Assembly (NCBI GenBank): GCA_009760855.2
Contig: WPIO01000001.1
Coordinates: 18,045,001 to 18,109,000 of the forward strand
Direction: 5' to 3'
DNA from: Cristatella mucedo
Taxonomy: Eukaryota; Bryozoa; Phylactolaemata; Cristatellidae
DNA: 64,000 bases
Position numbers and translations under genes: made by a program. Position 1 is the stretch's first letter, and the number at the start of each line of letters is the position of its first letter. Shown here in pieces: positions 1 to 64,000 of this stretch. A model generated the notes under the pieces. The model did not search any database and was not told the DNA's origin. It was given only the letters and a program-made list of their open reading frames with translations.

Positions 1-569
1 CTGATGCCACTATTATGCTTCAAGTAGGCCTCATCAGCAATTTGTCACGGCTCTACAAAATGCGACATTTCCACCCACAGGTCTTGCAATAGCTGTCGCA
101 GGTAAAAATTAAAGCTGGTGTATTTGTCGGACCGGAGGTAAAGAAGATCATTGAGTGCGATGAATTTTGCAAACAAGTCGAGCAGGACGGAGAAAAAAGT
201 TTGGAACACTTTCGCTGTAGATGTTCCCTGCTTTCTGGGCGATCACGAGGCTGAAAACGGTGATCATCATGGTCGAGGCTCGCACAAAGAGGTAGACCAG
301 AATCGTATACAGAATGACCATCAAAGTCCACACCTTTGATGCTCATCTTGATGCATTCAAGGAGACTATGAGAGCTTAATCAGACGAGTTAGTTAACAGC
401 CTTCACCAGGATATACTGGATTTTGAGCACCATAGCCAAGGACCGTTTAACGAAATCATGATTCCAAGGACTGTTTAACGAAATCATGATTAAGTACTAT
501 GCTTGGAGGCCTCCTAGAGAAAGTGGTTTGCAGCATAGAGGCAAATCTAAAGCATCTACATTTTTATGA
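1..569 (+). pseudogene. Copy A: decayed fragment of an uncharacterised multi-copy protein family
   Basis: Reading across frameshifts, this stretch shows collinear blocks of one protein: QFVTAL (~38-55), KIKAGVFVGPEVKK (~106-147), TEKKVWNTF then FLGDHEAEN (~190-258), MTIKVHTFDAHLDAFKET (314-367), HQDILDFE then QGPFNE, and a basic tail HRGKSKASTFL ending at TGA 567-569. I know this block order from uncharacterised, lineage-expanded and probably transposon-linked invertebrate genes with FLGNHKAEN, HLD and GERFHQD motifs; I cannot attach a function. The copy is dead: there is an in-frame TAA after KETMRA, at least two frameshifts, and a 28-bp tandem duplication. The left end is cut by the window edge. 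Similar fragments occur at 17.65-20.3 kb, 53.9 kb and 57 kb. Confidence 0.7.
436..491 (+). repeat. 28-bp exact-length tandem duplication inside copy A
   Basis: Two adjacent 28-bp copies (436-463 and 464-491) begin CCAAGGAC and end AAATCATGATT, with one C/T difference. Because 28 is not a multiple of 3 the duplication shifts the frame. Removing one copy puts QGPFNEIMI in frame with the C-terminal KYYAW...HRGKSKASTFL block, so the duplication arose in a copy that was still collinear. Confidence 0.85.
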
Positions 570-756
570 ACCCCTTTGAGCTGTCATTTTTATGAATTCC
601 GAGTAAATACATGTTAATCTTTTATTCATGCGCTGTTCTTAGTGAATAGATGTGAACCACAGGGTGAGGACTCGTCAGTTTCTCATTGGAATCGGGTTAA
701 CTTTAATTTAATCACTATTCTGGTCGCAAAAGCAAAATTGATAAGGATTATTGTGT

Positions 757-905
757 CGTCCTGGTTTGGGGCAGTGGCGAAGGTGCCCCATTTGCCAATC
801 AAGGTCAAGGTCATTACGGACTCCGGACGAGCCCCGTGGCACGTCTAAAGTACCTGACTATAGATTATGTTCTCTTAGTGTGACATATATATTAATTATA
901 TTTAT
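757..905 (+). mobile_element. SINE2 copy (tRNA-derived head, L2-like tail), degraded
   Basis: The head CTGGTTTGGGGCAGTGGCGA resembles box A of the better copies. A B-box-like GACGAGCCCCG follows, then a tail with GATTATGTTCTCTTAGTG that matches the SINE2/L2 hairpin region. It is an old copy with many substitutions. Confidence 0.5.
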
Positions 906-984
906 CCATTTTCCGTGTTTCTGAGAGATAAGCAATTAAAAGCAAACACTTACTACGTAGTGGCAAAAATTGTGTTACAACGTG

Positions 985-1125
985 ATTTAATCAATTTATT
1001 GAGGTGCTTGCCTCTGACGATCAAGGTCGTGGGCTCGGGGCCTTCTACATATGTGAAACATCTGGACAGAGATTGGGTTCTCATGGAGTGCTATAAAATG
1101 AATTGTAATTTTTTTATTAATAATA
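985..1125 (+). mobile_element. SINE2 copy, degraded
   Basis: It contains GAGGTGCTTGCC, a box-B-like GGGCTCGGGGCC, then ACATATGTGAAACATCTGG and GAGATTGGGTTCTC followed by GCTATAAAATGAA. This is the same head-tail order as the copies at 9.3, 33.8 and 53.7 kb. Confidence 0.6.
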
Positions 1126-2680
1126 ATCCAACATGGTTATTGTTCGGCTGACGCTAGGACAAGGACCATCAAGTAATGCATTCCTGATGCCTTGAGCAAA
1201 TTACTTCAGCATCTTTGGTCCTGATAACTTCTGAGTGCTTAGTCATGTGGTAAATAAAATCTCATCAGTATCACAACATTCAGGCCAAGCAGTGGCCCTT
1301 GTTTATCAAGTTTCAACTAAGTGCTGCTTTCGACATTTACGTGTCATGAGAGTTTATGCTATGTTCGCATGCCTCGGAGACAATGAAGCTTAATTAAGTC
1401 ATTAAGAATCTGCTAGAATCATCCTCACTCTCAGCCAATGCTATGGCGATAGCACTAGTTATTAGGAGGTTTGTGTGCACATAAATAGGTGAAGCCAGCA
1501 AGCTTTTTTGCACGGTTTTCTTTTCACGATTTGTATGTTGAGTCTTGTTCAGTTCATTCAGTATTAATATTCACACACGCTCGACACAATAAGGTCACGA
1601 GTTATTGGTGCTGTACGAAGATAGCACGTTTAAGTTGTGCTGGCAGTTCTGGCTGGTAGAAAACTATCATTATCCTCTGAACAAGACTGTGGCATTCTAC
1701 TTGACCTTTGGTTAGCAGCCGTAAGTCTGCTGGCAAAGCGTTTTAGCTTCCATAATTAATGCCGGCCTAAGCTTTGGCATACAGCATTGAGGTATGGAGC
1801 TGCACTGAGGTTACGCTAGTCTGGACCTGCCTCTGCTGTTAGCCAGCCGGTTGAGTCTGCCCAACTCGTGGATATAGAAATGCTTGAGTAATTGACAAAA
1901 GGTATCACTGATGCTGTCACCCACGGATCCCTATCATCAAAACAAACACGGAGGCAATAGAAGATGCTTTATGCGGTTTCCTCTGCACTACCATTGGCTC
2001 TGGTATGGAACTAGAAAACCTACCTGACACACTTACAATTAGATCCATATCAAGCAGAGAAGAGTTTGACATGCACGAGGCTGTTGTACTCAGGGTAAAA
2101 ATACCTGCAGCAGACAGCCACCCGGTGAGACAAATACCCTTGGAAACTTGGACTTGACCCGTCAGACCAGTTGTACAAAGTTGGCTTATAGGTTCAGCTT
2201 TATGTAGGTCAATTAAATTAGTAAAACAGTCGCATAATAAAAACAGCAGGGATTCTCCGCCACTGAGTCCATTTAATAGCGAGCTGCCCAACGTTCGTCA
2301 CGTACTAATGTCTGAGATGCATGTGCTGCATGTTAATATGTAAGTAAACTTGCTGCATGCTACTGATTATCAGCTAGTGAATGAGACCTTCTACTCAAAA
2401 AAACAGCAGCGGCTGCCGATGCAGCAGCCGCTGCCACTGGCCACTAACACCTCTGCTGCTGCAGCTGTAACGGCTAATGGAATTGGAAATCAGTAGCTGC
2501 TGCCACCAAGGCTATTGCAAATTGTGTCGCAGCTGCTCACTAATCAATCTCTGCAGCAAGCCACTGCTGGCTTGTGCTGCTGTGGTGGATTTCCATCTAA
2601 AATAACTTGGCTTGCAACACAGTCTCTACAGCACTGTAGGACAGACAAGGATAGACCGGGCAGGTAGAGACGTTAAAAAA
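1126..2680. other. No recognisable gene; short Ala-codon-rich patch
   Basis: No conserved domain was recognised on either strand. At about 2401-2500 there is a GCAGC/GCTGC-rich patch with 9-bp inverted arms (AGCGGCTGC ... GCAGCCGCT, near 2408-2433) that reads as alanine runs broken by stops. A 124-codon minus-strand ORF at 1917-2291 has no recognisable features. Confidence 0.4.
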
Positions 2681-2682
2681 TA

Positions 2683-2840
2683 CAATCATTTGTATAGTGC
2701 ACTAAGAGAACTTAATCTTTATCCGGGAGCTTAACACATGTCGCAGGTCTCGAGCCCACGACCTTGGTCATCAGATGCACTCAATTTGACCTTGATCATC
2801 AAAGGCGAGTATCTAAACCCCTGGGCAAAACCAGGGTGGA
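2683..2840 (-). mobile_element. SINE2 copy, reverse orientation
   Basis: Read on the minus strand it has a tRNA-like head with box-B GGGCTCGAGACC, then ATGTGTTAAGCTCCCGGATA and GATTAAGTTCTCTTAGTGCACTATACAAATG. This is the SINE2 tail carrying the L2-type hairpin. Confidence 0.65.
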
Positions 2841-2947
2841 AGAGGCAGACAAAAGGTAAAGAGGCCACGAAAGGAATCTCTTCTAGTTCACGGTGCACCA
2901 GATGAACGTAATAAAGAGCGCCTACATGAGAGGTGGGCATCTCCAGG

Positions 2948-3121
<174 letters not shown>

Positions 3122-3938
3122 AACATAAGTACTTGATGGTAGAAAGAGAACTGCAACTTACTAGTTTCATGTTCGACATAGGTTTCGATGTAGGTTCCGA
3201 GAGTCACGGCAGTGCAAACAATTGCATGGGGACACCTTAACACAACAAAAAGGGAAGAAGTCTTATCGGGCTGTCAGTGGCCTCCCATAGGAGTCTGTAT
3301 AGATCTTACTGAGATGGCTGATCTTACTGCTGAATGCTCAGAGCACACTGCCAGAGCACTGCTGTAGAACTTGAAGAACTAGAAGCCCCCAAAGCAAGAG
3401 AATTTCATGCCCTTGCAGGCTTTCTAGTTTGGAACCTAGCCTATGGAGGCTTATGTCTAGTCTGTTCACTAATTTCGATTGGCACATGGATATCTCTAAC
3501 ATTCATGGGTAATATACCGGCAGGTTATCACTGGGCATCTACATGATGCAAATGTGGCATTAGAAAACAAACTAGAACACAAACAAACACAAATAAGCCC
3601 AGTGTCATAGGGAGGAACATTTGTGAAAACCTAGCTCCCTGAGGTGAGAGCCCGATTCAGATTTCATGTAATATGGGCAGCCGCTTATATCGAATGAACT
3701 ATATCGGCTTCTGCATTTCACCAAGTAGGGGCTTTCACGAAGTGGGATGATAAAGTAAAGTCTCACACCACTCAGATATGATATTTGCCATCAAGGCATC
3801 TGGTCCTATTTATGTGCAGTCCATGTCCACCGATCCTACTGCTTTAAACTTGGTGAAGCTCCGTAAAATTGACAGATGCCAGATTTAGTTCACATATCTA
3901 CTCTGTGTTCTATACTTTAACAGACAAATCTCGCTTGT
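3122..3938. other. Unassigned sequence between two tandem arrays
   Basis: An open frame of 70 codons at 3334-3546 (+) encodes a hydrophobic stretch, but it has no recognisable family, start context or splice evidence. Nothing else could be supported. Confidence 0.35.
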
Positions 3939-3967
3939 ATGCGTGTGTGTGCGAGTGTGCGTGTGTG

Positions 3968-4382
3968 TGCTCGCGTGTGCATGTGCGGCGTGTGTATGTG
4001 CGGCGTGTGTATGTGCCGCGTGTGTATGTGCCGCGTGTGTATGTGCCGCGTGTGTATGTGCCGCGTGTGTATGTGCCGCGTGTGCATGTGCGGCGTGTGC
4101 ATGTGCGGCGTGTGTATGTGCCGCGTGTGTATGTGCCGCGTGTGTATGTGCCGCGTGTGTATGTGCCGCGTGTGTATGTGCCGCGTGTGTATGTGCCGCG
4201 TGTGTATGTGCCGCGTGTGTATGTGCCGCGTGTGTGTGCCGCGTGTGTATGTGCCGCGTGTGTATGTGCCGCGTGTGTATGTGCCGCGTGTGTATGTGCC
4301 GCGTGTGTATGTGCCGCGTGTGTATGTGCCGCGTGTGTATGTGCCGAGTGTGTATGTGCCGAGTGTGTATGTGCCGAGTGTG
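3968..4382 (+). repeat. 15-bp minisatellite, unit GTGTGTATGTGCCGC
   Basis: About 27 tandem copies of a 15-bp unit. Variants are GTGTGTATGTGCGGC (first units), GTGTGCATGTGCGGC, one 13-bp unit GTGTGTGTGCCGC near 4230, and three terminal units ending CGA. Because 15 is a multiple of three and the unit lacks stops, long ORFs appear in several frames on both strands. They encode pentapeptide repeats such as VYVPR or HIHTR and are not credible genes. The alternating purine-pyrimidine character favours Z-DNA. Confidence 0.97.
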
Positions 4383-5163
4383 CTTGCACACTGATCCATG
4401 TTGTTTTTATGCTTAGCACACAAACACAGTGCAGCAGCTGGCTGCCGTTCTCCTGCCCTCTTGCCCCTATCAAGAGAGCCACTCGAGTGCTTGCAGGTAT
4501 GAGCAATTAGGGACGTCTAATGAGCGGCGACTATTGGGTGCATGATTTATTGAAACAGCCTGGTTAGAATGGTCCTTCAGCAAGCAGCTGTTCTTGTGCT
4601 GCCAGCCTTGACCTGCCCCCACGATGACCATGTGACACCTGCTATGCCAATGGGATTTCTGGGGCTAGACGAAGCTAAAGTGCTGCTAGATTGATTTCAT
4701 GTATATAGACTAAAAGCCAAAGCATCAGGCTTTCAGATAAGTTCCTAGCCGGCTCAGCCATGTCTATAACAATGACTTGAAAACTAGCACCAGATTCAGA
4801 TTAGCAATTCGCACAGACGGACGAAAGAAGCCCCTGTCGGCTGCCATCGGCTGAATTTTGGGAGGCTAGTAGTGGCCCACCCCTTCAACAATCCGACAAT
4901 TGGTTCTTCTCATTTCTTCGAGTTGCATTCGAGGCTGCACACGCTGTGCTACTCGGGATGCCGTATGGCAGACATCTCGGTGGTCTTCAGATGGCCTGAG
5001 TCTGAGTGGTTAGGTGCGGGCTCTGTACCAAGTAAGCTTTAGAATTGCAGCTTCAGCTGGAAAAGATTGTCTGGATAGCCAGCGACACTTCCTGACCTGT
5101 GTGCGAGAGAGTCGGGGAATTTCAGCCAAGGCGATACGGCAGTAAGAGGTGAGCATAGTCGCA
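4383..5163. other. Unassigned sequence
   Basis: No repeat, domain or RNA gene recognised on either strand. Confidence 0.4.
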
Positions 5164-5446
5164 ACGACAACTACTCTCCTACTGCCGACTATGGCACATC
5201 TTTTTCAGCGGTCCTAAGCTGCTACTTCCATGCTACTCAATACCTCAACTGCTCTCCTGACTCTGCTATGCCTTCCACTTTCTCTTTGTTGCTTGAGACG
5301 AAGTCTGTTGGCTACCGAATGCATACCGAAAGCCGCTTGGGCTGTGAGTGCGCTATACAAAACTCTCCTGCGTAACACCCACATGGTCTTTATGACTTTG
5401 TGGAGTTACAGACGGAGATACATTACATTACATTACATAGTCAGCC
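5164..5446 (+). mobile_element. Retroelement family R3, 5'-truncated copy with ACATT tail
   Basis: About 96% identical by eye (about 11 differences in about 265 bp) to 48941-49206, and related to 46640-46765. The 3' end runs GCGCTATACAAAACTCTCCT and on to an ACATTACATTACATT repeat at 5422-5440. This is the behaviour expected of a non-LTR element that ends in a short tandem tail. Only the 3' non-coding part is present here. Confidence 0.75.
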
Positions 5447-5602
5447 ATCAAGATGGTTGCCAAATAACCTGAAACCATCCGAAACAGCAGCGATTTCCCA
5501 CCCGTGTAGTACCAGCCTTTAGTTGGAGCTAAGTTTTGCAATCTACATGAGAAAACTGAGTTGCAGCGATTGCAATTTATATTAATGAGAGATAGAGATA
5601 GA

Positions 5603-5605
5603 CAC

Positions 5606-5662
<57 letters not shown>

Positions 5663-5676
5663 AGAGAGAGAGAGAA
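5603..5676 (+). repeat. (CA)n followed by (GA)n microsatellite
   Basis: A CA/CG-interrupted array at about 5603-5660 runs directly into a GAGA tract. The Cys-Val and Ser-Leu repeat ORF on the minus strand is an artefact. Confidence 0.97.
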
Positions 5677-5862
5677 GGAAAGGGAAAGAGAGGGCATGTA
5701 GGACTGTGGAAGGGACGTGTGTGCATGTATCTGATCAAACCTCCAGCAATCTGCTACCCATCCTATACATCGGACAGGTCCTTTTGTAAAGGGGGTTTGA
5801 CATCAACCAGTCGTATCCTCCGACAGGATTAAGTGATGTGCTGCTCTTCATGCCCTGTTCAA

Positions 5863-5905
5863 CGGTGGTGGTGGTGGTGGTGAAGTTGGTGGTGGTGGGG
5901 GGGAG
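5863..5905 (+). repeat. (GGT)n microsatellite
   Basis: Short GGTGGT array with one interruption, ending in a G-run. Confidence 0.9.
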
Positions 5906-6307
5906 TTGCAGACACTCAGAACCCACGGTAGGCTAATGCCTTTTACTCACCCTTCCCTTGACTGACATTCAGCCTGGGCTGTCTGGCATTCAGCCCGTGT
6001 CTCAAGCAGCAGTCTATATGTCTATACCAGCAGAGCCGCAGGCCGACACATGTAGGGTCAATTAATTAAGCCATCGGCACTTCCTCGGGAACCCAGGTCG
6101 GTTAGGGGTCAACTAGTCCCGAGACTTGGTTTGCCCTCTATGAACCCTAGTCTACTAATTTAAACTATTTCCCTCCGTGGCTAGGCTGTTGACAGCATCA
6201 GCTGACACGACGCCGGCAGATGTGTGGTGCATCGTAAAAAGGGCCGAGCTCGAAGTCAAGGAATAGCCATACAAATGGAGTGCTGCAGTTACCTTGGACA
6301 GACGCAT

Positions 6308-6480
6308 TCTCTTGCTCGATCTCTCCCTCTCTCTCTCCCCCACTCATCTCGTGTGTGCCCATCTTTCTGTCTCTATGTCGCTTTACATCTGCCCGTCTCT
6401 CTCTTTGACTCAAACTCTTTCAGTCTTTTCCCCTTGTTCTGTCTCTCTCTCCTCTCTACTGCTTTCTGTCTGTCTCGCTG
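6308..6480 (+). repeat. CT-rich degenerate low-complexity tract
   Basis: TCTC/TCTG-rich sequence with many interruptions. The Leu/Ser-rich ORFs over it are compositional. Confidence 0.8.
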
Positions 6481-8065
6481 TGTGACTGCCAATCCCCCAC
6501 ACCTCGATCTCTCGGAGGTGCATGTGATTGAACGAGCATCAGAGTGCAATCAGGCATGCATTCGCATCCCGATCTTTCTTTCCCAGCAGCCCCCCCCTTT
6601 CAACTCCCTACCAACCTTATGTCCTTCTTAGTTCGTGGCGGATTGCTCACAAGTGCAGCGTAAAATCTGGTTGGTAGCAGCATTTAAAAGTTGCAGTGGT
6701 TTGAGAGTACAGGCACCCCAATGAGCACAGTAACAAAAAAGAATATCGCACAGAGACTGCACGAAGTTAAATTTAGCTATGCTAGCGGCCACTCGACACC
6801 GGTAGCAAAACCGTCTGCTCTCTAATACTGTTTTGAGTGCTCACCTGCTCTTGCCGGCTGGCATTGGCTCAGAAATGCCAGTCCCATCAGAGCAATAATA
6901 GCCGTAATAGTAGTAGCTGTGCTGGAACGCCACATCGTCGTCGTTGTCATTGTCAGTTTCAGCGACTCGTCCTCCTCCCTGCGCTTCACTCAGCAGCAGT
7001 GATGGAGTGCCGAAACGCTGATGCTGCCTGTCTGATGCCGTCGGCTGCTGCTGTCGCTTCTTTCTGCTGTTGGGCTCAGAGCGGCTGCCAACTGCCAAGC
7101 CTCTATGTCCGCCCTGACTTATATAGCACAGCTACAGCAAGCGTGGAGGCAAAGGGACGGCCGAGCAAGGTGAAGCAGCTGATTGGCAGAGGCACTAGCA
7201 GCCGTCAGATATAGCATGTGTCTTACAAACACAGGAAACCTCAGGACCTTTAGCAGGCAGCCATTGCAGCAGCCGTTCCCGCCCACGGCTACTGGGGGCT
7301 GGCATGGGAGGCTATGAGCAGCCGACAGGTGGCTAATTGGAGACACGTCGGTTAGAGGCATAGCGTGGGAGCTAAGATTGACTATTTATTAAACTCATGT
7401 ATGTCCTTCTGAACAAGCTTCTTTGCATGCGGGCAAGACTGGTCTGCTTGCTAGCTATGTAGTAGCACTACGCTTCACCAACCTAAGTCGGCCTGGGTAG
7501 ACGAGTAGTCCAAACCTTATCATTGTAAGAAAGCCTGTATTGCAAGCAGACTTTACAGATACCCACCTACCGTCCGCCGCAGCTATGGTAGCTTGAGTTG
7601 CTTAAATGTGACCAACATCAGTCCGATCAGGAATATGGCATTTCTCGGCTATCCCTTGAATACTCTTACCTCCCACCAACTCACCGTTAACGGGACTGAT
7701 CTTAACTAGCTTGCTTCAGAAAATTAAGGCTTATATATCAGAAGAGCCCCGGTCAGGAAAATGAGTTTCATAGCTTGACTGGAGTGTATGTACTGTATGT
7801 TTCCGGTTAAATTGTTTTCGTGACTGTTAGATGAAATTCGGCTGCTGTGTAAGTTCAAAACTACAGCGTCCGGCAGCGATCCATTGAGGTGAGCGAGCCT
7901 AATAACGTTAATTAGGACGTGGGAAAGGAGCCAGGCCGAGCAGACTGGATCAGACAGTCAGAGCAGTCAACAGGAGGCAGACAGCACTGCATTTTGTGCA
8001 GAAGACGGGCATGCACTGAAAATCTCCGCGTCCCTTTACTGAGGCACTCAACTTTGGTCAGCGTA
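6481..8065. other. Unassigned, partly GC-rich and CAGC-rich
   Basis: No domain recognised. The segment around 7060-7140 (GCTCAGAGCGGCTGCCAACTG ... GACTTATATAGCACAGC) is related to 12110-12185, so it contains an old dispersed repeat of unknown type. Confidence 0.4.
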
Positions 8066-8367
8066 CGTCGGCAAATAATGACGACATTAAAAAAGAAGCT
8101 TAAAACACACCTATTTATTTCAGCATTAATTGGGTCATTGCGATTCGTTCTTTGCGTGCTTGTGAGTGCTGACACTGTGCCTGCTGCTAGTAACCATATC
8201 TACAGGTTGACCCAATGTATGTCACATCGACAATGTTCTGCTTGATGACATTGCGAATTTTACCACTAATCTTTTGGTCATGCTTTCTTTACAGCATCTA
8301 TAAAGTGCCTAGACAGAGATTAAGTTCTCTGCTGGCGCTATACAAATACATTATTATTTTTTTTTAA
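8066..8367 (+). mobile_element. L2-clade retrotransposon, 3' end only
   Basis: It starts within the last ORF2 codons (KLKTHLF...IGSL, corresponding to NLKTHLFRTAFSGSL in better copies). It continues through the 3' UTR (GCTGACACTGTGCCTGCTGC) and ends with the hairpin GTGCCTAGACAGAGATTAAG...TTCTCTG...GGCGCTATAC, then ATTATT. The 5' part is missing. Confidence 0.7.
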
Positions 8368-9255
8368 GTAGGCCTCCTATGCATCTTATGTGTAAAACGA
8401 TATTTAGAAGGCTGCCATTCAACTAACCTCCATTGACCTGACCACCAGCTCGCAAGTGCAGGTGCCGAGTAAGCTATTTTAGTACACATTTTGTAACAGA
8501 AAAAGTCTGACACTGTTTCTACGGATATTGATGCTCCTATTCTTACGGAAGGTCAAGAATGCATCCTAAATACTCAGACTAATTAACCATTCCAACTTCA
8601 CTTTAGTACTGAAACTCGGATTCACAATTACCGTCTGTTTCTGAATCTCTTAATACTCCCCCCCCGAACGTGTTTCCAAAAAGTACGCCACGTCGGCATA
8701 TTCTAGACCCTGCTCTGAAGTCATTATTCACATAAATTCTTCTAGCTTGAATTAGCTCCACCTGGCGAGATAACGCAGACACCTGGTCTGTTTTTAGCTA
8801 AGTCAATCTGCCACCTAGCACGGGTAAAGAGATTCTTCGAAGTACTCCAATGAATAGGAACTGTATTCTATCCAATGAATAGGAATTGTATTCTGTATTA
8901 TTTCCAGCAAGTATGCTGCAACTCACGGTGCAATGAAACTAGTGAAAGATTGTTGAAAATTAATACTGTCAGTCGGCTGTCAGTGATGCCTAAGGTGATA
9001 CTTGAGCCCAGTCCCCCCACGATGAGAACGATTCTATTCCTTCCGGCTACGCACAGGGCATTCTGGCATAAGAGGGCGAGGTCATTCTATCCTGTCGAGA
9101 TACGATTCGAAGACGGATGCAAATTATTAATAATAATATCAGGACATTCATATTGAGCTCAAGAAAAATAAATCTTTATCCAGGCGTTTTACAACTCACT
9201 GCAAGAGATTCAATAACTAAGGATTACATGCACAGTATAAATCATGCAAAACCCT
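8368..9255. other. Unassigned sequence
   Basis: Mostly AT-rich unique sequence. There is a small SINE2-tail-like fragment near 9168-9200 (minus strand) and a 21-bp near-duplication CCAATGAATAGGAA-TGTATTC at 8848-8893. No gene could be supported. Confidence 0.4.
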
Positions 9256-9412
9256 GGCTTGGCCTAGGTATTAAGGTGCTCGCCTTTAACAACCGAGGTC
9301 AAGGTTAATACATTTTACGCCAAAGGTCGTGGCTTCGAGCCCTGCGGCATATGTAAAGCGCCTGAATAGAGACTAAGTTCTCTTAGGGAACTGTACAAAT
9401 AGACTACATATT
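9256..9412 (+). mobile_element. SINE2 copy
   Basis: tRNA-like head GGCTTGGCCTAGGTATTAAG with GGTGCTCGCC, then B box GGCTTCGAGCCC, the linker GGCATATGTAAAGCGCCTGA and the hairpin GAGACTAAGTTCTCTTAGGG followed by GTACAAATAG. The head carries an extra duplicated GGTC segment relative to other copies. Confidence 0.75.
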
Positions 9413-9544
9413 TTTTAATTTATTTTTTAAGCAAACGAGTATCAAGCTTAGGCCAGCGTGCTTAAGCAAACGTGAAGACACCCAGGGCTTACTTATAGTA
9501 GGAGTTCTGACTACTAACATGCGCTGAACGCACAGGTAAGCATG

Positions 9545-11110
9545 CAAAACGTACCTTAAAAAAGACAAGCTTACGTCGTGAAGGGAAAGCTGATCGGAAC
9601 AGATGCGTCTTTAGCTGAGACTTAAAAACTGATGCAAGGCCATTGGCAGGTAGTGACAGGTAGCAGGTAGCAGGTAGCAGGAAGTGAATCAGTGATCGTA
9701 GCAGGAAGGCTCGATCGTCAAAAGTTTTCCGTGTAGTTCGAGGGACGACGGAGCGATGGTTAGATAATGAGGATCGGGTGGTGCAGGAGAATACTGGAGG
9801 AGCAAGCGGTCGGACTAGTACTAACGCCGGCTAGTGAAAGCGAGTGAAGTAACCCGCTAGCCAGACCAGGGATCATGAAACCGATTCGACTCTTGGTTGG
9901 AAGGAAGCCAGCGAAGCTCGGACAGAAGTTGTGACAGGAGGTGACAGCTACGCCGTTGACGACAGACCAGATTGGCCACTGAGTTTTGCACCAGCTGCAG
10001 GTGAGTAAGGCCACTTGCCGGAAGTCGCAAATAAAGAGACTCGCAACAATCTAGACGTGCGGTGTCTCAAAAGTGGGATCTAGTGTAGCTGTCGTACTCT
10101 AAAGCGGCTGGCCCCAATTGTTTGGATGCTCCTCATCCGGAAGTTCCGTTTCGAATTGACAATGTGCTCATCTAATAACAAGTAGCTTTGAAAATTAGTA
10201 CGCCCAAGTAATGGGCAGACCGGTGCAGGCAGATGGTGATGCTAGGTGAACTAATCTTGAGGCTACGGTCTTCTAACTTTCGGAGGACTAGGTTTGCCCA
10301 TAGCTATCAAGTTTGCATTACCATCGTCGAGGTTCAGAGAGCTAGTAGCCATCCGAATGTGAATTTTCGTCGACTCAGGTTGAAAGGAAATTAAGTGAAT
10401 CTTACGGCGAACAAGACTTAGATGGGTCAAATGATGAAAAAGTGGCTCGGGATTGATTATCGTCGGCACAGAAATGAAAGAGCCAGTATTGTGGTCGGCG
10501 GTGAAATCTACCAGAGGAAGGGTGTATAGTTATGACAATGAAAGAGGGGAGTCTAAGAACGAACCGTGAGGTTTTCCAAACTCAAAAGTCGTCCCGGCTG
10601 ACTGATATCATTTACAACTGTACTATAACATCTCTCACGGAGGTAGGATCTAACTCACTCGAGGACTGAGCCAGCGACACCTAGGCGTGGAAGAGGCGCT
10701 CCAGAAGGATCTGGTGGTCAATAGTGTAAGATGCTGATGAATGATTCAGGAGTACCAGCGGAGAGGCCTAACAACGGTCAACATTGTTCAGAATGTCACT
10801 GTAAATCCGAAAGCAGAGCAGTTTCCGTGCAATAGCTGGCTCTATAGATCGTTCAGTAATGTAATCGTCGAAGTCATGCAACCGTTTAATTGCTGGACCA
10901 GCCTACTCTCGTTCAAGTGTCTTAAATGAGAATTGCAGAAGAGAGATTAGACTAACGTTACTTAAATCCTCACGGTCTAGGCTCGGCTCTTTAACTAACG
11001 GCCTGGCCATAGTTGTTTTCAAAGGATACGGAACTTCACCGGTAGCGAGAGACATATACTGACAACATTCGTTATGACGGGTAGCATCTGATCTATGCAC
11101 CGTCATGAGG
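9545..11110 (-). mobile_element. L2/CR1-clade retrotransposon fragment, old copy
   Basis: Minus-strand blocks occur in the order expected of ORF2. KPSLDREDLSNVSLISLL...SFKTLERE (11080-10905) corresponds to the RT entry segment xxLDxxxLxNYRPVSxLPFLSKxLE. Next is an LLERL-like segment near 10690, then RMATSSLNLDDGNANLIAMG (about 10300-10360), which corresponds to WMxxNFLKLNxDKTxLxVxG. LVQNS-like NSVA..VC follows near 9970, and SQLKTHLFRSAFPS near 9600. Frames are broken throughout, so the copy is dead. It is more diverged than the other L2 copies in the window. Confidence 0.75.
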
Positions 11111-11154
11111 TGAACTGTTGGCCTGTGAGTCGTAGCGGTCCTCTCAAGTCAATG

Positions 11155-11212
11155 TTTGGGATATGTTTTCAATTTGGGATATGTTTTCAATTTTGGGATA
11201 TGTTCTCAATTC
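11155..11212 (+). repeat. Three tandem 19-20 bp units
   Basis: TTTGGGATATGTTTTCAAT occurs three times in a row with small changes in the third unit. Confidence 0.9.
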
Positions 11213-12700
11213 AATGCTTGCTTTCTCATGTCAGCCGTGAACCGAACTGCATTTCAGTGGGTTCGGACCCGTCGTTTAGCCAGAGGTGCAAAATCTATAA
11301 GTACGTTGGCTAGTGTAGAGTTGCAGCATCGTGTCAAGAAGGTAGAGTCAAGCAGAAGTGCAGAGGAGACAGCAGTCTGCTGCATATAGCATTAATGTCA
11401 AGAGACTTTAGGTTTCTTGACTCGCACATGGTTTTCGATGCCGAAAGAAAAAGCGTACGCGGGAAGTATGAAATCAATGTACGATCAGAAGTGCCAAAAG
11501 AAGTGGCGACAGGGCTCGGTGGGATACAATCGCAGGGGGGAGGGGGCAATGTGATCAAGGGTGCGACCAGTCATATATGTGTACGGGTTTGATCAGGAAC
11601 GGACACAGAAGGGCTCAGACACGGTGAAAGCACGCCGGTACTCATTGGATCGGATGGTTTAATAGAGTGCACGCTAAAACTGCCGAGAATGAGAAGCGAG
11701 CCATTCCTACCGTAGTGCCAAGAGTGGAGAGGACGTCAGAAAAGTAACGCACGCGACGAATCTGGGATTGCTGCCAGGTTGACACTTCAATCCTACTCTC
11801 AGACATCAGCTTCTTTCCGCGATGGACTGAAAGTAGCGGCTCCTTCAGTGAGACGCGTGGAAGACGTTTGGTTTCGAAAGTTGGCATCTGGCCCGGAACT
11901 CCGGAGAATGAATTAGCCATGACCCTAAACTTCATTGTTGATTAAGTTTTTATAAAAAGGTATGTAGTGACCGAAAGCCCGGTGGCGTTCTTTAATGCGC
12001 TGTCAACTGAAAACGAGAACGTCGTTTAATTCTCCATCGAGATACGCATCGGATCTCCCCGAGAACGCCAAGAGCGCCGCAAGTTTTAGCACAACCTCTG
12101 ACCTTTTCTTGTTTTCGGTTCAGAGCCGCTGTCGACTGCCAGACATATCCGCCCACCTTGACTTATCTAGCGCAGCAGCAAGTCACTATTTTTTGCTTTG
12201 TTTCTGCATACATTTTCGCTTACTAGCTGCTAGTTGTCTCGCCTATGCACAGGGTTGGCAGTGGTCAAAATTAAACTGTCGTGTGTTTTTTTAGGCTAGC
12301 TACTGCACAAAGAAAAAAAGTTCGCCACCAAGCCCTGCTCTTTACAAGCACTTGCATTGCTGGCAGCCTAGTCAATATACCTTTCTTCGCAACGTACTTG
12401 GCACTTTTAGCCACAATGGAATGCGAATGGATTACCCGGCTATTGCAGCGCGTGCCGCGCTCTCCGCATTCTCCCTTTGTTGTTTTGGGCTCGTAGACAA
12501 TACCCAAGACTACCGAATGCTTTTCGAATTATTGTCCGATCGAATCCTCGGTAGCGAACTTCGTCCGTCTGGATCGAGCGTATATGACCTAAGACGTCCA
12601 GAATGGAGCTGCGATGCGTTCATGCGACATGCTTAATTTGCTCATTCAAGTCAGCCAAAAGCACACGACGATGTTTCTCGGATTTCTTAATGCTGTATTC
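11213..12700. other. Unassigned sequence
   Basis: No gene recognised. A segment at 12110-12185 is related to 7060-7140. Short ORFs on both strands have no recognisable domains. Confidence 0.4.
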
Positions 12701-13374
12701 AGTAAGTTAAGTAAAGGTCAGCTGATCGTATGCACTGATCGAACGGCCTCATTTATAGAGCGGCAGAAGCGGCCGTAGCGGCCCGCTTCCAGTGGGCAAC
12801 CACAGATTGCACACTGCTGCAGGACTCGAAGTGTAACGCCAGAAAGGTAATGAAAACTTCCAGTTTCCTTTCAAGGGATGCAGTGAATCTCGGGGTGAGT
12901 CGGCGTTAAGTGCTGAGTGCGACTTTCAATGGCGATAAGGCAATTATATTCGACTGGGAGGGAGAAGAGGAAGGTTCCGACTGACAAACCGAGAATTGAA
13001 GCGGATCGCGTGCGTTGGTTGATCAGGCTCACCACGCAAGACGAAATCACTCTCATCCATTATCGGTTGCGATGGGAGTTGACAGCGAGGGATCGCGAAT
13101 ACAGCGGAGCAAAATCGTCCGCATGGCTGAGGGGCTATTACGTACATAGTGCCACTCTCGAAATGAAAGCTATTGCATGTAAGTGCAGAAAGAGATTCAG
13201 TGCCAGTGCGCTTCCGTTATCGTGCAGCGCCCTGCGATTCGGTCCAAGTTTGGCCACTAACTGTGAATTGGAGACTGGACGCGAAACGGCTTGCCGCGAG
13301 GAGCCGCACGCGTACAGCGATTTAGTTGTTGAGAAACCGGATGTATTTATAGCTTCTGACCTCCTATATGCCGG

Positions 13375-13382
13375 TATATAAG
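13375..13382 (+). promoter_or_regulatory. TATA-like core promoter candidate
   Basis: TATATAAG is followed about 30 bp downstream by a pyrimidine tract CTCTCTTTTCTTTT (around 13408-13420). A GTGAGT donor-like site sits at 13439-13444. The spacing would suit a promoter and short first exon, but there is no supporting coding sequence. Confidence 0.2.
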
Positions 13383-13540
13383 AAGAAGAGAATCTTACTT
13401 CAGCCGGCTCTCTTTTCTTTTGGAGCGACGGTCTGTCCGTGAGTCATCGCTCTAGGCTAAGCTTTTAGCAATCTGCTCAAAGTCGCCTACCGACTGTGCT
13501 ACGCAGGTGGTTCTCTCACCGTCGCCAGAGTGGCATTGCT

Positions 13541-13758
13541 GCCGATGGCACCGCTTGCGGCATTTTAGGAGCTCACTCCTTTTGCCCGCTGCGGGCATCT
13601 GATCGGTGCACCTTGCACCGATCAGATGCCGCCGCCCGAACGAATAAGGGCTAGGCAAATGCAGAATTGCCGCGCCCCGCGCGGCTCGGAAGCCGGCAGC
13701 GAGACGCGCGATAAGGACGGAGCAGCGCCGCCAAAATGCCGCAAGCGGCGCTATCGGC
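13541..13758. repeat. Fold-back inverted repeat with perfect central hairpin
   Basis: The outer arms 13541-13566 and 13733-13758 are inverted copies matching at 24 of 26 positions (GCCGAT-GC-CCGCTTGCGG-CATTTT). The centre is a perfect 17-bp inverted repeat, 13594-13610 and 13614-13630 (GGCATCTGATCGGTGCA), with a 3-base spacer. The right arm has roughly 70 bp of extra sequence, so the structure is asymmetric. It could be a MITE or fold-back element; no target-site duplication was recognised. Confidence 0.75.
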
Positions 13759-14650
13759 AACAGCTTTCTAGCGAAAGCGCGAATAATTGCCTTTAAGTCT
13801 GCTTTAATTAGTGCGGCAGGCGCCTAAGCCAGACCCTTTACAAAGAAGTTCCAGCAGCCGGCGCTCAGCGAAGTCACTCGCGGACAGGCCGGCGGTCGCT
13901 CCAAAAAAGGCAGACGAACAGCTATTGCGCGAGGCCGCATGTTTTCGTGCCAGCATCGGTAGCAATTTTCCGCCATGTGCCAGACAGACCAGCTCGCTTT
14001 GCAGCGACGCCGCTGTCCGCTCCGGCCGCTCTGACTCTGCAAGCTGCTGCTGACTTGTCGCCGCAGTTCTCGTCCTGCTCGCGCGCCACCCGATTCACCC
14101 TTCTTCCGGGTCCTTTTGCTCCGGGTCCAGCTCAATCAGTTCGACCTCGCGCAGTGTGACTCGGTGGCTCGGCGCAGGAGCTCGAGTGCCGAAACCGTCG
14201 TCTGCAACGTCGCCGTCGTCGTCATCGTCATCGACCTCGGCGTGCCTACCCGGAAGCGGGGTCCTCGGCGTGTAGACGACGCAGTGTCATTCATTCACTA
14301 CCGCTCTTCTACCGCCTGTCGTTCACTTTTCATTTGCCTCCTCACGGAATGGGTCCCAGCTTCTCAATGCGAGAGCGACTAGGATGTATAAGCCCATTTC
14401 GTCTTTTCATTACCGCCGGCCACCATTCCTGGCGGCCCGCGCTCTCGTGTGTAGTTTTTTGTCCGGTACGTCCGGGCTGCGTGCGTCGGATCGGAAATAG
14501 CGAGCAGCTGCCGGGACGCTGCCTCATTACCTTTGCAGCCATATCGACATTCGATTTAGCTACGATCCCGCGCTGCATTACGCCTCGGGGAATGTTGCCC
14601 GTAAGCACATTAGACCAAGTAATTACAATTAAATGGCTCTAGAATGCTAT

Positions 14651-16405
14651 TTTAAAACCGCAACGCTGTGCTCCTTAGTTGCTGCACATGCAGCTCAGTC
14701 GAGGGAAACCTCTACTCTCTATAGGCGCCGAAGCTCTATAGCCAATCCTTGGTAGAGGTTAATGTTGGTCAGAGCTAAGCACAACGCCGAAGCATCTCCA
14801 GATAACGAGGCAGCGTTTTATTTTTCTGCATACCCTGTCGGCCCAGGGGATGCTGGCGTAAATGTTTCACACACAGTCTGCATCCTGACTCCCTCGTCCC
14901 CCCCCCACCATTCCCTGTATCCACCTTGCTGATTGGTACAACTAATCTGACCTACTGTTGCAAAATAAAGACTCGGCAGTCCACGGGGTTCTGTCCTTAA
15001 GCAGTATTTTGCTCCCTAAATTTAATCGTCCAGATTTAACGCTGAACGCAGGATAGGGCATGTTTTGTCAATACGCTCATAATCCCCGAAGCGGATGGGG
15101 GATGCCATCATTGTAGACTCTGCTGAGAGCTTTCGAACAGCTGCACGCGCGAGCTAGATTAGCACGTACATTACGCGCGAAATTGTCCAGCTAGTAACGA
15201 GTTTGGTCTCCGAGCTTGTCCGAGCCCAGGCAGCATAGACAAATATCGCCGAATACGCATGAGCCCTGCGATAATGTGCGTGCACTTCAGCCAGCCGCAG
15301 CCAGGTTTGTGTGTCGCAGTAGGTCGCACTTGCGTGCCCCCCTTCAAGCAGCGAATGGCGACAAATGGTCGCTAAGGCTTTACTGCCGCTATACGAATGC
15401 AGCTGTTGAACAGCTGCCTTTAATTGCATTGCCTTTTAGACGCTGACACTGAATGTCCCCCTGCCTGAGCTGCCCACAGGACATCTAGCGTTAAAATCTG
15501 TCCGGCGGCTATTGCCCCCTCATGCTCAATCAGTTAATAATAATATTGCACTTGATAAGTTATTTGCAGTTGATGAGAGCCACCTGATGCCGGCACACCA
15601 TGTACTGTTTACGTTAAGCATGCCAAAACAAAGCGTGGCTCCGAGCCCGCTGTCTCTGACTTCTTCTTCTTCTTCCACTATCAAAGCAGCAGCAGCTCTG
15701 CGTTATGCTTCGCCAAGGCATGGCTTCACAGAAGCGATTTCGCTGGTGCCAGAAATCGCCATTGTCAAAGCTTGGCAGGAAGCCGAGCCGGGAACACCGA
15801 GCCAGCAATGGGAGCAGTCTCACTTCTGCTCTCAGGCTGAGGGAGGCAGCGACGATCATTCTAAGCATACAGAATGCCAGCGAACCCACAAAGGAAAAGA
15901 TTCGCTAAAAAACACCAAAGGAAAAGAGGAAACTCCAAAGGAAACTCGAGCCTTTCTGTAACAGAGAATCCTTTCGAGAATCCGAGAAGCCGAGAATCCT
16001 TTCTCGCTCGTCACTTTGAATTTAATCGGCGTGTAATTTTATCGAGCCGCACGACGGCAATGGGACTGCGTGTACAAACTAATACGGCTCGTTCAGGAAG
16101 TTAGGCGTGTGCGTCCGCAGCACGTCCAATCACAGAATCTCCAAAAAGTGGTCTAGCTCGATGGGCGCACCCTTCGTTAGACTCGTTGGCACAGAGCTCA
16201 GCGACCGACGTTTTTTTCAGACTCATCGTGTGCTGGGCTCACGGGGGCGCGACTCAAACTTCTGGCTTCCCGTGGCAAAGATGGACGCCGATGCCACTGA
16301 AGCATCAACAAACTCGAACGCGAAGGAACAGAATCGGCAGCACAATCGGCGTCACCATGTAGCTCCCGCAGCATCTTGAGTGAAGTGAATAGTAGCGAAA
16401 AACTT
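14651..16405. other. Unassigned sequence with a 149-codon ORF
   Basis: The ORF at 15512-15961 (+) has a serine run and a Lys-rich end, with no recognisable family. Nearby sequence carries repeated GAATCC/GAGAATCC words (15960-16000). No other feature could be supported. Confidence 0.35.
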
Positions 16406-16407
16406 AC

Positions 16408-16560
16408 CCAGCTACGACTCTCTGATACTACTACTACTGATCTCTACTGATCTCTACTAATCTCTACTACTACGACTCTCAGCTACGAGTCTCAGCTAGG
16501 ACTCTCTGATAATACTACTGCTGATCTCTACTACTACGACTCTCAGCTACGACTCTCGAT
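16408..16560 (+). repeat. Tandem repeat of CTACTAC / GACTCTC words
   Basis: Two related blocks of roughly 70 bp, each with CTACTACTACTGATCTCTAC followed by ACGACTCTCAGCTACGA. The second copy is partial and substituted. Confidence 0.8.
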
Positions 16561-16669
16561 ATGAGCTCCAGTTAATAAATCTACTTTCACTAGTCCCCCT
16601 ATTAGCACTCCACTAATCGGCACCGCTGACTTTAAAGTCTGCGTACAATTGCGAAAATTTGGATTTGCT

Positions 16670-17125
16670 TTGAGAAGTACACCGCTGCCAAGCTGATCCA
16701 CGCATTTGTGACATCCCGGCTAGGCTTTTTGTAACTCTCTCCTTGACATTTCTTCCGATTGTGCAACAAGGCAGCTATACAGTGACTAGGCTAGCCTGTC
16801 ACGAAAGCCGAAACTGCGGTATAAGTCGCATCTCTTAGACCTGCATCGAGTCTCCATCAAGCAGAGAATTGACTTCAAGGTCACGTCCTTCACTTTTAGG
16901 TCCGTTCAGTGTCTTACTCCGGAGCTACTATCTGGTATTCTCACTCGCTGGCATCCCATCGCATCACCCTAGTCGTTTAGTTAAGCTTCTAAACAACCTC
17001 TAATCCTTTCAAGGTTTCGCCAGCAGTCCATGGTCTCCCAAAGTCTGATTTGACTCACAACATCCCCTGACTCGAGATTTAAAGGACGCAACAGTCTATC
17101 TGTTCCTCGCAGAATTTTCTCAGTC
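16670..17125 (+). mobile_element. L2-clade retrotransposon, old internal 3' fragment
   Basis: It contains AAKLIHAFVTSRLGF (16690-16735), then QxRIDFKV-like coding (AAGCAGAGAATTGACTTCAA, 16860-16880) and TTTTAGGTCCGTTCAG. These are collinear with the clean L2 copies at 37.6 and 55.4 kb. Many stops and indels are present and no 3' tail is visible. Confidence 0.7.
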
Positions 17126-17654
17126 CGTGTGAATTGTCCTACATGTGTTCATTCGCGAGTAAATTGTGCATGTTATCTCTAATCAGTAGCTCCTTAATTT
17201 ACGCCAACTCGAGTCAATACCAATGGCTCCCGAACCTTGAATATATGGCCTATCAGATCTGGGAAACGCCCCAAAAGCATAGGAATAGCCGCTATTCTCA
17301 ATGGACTACGCTTCCATGACCAGGACAGTGATGCATTTGAGATTGACTTATTTTCCAGAACTTTGCCAATACATAAATGGCCAAATGTCTTGTGTGCTAA
17401 ATACAGAGCAGTTTAGTTTCAGCTACCCAAATCATTGGATACATTTCCAAGTTCCCCGAGATGGCATAAAGAGACTGCACGCATCCGGCAGATGTTTTCT
17501 GCTACGTCAGTGGCCAATTTTTTCTAACCCAAAGGTTATCGAGGAAGCGTTTCTTCCGCACTCAGCTCTTCCTCTCGCTTCACTCGGTAAAAAACCTCAA
17601 AAAAAGAAGGATTCCAGAAGCTTCAAGACCTAGCTTCAGGCTTTTCGGTCATCA
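17126..17654. other. Unassigned sequence; possibly the 5' side of copy B
   Basis: An open frame at 17301-17633 (+) lies directly upstream of the pseudogene copy B. Its residues do not match the blocks I would expect there, so I do not assign it. Confidence 0.3.
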
Positions 17655-20290
17655 AAGACTTGTAAATGGCGGCATCATTCCTCATAGGTATCCACTGTAG
17701 TTTTACCAAATTTGCCTGGTCTCTCGGCCTTTGTGACAGCAGGCATCACCATGCACACACTGCCGCCGGTAGGAACGGCCGCAGTCAATCGACTTCTCTA
17801 TGGGGAGCACCAATTGTAAAGTGCGAGCCCCTGCTGGACAGAACACCCGGATGGTGCTGGTGCCAACAACTCTAAGCTGTCCTAGATAAAGGTCAAATCC
17901 AATGTCTTTATTGAACTACAGATATTTAAGATCAGTAAGTGGAATGAATATCCCAAGAAGCTCACTTGTAAGGAGAAAACGCCCCGGAGCGGTGGCTTTG
18001 TCATAGCAGTCTCTTCGGGGGGCTTCCTGGGCAGTCACATGGCAGCAGTGTCTTCGGGGGGCTTCCTGGGCAGTCACATGGCAGCAGTGTCTTCGGGGGG
18101 GGGGGCTTCCTGGGCAGTCACATGGGCAGCAGTGTCTTCGGGGGCTTCCTGGGCAGTCACATGGCAGCAGTGTGTCTCGGGGGGGGGGGCTTCCTGGGCA
18201 GTCACATGGCAGCAGTGGTGTGGGGGGGGGGCTTCCTGGGCATTCACATGGCAGCAGTGTCTTCGGGGGCTTCCTGGGCAGTCACATGGCAGCAGTGTCT
18301 TCGGGGGGGGGGCTTCCTGGGCAGTCACATGGCAGCAGTGTCTTCGGGGGGGGGGGCTTCCTGGGCAGTCACATGGCAGCAGTGTCTTCGGGGGGGGGGG
18401 GCTTCCTGGGCAGTCACATGGCAGCAGTGTCTTCGGGGGCTTCCTGGACAGTCACATGGCAGCAGTGTCTTCGGGGGGGGGGCTTCCTGGGCAGTCACAT
18501 GGCAGCAGTGTCTTCGGGGGCTTCCTGGGCAGTCACATGGCAGCAGTGTCTTCGGGGGGGGGGGCTTCCTGAGCATTCACATGGCAGCAGTGTCTTCGGG
18601 GGCTTCCTGGGCAGTCACATGGCAGCAGTGTCTTCGGGGGCTTCCTGGACAGTCACATGGCAGCAGTGTCTTCGGGGGGGGGCTTCCTGGGCAGTCACAT
18701 GGCAGCAGTGTCTTCGGGGGCTTCCTGGGCAGTCACATGGCAGCAGTGTCTCGGGGGGGGGGGCTTCCTGGGCATTCACATGGCAGCAGTGTCTTCGGGG
18801 GCTTCCTGGGCAGTCACATGGCAGCAGTGTCTTCGGGGGGGGGGGCTTCCTGGGCAGTCACATGGCAGCAGTGTCTTCGGGGGGGGGGCTTCCTGGGCAG
18901 TCACATGGCAGCAGTGTCTCGGGGGGGGGGGCTTCCTGGGCAGTCACATGGCAGCAGTGTCTTCGGGGGGGGGGGCTTCCTGGGCATTCACATGGCAGCA
19001 GTGTCTTCGGGGGCTTCCTGGGCAGTCACATGGCAGCTGTGTCTTCGGGGGGGGGGGGGGGCTTCCTGGGCAGTCACATGGCAGCAGTGTCTTCGGGGGC
19101 TTCCTGGGCAGTCACATGGCAGCAGTGTCTTCGGGGAGGGGGGCTTCCTGGGCATTCACATGGCAGCAGTGTCTTCGGGGGCTTCCTGGGCAGTCACATG
19201 GCGCAGTGTCTTCGGGGGGGGGGCTTCCTGGGCATTCACATGGCAGCAGTGTCTTCGGGGGCTTCCTGGGCAGTCACATGGCAGCAGTGTCTTCGGGGGG
19301 GGGGGGGGGCTTCCTGGGCAGTCACATGGCAGCAGTGTCTCGGGGGGGGGCTTCCTGGGCAGTCACATGGCAGCAGTGTCTTCGGGGGGGGGGGGGCTTC
19401 CTGGGCAGTCACATGGCAGCAGTGTCTTCGGGAGGGCTTCCTGGGCAGTCACATGGCAGCAGTGTCTTCGGGGGGGGGGGCTTCCTGGGCAGTCACATGG
19501 CAGCAGTGTCTTCGGGGGCTTCCTGGGCAGTCACATGGCAGCAGTGTCTTCGGGGGGGGGGGGCTTCCTGGGCAGTCACATGGCAGCAGTGTCTTCGGGG
19601 GGGGGCTTCCTGGGCAGTCACATGGCAGCAGTGTCTTCGGGAGGGCTTCCTGGGCAGTCACATGGCAGCAGTGTCTTCGGGGGGGGGGGGCTTCCTGGGC
19701 AGTCACATGGCAGCAGTGTCTTCGGGAGGGCTTCCTGGGCAGTCACATGGCAGCAGTGTCTTCGGGGGGGGGGGGCTTCCTGGGCATTCACATGGCAGCA
19801 GTGTCTTCGGGGGCTTCCTGGGCAGTCACATGGTAGCAGTGTCTTCGGGGGGGGGGGCTTCCTGGGCAGTCACATGGCAGCAGTGTCTTCGGGGGGGGGG
19901 CTTCCTGGGCAGTCACATGGCAGCAGTGTCTTCGGGGGCTTCCTGGGCAGTCACATGGCAGCAGTGTCTTCGGGGGGGGGGCTTCCTGGGCAGTCACATG
20001 GCGGAAAACAATGAAGAGCTGGTTGACACTACGGTAAAGGTGCAAAACGCAAGGGGCTGCAGGATGTCTTTCGAATTTCATATCCTTGATGCTCATCTTG
20101 ATAAAGTCAAGGAGAATATGAGGGATTACTCCAAGAAATAAGGTGAGTGCTTCCATGACGATTTGCTGCAATTTGAATGCTGCTACCAAGGATGGTATAG
20201 TCGGAGCATTACTGGAGACCATATTCGGGGGCTAATTCATGAAATTACTCATAGGCTAATTGTAAATCTCAACACCTATGCACTTACACA
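17655..20290 (+). pseudogene. Copy B: decayed multi-copy-family gene split by an internal minisatellite
   Basis: Left part: MAASFLIGI, then TKFAWSLGLCDSR and a His pair (17666-17752). Next come NSKLS-x-IKVKSNVF (17866-17907), FKISKWNEYPKKLTCKEKT (~17930-17983) and GFVIAVSSGGFLGSHMA (17992-18042). Right part, straight after the array: HMAENNEELVDTT, GCRMSFEFHILDAHLDKVKE (20058-20117), NMRDYSKK, stop TAA 20139-20141, then GECFHDDLLQFE and QGWYSRS (20142-20205), with degraded coding to about 20290. The two halves are collinear with copies A and C, where no array is present. So the minisatellite at 18006-20003 lies inside what was one continuous coding segment. Product function is unknown. The copy is broken by at least two stops and by frameshifts. 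Confidence 0.75.
18006..20003 (+). repeat. Minisatellite of about 48 units derived from the FLG-x-H coding segment of copy B
   Basis: Hand count gives 48 units. Each unit is GCAGTGTCTTC, a G-run of 5 to about 15, then CTTCCTGGGCAGTCACATGG and CA. With six Gs the unit is 39 bp and reads AVSSGGFLGSHMA in frame. Other G-run lengths shift the frame, which is why long ORFs of 494-630 codons span it in all three plus frames. The first unit (GCAGTCTCTTCGGGGGGC) is continuous with flanking pseudogene codons, and the last runs into ATGGCGGAAAACAATGAAG (MAENNEE). Variants: GCATTCAC for GCAGTCAC in seven units, GGACAGTC in two, TCTCGGG for TCTTCGGG in several, and GGGAGGG in several. Confidence 0.97.
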
Positions 20291-20299
20291 TTTCAAGTG

Positions 20300-20875
20300 A
20301 ATATTCTTGTTTAACTTCAATGCCTCATTTTAATTTTGATTCCAGTTTTTCTGACTTCGTGCGAAGCAAATGATGCAAGTTTGCCTGTCTTCCTATTGGA
20401 AATGGGAAAATTTCAAATTTATCACTGTCCTGGTCACAAAAGCAACGTTTGCCGTTAAACAACAGCTATATTCTTTACTAACGAGGCACAAGCAATTGCA
20501 AAATAACACTTACTAGTCAGGAAAGAAAATTGTGCTACATCGTAGATGTACATGTACACAGTTAGCCGATGGTTGGACGTCTGCTACCTACAGCGACCAA
20601 CGGTCATCCTGAAAGTCAATTGAATACTCGAACAACTTAAGCAAATTGAGAGCAAATTAAATATATGCCGCTATTCGGCTAAAGTCTTGACTGAAGCATG
20701 ATCCTATGTGTTATGAAATATTTGGCAATATCTAGATGTACAGCCTGCATCCAAAAGATATTCAGCAGAGAATGCATTCATTCAGAAATCAGCAGCCCAG
20801 GGGTTACAAGTTGACCTTAGCTGATTCGCCTGAGGGTTAGTGCATGCTCGAAGATGAACTAAGACCCCGGGTCTT
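20300..20875. other. Unassigned AT-rich sequence
   Basis: No domain or element recognised. It may contain the 3' flank of copy B. Confidence 0.4.
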
Positions 20876-20876
20876 T

Positions 20877-20932
<56 letters not shown>
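20876..20932 (+). repeat. (CT)n microsatellite
   Basis: Perfect TC dinucleotide tract of about 57 bp, followed by GAGGGCGGG. Confidence 0.98.
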
Positions 20933-20933
<1 letters not shown>

Positions 20934-23750
20934 AGGGCGGGTTGGGGGTAAGCTGCATGCAATTCATGATCCGGGTCGTGGTTTCGAGTATAGCAGCAGG
21001 CAGTTCTTGATTGTCTATGGCTACATACAGGTGCTCGAGGCTGCTGAATAAGTTGGCCTTTAATTTTTACTTTAAGATCCGTCCCAACCCGACCTGTCGG
21101 CATGCTCTACAATCCTCCGTGCTGCGGTTCTCCACACCGGAGCCTCACTTGAAGCCTTATGATTAGACTCACATTACATTGCCCTTATTTGAGAACGGCA
21201 AAGCTCGAGAGCGATCCTCCGGAGCGATAAAATGGAGGCAACAGCGGCAATTTGTAAAAATGTATTGAAGACATTTCTTTCTGTGCATGTTACGTGATGA
21301 GCACTGTATTCCAGTGAGACAGCTGTAGGCACTCGCACAGTCACTGCCAACAAGGAATCGCTGATTCAACAGCTTCATTTGCATCAAGGCAGAAGAGTCT
21401 TTGCAGATATTACCTGCTTTCAGTGGCCAACCCAATATATCCCGCTCGGTGCAAGATCATAACCAAAAAAACTGAGCAAAACGCCACAGAACTCTGCTCT
21501 AGATATATTTTCCTGTTATAGTTCTGTCCTTCACTAGCGCTTGAAGACACACTATTCAGTTTTTTTGGGAAGAGGCTAGTTCTTTTTCGAGAGACTACCA
21601 TCATTTTCTGTGGGGGTAAACGAGGCAGCTGCCCGGGCCGCCGCAGGCTGCACAGCTTCAGAGTTCAGAGTTCAGAGTCTGCCTCTGAACCTGAGCCCAC
21701 CACCAGGTTTGAGAACCTAAAAGGCACTCCGGAAGGAATTCATATAGTCCTCCAATTCCGAGCCGGTCACTTAAGTGGGGCGGGGAGCACAATGTTTCAA
21801 GTATACGGCCCGTTCTGTAATCTGGTTCTAAATAAGCCTGATACATGAGCGCTAGCCACAATAAGCCACCTAGGGATACCATGAACAATACCTTCTCAGT
21901 GAGCTGAAAAAGCCCCTCATTAATTGCTCACAACCACAGCTTCCTGTTCGGAACAGATTGCTTTAATAGAAATGCACTCGGAATGCTGCGAGTACCGCAA
22001 GTCAATAGAATATTATCATAGATGACCCCTTATCTGCGTCATAACGCAAATAGAGAAACAGTATACAAGACCTTTTAGAACCCGACTACTCGGTTGCTTC
22101 AAGTAAATTGCTTACTTTTTGAAGAAATAACGCATGCTCTCTGCTTGCAATGGTGGCTCATTTATGATCTTAGGTTAAGATGCTAAGCACTGACCAAGGA
22201 TATCGTCAGAGGCAGTCTTAGTGGTGGTTTTCAGTAAGTAGCTATCAGTTTGAACACTTCTTCAGAAGTGCAGCCGTATACCAAGCAAATTTCTTCATGA
22301 TTCGCGAAGAAAAATATTTAAGATCTCAGCGGACGTGAGAAAATTCTCCAGTTCACCGATTCTGTGGTAGAGGCCCCGATAGCAAGATCTAGCCGATCAC
22401 AAGCCGCCATTTGCTGACCTTTTTGGTTCTAGAGGGTACCCACAGCGGCTTGTGCAAACGCGCTCATAAAACTGCACACATACTCTGGATGACTGGCATA
22501 GCTACTCAAGTGCTGATGTTCCATCGCTTTTTCTTGCTAAGAGGTGTCGCTTGGGTAGTAGTCATTTCTGTTTGAAGTAAATGCCAACCTGGTCTGGCCC
22601 AGGTGCTGAGGAGCTCAGGAGCTTGCCAATAGAACCACGTTCACCCATGCCCTACCTGCAGCAGCAGCTCCACTCGTCCCTAATCAGAGCCGTCCGACCT
22701 TGGCCTTAGCTGCTATAGCTTCGTTCCGTGCCGTACCCGGGATAAAACCCCTTTAAACCTGCAGCCCACTTTAATTCCTCCTTTGTTGTCTAGAAGGGGA
22801 AGTGAGAGTGAGCTGCAAATTACAATCAGTTAACCAGCTGGCTGGCCGCATGCGTCAAGTACATTGCCGGCCTGACAGTTGCCGAAGAGTGGATCTGGCT
22901 TGCTGCCAATGTGCAGAAGCCTGTGATTCGGCTCGCTGTCGGTGTCCAGCAGCTTCCGGTCCTTGGCGTGCGTGTGTTCGAGCTCAGCTGCTAACGAAGC
23001 TGTAAGGTCAGTGTACCTACCGCGGTGTCGGTGGGTGTAAGACAGCAACGATACGATCGATACCCACCCACCGAGTGTGTGCAATTCTTTCAGGTTGAGT
23101 TTGAAAAGTAGTACAGGGCTGCGCCGATAGCTCGACTCGCACAGCGAATCCAGTGAATCAGTGCAGCATTCGCTGCATTTTCGTTCAATAAGAAGTGACG
23201 CATCTCACAGTTGGTCTCGTAAGTTGAACTTTAGCCTCCGCCACACAAGATATATCTTGGTAGCTGTCCCAGGAGGCAGGTCGCATTTCAGTGTGCTCTG
23301 ATGCTCTGTAATATTCCTTCAATAGGCAATGAAGCGTGTAGGGGTCTGCTTTTTTCTGGCACAGCAGAGCCAGGTCTACTTGACTGCTCAGTTGTTCCGT
23401 GCTTTCGCTCTCTCCTAGTGATGCCACTGCGTGTAGATACGGGATTATGCTACTCACCTCATGCCTGCCTGCACCCGTATACCAGGCGCAGGCGCCTCTA
23501 TTTACTTCTCTGTCGCAGCTCTGACTCATTTTGATATACCGTACCTATTTTGTAACTCAGTTTGACGCAGCTTTGCACTTTATGGCCACTGTATGCCTAG
23601 ACCTTTTGCCCAGATTTTTTAGTTCCATTGCATAGATTTTTATGTGAGGCACCACGAATAGCCATGGCGGTTTTAAGGTTAGAAAATAAAAAAGCATCTG
23701 CACGAAATCTAGGAGTTTTGTTCCAAAGAACCTTTCCGAAGACGACCACA
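20933..23750. other. Unassigned sequence, about 2.8 kb
   Basis: Short ORFs on both strands (for example 22830-23084 - and 23185-23529 -) have no recognisable domain or splice support. The triplet GTTCAGAGTTCAGAGTTC at about 21659-21677 is a small tandem repeat. Nothing else could be supported. Confidence 0.4.
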
Positions 23751-23754
23751 TCAG

Positions 23755-24478
23755 CTTCTTGTCACGTCTGCTTATTTTCAGCTATGTAGCATTGCACACA
23801 TTCGTGCCTGCTTAGACAGGGATGCTATATCCAAGTAGATTCGTGCGTTAGCAACATCCCCGTCTCGACTTCCTTACCTCCTTGCCTGCAGGTCTTACGG
23901 CCTACGCAATCAGGAGCTTACAGTTTGTGTAAGCTCTGCAGCCAGACTCGTCTATTGTGTTTCAGTTGCCACAGTATACCACTTCTCGCCGCCCTGCATC
24001 GGCTCCAAATCAACAGCGTTTCGACTTCCAGATTCTGTCACTCACTTTCAGGTCCCTTAATTCTCTTGCTCCAGCTCACCGCTCAGAGCTACTCCCCAAT
24101 CAGGCACCACCCTCTCTCTTCTCGTTCAAACCGTCGGTTAGCCGAGTCTCGAACTGACCTCAAAACCTTTGAAGACAGTGCCTCTACTTTGCCTGCTCCA
24201 AAAGCCTGCAACTGGCTCAGGATTGGCTTTACAGCATCCTCTGACGTGACATTTCAAAAGAAGCTAACAATGCAAATGTTCCTCTCAATATGGGCTGGAT
24301 CCTTGTGATTTGTCCTTTGTCGGCTTATTCGTGCTGACACTTGGCATGTTACCACTAACCATATGCATACTGATGCTGTACATGCAACAATTAACTATAT
24401 GGTCATGCATTTGAAGCATATTGGAAGTGTTTAGAAAGAGATCAAGTTATGAGGGCAATATAAAAATGTGTGATTCTT
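23755..24478 (+). mobile_element. L2-clade retrotransposon, diverged 3' copy
   Basis: It reads VTSAYFQL-CSIAHIRACLDRD (23762-23826), then a broken ORF2 C-terminus with SSAARLVYC (about 23935-23962), SFKPSVSR and VTFQKKLTMQMFL (24245-24285). The 3' UTR words GTGCTGACACTTGGCATG and the tail GTGTTTAGAAAGAGATCAAG with AATATAAAA follow. It is collinear with the intact-looking copies but has many indels. Confidence 0.8.
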
Positions 24479-25555
24479 GTTATCAGCAACATGTGGCCAA
24501 TCCAGAAGTATATGTAGAAGTATAGGTAAACGTAAGTGTTATGGTTGTACCTCATGTTGGTACGCCGAAATTTAGTGCAGATTGATTCTGTACACACTTT
24601 GAAAGCCGAAAAGATGCAAATACTTATGCAAATTGTCATATGCTGGCTACAATCGTCTGCGTTTCGCTTTTTTTTAACAAGCTTGTGCGCAGGACTACTA
24701 TAACCGCACCAGGGGATGCTCCCGGATAACGCTAGGCCGACCAGAGCTTCCAGCTACTCCGAGACTGTGACTTGTGCTTTGGCCTGCCCGAATGCTGCAT
24801 ATTTGGGGTTTTGAGAATTTTTTTTCGCCCGGTTGTATCATCATTATTGTATCTCAAAGGTCGTTATTTTATGTGATTAGACAGCAAAACTAAGCATGTC
24901 ACTGTCGAACATTGTCGAATTAAGATCAGTGTAGAATTTCATTAGTCTAGGTCTATAGTCATTTGTTGAACGTTGTACACCTAAGATTGAATAATTTAAT
25001 AATTACATGGGTACACATAGGTGCCTGAAGCCGTACGTTTACATTAGTGTAACAAAAAACTATCAGTCGCACATCAATTACTGAGAAGATGTGGTAGAAC
25101 AAGATGCTGGCACTGCTGTCTCAAAGAGGTCGTAGCAATCTTATGATTTGAAGATAGCTTGGGATTAGAGAATTCACCGTGCCCTATACTATTAACAAGT
25201 TGAACGGGACTGGTTCGATGGCCTGGGCAGTTGAATCTATCGATAACCTCCTCATCCAGCTGGTAGCAACCCAGAATAGATCTATCACACTTTGAGACCT
25301 GGCACGGTCTTGCAGAGATGCTTCCGGGATCGATTTTGGTAAACGTATGATTAGTAGGAATCTCGCTAAGATTGGCATCTTCCTTGTTGGTTGCAAAACG
25401 TAAGTCTCTGCTTACCAGACACCGTAAATCGGGCAGCTTTCAGTAGGCCCACGACCACGCCCTCTGGACAGAGGACCCCTGGAATTCAGTTTTAGACGGA
25501 CTGATGAAAGTAGGTTAACGATATTTGGCATTATGACTGTGGTATAGTGTAAGGC
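24479..25555. other. Unassigned AT-rich sequence
   Basis: No element or domain recognised. A short iteration of GTAGAAGTATAGG-like words occurs near 24508-24530. Confidence 0.4.
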
Positions 25556-26425
25556 TTAGCCGAAGGAAAGATGAGGCATACCGGCATGACGGCCTTGAAC
25601 CAGCAAGAAAACTTTGCCATCATATCCGCGATGGTTTTCGATGCTACTTTTCGGAAAACACTGTTGGAGCTCAGCTTCAGATCCTAGGTCCAAAAAGGAC
25701 CAAAATGTGTGCACCTGCAGATGGTTAAGCAAGATGAGCTGCAAAGCACAAATACTTGGCTTGTAGGGCCCTTATATTTGGCAGCAAGATAACTGTCCTC
25801 CAAGCACTCTGTCAGGCGATTTAAAGCAGCTTTCTTAGAGGAATCCGGACAGCTTCTGATGGGCTGGCCCAGCTAGTCAGTCGCCTGATCGGAACCATTT
25901 AGTACGTTTATGGGACAGCATCGAAGTTGGCTGAGGCTGGTTGTTCGGTCGCCATTGGTACCCCACTTTTGCGATAAAATATTTCGGATCCGTAGAATGC
26001 TGCTGCAGAAGAGACAATATGAAAGCAGCTTGTGGCCTCCACGTCTGTTCAGACATGGAGGTCGTAGAGAATAGTGGTGGGGCGACGTCGTCCTAAACGC
26101 GTACGTACGAAATGCACGGTGTCTGTTTCTGGGTAATCCATAAATATCTTCGCTGGCTGTTCGCAACTTTACCTTGTCTAGCGGCGAAGAAAATAATCTT
26201 GCTGTCCAAACAGAGCAGCAGCCACCGCAGGTCGGCCCGTACTGCGAGGTCTGCTTTGCGACTCGAGTGCTAGGCATTAGGCGACAACAAGATGAGCTTT
26301 GCTGGCATGACGGCCTTGAACCGGCAAGTAAACTTGGCCGCATATTTGCGATAGTTTGCCGCCGTAGTAACTCGTTTGAAGATTTTGCAGTAGGATTAGG
26401 ACGGCTTGTTGTCAGTTGCACATAA
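25556..26425. repeat. Region with two copies of an unclassified dispersed repeat
   Basis: GGCATGACGGCCTTGAACC-GCAAG occurs at about 25581-25604 and again at about 26303-26326, each with related flanks (AAGATGAG on the left, C/GATATxxGCGATxGTTT on the right). Related words occur at 57866-57886 (+), in reverse at 38775-38800 and possibly 48725-48745. In one frame it reads DGLEPASK. The ORFs of 62, 83 and 182 codons here have no independent support. Confidence 0.5.
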
Positions 26426-27125
26426 CGTACTGCCGGTCAAAACTCTTTACTTGTTGTTGACGAGAGCGAGAGAGTCGAACAGCTACCGAGCAAGCGGTAA
26501 TCGAATAGTATCGCCTGCCTGCCAGCCTGCTTCGTGGGGAAACGGATACACCGAGAGGATATTACTAATCCGCAACCGAGCTCTATTTACTCTTTACTTC
26601 TATACACAATCCTTAAATTTAGGCACGATCAATGCAGCCATGTGGTCTTTACTTGGAAGCTAATGACTACTGGCCTGCCGACCGTAAATGAAAGAGCCTG
26701 CATCATTAATCAGATTGGTGCACATTGCCTCCTCGCCGATGGCTCAGACAAATACCAGCGCCGACATTCGCCACAAGTAAACCTAGGGTACTCATTAATT
26801 TCATTGGCCACGCCTGCTCGCTGCCCGCACGATGACCTCCCACTGTTCTCAAGAGTATTAGTAACCGGCTGTTAGCAGCACAACCGTGGGTGCACCACAT
26901 CCTTACAGATAAGGCGAGAAAGAGTGAAGCTGCAGATGGCCTCTCAGAACGAGCAAGCCTCTGGCATCAGTCGGGTACAAAGTCAGAATTCAAATGCCAA
27001 AAAATCCCGGTCATATATTGCTATGCTGATAAAGACGTCTAGGTGTCGTAGCGTGTATATGCGTATTCAAAACCTACTGCAATTGCACTATTGTATGACG
27101 GCAGCGGTAAAGCTCCCTTACGGCT
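26426..27125. other. Unassigned sequence
   Basis: No recognisable gene or repeat. It ends at the AATAAT tail of the next L2 copy. Confidence 0.4.
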
Positions 27126-27440
27126 AATAATAATAATAATAACAATAATGCACTTGATAAAGCGCCCTCAGAGAACTCAATCTCTTTCTAGGTTCTTTAC
27201 GTTTGCTGCAAAGGAAACACGGTCGAATGGTGAGTGGTATCGTGCTTGATAAACAACACGAATAACATGTTTAGGGGTGACATGCACAGGGCAGCATGCA
27301 AGTGTGGTTAGCAGCAGCATGCAACAGTGTCAGCAGGCATAAGCACATAAAGGACGAATCACAGGGACCCATTAAGCGCCGTCATAAATAGGTGCGTTTT
27401 TAAGTTCTTTCTAAATGTGGTCAAGTCAGGCGATGTCATA
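27126..27440 (-). mobile_element. L2-clade retrotransposon, 3' UTR and last codons
   Basis: From the left: (AAT)n tail, then on the minus strand the hairpin GCGCCCTCAGAGAACTCAAT / CTCTTTCTAGG. Next come the UTR words GGTGACATGCACAGGG and AGGACGAATCACAGGGACCC, then GTGCGTTTTTAAG at the ORF2 end. It breaks off near 27440. Confidence 0.85.
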
Positions 27441-27807
27441 GCTGCATATAACTAATAATTGGCGTTCGTACCCACACCTGCTCGCTATCCTTCTGCCTTG
27501 AGCAAGTACGAGATGGAATTTCCCTTTTTTTGTGGGATCTCATAGCGACAAGTTTCAAATTCGAATCGACTGAAGGCGAGGAATCGGAGCCCTTGATCGG
27601 AGCCAGGCGATACGTGGGCTTAGACGGTTCTGACATTCCTCGAACAATTTTCGTGCAACGCAAGACGATTGGCACTTCCAATTGTGGGAAAGAGAGGAAC
27701 AGCCAATAAAGTATTTCCAGTCGCCATTGGCCATGTAGAGTAGTCTCTGTGGAGGAGTCCATTTCGAATTCCTGATGCGGAGTTACCCTTATAATAATAG
27801 TAATACT

Positions 27808-27977
27808 ATCTGATTTAACAGACTCTTTTTTGTATAGCGACAGAAGAGCCTTTACGGCTATCGCCACCGCTTGCAGTGGCGACAAAGGATTGCCCACCGC
27901 AGGATTCGAACCCACGACCTCGGGGCCGAGGTCGTCAAATGCAACCGCCTTACCCAGTGAGCCACCATTACGGCTCA
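27808..27977 (-). mobile_element. SINE1 copy (tRNA-derived)
   Basis: Minus strand: head GTGAGCCGTAATGGTGGCTC, box A in CTGGGTAAGGCGG, perfect B box GGTTCGAATCC (27912-27902 region), then the body with CACTGCAAGCGGTGGCGATA and GCCGTAAAGGCTCTTC, ending in CTGTTAAATCAGATAGTATT. It is one of five clear copies in the window. Confidence 0.88.
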
Positions 27978-28092
27978 CCACCCTTGTCATATACGTACAT
28001 CCACCACCACCGCAGAGACGGGGGCCGAGGCACGCACCGGTGCCGCCGGAGTGAAAGCATAAATATAGTAATATATGAGATATATAAAGCAT

Positions 28093-28122
28093 GAATATAT
28101 ATATATATATATATATATATTG
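28093..28122 (+). repeat. (AT)n microsatellite
   Basis: Short TA dinucleotide tract, followed by AT-rich sequence with repeated TTTATATAGAAT words to 28205. Confidence 0.95.
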
Positions 28123-28481
28123 TTAGAATGACAAGGGTGATTCCCTCTAGAATATTTATATATAAAATTTATATAGAATTTATATAGAATATTTAGAATA
28201 TTTATCATTATTGCCATTACTGTTGTGGAATACACGGAAGTTCTCAGACTTGGCCTTGCTGATAGAGTCACATAAATGATGCTCATAGAGAAGGGATTCG
28301 ATTAGGGAACTCATCATATGTCGCTTACCATTTCAGTAGCATAGCCCACTTAAAAACTGCTACATGCCGCCACCCATTTTCAATTGCCTACTCTTTCCTG
28401 TGGAGCTGCCACCAAAGCTAAAAAAAAATTGATTGCAGTGTGTTGAGGTGAAGGAACACTTCCATTAGAGAGACTGCTTAA

Positions 28482-28600
28482 TAATAATAAAAATAATAAC
28501 AATGCATTCGTATAGCGCCCTCGGGAAACTCAGCCTCTTTCGAGGCACTTTACATATGATGTAAATGAAGCATGATTAAATGATTAGTGGTTGAATGCGG
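28482..28600 (-). mobile_element. L2-clade retrotransposon, 3' tail fragment
   Basis: AATAATAATAAAAATAATAA then GCGCCCTCGGGAAACTCAGC / CTCTTTCGAGGCACTTTACA and ATGATTAAATGATTAGTGG. This is the L2 3' end on the minus strand, about 120 bp. Confidence 0.75.
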
Positions 28601-29398
28601 GACTTGCGACCCGATACCAAGCAGTTGTGATTTTCGGTATTTCGAGCACTTTACAGATCCACCCCAAGCATTTGGTTTCTAAGGCGATTTAAAGTAAAAT
28701 CCAGCCGATCTATACAAGACAGATGGGACAACGTGCACTGCTATTGGCTTCGGCTTATCTAAGAACAAATATTGGGTTCGCATATAATTGAAAAATAAAA
28801 AACTGTTTCTTCATGCAGCAAACCAGGCACTCGCATCTTCCTGGTAATACTGCTATCATCGCACTCTGCATGTGGTAAATAGTCAGCAGGTCTACTAGTC
28901 TTTGTAGTGGCTCTTTGAATCCTGTTCTTAATGTGAGCGAGGTCAGCCGCGAAAAGGCTTTGGCCAGTCTGAGCAAGTCCGTACTGCTGCATCAGCCGCA
29001 CAATGCACAGGCCTTTTTTGAGGGACTGGAAAGGTAATTACTCGTTGCTAACTATATTTGCCAGCTGCTGACTGTGTCCCTTGTGAGCAGTGCGTCCCAT
29101 AACTACAGGCGTCAATGTACATTGCGAGTTCGCAGAAGTTTGCTGAGAAGCATCGAGTCTTGCCAATGTGAGTTCGAAGAAACTCCTGCCTGTCAGTAGC
29201 CCGATGGGAGGACGACGTTTTATTGTCGAGCCGTTCATCTTGGACGAATACTGGAGGATAGCTGAGGGCAGTGCTTTCATTCAGTCAAAACCGGCCACGA
29301 TGTTGTGTTACTAGTGCTCCAAGAGACGGTTGAATTACTTTAAGGCTACTAACGTGCTTAATTTCCAGCCTATTAAAAGCGCCCAAATAGAGATTTAG
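28601..29398. other. Unassigned sequence
   Basis: No domain or element recognised. Overlapping minus-strand ORFs at 28755-29001 are short and featureless. Confidence 0.4.
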
Positions 29399-30600
29399 TT
29401 CTCTATATAATAATGATTATAATAACAGTATAGCACGCTCGGAGAACTTGAATCTTTTTCTAGGCACTTCATATATGATGTAAAAGAGGCTTGACGATAT
29501 GGTTAGTAGTAGCAAGCACAGCGTCAACATGCATAATGTGGTTAGTGGTGGTAAAATAAGCAGTGTCAGCAAACATCCGCTTGCAGTGGACAAAAACAAG
29601 GGCTCAGCAAATATTGTGAGGAACAGGAACGCTTTTAGCTTCTTTTGAAATGTCACCATGTCAGGAAACGTCGTGAAGTCTGTCAGGAGTAAGTTCCAGA
29701 CTTTGCGAGCATACAAACTAAAGGCACGGTCTCCGAAAAATTTAAGGTTGGTTCAAGGCATTACGTCAGAAGAAAGCCTATTACAATGCCCATCCTGATT
29801 TGGGAGTAGTTCTGAGTGGCAGAATGGAGCGAGAGATCGCTATTTGACTGGGAGCCAGTGCATGCAGGCCAGAGGTGGTGTAATGTAGCAACTGTAATGC
29901 TCATGAAAGACAAGCCTGGCTTCAGAGTTTTGCACTATCTGTTTGCACCTGGTTGCATAGACTGGAAGACCTGCAAGCATTGGGTTACACAAGTCGAGAA
30001 GGAATGTCACAAATGCATGGCCTAATTTGGATCTAGTATCCCTGCCTATGCCAAACCGAATTTTGCACTACTGCATAGCTGAAAGTAGGCAGAAGTTACT
30101 GTGGAGCTGATGTGGTCGTCTACAGAAAGGTCTCTTTGGAACAAAACACCTCGATTGTGTGCTGATGTAATGGGAGATGTGCCGGAAGAGCCATTTTTGA
30201 ACGTTAAGCTTACCAACATTTGAGTCACACAAATAGGTTTGCTGCTAACTTGTAAGCCGTGACGGCACACTAGGTAAGGCGGTTGCTTTTCACGAAGACC
30301 TCGGCCCCGAGGTCGCGGGTTCGAATCCTGAAGTGGGCGATCCTGTATTGCCACTGCAAGCAATGGTGATAGCCGTAAAGGCTCTTCCGTGGCTATGCAA
30401 AAGAGGCTGTTTAATCAGCTAGTATTTTTTAAGTTGTTTTTTTATCGCCATTCAATTTGAGAAAGTTTGCTGCCATACAAGTGCAAATGCCAGCAATGCA
30501 TGCAGCAATGGAGGTGAGTGTTAAACGTGTAGGAAAGCTGAGAGCGAATAGATCATAGGTATTCGATATGCATAGCTCGTCGAGCCATTTGTAAGTGATT
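29399..30600 (-). mobile_element. L2-clade retrotransposon, ORF2 3' half, split by a SINE1
   Basis: Minus strand, from the right: a degraded segment near 30600-30520, then IAACIAGICTCMAANFLKLN (30497-30438), a SINE1 insertion, then KPICVTQMLVSLTFKNGSSG, ITSAHNRGVLFQRDLSVDDH and ISSTVTSAYFQL (30245-30065). The C-terminal region and the 3' UTR with hairpin follow, to the (AAT)n-like tail at 29405-29425. Frameshifts show it is dead. The SINE lies between the DKT and L-V-M-G-KPS blocks. Confidence 0.85.
30252..30424 (+). mobile_element. SINE1 copy nested in an L2 element
   Basis: Head GCCGTGACGGCACACTAGGT, box A region TAGGTAAGGCGG, perfect B box GGTTCGAATCC (30318-30328), then CACTGCAAGCAATGGTGATA, GCCGTAAAGGCTCTTCCGTG, ending CTGTTTAATCAGCTAGTA. 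It lies antisense to the host L2, whose coding blocks continue on both sides. A clear target-site duplication was not seen. Confidence 0.9.
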
Positions 30601-32015
30601 TCGCTATTAACTTCAAAAGACCCTGTGTCTACACTCGTCAGAAATCGTTGGGGAAATATATGCCACTGCACTAAATCCATGGAAAATAAATGGCATTTTA
30701 AGATTCAATAAAAAAATCGCGAACTTCTCTTCCAAAACGAAGCGTGCACTACTCGGCACCCGAGAAATGGAGTACAAATTCGATGACCCTAGGGCCCTTG
30801 TTACTCTGGTTAGGTTTTGGTTTGACAGAGCTGATGATAGATGCACAGCAGCTGCTCCAAAAGTCGAATCGGCTTGGCCCTAGTTGGCCCCTGCCACCAC
30901 CAGCTGCAAATTTGATGGCACCTGTTTTTACATGCCTGTCTGACTAAATCTGTGCCCTGGAGCCAGCTAAACGAGGTGGGCACAGCAAGCTACATGGATG
31001 CCAGACAAGGCCGAGGAGCCACTCAGTCTGGCCTTTGACCTCTGCTCTGCTCACCTCACGAGAACGGCAGGGCAGTAGCTGTATCTGGCAGAGTCGTTTC
31101 TGGAGCTTCTGCGGCTGCTACTGCTGCTCTGGGCAGAACCATTTTCTGCTGCAATGGGTCTTTGTCAAGGACCTGCTCGTCGGCTTTGTCTGCATTTTGT
31201 TATCCCAGCATTATACAACTATGGTGGGATTTCTCGTGGGTGTTCCTCGAAGCTGACTGATCAGTAGCCAATTAAAGAGGCGGTGGTACCGCCTCAGCTG
31301 TGGGGCTGATTAGTGTCAAAGGTATTTCTCGGCAGGTCGTGTTTCGGGCAAGTACCAGGCGGCTGATTACTTGAAAGCAACGGGAGGGAGGCAGACGGCA
31401 CTCTGGACCACGGCCACCTGCCATCGCAAGTGCCCACTATAACCGGGCACAGGTCGGAATTGAAAATTTCAGGCCGGTGCTAAGTATTGAAGCTGCTAGC
31501 CTGCCTGGCATGTACTTCTGCAGCGAAGGTTGTGGCTGCTTCCGTCGCACAGCATGGAACTGACACCAGGCAAATGTTCTCCCTGCCTGAGGCAGCACTA
31601 GAAAGCACTAATGCAGCACCAGCACCAAGAAAACTGTGGGCAAAGAGAGATTAAGCTTGCATAGCAACAGTAGCAACCGAAGCAGCAGCAACGGCAGCCA
31701 AAGCCATCGCCATTCTGCGATGGTTCCAAACGTTCCAGATCGGCCTGCACCGGCGAAGCCTTCTAGCCTGCACATGAGGGCAGCAGCTTGCATGATTCAT
31801 CCTAGCCCGAAGGTACCACAGGAAGTTCCTACCTTGACAAGCTGGGGCGTAACTGGGTTACAAGTAACGACAGTTGCTGCTTCTTCTAGTGCTACTGCTG
31901 CTCGAGTCATGCCGATGACGCTCGAGTGACGCCGAATTATAGTCTCGAGGATATGTTTGCCAGCGGAATTAATTGGCCAGGAGCCTGAAAAGACAAATCA
32001 CATAGCAAATAACTC
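30601..32015. other. Unassigned sequence
   Basis: It includes a CAGC/AGCAGCAG-rich patch near 31660-31700. ORFs of 60-100 codons have no recognisable family. Confidence 0.4.
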
Positions 32016-32019
32016 AGAC

Positions 32020-32420
32020 TTTGTCAGATAAGGATACCGGCCAAGCTGAATCACCCATTCGTAATGCCCCACTGGAAATTCTCTACTTCCAGGCCTCCTG
32101 CCTGTGCTATAAGAAGCCTAAAATTAGCAGACATCTCTGCAGCTAGGCTAACTTATCGTGAACGCTACAACTGCCACATCGCTACGCGTCTCTCCGATCT
32201 GCACTTGCATCGCATCAAGCAATGGCAGTTTTCAAGGTCGCGTCGCTCATATTCAGGTGCCTTCAGTCATTTCCTCCGGACAACATGTCCACGATACTTC
32301 CTAATCAGGCTTCGCATGACACCACTCGTTCCTCCGACTTCGGCCGTTTGGTCGTGCCTCTAAAGAACGACATGATGATAAGGATAACGATGCAAATGCC
32401 TGCCCATCGTACGAATGCTT
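32020..32420 (+). mobile_element. L2-clade retrotransposon, heavily diverged internal fragment
   Basis: It contains GATAAGGATACC-GCCAAGCTGA, TCTGCAGCTAGGCTAACTTATCGTGA, CTGCACTTGCATCGCATCAAGCA and TTCAAGGTCGCGTCGCTCAT. These follow the same order as the clean copies (DKDTxSKL, SAARLxxRER, DLHWLPVKQ, FKVxSLT). Confidence 0.7.
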
Positions 32421-33243
32421 TCGTGAAAAAACAAACGAGAAATGCAGTATGGCGGATGGATAAGGCCACGCAATCTACGAGTACTTTGGTCAAGTCCGTC
32501 TTTCGCAGACTTGTGGCACAAAAGGATGTGAATAGTTTTTTCTAATATAAACTTACCTTAGCAAAACTGCAAAACGCCAAAGCATATTTATGCCATGCAG
32601 TCCGATTCTGTTTTGGCTAAATCTCAGCTGCCTCGTTTGTCCTAGTGCTGTCTTGGCTTTTTGTTAGGCCGTCTTTGCTTAGGCATATTGTTCCCATGAC
32701 CCCTTATGCCTAAACTGATAGAAACAGTTTAAAAAGCATTTATCTTAACTATCTGCACATTAGCTATTTTGTCAGCTCTACTTACATCATTGCATGCAGC
32801 AGTCATGTACGGAGATATATATATATATATGTATATATATATACACCCTTGAAGGACACTCATAGCTAACACATAACACTATAATATATCAAATGTTCAA
32901 TCAACAAAAGCTTCGACTTTGTACGATAATTGCATGCAATTTCTCGTTCGCGTTGCTACGAAAAAAGATCTTCAACATACCGTTCCCACCGGTTGGCCAC
33001 GTTCGAGTTTTCGCACTGGCGGCCCTAAAGTAATGACTGCGACGAGATTCCGAAAGAGATTTCATTGGGCACGGCTCTTCATGTTTTCCTGCAGAATTCA
33101 GCATGATTATGCTTGCGTGCGTAAATACATGTGAACATTTATCTGCTTAAAAATACGTGAGAAGTTAGTTCGGCAAGCGTCGCCATATTTCTCGTCAGAG
33201 AGAGGCGATCCGCTGACGCTCTTTCAAAAGCAAAAGCAAGCGC
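32421..33243. other. Unassigned AT-rich sequence with an (AT)n tract
   Basis: A TATATATATG tract lies at about 32815-32843. No gene recognised. Confidence 0.45.
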
Positions 33244-33255
33244 TTGCTCGTTGCC

Positions 33256-33492
33256 ATGGATCCGAGCGCCGACGACGCTTGGGACTGTGGAAACAGGAAG
33301 TGCCGAGCGCGTCTCTGTGGACTACGGTGCAATACCTGTTATGACGTGCGTCGACATGAGCTATTTCCCTGCCGTCGCTGTGCCGGTCGCACCTACTTCG
33401 TTTTGGCCAGATTTCTGAGCGGCTACCGGTACCTGACTACAATCAAAACACCTGCCGTAGACGCAACGACGTCGGCTCACTGCTTGCCTTGA
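33256..33492 (+). CDS. Candidate small Cys-rich protein or first exon, unassigned
   Basis: The ATG at 33256 sits in a strong Kozak-like context (TTGCCATGG). The 78-residue frame begins MDPSADDAWDCGNRKC and has a dense cysteine series (C11, C16, C21, C25, C28, C39, C42) ending CRRC, which suggests one or two small zinc-binding knuckles. I do not recognise the family. It could equally be a transposase N-terminus or a chance ORF, as no downstream exon is visible and a SINE1 copy follows within 100 bp. Confidence 0.25.
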   Translation: MDPSADDAWDCGNRKCRARLCGLRCNTCYDVRRHELFPCRRCAGRTYFVLARFLSGYRYLTTIKTPAVDATTSAHCLP

Positions 33493-33549
33493 GCAAGCGA
33501 AAAACTGTCCATTGCCATTGTCCTTATTGCAAAAGAATGGTGCCCTTGG

Positions 33550-33702
33550 TCTTCGCCCAAGATATGAAGTGCTCGCTCCTCACGACCCTGGTCGTGAGTT
33601 CGAATCTTGCAGCAGTCGATCCTTTATTTACCACTGCAAGCGGTCGTGATAGTCGTAAAGGCTTTTCCAACGCTATCTAAAACTTAGGCTGTTAAATAAG
33701 CT
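33550..33702 (+). mobile_element. SINE1 copy, 5'-degraded
   Basis: B-box-like AGTTCGAATCT at about 33598-33608, then CACTGCAAGCGGTCGTGATA, GTCGTAAAGGCTTTTCC and CTGTTAAATAAGCTC. The head resembles the copy at 37.5 kb (GTGCTCGCTCCTCACGACC). Confidence 0.75.
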
Positions 33703-33726
33703 CACCTCATCTATACGATGCCGTGT

Positions 33727-33880
33727 ATAAAAAAAACATTCATTTATATAGCGCCCCAAGAGAACTTAATCTCTATTCAGGCGCTTCACATATGCCTCGG
33801 GGCTCGAGCCCACGACCTTAGTCAGACCTTGGTCGGGGCGAGCACCTTAACCGCTAGACCAAACCAGCTCGGCAGAAGTT
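33727..33880 (-). mobile_element. SINE2 copy, well preserved
   Basis: Minus strand: head CGAGCTGGTTTGGTCTAGCG, GTTAAGGTGCTCGCCCCGAC, B box GGGCTCGAGCCC, linker GGCATATGTGAAGCGCCTGA, hairpin GAGATTAAGTTCTCTTGGGG, GCGCTATATAAATGAATG and a T-run. This is the best single copy for defining the family. Confidence 0.88.
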
Positions 33881-35257
33881 CGCACGCCAGCAGCGAGGTG
33901 AAAACTCTCTCGATCAATCAATGAGACTAGCAAGCCGAGGATGTGCCACACACGGATGTGCCAGACGCAAATCTTTGTAAAGTCATGAAGCGCCTCCTCT
34001 CTCTGACTCCTCCCTCTGACGTTAGCACTTATGTAGTGCGATTCAGGCTCTCGGCTGAACGTTGCTCGTCCAGAGCTTCGTGACGCACTTCAACCGACAG
34101 GCCGGCACCTCAAGCGTGCCAAACATGAGCTCTGGCATTGAAGCAGCTATTTTAATAATTTCGGATATTAATAATTATTATAATATATAATAAAATATGA
34201 CTATAGTTATAATGATAATAACTATAATTAATAATCATTAATAATTTAATAATTTCGGGTATTTTAATCAGCGTTTGGTCCCTTACAAGATGACTCGCCA
34301 AGCTATCCGCCTTCTCCTCGAGTTCACGGTAGCTCCGAGCCGCTAGCCGAGTTTCTTGAACTTCCAAGTAGAAGGTCAAGGCACCTCTTGCATTTTCTTC
34401 ACTGGTACCCCCCCCCCCGCTCCGTCTACCGGCTAAATACCTGCGGGCGACAGTCTTATAGAGTAAAATGCAATACGTGCGACTGACAGCGTGCAAGTAT
34501 ATCGTCACTGAAGGATGGAGCTGCATGTAGTCGTCGGAGCCACTGACCCTGACTCGTGTCCCAGATATTGGAAAGCAGCAACTGGAGGCATAGAAAAATG
34601 CTGTGAACGTCTCCTTCTTCGATTTCTCTATGCACTAGTAGAACTCTCAGAAACACGAGAATTTTTTCCCTCATGCGGTGGTGAGTTACAGCTGAGAGCT
34701 GTTTAGAGGAAGTGAGTGTTAAGAAGGACTCCATATCAGCATTAAGAGTTTTTCAGGATTCCCTAACAGTTTCAACGTTGACAAAAGAATCTTTACAGGT
34801 CAATAGCTAGGTAGTAGACTTCAATTATTTTTGTCGTTGGGCACACACCTGTGTTTTCGGAATCCCCTCAGGCGCGGTTTGGACGTCAGGTGTGCAAGTA
34901 ACGCAGTCGTTGTTCTACGACTTGGAAGTGTGCTCGATTGGACGTGAGAGTCAGGCGGACTGTAGTATCCAGAGGAGTGTAACAGTAGCGGGCCCTTAAA
35001 TTAATGCCATAGCAAAGTAAGAGACTGGTGAATAGCCGTATTTAATTGGCATGGCGCCCAGAGTTGCTAGCGCTCAGCAGATGCACTTAGCTGCCCGTGT
35101 GGATAGTTAATCAGGAAATGAGAGAAAAAGTACTCCTTCAAGCATCTGTTAAGATTTGCCAGGCCTGCAAAGCGTACTTCGGCATGCCTCTTGGGATCAA
35201 GACAAACCTATCTATTCACATTATCTCATTTCACATTTGAGCACTGCAGGAGAATAA
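33881..35257. other. Unassigned sequence, AT-rich patch
   Basis: 34150-34260 is an AATAAT/TTATAA-rich patch. A C-run (CCCCCCCCCC) lies near 34407. Nothing else recognised. Confidence 0.4.
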
Positions 35258-35720
35258 TAATAATAATGCGCTCGATAAAGCGCCCTCAGAGAACTCAATC
35301 TCTTTCTAGGTACTTTACATTTGCTGCAAAGGGAAACGTGGTCGAACGGTGAGTGGTATCACGCTTGATAAGCATCATGAATAAAATAGTTAGGGGTGAC
35401 ATGCACAGGGTCAACATGCAAGTGTGGTTAGTGGTTGTATGCACAGTGTCAGCACGCGTAAGCATATGAAGGACGAATCACAGGGACCCACTAAATGCTT
35501 TCATAGATAAGGTGCATTTTAAGTTTTTTTAAATGAGGTCAAGTCAGGGGATGTTGTGACGCAAGTCGCGAGTGATTTCCAGGCTTTGGGAGCATACGGA
35601 CTAAATGCACGGTCTCTAAAGGATTTGAGGTTTGTACGAGGTATAGGTAAACAGTTTGATTCCGAAAAGCGGGTGGTACGATACTTGGCCTGGTGGGGGA
35701 GTAGATCTTGAAGTTGAAGG
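35258..35720 (-). mobile_element. L2-clade retrotransposon, 3' end with ORF2 C-terminus
   Basis: AATAATAATAAT tail at 35255-35267, then the minus-strand hairpin (GCGCCCTCAGAGAACTCAAT / CTCTTTCTAGG), the UTR, and coding for the C-terminal SFGDRAF-like block and F-R-N-L/Q region up to about 35720. It contains frameshifts. Confidence 0.85.
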
Positions 35721-37464
35721 GAAATCTTGAAGGTGAGCTGAACAATTAGGAATTTCCTATGCAGTAATAGGTAATGTTTGAAATATAATTCTTTATTTAT
35801 ATAACTTTATAATGTTTACAAGCTGATACAGGTAAGAACAGAGAGTCGCAAAGTTTGCTATCCAAAAAATTTAGAGGAGCCGACTGACGCTCAAGCAACT
35901 GCTACATCCACAACGTCGATACTTGCAAGCTTCGAACTGGCAAGACCGCGCCTCCCAGACGGTATCTACACATTCCTAGATCAATCGCTACCACGTACCA
36001 CGCTGCCCTGAGCTCTCCGTCCCCGACCCATCCACGGATAGAGACATATTCAGGAAAAAGAAGTAGGTAAGACAGCGAGGAAGATAATCCTGATCCAGAC
36101 TCCAAGTTCACAGATGGGGTTGAGGAAAGAGAGCCATACTTCCCAACCAAAAAGACCTCAGCACTCGGATCAGAGACCTCAGACTTACCGAGTCCAATGC
36201 TGACCGCTAGACATCTAGGCTCGATGAGTCAAACTTGTTATGTGACAGTGTGAAAGTAACGTTCAGAGAAGGCGTGCCGAAATTCAGTTCTAAAGGTTCG
36301 AAAATGCCAAGCCACTCGTTGAGCCGGGCCGTTGGAGGCCATTCACATGAGATTGAGCATTGGCTATTTCATGAAGCTAAGTGAAGAAACTCGAAACCGA
36401 TGCCTGAAATTTGGAGTTATAACCACAGCTGCCCGACCCATCTTTTGAAAATGGCAGGCGGATCGAAGCGCATGGCAATGGATCGACGTTATTCGTGGGA
36501 CCTGACTACGCTGTTACGCATGCGACAGTCTAGCTCATGAACTGCGTAGAGCAATTGGTGACGCAACGACTTTACAGAATCATACGAGAAAGTAATGAGA
36601 AATCTGAAATTTACACTGACATAGCGTATTTTACTCTCGTGAACTTAAATAAAAGGTCCAGACCTCACGTGGGCTTAAATCCACAGATGAACAGCTGTGC
36701 TCGGGTGATATCGATAGACTTCTGGTTGACATCTAATGACTTCCCTAAAGAGTAAATGTCGAGAAAATACTGAGAAGATTCGGCCAATAATCAAATAGTT
36801 GCTTTAGTTACTTTTCTAAAGACAAACGCAGTGGAAATGGTATCCGAATTTGACTATTTCTACGTAAAATGAAAATTTTAAAGAGCGATTAAGCAAACCC
36901 GGTCTAGTCTCGGAAGTAAACTGGAGGCAACATACCTACAAATAACACATTTACTGACACATGCATACGTATGACTTGTGCCCCAACTGTTTAAACATTG
37001 GTACATCGAGATACATTTTTACAGCTTTTTGAGGTAATTGCTTGATACATAGAAACTGCTTTATTTACAATGTAGCTCTGTGTCTTGTAAATTCCGTAAT
37101 TTGGCCAAAACTTGATGGCTCAGCGTGAAATTTCAAGGATGAACTCAACTCTGCCTTTACATCGCTTCAGTTGGACAATTCGGATTTTCGTTGGATAACT
37201 TTTGCTATACATTTTCATGATTGCAGGATATAAATTTCAAAGACGTTTGGTGCCATACAGAGCTAAAATTATTCAAATAAAATCAGAAATGGACCTACTG
37301 CAGTGATGCAGCAAGCTGAAAATATCTACCTTTATGTACCAAGGTTCAACAAGTTGGGACCCAAGTCTTGCACAGATGCACAGATCAATACTCTATTTGT
37401 TTTTTCATTATGTTCCTTCGGGTTCACTTTTGGATTAGACATAATAAATAATCAAATGTAGCTC
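35721..37464. other. Unassigned sequence
   Basis: No recognisable domains, repeats or RNA genes. Confidence 0.4.
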
Positions 37465-37616
37465 ATTTAACAGCCTCATTTCATAGCGGCGGAAGGGACT
37501 TACTGGCTTTCACCACCGCTTGCAGTTGGCAATACTGGATCGCTGATTGCAGGATTCGAACTCGCGACCTTGGTCTTGAGGAGCAAGCACCTTACCTCCT
37601 GGACTATTACGGCCCT
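37465..37616 (-). mobile_element. SINE1 copy
   Basis: Minus strand: GGCCGTAATAGTCCAGGAGG, GTAAGGTGCTTGCTCCTCAA, B box AGTTCGAATCC, CAACTGCAAGCGGTGGTGAA, ending GCTGTTAAATGAGC. It abuts the 5' truncation point of the next L2 copy. Confidence 0.85.
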
Positions 37617-37626
37617 TGACATACTA

Positions 37627-38303
37627 TAGCTAGGCCTACCAGCATGTGCGATCAGGCGATTGCAGCTTGTGCAAAACTCTGCAGCTAGGCTTGTCTGTCG
37701 TGAGCGTCGCAGTTGCCACATTACTCCACTTCTCGCCGACCTGCACTGGTTACCAGTCAAGCAACGGATTGACTTCAAGGTTTTGTCGCTCACTTTTAGG
37801 TCTCTTCATTCTATGGCTCCAGCCTACCTTTCAGATATACTACCCCATCAGGCAGAGCATCGTACCACTCGCTTTTCGGAATCCAACAGTCTAGAAATAC
37901 CTCGTACAAACCTTAAATCCTTTGGAGACCGTGCATTTAGCTCGTATGCTCCCACAGCCTGGAACTCCCTCCCGAACTGCATCAGAACATCCCCTGACCT
38001 GACCACATTTAAAAGAAACTTAAAAACATACCTATTTAGGACAGCATTTAGTGGGTCCTTGTGATTCGTCCTCGATGTGCTTTTGCGTGCTGACACTGTT
38101 CATGCTGCCACTAACCACATTTGCATGCTGACCCAGTGCATGTAACCCCTAACGATGTTATTCATTTTGTTTGTTTTTCAAGCATGATTTTACTTACTAT
38201 TCTATTGCGTATCACTTTGCAGCAAATGTAAAGCGCCTAGAAAGAGATTAAGTTCTCTGAGGGCGCTTTATCAAGTGCAATATTATTATTATTATTATTA
38301 CTA
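37627..38303 (+). mobile_element. L2-clade retrotransposon, young 5'-truncated copy with open ORF2 C-terminus
   Basis: The open frame to 38064 encodes the ORF2 C-terminus: LQLVQNSAARLVCRERRSCH, DLHWLPVKQRIDFKVLSLTF, RSLHSMAPAYLSDILPHQA, SFGDRAFSSYAPTAWNSLP, TFKRNLKTYLFRTAFSGSL, stop. Then comes a 3' UTR with the hairpin GCGCCTAGAAAGAGATTAAG / TTCTCTGAGGGCGC and (ATT)n. It is nearly identical to the copy at 55.4-56.1 kb, so insertion was recent. It lacks the RT catalytic region and cannot be autonomous. Confidence 0.93.
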
Positions 38304-39689
38304 TGCCTAGTCATTTTCGTGTTTTCCTATCATGTTGAAATCTTAAAACTTTAGATCCAATTTCTAACATGTCTTTTGAAAGGTACCACAGAATGAATTT
38401 TTGGACCATTCTTCTCAGTATTTCCTCGACATTTGCCTTAAGTTACTTAGGAGCTCAGTAGTAATTGGCATAGCAGCAGTTTGTTCAGAAGGGTTACTTT
38501 TGTTCTATTTTATATTAAATTTAAGCAGGTATTTTCTTTGGATTCCAAGCAGACTTGGCAACGAGTTCATCAACATTGCACACGCTCTCATAGCTCACAT
38601 AGCTTTAGAGTGCTTGTCAGTGCTCTGCTAAGCCTAAAATCAGGCTACTCGGGTGACTCTTCTTAGTCCGGCGATTGGAATGGGGCCTAAAACCGAGCGC
38701 AAGCTCAGCTTCGGTGACCACGTTCAATTCGGGAGGGGAGGGCAGATAGTAAGAGGAATATGGATGGATGCACCTGCCTTCGAGGCAGGTTCAAGGCCAT
38801 CTACTATCCAGCGACTAAGGCTCACTCTCGATTGGTCCCCAGCCGTGTAGCATCTATCTACCCAGTTTGTTAGTGGCTCCTTACCCTGTTCAGGGATCAT
38901 CACTTGAATTTTCATTCGCAGCGAGCGCTTTCTCGCTGCAGCCGTCGAAGGCGATAGATAAAGCTAATTCTCAAGTCCTACTCGCTGTGGATCCTCGTAT
39001 CTAGGCAGCCCCGCTCAAGCTCGGCTCTACCAACGCTGACCGGTATGAGCGCGTAAGCAAAATGGACTCCCACAAAAGCCTCAGAGGAAACAAAATGAAC
39101 TTCTGGGCGTGTGTGCTAATGCTGTTCATAGTCTCCAGTGCTCATCTCAGGTAGTACTTTTTCGGTATTCGGACATTAGATGTCAGCAGCAGCAAGGCTT
39201 TGCTAGCTACTTAAGAGCAAACCGGTTGACATGCCAAGCATCGACCGACGCGGTCGGAACGATTTCTTGCTCCTTTTGTTCGACTTTATGGCTACTCTAC
39301 TGATAGACCGAAGGGCGAGTTCAACGCCGAGGAGCGAGCGAGCGAGCTTAATCTTCCCCTCGAACTACTCAGTTCATGCCAATGTGGACTTATCGTTGTC
39401 AAGAGTGGAGTTTATTGCATACACGTGGCATTGGCTTCGCATATGTATCGTGCACGGCATAGGCAAGTGAACGCAGAGACTTGGGCTGGTGCTCTCACAT
39501 CCGGGCAGCTTTCGCTGCTTGCTAGTTATTAATCCACTGGAGAAGAGCGAAGGAGCGCGTTTTTTTTGGAAATGGGGTCAGTAGCCACTCTTTGCCGATG
39601 CGATTGTAGTTTGGACTCGGTCACCTGTCCCCCGATAGGTGCTCTGGTCGTCATCTTCAGGAAAATATACCTAGTCGTTTAACTGTAGT
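38304..39689. other. Unassigned sequence containing a tRNA-like fold
   Basis: No gene recognised. 38745-38808 can fold with a perfect 7-bp terminal stem (GATAGTA / TACTATC) and a central hairpin CCTGC-CTTCGAG-GCAGG; see findings. The short ORFs have no support. Confidence 0.4.
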
Positions 39690-39854
39690 AATATTATTAA
39701 CAAATTTGGACAGTGCCCTTACAGAACGGAATCTCTTTCTGGGCACTTTACAAATGCTCTAGAAAGCATGACCAAATGATTAGTTGTAGCATTCGCAATG
39801 CCATCAAGCATAACAAACAATGTTAGGTGTGACAGGCACAGGGTGAACGTATAG

Positions 39855-39955
39855 ATATGTAAAGCGCCTAGCATGAGAAATGTAAAGCGCCTTGGAAAAG
39901 ATTGAGTTCTCTGAGGGCGCTTTATCAAGTGCATTATTATTATATTATTATTATT
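39855..39955 (+). mobile_element. Tail-only L2 insertion 1
   Basis: AAAGCGCCT...GATTGAGTTCTCTGAGGGCG CTTTATCAAGTGCATTATTA then (ATT)n. Host L2 sequence (GTGAACGTA | GGTTAGTAGCAGCAGGCACA) resumes on the other side. The first words AAAGCGCCTA are partly duplicated. Confidence 0.8.
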
Positions 39956-40132
39956 ATACGGTTAGTAGCAGCAGGCACATAGTCAGTACAAGCAAGGACA
40001 AACGGAAAAATCACAAAGACCCGCCAAATGCTGTAATAAAAAGGAACATCTTAAGCTTATTTTTAAATGAGGTTATGCCAGGAGATGTCGTCACGTCAGT
40101 CGGGAGTGAGTTCCTGGCTTTGGGAGCATACA

Positions 40133-40238
40133 ATTTTGATACCGGATCGTGCTTCATTTGCAACAGATGCAAAGTGCCTAGAAAGAGATTGGGTTCTCTG
40201 AGGGCACTATATCAAATGTATTATTATTTTTTTATTAA
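40133..40238 (+). mobile_element. Tail-only L2 insertion 2
   Basis: TTTGCAACAGATGCAAAGTG, CCTAGAAAGAGATTGGGTTC, TCTGAGGGCACTATATCAAA then ATTATT and a T-run. It splits the host block GGGAGCATAC | CTAAAGGCACTGTCTCC. Confidence 0.8.
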
Positions 40239-40872
40239 TAAAATCTAAAGGCACTGTCTCCAAAAAGTTTGAGGTTCGTACGAGGTAATGCTATTCGATT
40301 TGAGTCAGTACAGCGGGTGGTACAAGGCCTAGCCTTGTGGGAGAGTAGCTCTGATAGGTAGGCTGGCGAAAGAGAATGATGGTACCCAAGAGTGCGTGAC
40401 CTTTGAAGACGATGGGCTGCTTGATTGGAAGCCAGTGCAGGTCGGCGAGAGTTGGTGTGATGTGGCAACTGCGACGCTCACGAGAGACAACCTAGCTGCA
40501 GATTTTTGCACCAGCTTTAAGCGCCTGATTGCACATGCCGGCAGACCAGCAAGCAGTGAGTTACAGAAGTCAAGACGGAATATCACAAATGCATGAACCA
40601 ATTTATATGTGGCATTCCTGTCTAGATAAGCCCAAATTTTAGCAATTGCATGCAGCTAAAAGTAGGTGAACTTGACTGTGGAGCTCATGTGGTCGTCAAA
40701 TGAAAGGTCACTTTAGAACAGGACACGTAGATCACGTCCAGATTTAACAGGAGATATGCTGGCGGAGCCGATTTTGAGCGTTAGGTTTCCCAATATCCGA
40801 ATCAAACTTAGTTTGCCCATAGCTAGTAGGTTTGCTTTGTCTTTGTTAAATTTAATACAGTTTGCTGCCATC

Positions 40873-40972
40873 CATTCTATTGCGTATCACTTTGCAGCAA
40901 ATGTAAAGCGCCTAGAAAGAGATTAAGTTCTCTGAGGGCGCTTTATCAAGTGCAATATTATTATTATTATAA
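40873..40972 (+). mobile_element. Tail-only L2 insertion 3 with short target duplication
   Basis: TTCTATTGCGTATCACTTTG through the hairpin to (ATT)n is identical by eye to the end of the copy at 38.2-38.3 kb. The host TGCCATCCAT | CCATGAGCGG shows a 4-base CCAT repeated on both sides, consistent with target-site duplication. Confidence 0.85.
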
Positions 40973-41215
40973 TTTTCCATGAGCGGATGAAATCAATACG
41001 TGGAGTAAGGGTGCGTAGAGAATTCGACGTACTCGCTGGGCTGGGAGGAATCAGTGCAAAGGTGAAGGTCATCTGGTACAACTAAATCTCATCTGAATTG
41101 AAATGAAAGCCTAGATTGTGCTTGGCGATCACATCGGCAAGAGGGAGAGCATAAATTGTGAAACGAAGCGGACCGAGCACAGAGCCCCGAGGTACCCCCC
41201 CCCACTTGAGTGGTT

Positions 41216-43174
41216 CCCACTGTAGACGTTTGTCCGTTCACATCACGTTCACTCTGGAGTCACACGCTGAGATGGGATAGCTCGACTTGCATTCCTCTCC
41301 AGGCAGCACGAGTAGAGTGCCGCCGCATTGAATTCCTTCAACGGCTCGCGCTTCGTATCTGGCGTCCTGCTCGACAGCAGTGCTCTGCTCGACTGATGGC
41401 GGCAAACCGGCCATTTTCTGCCGCTGGTGACAAAAAGTATACTGCGCCATAGTATTTCTGTTTAAGCCCAAAATAAAGATGATGAGCAGCTCACATTGAA
41501 TTATTTAATTAAACCTCTGTCTGGAGGTACGCTTTGTCAAATTGACACAAGTCTCCTCGTTCTTTAGCAACTATTCCACAATTAGCGCGGTACGACCCAC
41601 CAATAAACGGAAGACCGTCGTAAGCGGAGGAGGGAGTAGAATAAAAAAGAAACCGGGCAAAAAATAAGGGCTTAACTTTACAAGCAGCTTAACGAGCGTA
41701 CTGTCATGCATGTACGAGCCCGATGAAGGCGTACGGCTCATTAGGTCAAATTAAGCGCGGCTAGCTCGTCAGAAGCGCAAGGGTGCCCACCTACTTCCGT
41801 TTCCATAATGGCGTCTCAACCTGCAGCTGCATTTAAAATGATAATTCACAAGTCTCTGTAGTCGCATTCCAGAAGCAGGTGCTCGCTCAAACCATTTCAA
41901 TAATAACGTCATATTTTACTCAACTGGCCGGTCGCTAACACTGACTCAATCACCGCTCCAGAAAGGTTTTAACCCTTACCTTAATCGTATCAGTTTAGCC
42001 GCAAAGCCGTTCGTGAGCAAAGCCTTCTTTATTTTTCCGACGAATGGGTCATTATGGCGTCGCAGCTGCCAGGGAGCAGCTGGCAGAGAGCTGGCGGTTG
42101 AACCGCTACGAGTGGAAGAGGGCGTGCGACGGACGCGACGAGCAGTTCCTCTCTAGTTCCCGCGCTCGTGTATCCGTCGTCTGGTCTTTGGTGGCATTTT
42201 TACTTTTGTTATGCATTTTTTGATTGTGCCTTTGTTTTTATTTGCCTTTATTAGTATGTGCCCCATCCATTTTAGCGATATTCGTCTTACGCTAAGCTGT
42301 CCGCATATCACGTCCGCACGTTGCCATCGCCGAAGCCAGCGAGCCTCGTTTCCGGATTCCGCTGTCTGACCTTAAATGTGCATTTTTGAGCTGTACTTGA
42401 AAGCCTCAATGGAATTCGCATGCAAAATGCGCTTCGCGAACAAATTTCATAGAAAGCATAGCACAGGGGGAGGAGGAGGTTGATGTGAAGGGATGAGCAG
42501 GTCTCTCCCCGCCTCTGAACGGCTGAGTGCATCGTCGGCGCGTCTGCTGGGGTCTAGACGCTAGAGACAGCTACCCGCTCGCAGTCTTTCATCAGTCTTG
42601 CTTGCTAAGAGGAACCTACTTCGCGCTGCTTTCGCAAGTCACGAGAAGCATCCGGAAATGAAGTCACTGCCCGCCCCACTGGTAGCCAGAGAAGAGGAAT
42701 ACTAAGGCGCCGGTGGTGGCTGCGCAGATTTTCAAGGGCAAACAACCAAGAGGCGGCTGAATCCAGCTGAAAAGTAACCACCCTTTGACTGGCTACTTTT
42801 TGCGCCGTAAAGCTGCGAGGCGTTCGAGCTCGAAGTGCAAATAGTGCTTTGCCGTTTCGGCCGCGCGGCATGTAGGGCGCGACCTTGCTTCGATCGTCGG
42901 CTGCAGCTCGCCGTGCTACGAAGGCCTGTCCCGGGCCTGTAAAGCGCCATGCTACGTCCAGTCTTTCCAAGGTACTTGCTTGGTAGCCTCAATTACTATG
43001 ACAGTCGAGCCTTTCTCAAGCAAAGCAGCAATCCTATGGGGGCGAGTATACGGGAGACCGTTTGGAAGTCTCGAGGTAGCTGGCTCTATGAGCTGCCTGA
43101 GCGTGGATCGCTGTGCACTTAGTCGATCGATCAGTGCTGGCCTGACCGCGTGCTGCCGAAATCATTTATTTCTT
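41216..43174. other. Unassigned sequence
   Basis: A poly-C run near 41196-41204 marks the end of the L2 copy. Beyond it there is no recognisable gene. ORFs of 74-121 codons on the minus strand near 42300-43000 are featureless. Confidence 0.4.
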
Positions 43175-43177
43175 CTA

Positions 43178-43290
43178 TCTATCCATCCATCCATCTATCC
43201 ATCCATCCATCTATCCATCCATCCATCCATCCATCCATCTATCCATCCATCCACCCATCCACCCATCCACCCATCCATCCATCCATCTCT
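43178..43290 (+). repeat. (ATCC)n microsatellite
   Basis: CCATCCATCTATCCATCCAT-type tetranucleotide array with ATCT and ACCC variants. The Pro-Ser-Ile-His ORF is an artefact. Confidence 0.97.
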
Positions 43291-43576
43291 TCTCTCCCCA
43301 CCGACTCTGTCTGTCGGTCTCTCTCATTAGCGCTTCCAGGGTAGCCAGCCAGGCAGCCACCCTGGAAGGTAAAAGCTGATGGCGAAGACGGTGGGCGGTC
43401 TGCATACAGGGCTGCAAGGGTCGCAATGAAACTGTCGTTCAGTCGGTGCCCGCTCAGAGCCAGAGTCTATAGAACGCACGCTCCCAAAAGCCCGGCAATC
43501 CTGTTCGCAAGCAGCAGCAAGACGATCTCACGCGCATGGATTCGGCGTGTAAAATCGACCGAGTTTCCAGTTTGGC

Positions 43577-43985
43577 TGCTTATAATAATAATGCATTTCA
43601 TAAAGTGCACTCAGAGAACTCAATCTTTTTCTAGGCACTGTACATTTGCCGTAGACGAAGTACGATCAAATAGTTAGTGGTAGCATGCTCAATAAACAAC
43701 AGTAACAACATGGTTATGGGTTACATGCACTGGGTTAGCATACAAGTTTGGTTAGCGGCAGCATGCACAATATCAACACGCATTATCACATGAAGGGCGA
43801 ATCACAGGGACCCAATAAATGCTGTCATAAACAGATGTATTTTAGTTTCTGTTTAAATGTGGACAAATCAGGAGATGTCGTGACGCAGCTTAGGAGTGAG
43901 TTCCAGGCTTTGGGAGCATACGGACTAAAGGCACGATCCCCAAAGAATCTTGAAATTTGTACGGGAGTACGATTTGCATTTGCTA
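43577..43985 (-). mobile_element. L2-clade retrotransposon, 3' end
   Basis: ATAATAATAATGCATTTCAT then the hairpin (GTGCACTCAGAGAACTCAAT / CTTTTTCTAGG), the UTR and coding for the C-terminal block FGDRAFSPYAPKAWNSLLSC (43940-43880 region, minus strand). Confidence 0.85.
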
Positions 43986-44814
43986 CTTGCAACGGGATAG
44001 GGAGGGCGGAGGATGCTACCCCCACGTGTCGACGACATAATAGGTCACACCAGCGACAGCGATCCTACCACTGAATGACCCTTGTTGGCAAGGTCATGTG
44101 CGCCCACCGAGATCCAGATAGAACCCCCCCCCCCAACGATAGGAGTGCTTGTCAGAGTAACAACGGAACGGGCCCCTAGCTCATAGCCGACCATGCCAAA
44201 CACCAAGCTCCGAGTTAAAGTTTAGGCCGCGTGCGCTTCGGCCTGCGCTGATGGCCGAGACGGTAATATACTTGAAATTGAAAGTAATTTAATGTTGATT
44301 TGCTGTCAAGGCGTGCACATATTTTTGCTCAGTTTTCCAGCTACCGCTCGGTTGGCAAAGCCGAACTGAACTGAAGGCGACGCACGGTTGATTTACTCGG
44401 GTGTACAAGTAGAGACATTCTGGGGAGACAGGTGGGCCGATACAAATTGGATAGAGGGGATCCCGTAAGGAAGGCCCCTGGTTTACGTAGGCGGCCGTGT
44501 ATGTGAGAGGTGAACGCGGACGGATCAATGAGCGGGCGCAGGCAGGAGATAGCACTTAGCATACTTAGCAGGACGCGGACAAACGGACGTCAGTATGGGA
44601 ACGTAACACTTCTTTTATTATTTGGCGGTGGCACCGCACAGTAATTCCTTGGAGAAATTGAGCGATCGCGCTAGCCGCACGACCACGTCGGCTGCCTTTG
44701 CGCGCGCTCGAAGGACGGCATCCAGGGTTTGAGCGGATCGAGCTGAGCGCTCTGGGCCGCACTGGGAGTGAAAGCTGACCGAAAACTGACTTTGCTGCTT
44801 CCAGCGATTGCTTA
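43986..44814. other. Unassigned sequence
   Basis: It contains a poly-C run near 44127-44136. No gene recognised. Confidence 0.4.
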
Positions 44815-45240
44815 ATAGCAATACTAATAATACATTTGTATAGCGCTCTAAGAGAACGGAATCTCTCTGAGCACTTTACAGATGCTGCATATAAAGCATT
44901 ACCAAATATTTGGTGGTAACATTTGCCAAGCAACATTCATACCGAGCTACAGGCACGAGCAGGTACGAATCACGAAGACCAAATGCTGTAATGAAAAGAT
45001 GCGTTGTAAGCTTATTTTTAAATATTTTCATATCGGGGACGTTGCAACACGCGTCGATAGTGAGCTCCGGGCTTTGGGGGCATGCTAACTAAAGGCACGG
45101 TATCCAGCGGTTTTTAGGTTCGTACGAGGTATGGCTAAACGATTCGAGTCAGAACAGCGGGTCGTACGATACTTCGCATGGTGGGGGAGTAGTTCTAATA
45201 GGTAGGCTGGAGCCAGAGAATGAAGGAATCTAAAAGTAAG
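44815..45240 (-). mobile_element. L2-clade retrotransposon, 3' end
   Basis: AATACTAATAATACATTTGT then the hairpin remnant GCGCTCTAAGAGAACGGAAT / CTCTCTGAGCAC, the UTR and a degraded ORF2 C-terminus (GGCTTTGGGGGCATGC; GTTCGTACGAGGTATGGCTA). Confidence 0.8.
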
Positions 45241-46629
45241 TGAAAATGTATGCCTTGCAATGCTGGAGAACTATATTCCTTGCGTCCTTGACTTGTGACG
45301 CACGGAAGTTGGATCCGTGCATATCTGACCGTCGTCTTGTGCGCTTTCGGTACTGCTACGGCCAGGCTCCTCTGATTTCATATGTGGCCCTCTTGCAGAG
45401 TAATGTGCATTTTTGTCTGAAACTTCACGGAGCTAAGACTTTAATGTGACTACTTGTATTTACTTCCGGGTAGGTTCCCCTTGGATTAAGCCTAAGGATA
45501 AGGTACTCGCTCTTCACGACCCAGGTCGTGTGGTTGAGTCCTGAGTCATAGGGTTAAAGGGCCTCTAAAGCCAATTTCTGGAGTGTGAAATAATTTTAAA
45601 ATTGGGATATTGTATTGTTTTGGATAAACTGAACAGGTAACTGTTTTTAGACAAAAGTAAAAAGGGTTTGCGGCTGAGGTTTTTACGCTTTCGGAAAGAA
45701 AGGTGGCTGCCTTCAGCGGAGGGCAACTTCCGGCTATTTAAGCGGGCGAGGAGGGGGTCGCTTTTGCCTTTGCTGTAGCAGAAGAAGGGACTAGAAGACA
45801 GAGGCGGCGGACAATGAGCTGCGTTGGAGACGCATGGGGCGTCGAGTCTACGTCGTGAAGCTTCGCGCTTCTCCTGAAAATGAGGACGAACGAGTTCTAA
45901 GAGAGGGCCAACGAGCTTTTTCACGCACCTCGCCTTCTGCGAGACGCTCGCCGCGGGGCTCGGCAGAAATTGGGTAAAAAACACGTTTCGTTCAGGTGAG
46001 CGGAAGAGCCTTTCTGGGCGGCACGCCTAGGGCGATTAGAACCGTAGTCTGTTTCTAGACGAGCGAGCCATTTTTTGCAACGAGAAGCAACTGATTGTAT
46101 GAAGACTCACTAGCTGGCCCCGAGTCGAGCGTTGACTCACGTATTAATGCTATGTCCGCTGTGGCCAGTGGTTTTACCAATATGGCAGAGATGGATGGCT
46201 GAGATTGAGGGCGCGCATTGCGCTAGGCCTTACTTGGAGGAGGTCTCGGTTACGAATTAGTCGCGCTCGAGGGGTGAGGGAGGCTAAAAGCATCTCACTG
46301 GCCTCCGCCCACCCGGCTGTCGAATTGCCAGGACATTTACAATACTCGATCTGTTCTGCAGGCTGAAAAGCAGAGCCTGCCCACGGCTACTAGCAAAGTG
46401 CTTAAGGGCGATACCATTTACCAACGTTGTTCCTATTCGTTCTGGCCTGGACATCCAGAAGAGCCACACGAGCCGTATATTTTCAATTAGCTGCACGTGC
46501 CACCCAGTGTTTAAGGAGCGACTATTTTCACATGAATATTTTGCAATTAATGAGTTTGACGTACTGTATGGCAGGGAATGATCGAAGCACAAGTGCAGCT
46601 ACGTGTCATTTGCGGAGCCCAAAACCCAG
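45241..46629. other. Unassigned; contains a probable SINE1 head near 45486-45575
   Basis: AAGGATAAGGTACTCGCTCT, TCACGACC-AGGTCGTG and GGTTGAGTCCTGAG resemble a SINE1 head with an altered B box, but the body is not recognisable. The remainder, including a 139-codon minus ORF at 45565-45984, has no recognisable features. Confidence 0.35.
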
Positions 46630-46770
46630 ACCCTGTGTTCGTGATAATCACCGAAAGCCGCATAGGCTGCGAGTTCGCTATACACAGCACTCTCCTGTGA
46701 CGTAGCATCCACATAGTCTTCGTGGCTTTGTGGAGCTACATCCGGAGATAAATTGCATTACATCACACAT
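46630..46770 (+). mobile_element. Retroelement family R3, diverged 3' end
   Basis: ACCGAAAGCCGCATAGGCTG, GAGTTCGCTATACACAGCAC and GGCTTTGTGGAGCTACATCC, followed by ATTGCATTACATCACA. Same order as the copies at 5.2 and 49 kb. Confidence 0.7.
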
Positions 46771-48203
46771 TGCGAGAAAAAACTGACTACGCAGAGATCC
46801 CTAGGATAACCCGCGCTTTGAACGCCTCGCGAAGGACCAACGGCCTTTGCCGGGTTGATATCGACGCTCTGAAATCGAAGAGTCGTACTCGGAGCTAAGC
46901 CGATGTTGAAGGGCCTGTGCCGACACTAGATGGTAAGCGCCTAAGCAGGATCTGGTGGTCACTGGTGTCAAACTCTTCAGAAAGACGTCATACTTTACTT
47001 ATCCTCTGCTAACCAAGAAGAATATCGGAGCATCAGGATTCACAGACTTAGTGTCCAAGCTTACAAGTAAGAGATCCTCGCTCGTCCAAACCTGAATTCA
47101 AGCCAAGGTCGGATGATGGCTCAACAGCCCCGTACTTATGTATTGCACAAGTTGGTAGTGTCACGGAACATCCTATTTGTTTTCATTTCGGTTGGCTTAG
47201 CATGCCGACTGTGGATGCGTTTTCTTCAAAATGCATTCGATTTTAATACGGGGCAGCTGAGGAGTTATGTAGAAAAATGCTCTTTTCTCTTAAAACGTGC
47301 TGTGCTTCTGATAAAACTATGATTTATATTATTAGGAAATCTTTATTTTCATTGACCAGCAACCGTAACCGTTACTTGACGTAAAATTGACTAACAGTAA
47401 CCGTAGCAGTCATGATAAAAAGCTCTCCTAATAGCAAGGAAACTACAGGCTGACTGCAGGAGTGACTTAGCAGACGTTAGCATCCCATTGAGACACGCTA
47501 CGCCAAGCATCAATTCGTCATCGTGACTGCTTGCAAGGTTTTCCTGCGGACTTCAAGGTAGAAAATATTTGGCAATGTCACCGCCGAAAGGGCTCCAGAA
47601 AGGTTATAATACTTGCTTCAGAAACTACTTTGAAACTGGAGCTCCTAGCGGGTGTCCCTCGGAGGTAGCGGTCTCTCCTTCTCTCCTCTCCACGCCTCCT
47701 GGCCAGCTCTAGATGCATAGCGCTGAGCATTGCTCCGCCGATGCGTCGCTCGGGCACCTGCTCGTCAGCTCATCTGCAATCTAGTGGCGCACCTCAATTT
47801 TCGAAAGTCTAAATATCTGCGCCCTAAAGCACCCCACTATGCAGAAACACCTCAAAGCCGTGCACCTTAAGCATGCATGCCGAACGCACGCACTCTTTAG
47901 CCCTCTCCAAAAAAATGGGCGTCCCTCATTTGTGTAGCGCATGACGCTATGCGTCAAAGGCAGACATTTTTTAGACCTTACGAAAGTAACATTGGTATAC
48001 CCGTTCGGAGAAATCGCGCCGAAAGCGTAGGCCCGTCTTAGCCCCCTCGCTCCCAGTCTATACAAAGAGTTCCTCTTTGGCTCCTGTCTTATATCAATAT
48101 GAAGTGTGAAGCTTGCAGTGACGGGTAACGAATGACATACATCGTATGCAGCCAGTCTCACCAACCAATAGGCATTAGGAGTCTGTTCGAGCTGTCTCTT
48201 CCT
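46771..48203. other. Unassigned; possible old L2 RT fragment near 46900-46985
   Basis: GCGCCTAAGCAGGATCTGGTGGTCACTGGTGTC resembles the 10.69-10.73 kb part of the diverged L2 copy (minus strand). Otherwise no feature was recognised. Confidence 0.35.
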
Positions 48204-48207
48204 CCTC

Positions 48208-48273
<66 letters not shown>

Positions 48274-48294
48274 TCTGTCTCTCTCCCTCTTCTC

Positions 48295-48331
<37 letters not shown>

Positions 48332-48465
48332 ATCTGTCTCTGTCTCTTTCCCTCTCTCTATTTATCTATTTATCTTTCTGTCTGTCTGTCTCCCTCAGTG
48401 TGTCTGTCTGTCTGCCTGCCTGTCTACCTGTCTGTCTGTCTGTCTCTGTCTCTATCTCTCTCTAA
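48204..48465 (+). repeat. (CT)n / (CTGT)n compound microsatellite
   Basis: A CT dinucleotide tract changes to CTGT and CTAT tetranucleotide words. The long Leu/Ser ORF is compositional. Confidence 0.97.
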
Positions 48466-48879
48466 AGAAAATGTGATAGCCGCCTCTAGAACTGACTAGC
48501 CGTGCCCACCGAATGCTGGCTGACGCAGCTTGTTCAGCCCTCTTCGGAAAGATAGACCGTCGTCCCTTCCGAAGAAGTAAAGCTGCGGCGCGCTGAAGCT
48601 TGCTGCTCGCGAGCCTCCCAAGCTCCATGCATACGGGCCTGCTACTCGACGTTATGTAGCAATGCAAGCGTAAGTTCAAGCGCTTCGGAAATCCTGTAGT
48701 TGCCCCTCGATTTGAGAAAGCAGGCTCGAGCCCATGACATCTGAGTAGTCTTTTGCAAAATGTTTTAGCCAAAATCCTCTCACCAGCGACTGCATTAGCA
48801 GGTTCGCGCGCCTCGATAATTGCCAGGCCTGCCAGTCATCGCTGCTTGCCTTTACAGCAGATAAGCTAGAGTAGACAGA
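48466..48879. other. Unassigned sequence
   Basis: No gene recognised. It may hold further, unrecognised R3 sequence next to the coding remnant that begins at about 48875. Confidence 0.35.
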
Positions 48880-49206
48880 TGGCGACAGAAGCTTTAGCTC
48901 TGCAGGTCCTAGACTGTGGAACTCACTTGCACAATTCTTACGCAACGACAACTACTCTCCTACTGCCGACTATGGCACATCCTTTTCAGCGGTCCTGAGC
49001 TGCTACTTCTATGCTACTCACTACCTCAACTGCTCTCCTGACTCTGCTATGCTTCCCACTTTCTCTTTGTTACGTGAGACGAAGTCTGTTGGCTACCGAA
49101 TGCGTACCGAAAGTCGCTTAGGCTGTGAGTGCGCTATACAAAACTCTCCTGCGTAACACCCACATGGTCTTTATGACTTTGTGGAGTTACAGACGGAGAT
49201 ACATTA
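48875..49206 (+). mobile_element. Retroelement family R3, 3' end including last ORF codons
   Basis: The plus strand reads DGDRSFSSAGPRLWNSLAQF (about 48880-48935), a typical C-terminal block of CR1-like ORF2 proteins (GxRSFxxAxPxLWNSLP). The shared 3' region and GATACATTA follow. This copy identifies the family as a non-LTR retrotransposon. Confidence 0.8.
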
Positions 49207-50525
49207 GGAGCAGGGAGGCCAAATCCCAGTTACGAAACTCGCGATTCAATTCGCTCGCATGCGTCATCAGTAGCGTTTAATGGCCATGCACCAGCTGCTC
49301 TTAGGGTCTGGGTGGCCTTTGACTCTCGGTAAATAGCCATCCCTCACTAGGCGGCCGTCCCGCTCAAAAATATGCCTGGAATCCAGACTGCGCTCGTCCT
49401 GAGCTATCATTCGCCAGTTGCTGATGCCACCATTAACTCATCAGTGCTCTCGTCGTTGACGCAAGCATGACGTGAGACATGACTACGAGAACTGTTCTCA
49501 CACTCAAAACGGAGCACGTCGCGAGCCTCCTCTCCCCTAAGCCACCCGGCCGAGTAAGCTGCTGCTCGCCGCCGCTACTTCGGCCACGCCCCTCCTTCCC
49601 AGCTGGTGCTGTCGAGTGGACGCTTGGACCTAGCTGGTGCCTTGAGAAAAAAGGGAAAGGTCATTTTAATGAAAACCAATCAAAGAACGTTTCAGGAAAA
49701 GTCTCTTTGCACGTTCGCTGCCCTGCGGGGGTCGACGCTCTAGTATCGCGAGTAGAACGACTGCAGTAGAGAAAACTCACCCACGTACGGTGTACGCTTA
49801 AGAGAGACACCAAGACTAGGTGTCACAATTGATGTATGGCACTAGGCGATGGCACTTGGAAAACCTGGTCTTCGGTCAAGTCCTAGTGCGAGCAATCCTT
49901 AACAACCAGCCGCGAACGTGGCTGATGGTCACTAAAGCTCTTTTGCTGCAGTACGTATAAATGGGCTTATCGAATCGGCCGACCTTCACTTGAATTTAGG
50001 TTTGGACCAGGATCTCTTGCTTTTAAGCATAGGCACTGCGTCTTTGTTGAATTTATGCCGGCACTCGCGCACAGCAACAGATTGAGTCGACAATACAGCA
50101 GGCAGTATATTCATGTACCCAGAAATCCGTGAGGTAGCTCCAGACCATCCTGGCCGATCCTGGCCAGGAGAAGCCAAGGATTGTGATATTGGGCTCGCTG
50201 TTCTTATACGTTGACTTCCGTGACGTATTAAGGCTATCGCAGTACAGCGGACCCTACAGTGCTGATGCCCAGACCACGGATATTCTTCGTTAGCTAAGGA
50301 AAATAAAGTACGATCGTAATTGCAGTAAATCATTTACTTGTATCGTTATAACCATGTGAAATGACTAAGGATTAACAATGAATACATATACGGTACCATA
50401 GGATATGCATAAACAAATATAACTTTAGGTGTTTGTGAGTTCTGTTACCAACCAACTGAGTGGTGTGAATACCTGCGATCCGGGATATGTTCAGGGAATC
50501 GACAGCGTGCATTGAGGTAGTTTCA
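49207..50525. other. Unassigned sequence
   Basis: No recognisable domains or repeats. The 96- and 115-codon ORFs are featureless. Confidence 0.4.
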
Positions 50526-50529
50526 ATTT

Positions 50530-50720
50530 AGCAGAATGGGATCCAGCAGTATCGCATCCAGCAGTATCGCATCCAGCAGTATCGCATCCAGCAGTATCGC
50601 ATCCAGCAGTATAGCATCCAGCAGTATCGCATCCAGCTGTATCATATCCAGCAGTATTGGACCTAGCAGTATTGGTTCCAGCTGTTTTGGTTCCATCGGT
50701 ATCGCATACAGCAGTATGGG
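50530..50720 (+). repeat. 15-bp minisatellite, unit CCAGCAGTATCGCAT
   Basis: About 12-13 tandem 15-bp units, very uniform on the left and increasingly diverged to the right (ATATCATAT, TATTGGACC, TGTTTTGGTT). The length is a multiple of three, so both strands stay open and give pentapeptide repeats (SSSIA; AILLD). Neither reading is supported as a gene. Confidence 0.95.
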
Positions 50721-50754
50721 ATCCCACGTAGAGCTTGACTGCCCGCCTATTAGT

Positions 50755-50915
50755 AGGAATAATAATATTAATAAAACGCTTGCATAGCGCCCAGAGAAGT
50801 AAATCTCACTCTCTCTCTCTCTTTGAACTTTGAAAATTCTGCAGGGACAGCAGATCAGTGCGGTTAGTGATAGCATGCCTACTATCGGCAGGCATAAGCA
50901 CGCAAAGGACAACTC
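50755..50915 (-). mobile_element. L2-clade retrotransposon, 3' tail, with a CT insertion
   Basis: AATAATAATATTAATAAAAC then GCGCCCAGAGAAGTAAATCT and a CTCTCTCTCT expansion where other copies have CTCTTTCTAGG. It continues into the UTR words AGCATGCCTACTATCGGCAG and AAGGACAACTCACA. Confidence 0.7.
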
Positions 50916-51044
50916 ACATTACGCGACTTCGGCGGCTGTTATACCGCCCGACCGAAAATTATGAAGCAGCTAGTCGTTCCTGGACGTTATGATTCAGGAA
51001 TCGTGAATAATATTTCGGCAGTCATAGTCTGGCTGATAATATAA

Positions 51045-51160
51045 ATAATAATGGTAATAATACTAATAATACACTTTTTATATAGCTCTCAGAGAACTCA
51101 AGTCTCTTTCTAGACACTTTACCTTTGCTGCAACAGAAGCACGATCGAATGTAGCACGCC
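51045..51160 (-). mobile_element. L2-clade retrotransposon, 3' tail fragment
   Basis: AATGGTAATAATACTAATAA, GCTCTCAGAGAACTCAAGTC / TCTTTCTAGACACTTTAC and CTGCAACAGAAGCACGATCG match the start of the L2 3' UTR on the minus strand. Confidence 0.75.
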
Positions 51161-51592
51161 GCCGTTTCAAAACAACTTAAGCTAGCCTAGAGCGTGCCAG
51201 CTATCAGAAACTGGTTGTGCTCGCACGGAAAAGAAAAGATGCCAATGGAGTACTATCTACTCAGCTAGTGGCAAGCTAGAACAGCTCACGTCTTCTATAG
51301 CGATTGAATCCAAAAACGAAACCTCCGTAAAAAGCTGCTGCAAAGTAATTTTTGAATTCTGAGTTGCTGTTAAATAATCTTTACAAACTGTCTCGTACGA
51401 GTTTTAATTTGAAAAACCCTGCCGTTCGACGTAAGCCGGAAGTCTGCCTGTCTGACTGTCTTGACGTTTATTTAACATATAATTCAATTTTTTTGCCACG
51501 TTTTTTCTCGTGATAAAAAGAAACTTCAGAGCATGAAGACTGCACCAAAATGATTACCCGAAAACTAGGTATAGGATGACTACTACTAGTAC
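51161..51592. other. Unassigned AT-rich sequence
   Basis: No gene or repeat recognised. Confidence 0.4.
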
Positions 51593-51595
51593 TAA

Positions 51596-52250
51596 TAATA
51601 ATAATAATACATTTGATACAGCGCTCTCAAAGAAATAAATCTCTTTCTACGCACTCAAAATTTGCTGCAAATAAGCATGATTAAATGGCTAGTGGTAGCA
51701 TGATCAATAAACAACAAGAATAACTACGGGTGACATGCACAAGATCAGCATGCAAGTTTGGGTAGAGGAAGCACGCACGGTGTCATCAAGCATAAGCACA
51801 CGAAGGACGAATCGCAAAGACCCACTAAATGCAGGGATAAATTGGTGCGCTTTTAGTTTCTTTTTAAAAGTGGTCAAGTCAGTAGATGTGGTGACGCCAG
51901 TCGGAAGTGAGTTCCAGGCTTTAGGAGCTACGAACTAAATGTCACCAAACGGTTTGAGGTTTGTATGAGGTGTAGGTAAACAGTTAGATTCCGAAAAGCC
52001 GGTGGAACTATGCTTGGCCTGGTGGGGGAGAAGATCGGATAGGTAGGCATGAGCCAAAGAATGACGGGGCCTAAAATTGAATGACAAAACCTTGAAGTTG
52101 ATGCGTTGCTTGACTGGGAGCCAGTGCAGGTCGGCGAGAAGTGGTGTGATGTGGCAACTGCGATGCTTACAACAGACAAGCCTAGCTGCAGAGTTATGCG
52201 CCAGCTGTTAGCTGTTAACACTGTGTCAGGCCATCACGTCATCACGTTGG

Positions 52251-52335
<85 letters not shown>

Positions 52336-52402
52336 GACAGAGAGAGACAGAGAGAGAGACAGAGAGAGACAGAGAGAGACAGAGAGACAGACAGAGAGAG
52401 AC

Positions 52403-52447
<45 letters not shown>

Positions 52448-52559
52448 GACACAGAGAGAGAGAGAGAGAGAGAGAGACACACACACACAGAGACAGAGAC
52501 AAAGGTCAGAGAGAGATAGACAGAGAGAGAGACAGAGAAAGAGAGACAGAGACAGAGAC

Positions 52560-52609
<50 letters not shown>

Positions 52610-53732
52610 AACCGTTAAAAGAACCAAACCAAGCACGGAGCCCGGAGGTAACCTACATTCCAGAGGTTTCTCGGATTTATTTGTCCATTCACACCAATAT
52701 TCAGGAGTCTCCTACTGAGATAGGACCTCAATCATTGCAATGCAGTGCCAGTGATGCCCAGACGAAATGAGAGGCGCTCAAGAAGGACTGCTTGATAGTA
52801 TCAAAAGCTGCTGAAAGATCTAGCAAAGCAAGCAGAGATACTCTACCGAAGTCTGCATTCCTAAGTAGGTCATTGTACACCCGAAGCAATGCTGACTCTG
52901 TGGAATGATTAGCTTTAAAACCGGACTGGGACTAACTGGCAAGTTTTGAAGTTTCAATATATTAGTTCAGCTGGTCTGCCACGTCTCGTCCCAGTGTCTT
53001 TGATAGGAACGGCAGAATGAAGACTTCCCGGAAGTTGCTCAAATTCTCTTGGTCTAGTGTTGCTTCCTTGAGTAGTGGCCTGACTACAGCCTTTTTGAAA
53101 GGTGCTGGAACATGACCTGAGGCTAATGACATATTCAGGATGATAGTTATTTATGGAAGCAACAGATCACAGTATCGTAGAAGCAGGATAGTGGGAAGAG
53201 GGTCCGGAGGTATATGAACTTCAGGACAAGGTCACTAGTGACCTCCTTGCATGTAGACATTAAGGTGCTGCATGGAATTGAGGGACATCATTCCTGGGAG
53301 ATGCTGCCACCGTAGGAATGATCTTCCCTGATCTTGTCTATCTTGTTGACAAAGAAGCTAGAGAGGCGATCAGCTAGATCATCACATGGATCACTAGGTA
53401 AGGAGCTAATCTGGGAGCGCTTAAGAAGATGCTTGATCGTCGACATCAGAATTTTTGGATTGTGAAACTGTGATTCAACAATTTTTTATAGAAGCTAAAC
53501 TTGGCCCTTGCTAGGATTGATTGGTACGATCTACAGTAGTCCTCGTATGCCTGTCGATGGACAGTCAGTCCTGATCTTTTGTTTGCTTTTTCAAGCTTTT
53601 GCTTAGTAGACCGAGCAAGTTTAATTTCTATGGTAAACCATTGGCCGTCTGGGCGAGGGCGCACAGTGAGCTTAGTCAGAGGTGCAAACTCTTCGAGCAA
53701 GTCAGCTAGGGTCGTGCTGTAGTGCCAAGCTG
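51596..53732 (-). mobile_element. L2-clade retrotransposon with RT domain, interrupted by a GA array
   Basis: Longest L2 copy. Minus strand, from the right: the endonuclease-RT linker ADLLEEFAPLTKLTVRPRPD, GQWFTIEIKLARSTK and SGLTVHRQAYEDYCRSYQS (53700-53500). Then RT blocks FLSKTLGRDVADQLN, SGFKANHSTESALLRVYNDL, LLALLDLSAAFDTI (about 53010-52800) and PGSVLGL (about 52630). A GA array (52251-52605) replaces roughly 170 codons. Coding resumes at AHNSAARL-like sequence (52205), the C-terminal blocks follow, and the 3' UTR ends at (AAT)n near 51596. Stops and frameshifts are present. The right end abuts a SINE2. Confidence 0.9.
52251..52605 (+). repeat. (GA)n-rich microsatellite inside the L2 copy
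   Basis: GA array with GACAGAGA and CACACA variants, about 355 bp, flanked by L2 coding sequence on both sides. Ser-Leu and Arg-Glu ORFs across it are artefacts. Confidence 0.97.
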
Positions 53733-54125
53733 GTTTGGTCCAGCGGTTAAGGTGCTCGCCCCGACCAAGGTCTGGCTGAGGTCTTGGGCTCGAGCCTCGT
53801 GGCATATGTGAAGCGCCTGAATGGAGATTAGCCGAAAGTTTCGAAGTTTCCAGTTTCGAAGGTACTCGAAGACTCCTTATCGAGAGCTGAGGCAAATCGA
53901 TTCGTACGGCCCATGTAGCGTGTGTAGTGGTGAGTGGCATCGTTGCGTGCGGCCATTCCGAACTTCCCCTGGTAGTGTGCATGGCGATCCCTACTGAACC
54001 CTTCCATAGATAGCGGGAAACAGGGCCTCGGAGACCTATCGCGAATGCTACCGCTGCGATCTCTCCTGTGACCTCCTAGCCAAACTCAGTATGCCAAGTT
54101 CTCTTGGGGCGCTATATAAATGGAA
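53733..54125 (+). mobile_element. SINE2 copy split by an antisense gene fragment
   Basis: Left part: GCTGGTTTGGTCCAGCGGTT, AAGGTGCTCGCCCCGACCAA, B box GGGCTCGAGCCTC, GGCATATGTGAAGCGCCTGA, ATGGAGATTA (to 53830). Right part: AAGTTCTCTTGGGGCGCTAT then ATAAATGGAAG (54096-54125). Joining them across the insertion gives the normal SINE2 hairpin GAGATTAAGTTCTCTTGGGG, so the insertion is inside the hairpin loop. Confidence 0.88.
53852..54095 (-). pseudogene. Copy D: 244-bp fragment of the multi-copy protein family inside a SINE2
   Basis: About 97.5% identical (6 differences by eye in 244 bp) to 57218-57461. On the minus strand the frame reads MEGFSRDRHAHYQGKF and, after an interruption, RFASALDKESLSTFE. 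This is the segment between the LC-WDSR block and the K-V-K block of the family. About 21 bp to its left (53831-53851) contain a second AGTTTCGAAG-like copy and are not in the 57-kb sequence. Only an internal slice is present, which implies duplication of an already broken pseudogene. Confidence 0.75.
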
Positions 54126-55100
54126 GGAATTATATACGATATTTGAAGACTGTGTCCACTAGTTAAGGATTTATAGAGCCCTGGCCAAGTGCACTATTTA
54201 ACTTACGCAATGCAAGCAGCTTCAACCAGAAAAAAGACAGGAGCTGACCGCAAGCACTGTGTCCAGAGGGCTTCGAGGTTGGTGAAAGACGCTGCGATAG
54301 ACGAGCAACGCAGCTAGAGAAGCGGTCTGTACGAGTGGTACGCGGGCACGATAAGTAAGCACTTCGACGGAGCACAAGCTGGAGCAAAAGCTGGAGGATG
54401 ATGAGCGATGAGCGGGGATGATGAAGGGACGTCGAATTCAGAGGTAGTACCTCGATAGCGATGCACCACCTCACGGGAAACCTTTTGGAGGCGAGAGAGC
54501 AGCAACCATATAACGAGGCAGCTCCCAAGTTAATGACAGACAGGCCGTCTGCTGTTGAGTTGTGCGCAATCTATATGCACTCAACTGCAAATGCATACAA
54601 ACTTGGAGCGAGTTACAGAAGCGCAGACGAGGTGTGAAAAATACATTAACTAACTTGGCTGCTATACCCTTGCCACATCTCCTTCAAGTTTTCCAACTGT
54701 CGTAGCTGAAAGTTGGCGGTCTTGAGTGTGGAATTAGACTGTGATGTAGCTATCACGTAAAAGCTCATTTTAAAATTTCGTTACCAGCTGAGAGTGTTGT
54801 CTAACAAGTGTTGTCGTGTCATTCAGTGGAGGTCTTCGTTCGGTGAGAAGAACCAAGCTTAAGCCAGGATTCGAACTATTGCATGGAGTGAGCCAATCAG
54901 TACAGCAGCCCCACTCACTACGACAGGTCTACTTTGTGTTATTAGGGCATCCGAGGACGGGTTTTCACTCGTTCCAGGTAAACGAGTAGTTGCAAATATA
55001 TCTTACAAATTAAGATATATAACATATATATATATATATATATTCATTTGTTTATTTATTTATTTATTTTTATTTATATTTATTTGTTTATATAACTAAA
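54126..55100. other. Unassigned sequence ending in AT-rich repeats
   Basis: No domain recognised, including the 121-codon minus ORF at 54163-54528. 55016-55095 is an (AT)n / (ATTT)n tract directly upstream of an L2 copy. Confidence 0.45.
55016..55095 (+). repeat. (AT)n and (TTTA)n tract
   Basis: ATATATATATATAT followed by TTATTTATTTATTTATTTTT-type sequence. Confidence 0.95.
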
Positions 55101-55102
55101 TA

Positions 55103-56122
55103 CTCACTTGCTGCATGCATTGACGACATCCGCACATGGATGGCAGCAAATTTTCTAAAACTAAACGATGACAAAACTAACTTACTAGTTATGGGCAAAC
55201 CCAGTGTGATTCAGAGATTGGAAAGGCTGACTCTCAAAATGGGCTCTGCCAGCATATCTCCTGTCGAATCAGCTCGAAATCTAGGTGTCATATTCCAAAG
55301 CAACCTCTCGTTAGACGACCATATCAGCTCCACAGTCAATCTGCCTATTTTCAGCTTCATAACATTGCTAAAATTCGGGCTTGTTTAGATAAGGATACCA
55401 CGTCTAAGTTGGTCCATGCATTCGTGACATCTCGTCTCGACTTCTGTAACTCACTGCTTACTGGCCTACCAGCATGTGCGATCAGGCGATTGCAGCTGGT
55501 GCAAAACTCTGCAGCCAGACTTTTCTGTCGTGAGCGTCGCAGTTGCCACATTACTCCACTTCTCGCCGACCTGCACTGGCTACCAGTCAAGCAACGGATT
55601 GACTTCAACGTTTTGTCACTCACTTTTAGGTCACTTCATTCTATGGCTCCAGCCTATCTCTCCGACATGCTCCCCCATCAGGCCAAGCATCGTACCACTC
55701 GCTTTTCGGAATCCAACAGTCTAGAAATACCTAGTACAAACCTTAAATCCTTTGGAGACCGTGCATTTAGTTCGTATGCTCCCAAAGCCTGGAACTTCCT
55801 CCCGACGTGCGTCAGAACATCCCCTGACCTGACCACATTTAAAAGGAACTTAAAAACACACCTATTTAGGACAGCATTTAGTGGGTCCCTGTGATTCGTC
55901 CTTGATGTGCTTATGCGTGCTGACACTGTGTATGCTGCCACTAACCACATTTGCATGCTGACCCTGTTCATGTCGCCCCTAACCGTGTTATTCATTTCGT
56001 TTGTTTTTCAAGCATGACTTTACTTACCATTCAATTGCATTTCCCTTTGCAGCAAATGTAAAGCACCTAGAAAGAGATTAAGTTCTCCGAGGGCGCTTTA
56101 TCAAGTACATTATTATTATTAT
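55103..56122 (+). mobile_element. L2-clade retrotransposon, young 5'-truncated copy
   Basis: Starts at CIDDIRTWMAANFLKLNDDK (55117-55176), TNLLVMGKPS, VESARNLGVIFQSNLSLDDH (55263-55322). After a frameshift near 55345-55390 it continues SKLVHAFVTSRLDFCNSLL, PACAIRRLQLVQNSAARLF, DLHWLPVKQRIDFNVLSLTF and on to KRNLKTHLFRTAFSGSL and stop at 55892-55894. The 3' UTR and hairpin end in ATTATTATTAT at 56109-56122. The C-terminal half is very close to 37627-38303. No RT catalytic domain is present, so it is not autonomous. Confidence 0.93.
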
Positions 56123-56820
56123 AAATGCTTATACTTGCCTTTATCTGCGACGTAATTCACGTACCGTTTACGAAAGTAAATATTTTTGCACGGCAGTTCG
56201 CGGCTATTTGTACAGGTAGGCGATTGCAATGTTTGAGGTCGCAGGATGGCGACGGACTAGGCAAGGATGCTTGCCACAGAAAAAGTACGTCGAACGGCAG
56301 CGCTCGATGAAGAACGCACATTTGCGGCCTCATTTGTCTATATAAAACTCGTTTTAGTTTATATTTACATTGTAACCCTTTAATACTTAAACCCTTACCA
56401 TTTGCCTAGGGGCATATTTCTGCCAGCCGGGGCGGTACTAAGGAAGGAAGGAATGTGGATGAATCACCAGCCTAAGAACGATAGCGGAGTGAGCAGCAGC
56501 AGTAGCAGCAGCAGCAGCAGCGCCGAAATGCTTGTCGCTGCCGGTCGGGCTAGCGTGAAGCGCCGACCAATATATAAGGCCTGCGCTTACGCTTCTTTCG
56601 TTGAGTAGGGGGAACTCACTTAGTTTGAGAGTACGCATTGAGGACTTTCTTTGGCAGAGGATGTGGCAGTCGTACGGCTTATGAGCGATGGTGCACGTTT
56701 AGTCTGGCACAGCAGCAAAGGAATGAGTATTCATATGAAGCTATATAACAATAACAAGAATCGATGTGGCAGTGAGTAATTCTTACCAAAATTTAAGATT
56801 CTAATGTAAATCAATTTCAC
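56123..56820. other. Unassigned; TATA-like site and (CAG)n patch
   Basis: A (AGC)n run lies at 56493-56521, and TATATAAG occurs at 56571-56578 in a GC-rich setting. No coding sequence could be linked to it. Confidence 0.35.
56571..56578 (+). promoter_or_regulatory. TATA-like core promoter candidate
   Basis: CCAATATATAAGGCC with a C/T-rich stretch about 20-30 bp downstream (GCTTACGCTTCTTTCG). The context resembles the site at 13375. No transcript evidence is available. Confidence 0.18.
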
Positions 56821-56824
56821 GACG

Positions 56825-57461
56825 AATCTCCCGAAGTTGGCCTCTCGTCGTTCTCATCACACTGTCCTTGGCAGAGGTGTTTCAAGTCTAATAAATCCTG
56901 ATGCAAGCTCTTGCCTTGTCTGTCACAGTAGGCCTTCATGTTCTCCTCGATGCATCAAGATGAGCACCAATCTTGTGGACTTTTAAGGATATCGTGCTAT
57001 CCAGCATACAGTATTCCTTCACCACAGTCTCAATCAGCTGCATCGGTAGACTCGTGTTTGCCCAGGAAACCCCGGACAGCTTTGACGAAGCCTTTCCAAG
57101 GTGTTTTCTCCTTGCTAATGAGCTGCACGGGATTTCATAGCCGTTTAGTAATCTACTTTTTTTTGTAATCACAAAAGACACCGACTTTGACCTTCACCTC
57201 AGAAAGCTTAGGGAAGAAGTTTCGAAGGTACTCAAAGACTCCTTATCGAGAGCTGAGGCAAATCGATTCGCACGGCCCATGTTGCGCGTGCAGTGGTGAG
57301 TGGCATCGTTGCGTGCGGCCATTCCGAACTTCCCCTGGTAGTGTGCATGGCGATCCCTACTGAACCCTTCCATAGATAGCGGGAAACAGGGCCTCGGATA
57401 CCTATCGCGAATGCTACCGCTGCGATCTCTCCTGTGACCTCCTAGCCAAACTCAGTATGCC
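56825..57461 (-). pseudogene. Copy C: decayed multi-copy-family gene without the minisatellite
   Basis: Minus strand, from the right: GEIAAVAFAIGI (about 57441-57406), SRDRHAHYQGKF, RFASALDKES (about 57265-57235), LRNFFPKLSEVKVKVGVF (57221-57168), then LISKEKTPWKGF and VKAVRGFLGKHE after frameshifts (about 57120-57060). It continues with IETVVKEYC, ISLKVHKIGAHLDA (about 57000-56950), EENMKAYC, DRQGKSLHQDLLDL and QGQCDEN (to about 56850). The blocks are collinear with copies A and B. It shows what copy B looked like before the array: a single VRGFLGKHE. Several indels make it non-coding. Confidence 0.75.
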
Positions 57462-57603
57462 TCTAGGGATCCATCTCATCGTACGTCTAGATACTGTTTA
57501 ATCTCCCTTGAGGTTCATCTAGTGAGCCGGATGAAGAGATAAGTGCCTCGCTCCCATCGTGACTGAACAGAGGACCAATGGAACTTAATTTTATAAGCAA
57601 ATA

Positions 57604-57776
57604 AATACTAGCTGATTTAGCAGCCTCTTTTGTATAGCGACAGAAGAGCCTTTATGGCTATATCCACCGCTTGCAGCTGCGATGAAGAATCCCCCACTGC
57701 AGGATTCGAACCCACAACCTCGGGACCGAGATCGTGAAAAGCAACTGCATTACCTAGTGTGCCATCACGACTCACC
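57604..57776 (-). mobile_element. SINE1 copy
   Basis: Minus strand: GTGAGTCGTGATGGCACACT, AGGTAATGCAGTTGC, B box GGTTCGAATCC (57712-57702), body CAAGCGGTGGATATAGCC, end GCTGCTAAATCAGCTAGTAT. It has the same boundaries as the copies at 27.8 and 30.25 kb. Confidence 0.88.
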
Positions 57777-58544
57777 AATTTTATGGACTGGTGAAAGTAA
57801 ATTCACTTCACTTGGTAATTAAAAGCGATGCGCAAGAGTTAGCCAAAGGAAAAACATGGCGTAGCAGCATGACTGCCTTCAACCGACTGCGATTAGGAGG
57901 CAAGTTGGTGATGGTTTTGGGGCTGCTTTGATCCAAAAGGTGTCAGATATTGGCTGAATCCGCTTCACAGTCAGTATGCCGGGCGGTTTCACCTTGACCC
58001 GAGTGCAGGAGTGGCTGACTCTAATTCCACGTTTATTTTCGGAGCTGCAGACCACTGCTGATTGGCTGAGTATCACCTGAACCTAAGCCAATAGGCCTCT
58101 GCCAAGGCCACTCAGCTACGACTGATCGGAGCGTGATCATGAAGAGAATCCAATAGCATTCAGATCTGTATGCTTGATGGGTTGCTCAGCTAATGGTGGT
58201 AGTTTAGGACTAGCATATATTGAACCTGTTTGCCACTTAATTTTGTCGGTCTTTGCTCCGGCCCACGTTCTGTTCGTCGGCTGCGTCAATTAAGACCGTA
58301 ATTTTCTCAACCGTTGACTGGTGAATGGCTTCACGGTAGCACGGCTTCTTAAATCAGAGCTCTGTATCATATCTATGGTATGATGGACCAATTCGTGTAG
58401 ATGCAGGTGGTCAAGAAAGTTGGGTTGTAAAGCGCCAACTCTGGCTCAGGGGATCCTTTCATATCGAAGCAAGAGAACGATCCCACTCACTCCGTGCGAA
58501 CGTGTTGCATGCCGTAAGTTTCAGTGCGTCCTGCCGAAATTCAG
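57777..58544. other. Unassigned; possible third dispersed-repeat copy near 57850-57900
   Basis: GCATGACTGCCTTCAACCG matches the 25.6 and 26.3 kb repeat word with changes. No gene recognised. Confidence 0.35.
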
Positions 58545-58618
58545 CATCTGTAATGTGCCTAGAAAGAGTCAGTTCCCCGAGTGCCCTATACAATTGTATC
58601 ATTATTATTATTATTTAG
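58545..58618 (+). mobile_element. L2-clade retrotransposon, tail-only fragment
   Basis: ATCTGTAATGTGCCTAGAAA, GAGTCAGTTCCCCGAGTGCC and CTATACAATTG, then ATTATTATTATTATTTA. It is the size of the antisense insertions at 40 kb. Confidence 0.75.
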
Positions 58619-58834
58619 TAGGGTCGATAATTTGGACTTTATAATGACTGTTATATACCCACTTTGCTGAAACAGCTGTAATGGTTAGAGGTTGTAATAT
58701 AAACCAAAGACAGGCTTGGCATTGCCGTAACCAGGTGAGGTGTTTAGGGTTTGGCAGCAAAAGCGTCCTGGTGCATCAAGTCTATTCATGATAGCATACT
58801 TAACTGTCCCTTACTTATGTTTAAACTGTTGACA

Positions 58835-59345
58835 GATAATAATAATACATGTGATAGAGCGCCCTCAGAGAACGCAATCTCTTTCTAGGCGCTTTACAGT
58901 TGCTGCTAAGGAAGTACGACCGAATGGTTGGTGGTAGCATGCTCGATAAACAACAAGAATAAACATGGTTAGGGGGGACATGCACAGGGTCAGCTTGCAA
59001 GTGTGGTTAGTGGCAGCATGCAACAGTGTCAGCATGCATTAGCACAGAAGGACGAATCACAGGGACCCACTAAATGCTGTCATAAGTAGATGCGTTTTTA
59101 GTTTCCTTTTAAATGTGGACAAGCCAGGAAATGTGCCGAAAGTCGGGAGCGAGTTCCAGGCTTTAGGAGCATACGAACTAAATGCACGGTCTCCAAATGA
59201 TTTGAGGTTTGTATGAGGTATAGTTGACCACTTAGATTCCGAAAAGCCGGTGGAACTATGCTTGGCCTGGTGGGGGAGAAGATCGGATAGATAGGCTGGA
59301 GCCTAAGAACTAAGAGACCTGAAAGTGAGCGACAGAGCCTTGACC
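58835..59345 (-). mobile_element. L2-clade retrotransposon, 3' end with ORF2 C-terminus
   Basis: GATAATAATAATACATGTGA tail, hairpin GCGCCCTCAGAGAACGCAAT / CTCTTTCTAGGCGC, UTR, then minus-strand coding for the C-terminal region up to RSLSGLLVLRLQPIYPIFSP in a shifted frame (RSL-x-SMAPAYLSD frame nearby). Confidence 0.85.
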
Positions 59346-59909
59346 TTGGAGTCAATGTGTTTGCTTCGCTGGTCCTTAAACTATGTGACTCGCTTTCCTT
59401 ATTCATGTGCAACGGCTCGATTTCCTCATTCATGCGCAACTCCCTTCCTCGGGTTACTATTCCGACTCGTTCTTACCAGACCAGTTCTTAGCTACTCACG
59501 AACTTGACGTCTACTTCTGACATACTTCTCTTGTTTTCTTTGTTGATATTAGGCTGTTTCCTGCCTATTAAGCATACAACAAAACCACTCGGCTTCCGTT
59601 ACGCAAAAAAATACTCGATAGCGAACAAGATAGTTAACCACCGTGGGTAAGGCAAGGTACGTTAAAGCGTTCCACGAAGACAACCGCCTGCAAATGGGCA
59701 ACACAACATGACATATTTCGTCCAGTATAAAAAATTTGTTACGAGTGAATCTCACAGTTCAATTGCACTCATCTTGACTCAATTGTTGAATATGCACAAT
59801 CATTAGCAAGGCATCGATGCAGACACACACATGAAATATTACAGCTACAAAATTAAGCCTTGAGCACCCAGAGCTTCACACGGGTTGGCCCACAGATCGG
59901 CTATCAAGT
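59346..59909. other. Unassigned sequence
   Basis: No gene recognised. Two imperfect CATTCATGCGCAACT / TATTCATGTGCAACG repeats lie near 59400-59445. Confidence 0.4.
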
Positions 59910-60580
59910 TTTATTATTATAGTTGTAGGCAGAGCTCTGACAAGCACTCTGGTAGCAGCAGCGAACGTGCACGAGCAGCTAATGGCTAGCTAGGCAGCAG
60001 CCAGGATTTGGAATCCACAGTCCGCTGTCAGTTGTCAGTGCACAGTTTCGACAGAGCCAATGTGACAGCAGCACATGCGGCGCAGCAGATGGCTAGAAGC
60101 TGCGTTGGCTGATGTACAGTTGGGCCACTTTCGTCCACTTGCAGGTCGAACAACACCCTGCGAAGTTGCCATACGGGCAGTCACTGTCACTGGGTTGGCA
60201 CCAGAGAAGACTAGGGAACCCCTTCCTAGGCACGGGAATCAGCAAGGGCAGTGCGTGCCATGGCCAAGTGCTGCTATGCAGAGGCGCACAGCAGTCAGCC
60301 ATTTTTGCTATGCTCAAGACGAGGTAAAAAGAAGCACCATCCATCCAGAAGATGGCTCTCAGCTGGCACGGCTAGCATAATCGGCGGCTGCAGGCCAGAA
60401 GCAATGGGCAGATACTGGCAGCAAGTTGTGTTAGCTGCAGGCAAGTGAAGTGTAAATGACAAGGCAGCCTGCCGGTTGAATATGCTGGCAGTGACGGGTT
60501 GAGCAAGCCTCCCTTGCGAGCTCCGCAGGCGGTAGCTCGGGATAACGAGATAGCTGTAGGATAACAACTCCGCTCATCGA
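59910..60580 (-). other. Probable 3' UTR of the OSBP-like gene, with candidate poly(A) signal
   Basis: Sequence downstream of the OSBP stop codon on the minus strand. The first clear AATAAA hexamer on that strand is at 59915-59910 (TTTATT on the plus strand). This would give a 3' UTR of roughly 0.67 kb. The UTR call is inference from position. The ORFs seen here on the plus strand have no support. Confidence 0.35.
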
Positions 60581-60723
60581 TCAGTAGATGTGTGGGCAAA
60601 GTGACCAATCCTTGTTCTTCTTGTGCTCCCAATACTTGCTGTTATACATGTGTATGAGATTTCCGGTTATAGGGTCCTTGCCTCGCTTGAACCACACCGG
60701 CTCGTATTCAGGATATGTCTTTC
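60581..60723 (-). CDS. OSBP: OSBP/ORP-family protein, last coding exon (C-terminus and stop)
   Basis: Minus-strand terminal exon of an oxysterol-binding protein. The family are cytosolic sterol and phosphoinositide transfer proteins that work at ER-Golgi or plasma-membrane contacts. The exon starts after an acceptor TTGTAG at 60724-60729. It completes a glycine codon begun in the previous exon (phase 1), then reads KTYPEYEPVWFKRGKDPITG, continues through a Y-W-E block and ends DWSLCPHIY followed by TGA at 60583-60581. This matches the known OSBP C-terminal layout: P-x-W-F, KDP-T, Y-W-E, KD/QDW-x-x-CP-I-Y/F, stop. The length is 143 nt (2 + 47 codons). The reading frame is uninterrupted, so the gene looks functional. 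The exact paralogue (OSBP, OSBP2 or another ORP) is not resolved. Confidence 0.9.
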
Positions 60724-60854
60724 CTACAACAGGGCCAAACCCGGTGACCGGATGTGATGTGGGAGTGCTGATGTGGATCAGAGCTCACACACTTGCACAG
60801 GCATATGGGAGGGAATGGCGATATATTGATTGCAAGTGTGACGCCTGCCCTTAC

Positions 60855-61075
60855 CCTCGGCAGCCGCCTTCTCCATGTCTTTTTCCCGCTGCCGGCGTGC
60901 TGCACGCTGCTTCTCCTCGAGCCGTACTTTCTCCGAGTTGGCCTCTTCCCACCGAGCCTCTTCCATCAGGCGCAGATCGGGCCGCAGTCGTGAGTCGGTG
61001 GGAGCAATACCGTCCTCAATCTCGTTGAGCTCCACAGCCATTTGTGTGAAGTTGTAGCACTTCTCAAGGTATGGG
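60855..61075 (-). CDS. OSBP: OSBP/ORP-family protein, penultimate coding exon
   Basis: Minus-strand exon with acceptor TTTGCAG just above 61075 and donor G|GTAAGG at 60855/60854. It carries the most diagnostic OSBP-related signature I can see: KCYNFTQMAVELNE, then APTDSRLRPD, LMEEARWEEAN, EKVRLEEKQRAARRQRE and EKAAAE. In the known family this is the end of the ligand-binding (ORD) domain, followed by a charged helix. The exon is 221 nt (1 + 73 codons + 1), so the entry phase fits the upstream exon (phase 2) and the exit phase fits the last exon (phase 1). An ORF runs on past both splice sites, but the extra sequence has no family similarity and is intronic. The intron to the last exon is 131 bp (60724-60854). 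Confidence 0.92.
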
Positions 61076-62821
61076 CTGCAAAGATTGTGCTTGTTGTGCA
61101 TGTGACAGACAACGAGCTCCAGCAGCTTGACTTCTATGGCGGGCTCACCACAATCAAGGCATGCGCAATATAGTGCGACTCTGGATCGTAGCAGCACTGT
61201 TTCTAGAGACGTCCGTGCATGAGACGTTGCAACATTATGCCACATGCAGTTAGAGCATGACAATGGCATGCATCGTACTGGCAATACTAAGTCAGCGACG
61301 TCGCTCAGAATTTTCAACAAAGCTTCTATTGTACACGTCCAATGAGTATTGGATATTGCTAGCAACTTTGTGTTATGAGGGGAATTGCTCTCAGTGGCAA
61401 ACTTTCTAAGGAATAAGCATATCTTATCGAGTCCGATATTGGCTAACTGATCAACAGCAGGTGCCTGTAACTTCTCAAACAAATTTTCTGATACTCCCTA
61501 CATGTTAATATTTTTTGAGGACTTCGTTCTGTCTATCCCAGTAAGTGATTGGGCATCTGTGTAAACACAGGCGACCTCATCTTTACATCTCAACTGACAG
61601 CCAAAACTCTACAAGCAAACACTAAAGTTCCTTACAGATCTCCAGGAAAAATGTGTTCTAGCACAAACTGTTACCACATTTGAATGCTACCAAAGCAGCT
61701 GCTAAGAGCTTGTTATCAGACGCCTTAAGAAGACATAGCCCAATGATCATCAGGAATGGCATGAACTGGGCTAGCAATGAAGTCACAGCCATGCATTCAT
61801 AAAGCACACACATAAACATGGAGCACGACTAACAGCAATCAAATAATCGCAGAGTGTTTCTCTTAAATAAAACATTCCAACACAGATTGCTGCTACACAG
61901 CTCTTGGAGCACATTTAAATCAGCGGTCTATCAGGAAATTAAGCTTCGAGATACCATTCATAATAACATAAAATATTCAACAGATAAAGTGAGGATTTCG
62001 GTTAAGGATAGGCAAGAAATACTCAACCTTACATTTGGGAAGTCGAGACTGCTAGAGGCTCAAAGTAATCTATTTTTTTCGAAGAGATGGTCGATAATTT
62101 GATGCATCAGGTTGCAAGGTACCAAATGCTGCTTCAATACCTGACTGCCACAAAGCTACAAAAGCCGAGGCTGGCATGTTGGAGGTGGCCCACGGGGTCG
62201 AAGTGCGTCACGGCACTCTGGACGAACAATAATGCCGAAGGCCTTATAAACAATGTAGGGCCGGTAGGGCCATTGGTGGTAATAGCACGAGGATACACAG
62301 ACACAATTGCAAACCCGGACGGAACACCATTATCTATAATGTTTAATAAAACCCCAATTTCGAGCCACCTATTGTGGAAATAGCAACCGGATCGAAGGCC
62401 GAAACGAATGTCGGCTTGCTAGGCCGGTCCACTAGAGACCATGGCAAAAGAATGCACTTGCGTCATCTCATGAAATTTGGTGCCCAAACTTAGAACACCA
62501 TTCCGTATAAGTTGAAATCAAAACTGCAGTTGTGCGATGCTTATTAAGAAAATGGCAGCTGTATTGCAAATCACAAAAGCTGTCTCACAAATAACTTTGG
62601 TGCAGTGCACGACAGTTATTCGTGGGACCCAAAATATATAGCTACAAAGATAGAGTACAGATAAAGAATATGGCCCATCAATATCGTACAGCCGTAAGGG
62701 GCTTGCCAGATTGCTATGCCCTGAGAGCTCAAACTGAACAGGTGGGATGAATACCCCTGGCATAGAACCTCCAAGGTTTTTGCAAACACATAACTTAAAC
62801 AGAACACACGATGCGACTTAC
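61076..62821 (-). other. Intron of the OSBP-like gene
   Basis: Intron of 1,746 bp bounded by GTAAGT and TTTGCAG, phase 2. Several short ORFs occur on both strands but none shows a recognisable domain or codon pattern, and I could not identify a mobile element inside it. Confidence 0.75.
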
Positions 62822-62988
62822 GGTGGCATCTTTCTTTTCCAGACAACCTTATATTCTCCGGTTTCGAAAACTGGCTTGACACTGTTGTCAGCCCCACCAA
62901 GGACTTTCGCAGCCTCCATTGTGTCATCCCACGTGCCCCGCAAAACCACCTTTGCAGAACCAGACTTATCAGCTATAACGCCAGTTAC
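62822..62988 (-). CDS. OSBP: OSBP/ORP-family protein, upstream exon of the lipid-binding domain
   Basis: Minus-strand exon between acceptor TTTTAG (62989-62994) and donor CC|GTAAGT (62821-62816). It reads VTGVIADKSGSAKVVLRGTW, then DD-x-M-E, a short variable stretch, and VVWKRKMPP. This matches the known OSBP ORD order: K|VTG-V-D-SGK, L-GTWDEKME, then a tryptophan and KR/RN shortly before the next exon. The exon is 167 nt (55 codons + 2). Joined to the next exon, the junction gives KRKMPP-PYLEKCYNF, the same spacing as in the family. The intron below it is 1,746 bp. No further upstream exon is visible between 62989 and 64000, so the N-terminal PH/FFAT and most ORD exons must lie beyond the window. 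Confidence 0.92.
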
Positions 62989-64000
62989 CTAAAATAAATA
63001 ACGTACATAAAAGTCATTTGTATAGAGCCCTAAGAGAACCCTATCAAGTCATGCACTTCATATATGCCACAGGGGTCGAGCTCACGACCTCGGTCATCAA
63101 ATAAATTAAGACTGAACTTTGTCGAGGTAAGCACCCTAGCCACTGGACTAATCGGCACAAAAAAGCACGACTAGTAGAGTGAAAAACAACTCAGTTAATA
63201 ATAATAATAATAATAGCCCAAATAAACCAAATTGCTTTCTATGCACTTGACATATGCTAGAAAGGAAACAAATCTATTGATTTATCATACATTCACACAT
63301 TCAGCACACTTTAGCATCTAGCATCTACTTCTATAAAAAGCTAGTTTTGTTGGTCCATTTGTCCATCCCTGACGTCATATTTACATTAAGTCCTTCGATA
63401 TGCATTTACTGTAGGTAAATTTACACATTTATAGTAGGTAAATTTCTGTAAATCAGTGGCAAGTGAAAAAATGGAAAGGGGAAATAATTTGCTAGTTTTC
63501 ATGTATAGTTGTAACATGCACTCTCCTGGTAAAAATGGAATATTGAAGGCTATAACTTCACAAGACTAAGCACTTGAAGGTTTTTCCCCCAAAAGGTAAC
63601 CTCGGCATTCCAGCAGCCTCCACTCTCCGATTTGCTGTCAACCAAAGTGAGGACCGGCGCTTCTGCTTGGTCCAGAAGAGTTGGCCTTTATTGTAAAGCT
63701 GCGCGATCAGAAGTCGTACTTTGCCTGTATTTGGCAAGCGATGGACATGCATAAATAGAACCTGCCAGTGATTCTTCACAGTAGGGGGCTTACTATAAAA
63801 GGCATGCTCACCAGCCACAGGTCAGTGGCCACTCAGGCATGCCTTCCAAAGCAAAGTTGTGTGAAGTTTTCCGTGATTTTTCAAGTTAGTAAGTAAATAA
63901 TGTAATGCCTGCTAGTAAAGCTAGCTAGTAAAGAATATGTGTTTGGAGCAAATTCTGTGAGGAATGAAATCATGATTACTATGAAATATACTACGACCAG
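62989..64000 (-). other. Upstream intron sequence of the OSBP-like gene (continues off the window)
   Basis: No exon with OSBP similarity was found. The stretch contains a SINE2 copy near 63012-63160, a short (AAT)n run around 63199-63215 and AT-rich unique sequence. A duplicated GTAGGTAAATTTxTxxA-like motif occurs near 63412-63450. Confidence 0.5.
63012..63160 (-). mobile_element. SINE2 copy in an OSBP intron
   Basis: Minus strand: head with CCAGTGGCTAGGGTGCTTAC, B box region GGTCGTGAGCTCGACCCC, TGTGGCATATATGAAGTGCA, then GGGTTCTCTTAGGGCTCTAT and ACAAATGAC. It is degraded in the hairpin. Confidence 0.7.

Follow-up and report, generated by a model that had tools for sequence, protein, structure and literature searches.

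Transposable elements have been assigned as the source of 7,276 of 31,472 human minisatellites (PMC3389668), and minisatellites of this origin are the subject of a review (PMC6947457). In the human cases described in PMC3389668 (Alu, LTR12, and L1PA), the units originate within a single copy of a dispersed element and multiply locally. The first step from a single-copy stretch to a minisatellite is poorly known. The model of Haber and Louis, as cited in PMC3389668 and PMC6947457, starts with slippage between direct repeats of 5–10 bp, and that of Taylor and Breden, as cited in PMC3389668, starts at noncontiguous repeats and leaves an incomplete terminal unit; according to PMC3389668, postulated mechanisms account for only 6% of tandem repeats of transposable-element origin in humans. 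A second point of reference is the human minisatellite CEB1, whose 39-nt unit contains a G-sextet and which is unstable in yeast in a G-quadruplex-dependent manner (PMC5491262).

The minisatellite described here is a very clear and cleanly traced case of the process set out in PMC3389668 and PMC6947457, and it offers, in one genome, the one-unit state at 66 sister loci, the probable founder units, and a record of growth in two-unit blocks. It resembles the human Alu, LTR12, and L1PA minisatellites of PMC3389668 in its origin within one element copy and its local growth, but differs from them in that the source family has no Pfam match, the unit lies within what was once a coding motif, and the dimer pattern is strong. 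The statement in the preliminary description that few minisatellites can be traced to a specific coding motif is too strong in view of the human figures in PMC3389668.

The array spans positions 18005–20002 on the plus strand of the window (the whole 64-kb stretch of Cristatella mucedo DNA that was analysed) and has 48 head-to-tail units, which agrees with the preliminary estimate of about 48 units in ~2 kb. Unit starts are spaced 37–48 bp apart, within the range of >10 and <100 bp that defines a minisatellite. Each unit consists of AGCAGTGTCTTC, a G-run, and CTTCCTGGGCAGTCACATGGC, with scattered variants; unit 1 has AGCAGTCTCTTC in place of AGCAGTGTCTTC, a departure at one base within the first 12. 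As previously noted, ...GGFVIAVSSGGFLGSHMA leads without a break into the first unit, and the last runs into FLGSHMAENNEELVDTTVKVQNARGCRMSFEFHILDAHLDKVKENMRDYSKK and a stop. The last unit, which ends at 20002, is a complete one. Variation in unit length is mostly due to the one G-run. Its lengths are bimodal, with 20 units at 5–7 (5 in 15 units, 6 in 2, and 7 in 3), none at 8, and 28 at 9–15 (9 in 3 units, 10 in 7, 11 in 11, 12 in 4, 13 in 1, and 15 in 2); a single A lies inside the run in four units (28, 35, 40, and 42). Outside the G-run, 23 of the 1551 bases in units 1–47 depart from the commonest unit (~98.5% likeness), to which 29 of these 47 units are identical. The six-G unit of 39 bp and 13 codons described earlier is found in units 1 and 2 (18005–18082, plus strand) and in none of the other 46. 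As the 39-bp form is confined to these two units and unit 1 carries the base difference in AGCAGTCTCTTC, the 5′ end of the array looks like the founder end.

Because the units alternate, a period of 82 receives a higher score (2743) from Tandem Repeats Finder than one of 38 (1531). Short-G and long-G units alternate with 35 transitions as compared with 23.3 in shuffles (P 0.00025), and, with units 1 and 2 set aside, the lag-1 correlation of G-length is −0.56 and the lag-2 correlation +0.43. The CATTC variant occurs in a long-G unit that is followed by a five-G unit in 7/7 instances, and the longest exact direct repeat inside the array is 105 bp at an offset of 85, or about two units. The simplest reading of this pattern is growth of the array through two-unit blocks by unequal exchange or slippage. 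Ten long-long and two short-short neighbour pairs are exceptions to the alternation, and growth appears to have been only partly in such blocks. These same features bear on whether the array or its variants might be an artefact of collapsed or expanded reads or of homopolymer error. Long G-runs are prone to sequencing and assembly error, and the array is seen in one assembly only; the bimodal G-lengths and the base variants linked in the dimer pattern are nonetheless unlike random error, and an artefact is very unlikely. The exact copy number may be off, as it and the G-run lengths come from one assembly of homopolymer-rich DNA.

Both flanks of the array consist of decayed sequence of one family. 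The left flank (17737–18004, plus strand) is clear by blastn from 17872, with a weaker match at 17737–17788; it matches sister copy C (reverse complement of 57211–57054) and sister copy A (91–196) with scores that beat all 200 shuffles, and it is collinear with other family loci over bins −650 to 0. The right flank (20003–20555, plus strand) is the remainder of the array-bearing copy and runs to the 3′ edge of the family at ~20540–20555. With the unit excluded, the left flank (17700–18004) aligns with C at 61.1 bits and with A at 42.5 bits, and the right flank (20001–20330) at 92.5 and 74.0 bits, respectively; the top score from 200 dinucleotide shuffles per flank was 28.3 bits. Since the alignment stops and restarts at the unit, the flanks represent the left and right halves of a single family copy. 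The preliminary description had held that flanks derived from different family members, or not alignable with A and C, would speak against in-place expansion, and the flanks proved to align collinearly with both.

Copy A (90–989, plus strand) has a single unit, read as FLGDHEAEN, and copy C (56736–57461, minus strand) likewise, read as VRGFLGKHE; both have the collinear flanks and lack of an array reported earlier. They are old sister copies, however, and not the unexpanded, ancestral form of the array locus for which they had been taken. A fourth family fragment of 244 bp (53852–54095, minus strand) shares 97.5% identity with the left portion of C (57218–57461), stops before the FLG site, and stems from recent duplication. 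Other stretches of the family carry short tandem duplications, one of 28 bp in two copies at 436–491 in copy A and one of 51 bp in 1.9 copies at L002:1450–1548; in these places, the same process may have begun in other parts of the element.

The sister copies belong to what the preliminary description called a gene family and what is instead a dispersed, decayed repeat. The right flank has at least 41 family matches in the assembly, itself included (best 40 of 108 candidates scored). A better-preserved fragment has at least 150 (best 150 of 1166 loose candidates scored), about 32 of the 150 being stop-free, and a fragment from further upstream also has at least 150 (best 150 of 915). Homology between loci starts beyond −1.4 kb and falls off 3′ of the site: 31, 19, 10, and 7 of 54 records match at bins +500, +550, +600, and +650, respectively, and 2 to 10 continue further. 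Among 30 loci, the last match to the array copy falls at 20540–20555 in 11, and three match beyond. Identity to the family majority has a median of 76% (range 65–83%). The majority sequence at the site is VVRGFLGNHKAENY, and GERFHQD-like stretches come next; in a more diverged relative (L109), the site reads FLGNVRAENYKEL within an open frame of 206 amino acids. Invertebrate genomes commonly encode unnamed proteins with motifs of this kind. From its sequence, we consider the family a large, mostly stop-ridden repeat that was formerly protein-coding and is probably the remains of a transposable element, an identity suggested by copy number, decay, and the shared 3′ edge. The unit is homologous to the family at exactly its position and the presumed element lies on both sides, as in minisatellites derived from transposable elements. 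A 44-bp inverted match (17310–17353 and 20443–20400, 77%) surrounds the array copy, and its right arm also matches A at 680–735; as it sits inside the shared 3′ edge, it may be a coincidence or an inner terminal repeat.

The Pfam scan took in 15 proteins, namely 12 family fragments, two window ORFs that we take to be LINE-like, and one oxysterol-binding ORF. None of the 12 family fragments scored above the cut-off; sub-threshold matches to TM250 (E 0.14, a LINE-like ORF) and VP7 (E 0.18, the L055 family fragment) were taken as chance. In a sequence search of the PDB, the right flank had a best E of 0.49 and L109 had no match up to E 1. No family relatives were found in viral_contigs, and the exact unit was absent from both viral_contigs and genome_contigs (prokaryotic). 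A literature search found no paper with three short family motifs and gave no match for involucrin.

The FLG-x-H site was surveyed across the window's own assembly (572 Mb, 688 contigs). In the first set, 52 loci were fetched and two dropped (L004 and L043, duplicates of L063 and L061, respectively), leaving 50 plus A and C; the profile was built from these loci, and 46 rows span the site, 45 of them from other loci and all with one unit. The second set added 22 loci, with L079, L081, L082, and L084 omitted as duplicates of L044, L048, L089, and L090, respectively; for it, 20 of the 150 scored matches to the better-preserved fragment were fetched because their match crossed the site, a choice biased against arrays. 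All 74 other family loci match the family profile, and 66 of them span the site (67 rows, with L065 represented twice). Every one of the 66, A and C included, has one unit, with 31–48 nt at the site (mode 44). The region is partial or split in the remaining eight, which are uncountable (L002, L035, L039, L042, L056, L067, L068, and L073). A spanning row would be interrupted by a large array, and the 22 added loci had been chosen for a continuous match; we therefore checked for selection bias. Without those 22, 44 of 44 spanning loci are single-unit, out of 52. Among 29 loci found through the right flank alone, a search blind to the site, all 25 that span it have a single unit and four do not span it.

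Tandem Repeats Finder detected an array of the FLG unit in none of the 74 other loci. A strict two-unit pattern, which may miss decayed pairs, has 41 matches in the whole assembly, all inside the 18005–20002 array, as compared with 0 in the control. The assembly has 37 exact matches to the unit core, all of them in the array; outside it, there are 41 matches with 1–3 mismatches, and one in the control. In two loci, the site is loosely matched a second time, by an inverted copy in L065 and by a distant sequence on the opposite strand in L067, and neither locus contains a tandem unit pair. In L065 (G000:C55:5846300-5850200), the two family sites are oppositely oriented, ~650 bp from each other, and identical in sequence, constituting an inverted duplication. 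The proposal that the repeat unit corresponds to the family's FLG-x-H stretch and was amplified in situ in a single copy is thus upheld by 66/66 spanning loci, and the suggested genome search for members with two or more units yielded none, by spanning loci or by the strict pattern.

Amplification in place leaves the question of whether the array is a coding repeat, that is, a repetitive protein segment maintained by selection. The two flank frames are in phase, and the frame from 17886 to 20141 has one stop only, a TGA inside the array at 18570–18572 in unit 14 (plus strand; CTGGGC to CTGAGC), the sole in-array stop in the frame that the flanks share; three ORFs (680, 609, and 522 amino acids) span all or much of the array. 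Across the array, however, the three plus-strand frames hold only 0, 1, and 1 stops, and long ORFs over it are therefore automatic and mean little. The units fall into phases 18/17/13 over the 48, as in an array without a kept frame, and matching phase at both array ends has a 1 in 3 chance of occurring. The right flank, moreover, terminates as YSKK and a stop where its relative L048 reads on as YSEKQGERF. Coding VNTRs of expressed genes share with this locus a founder unit made up of whole codons (39 bp) of a coding motif, but the array keeps no frame and its host copy is decayed. As no reading frame is kept across the units, we rejected the reading as a coding repeat or coding VNTR, which is extremely improbable. 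Arrays can spread through transposition or conversion, but the insertion or conversion of a pre-existing minisatellite from elsewhere into this site has no positive support, the unit matching the family at exactly the array site on both sides and no other array of it having been found in the assembly, and there is next to no chance that it occurred.

Local amplification within a decayed element copy is, by comparison, highly likely. With the unit excluded, the array copy agrees with the family majority at 308 of 426 bases (72%), slightly under the sister median. Because the flanks are at 72% and the units at ~98.5%, the copy decayed first, and amplification or homogenisation of the present array came later. 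The site is 50 nt in the array copy and 44 in the majority, with six Gs and four, respectively. In the order of events that we propose, an old dispersed copy, probably of a transposable element with a protein-coding region, would have decayed at this locus; its FLG-x-H site would then have gained six bases, giving a stretch of 39 bp that includes six consecutive Gs, and this stretch would have duplicated head to tail. Amplification to 48 units would have followed, its local nature suggested by the single unit in the sisters examined and the lack of a second array, and its partial progress in blocks of a short-G and a long-G unit by the dimer structure. The G-run would have drifted through slippage, with recent amplification or homogenisation accounting for the low divergence of units between old flanks, and the outcome would be a G-rich minisatellite that presumably has no coding role or other function.

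Neither published start signature is seen at the array. For the edge direct repeats (5–10 bp) of Haber and Louis, the best 8-bp pair at the edges of the founder unit matches at 6/8, which 32% of random pairs equal; the incomplete terminal unit of Taylor and Breden is absent, the last unit being complete.

The plus strand of the array has 30 overlapping and 16 non-overlapping canonical G-quadruplex motifs and a mean G4Hunter-style score of 0.93, as compared with 0.004 for the rest of the window, making it a strong candidate, on sequence grounds, for G-quadruplex formation, which may have helped the amplification. As described in PMC5491262, CEB1 likewise has a G-rich 39-nt unit with one six-G run and the potential to form G-quadruplexes; the present unit has fewer G-tracts, and we regard the resemblance as due to chance and claim no kinship. 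At the site in the 67 sister rows, the longest G-run is 5 in one row, 4 in 13, 3 in 37, and 2 in 16; a run of six is found in the array copy only. The sister with five Gs (L032) has no array. A tentative, and rather doubtful, reading is that of a threshold founder mutation, by which the site became unstable only once the dead copy had six Gs and with them a short, G-quadruplex-prone unit. Alternatively, unit 1 could have acquired its six Gs only after the array had started to form. If there was such a threshold, the sister copies, with 0/67 rows above five Gs, would be a natural one-unit control series for replaying the birth of a minisatellite.

Elsewhere, Rfam and ARAGORN gave no match within the window. 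An exon-like ORF at 60778–61497 (minus strand) matches the oxysterol-binding protein family (Pfam E 1.8e-23) and was the sole scanned protein above the cut-off. Long AG/CT dinucleotide arrays occur at 2951–3114, 20878–20932, and 52253–52605, one of which begins ~320 bp past the 3′ edge of the family, and minisatellites with 15-bp units lie at 3961–4382 (28 copies) and 50530–50717 (12.5 copies).
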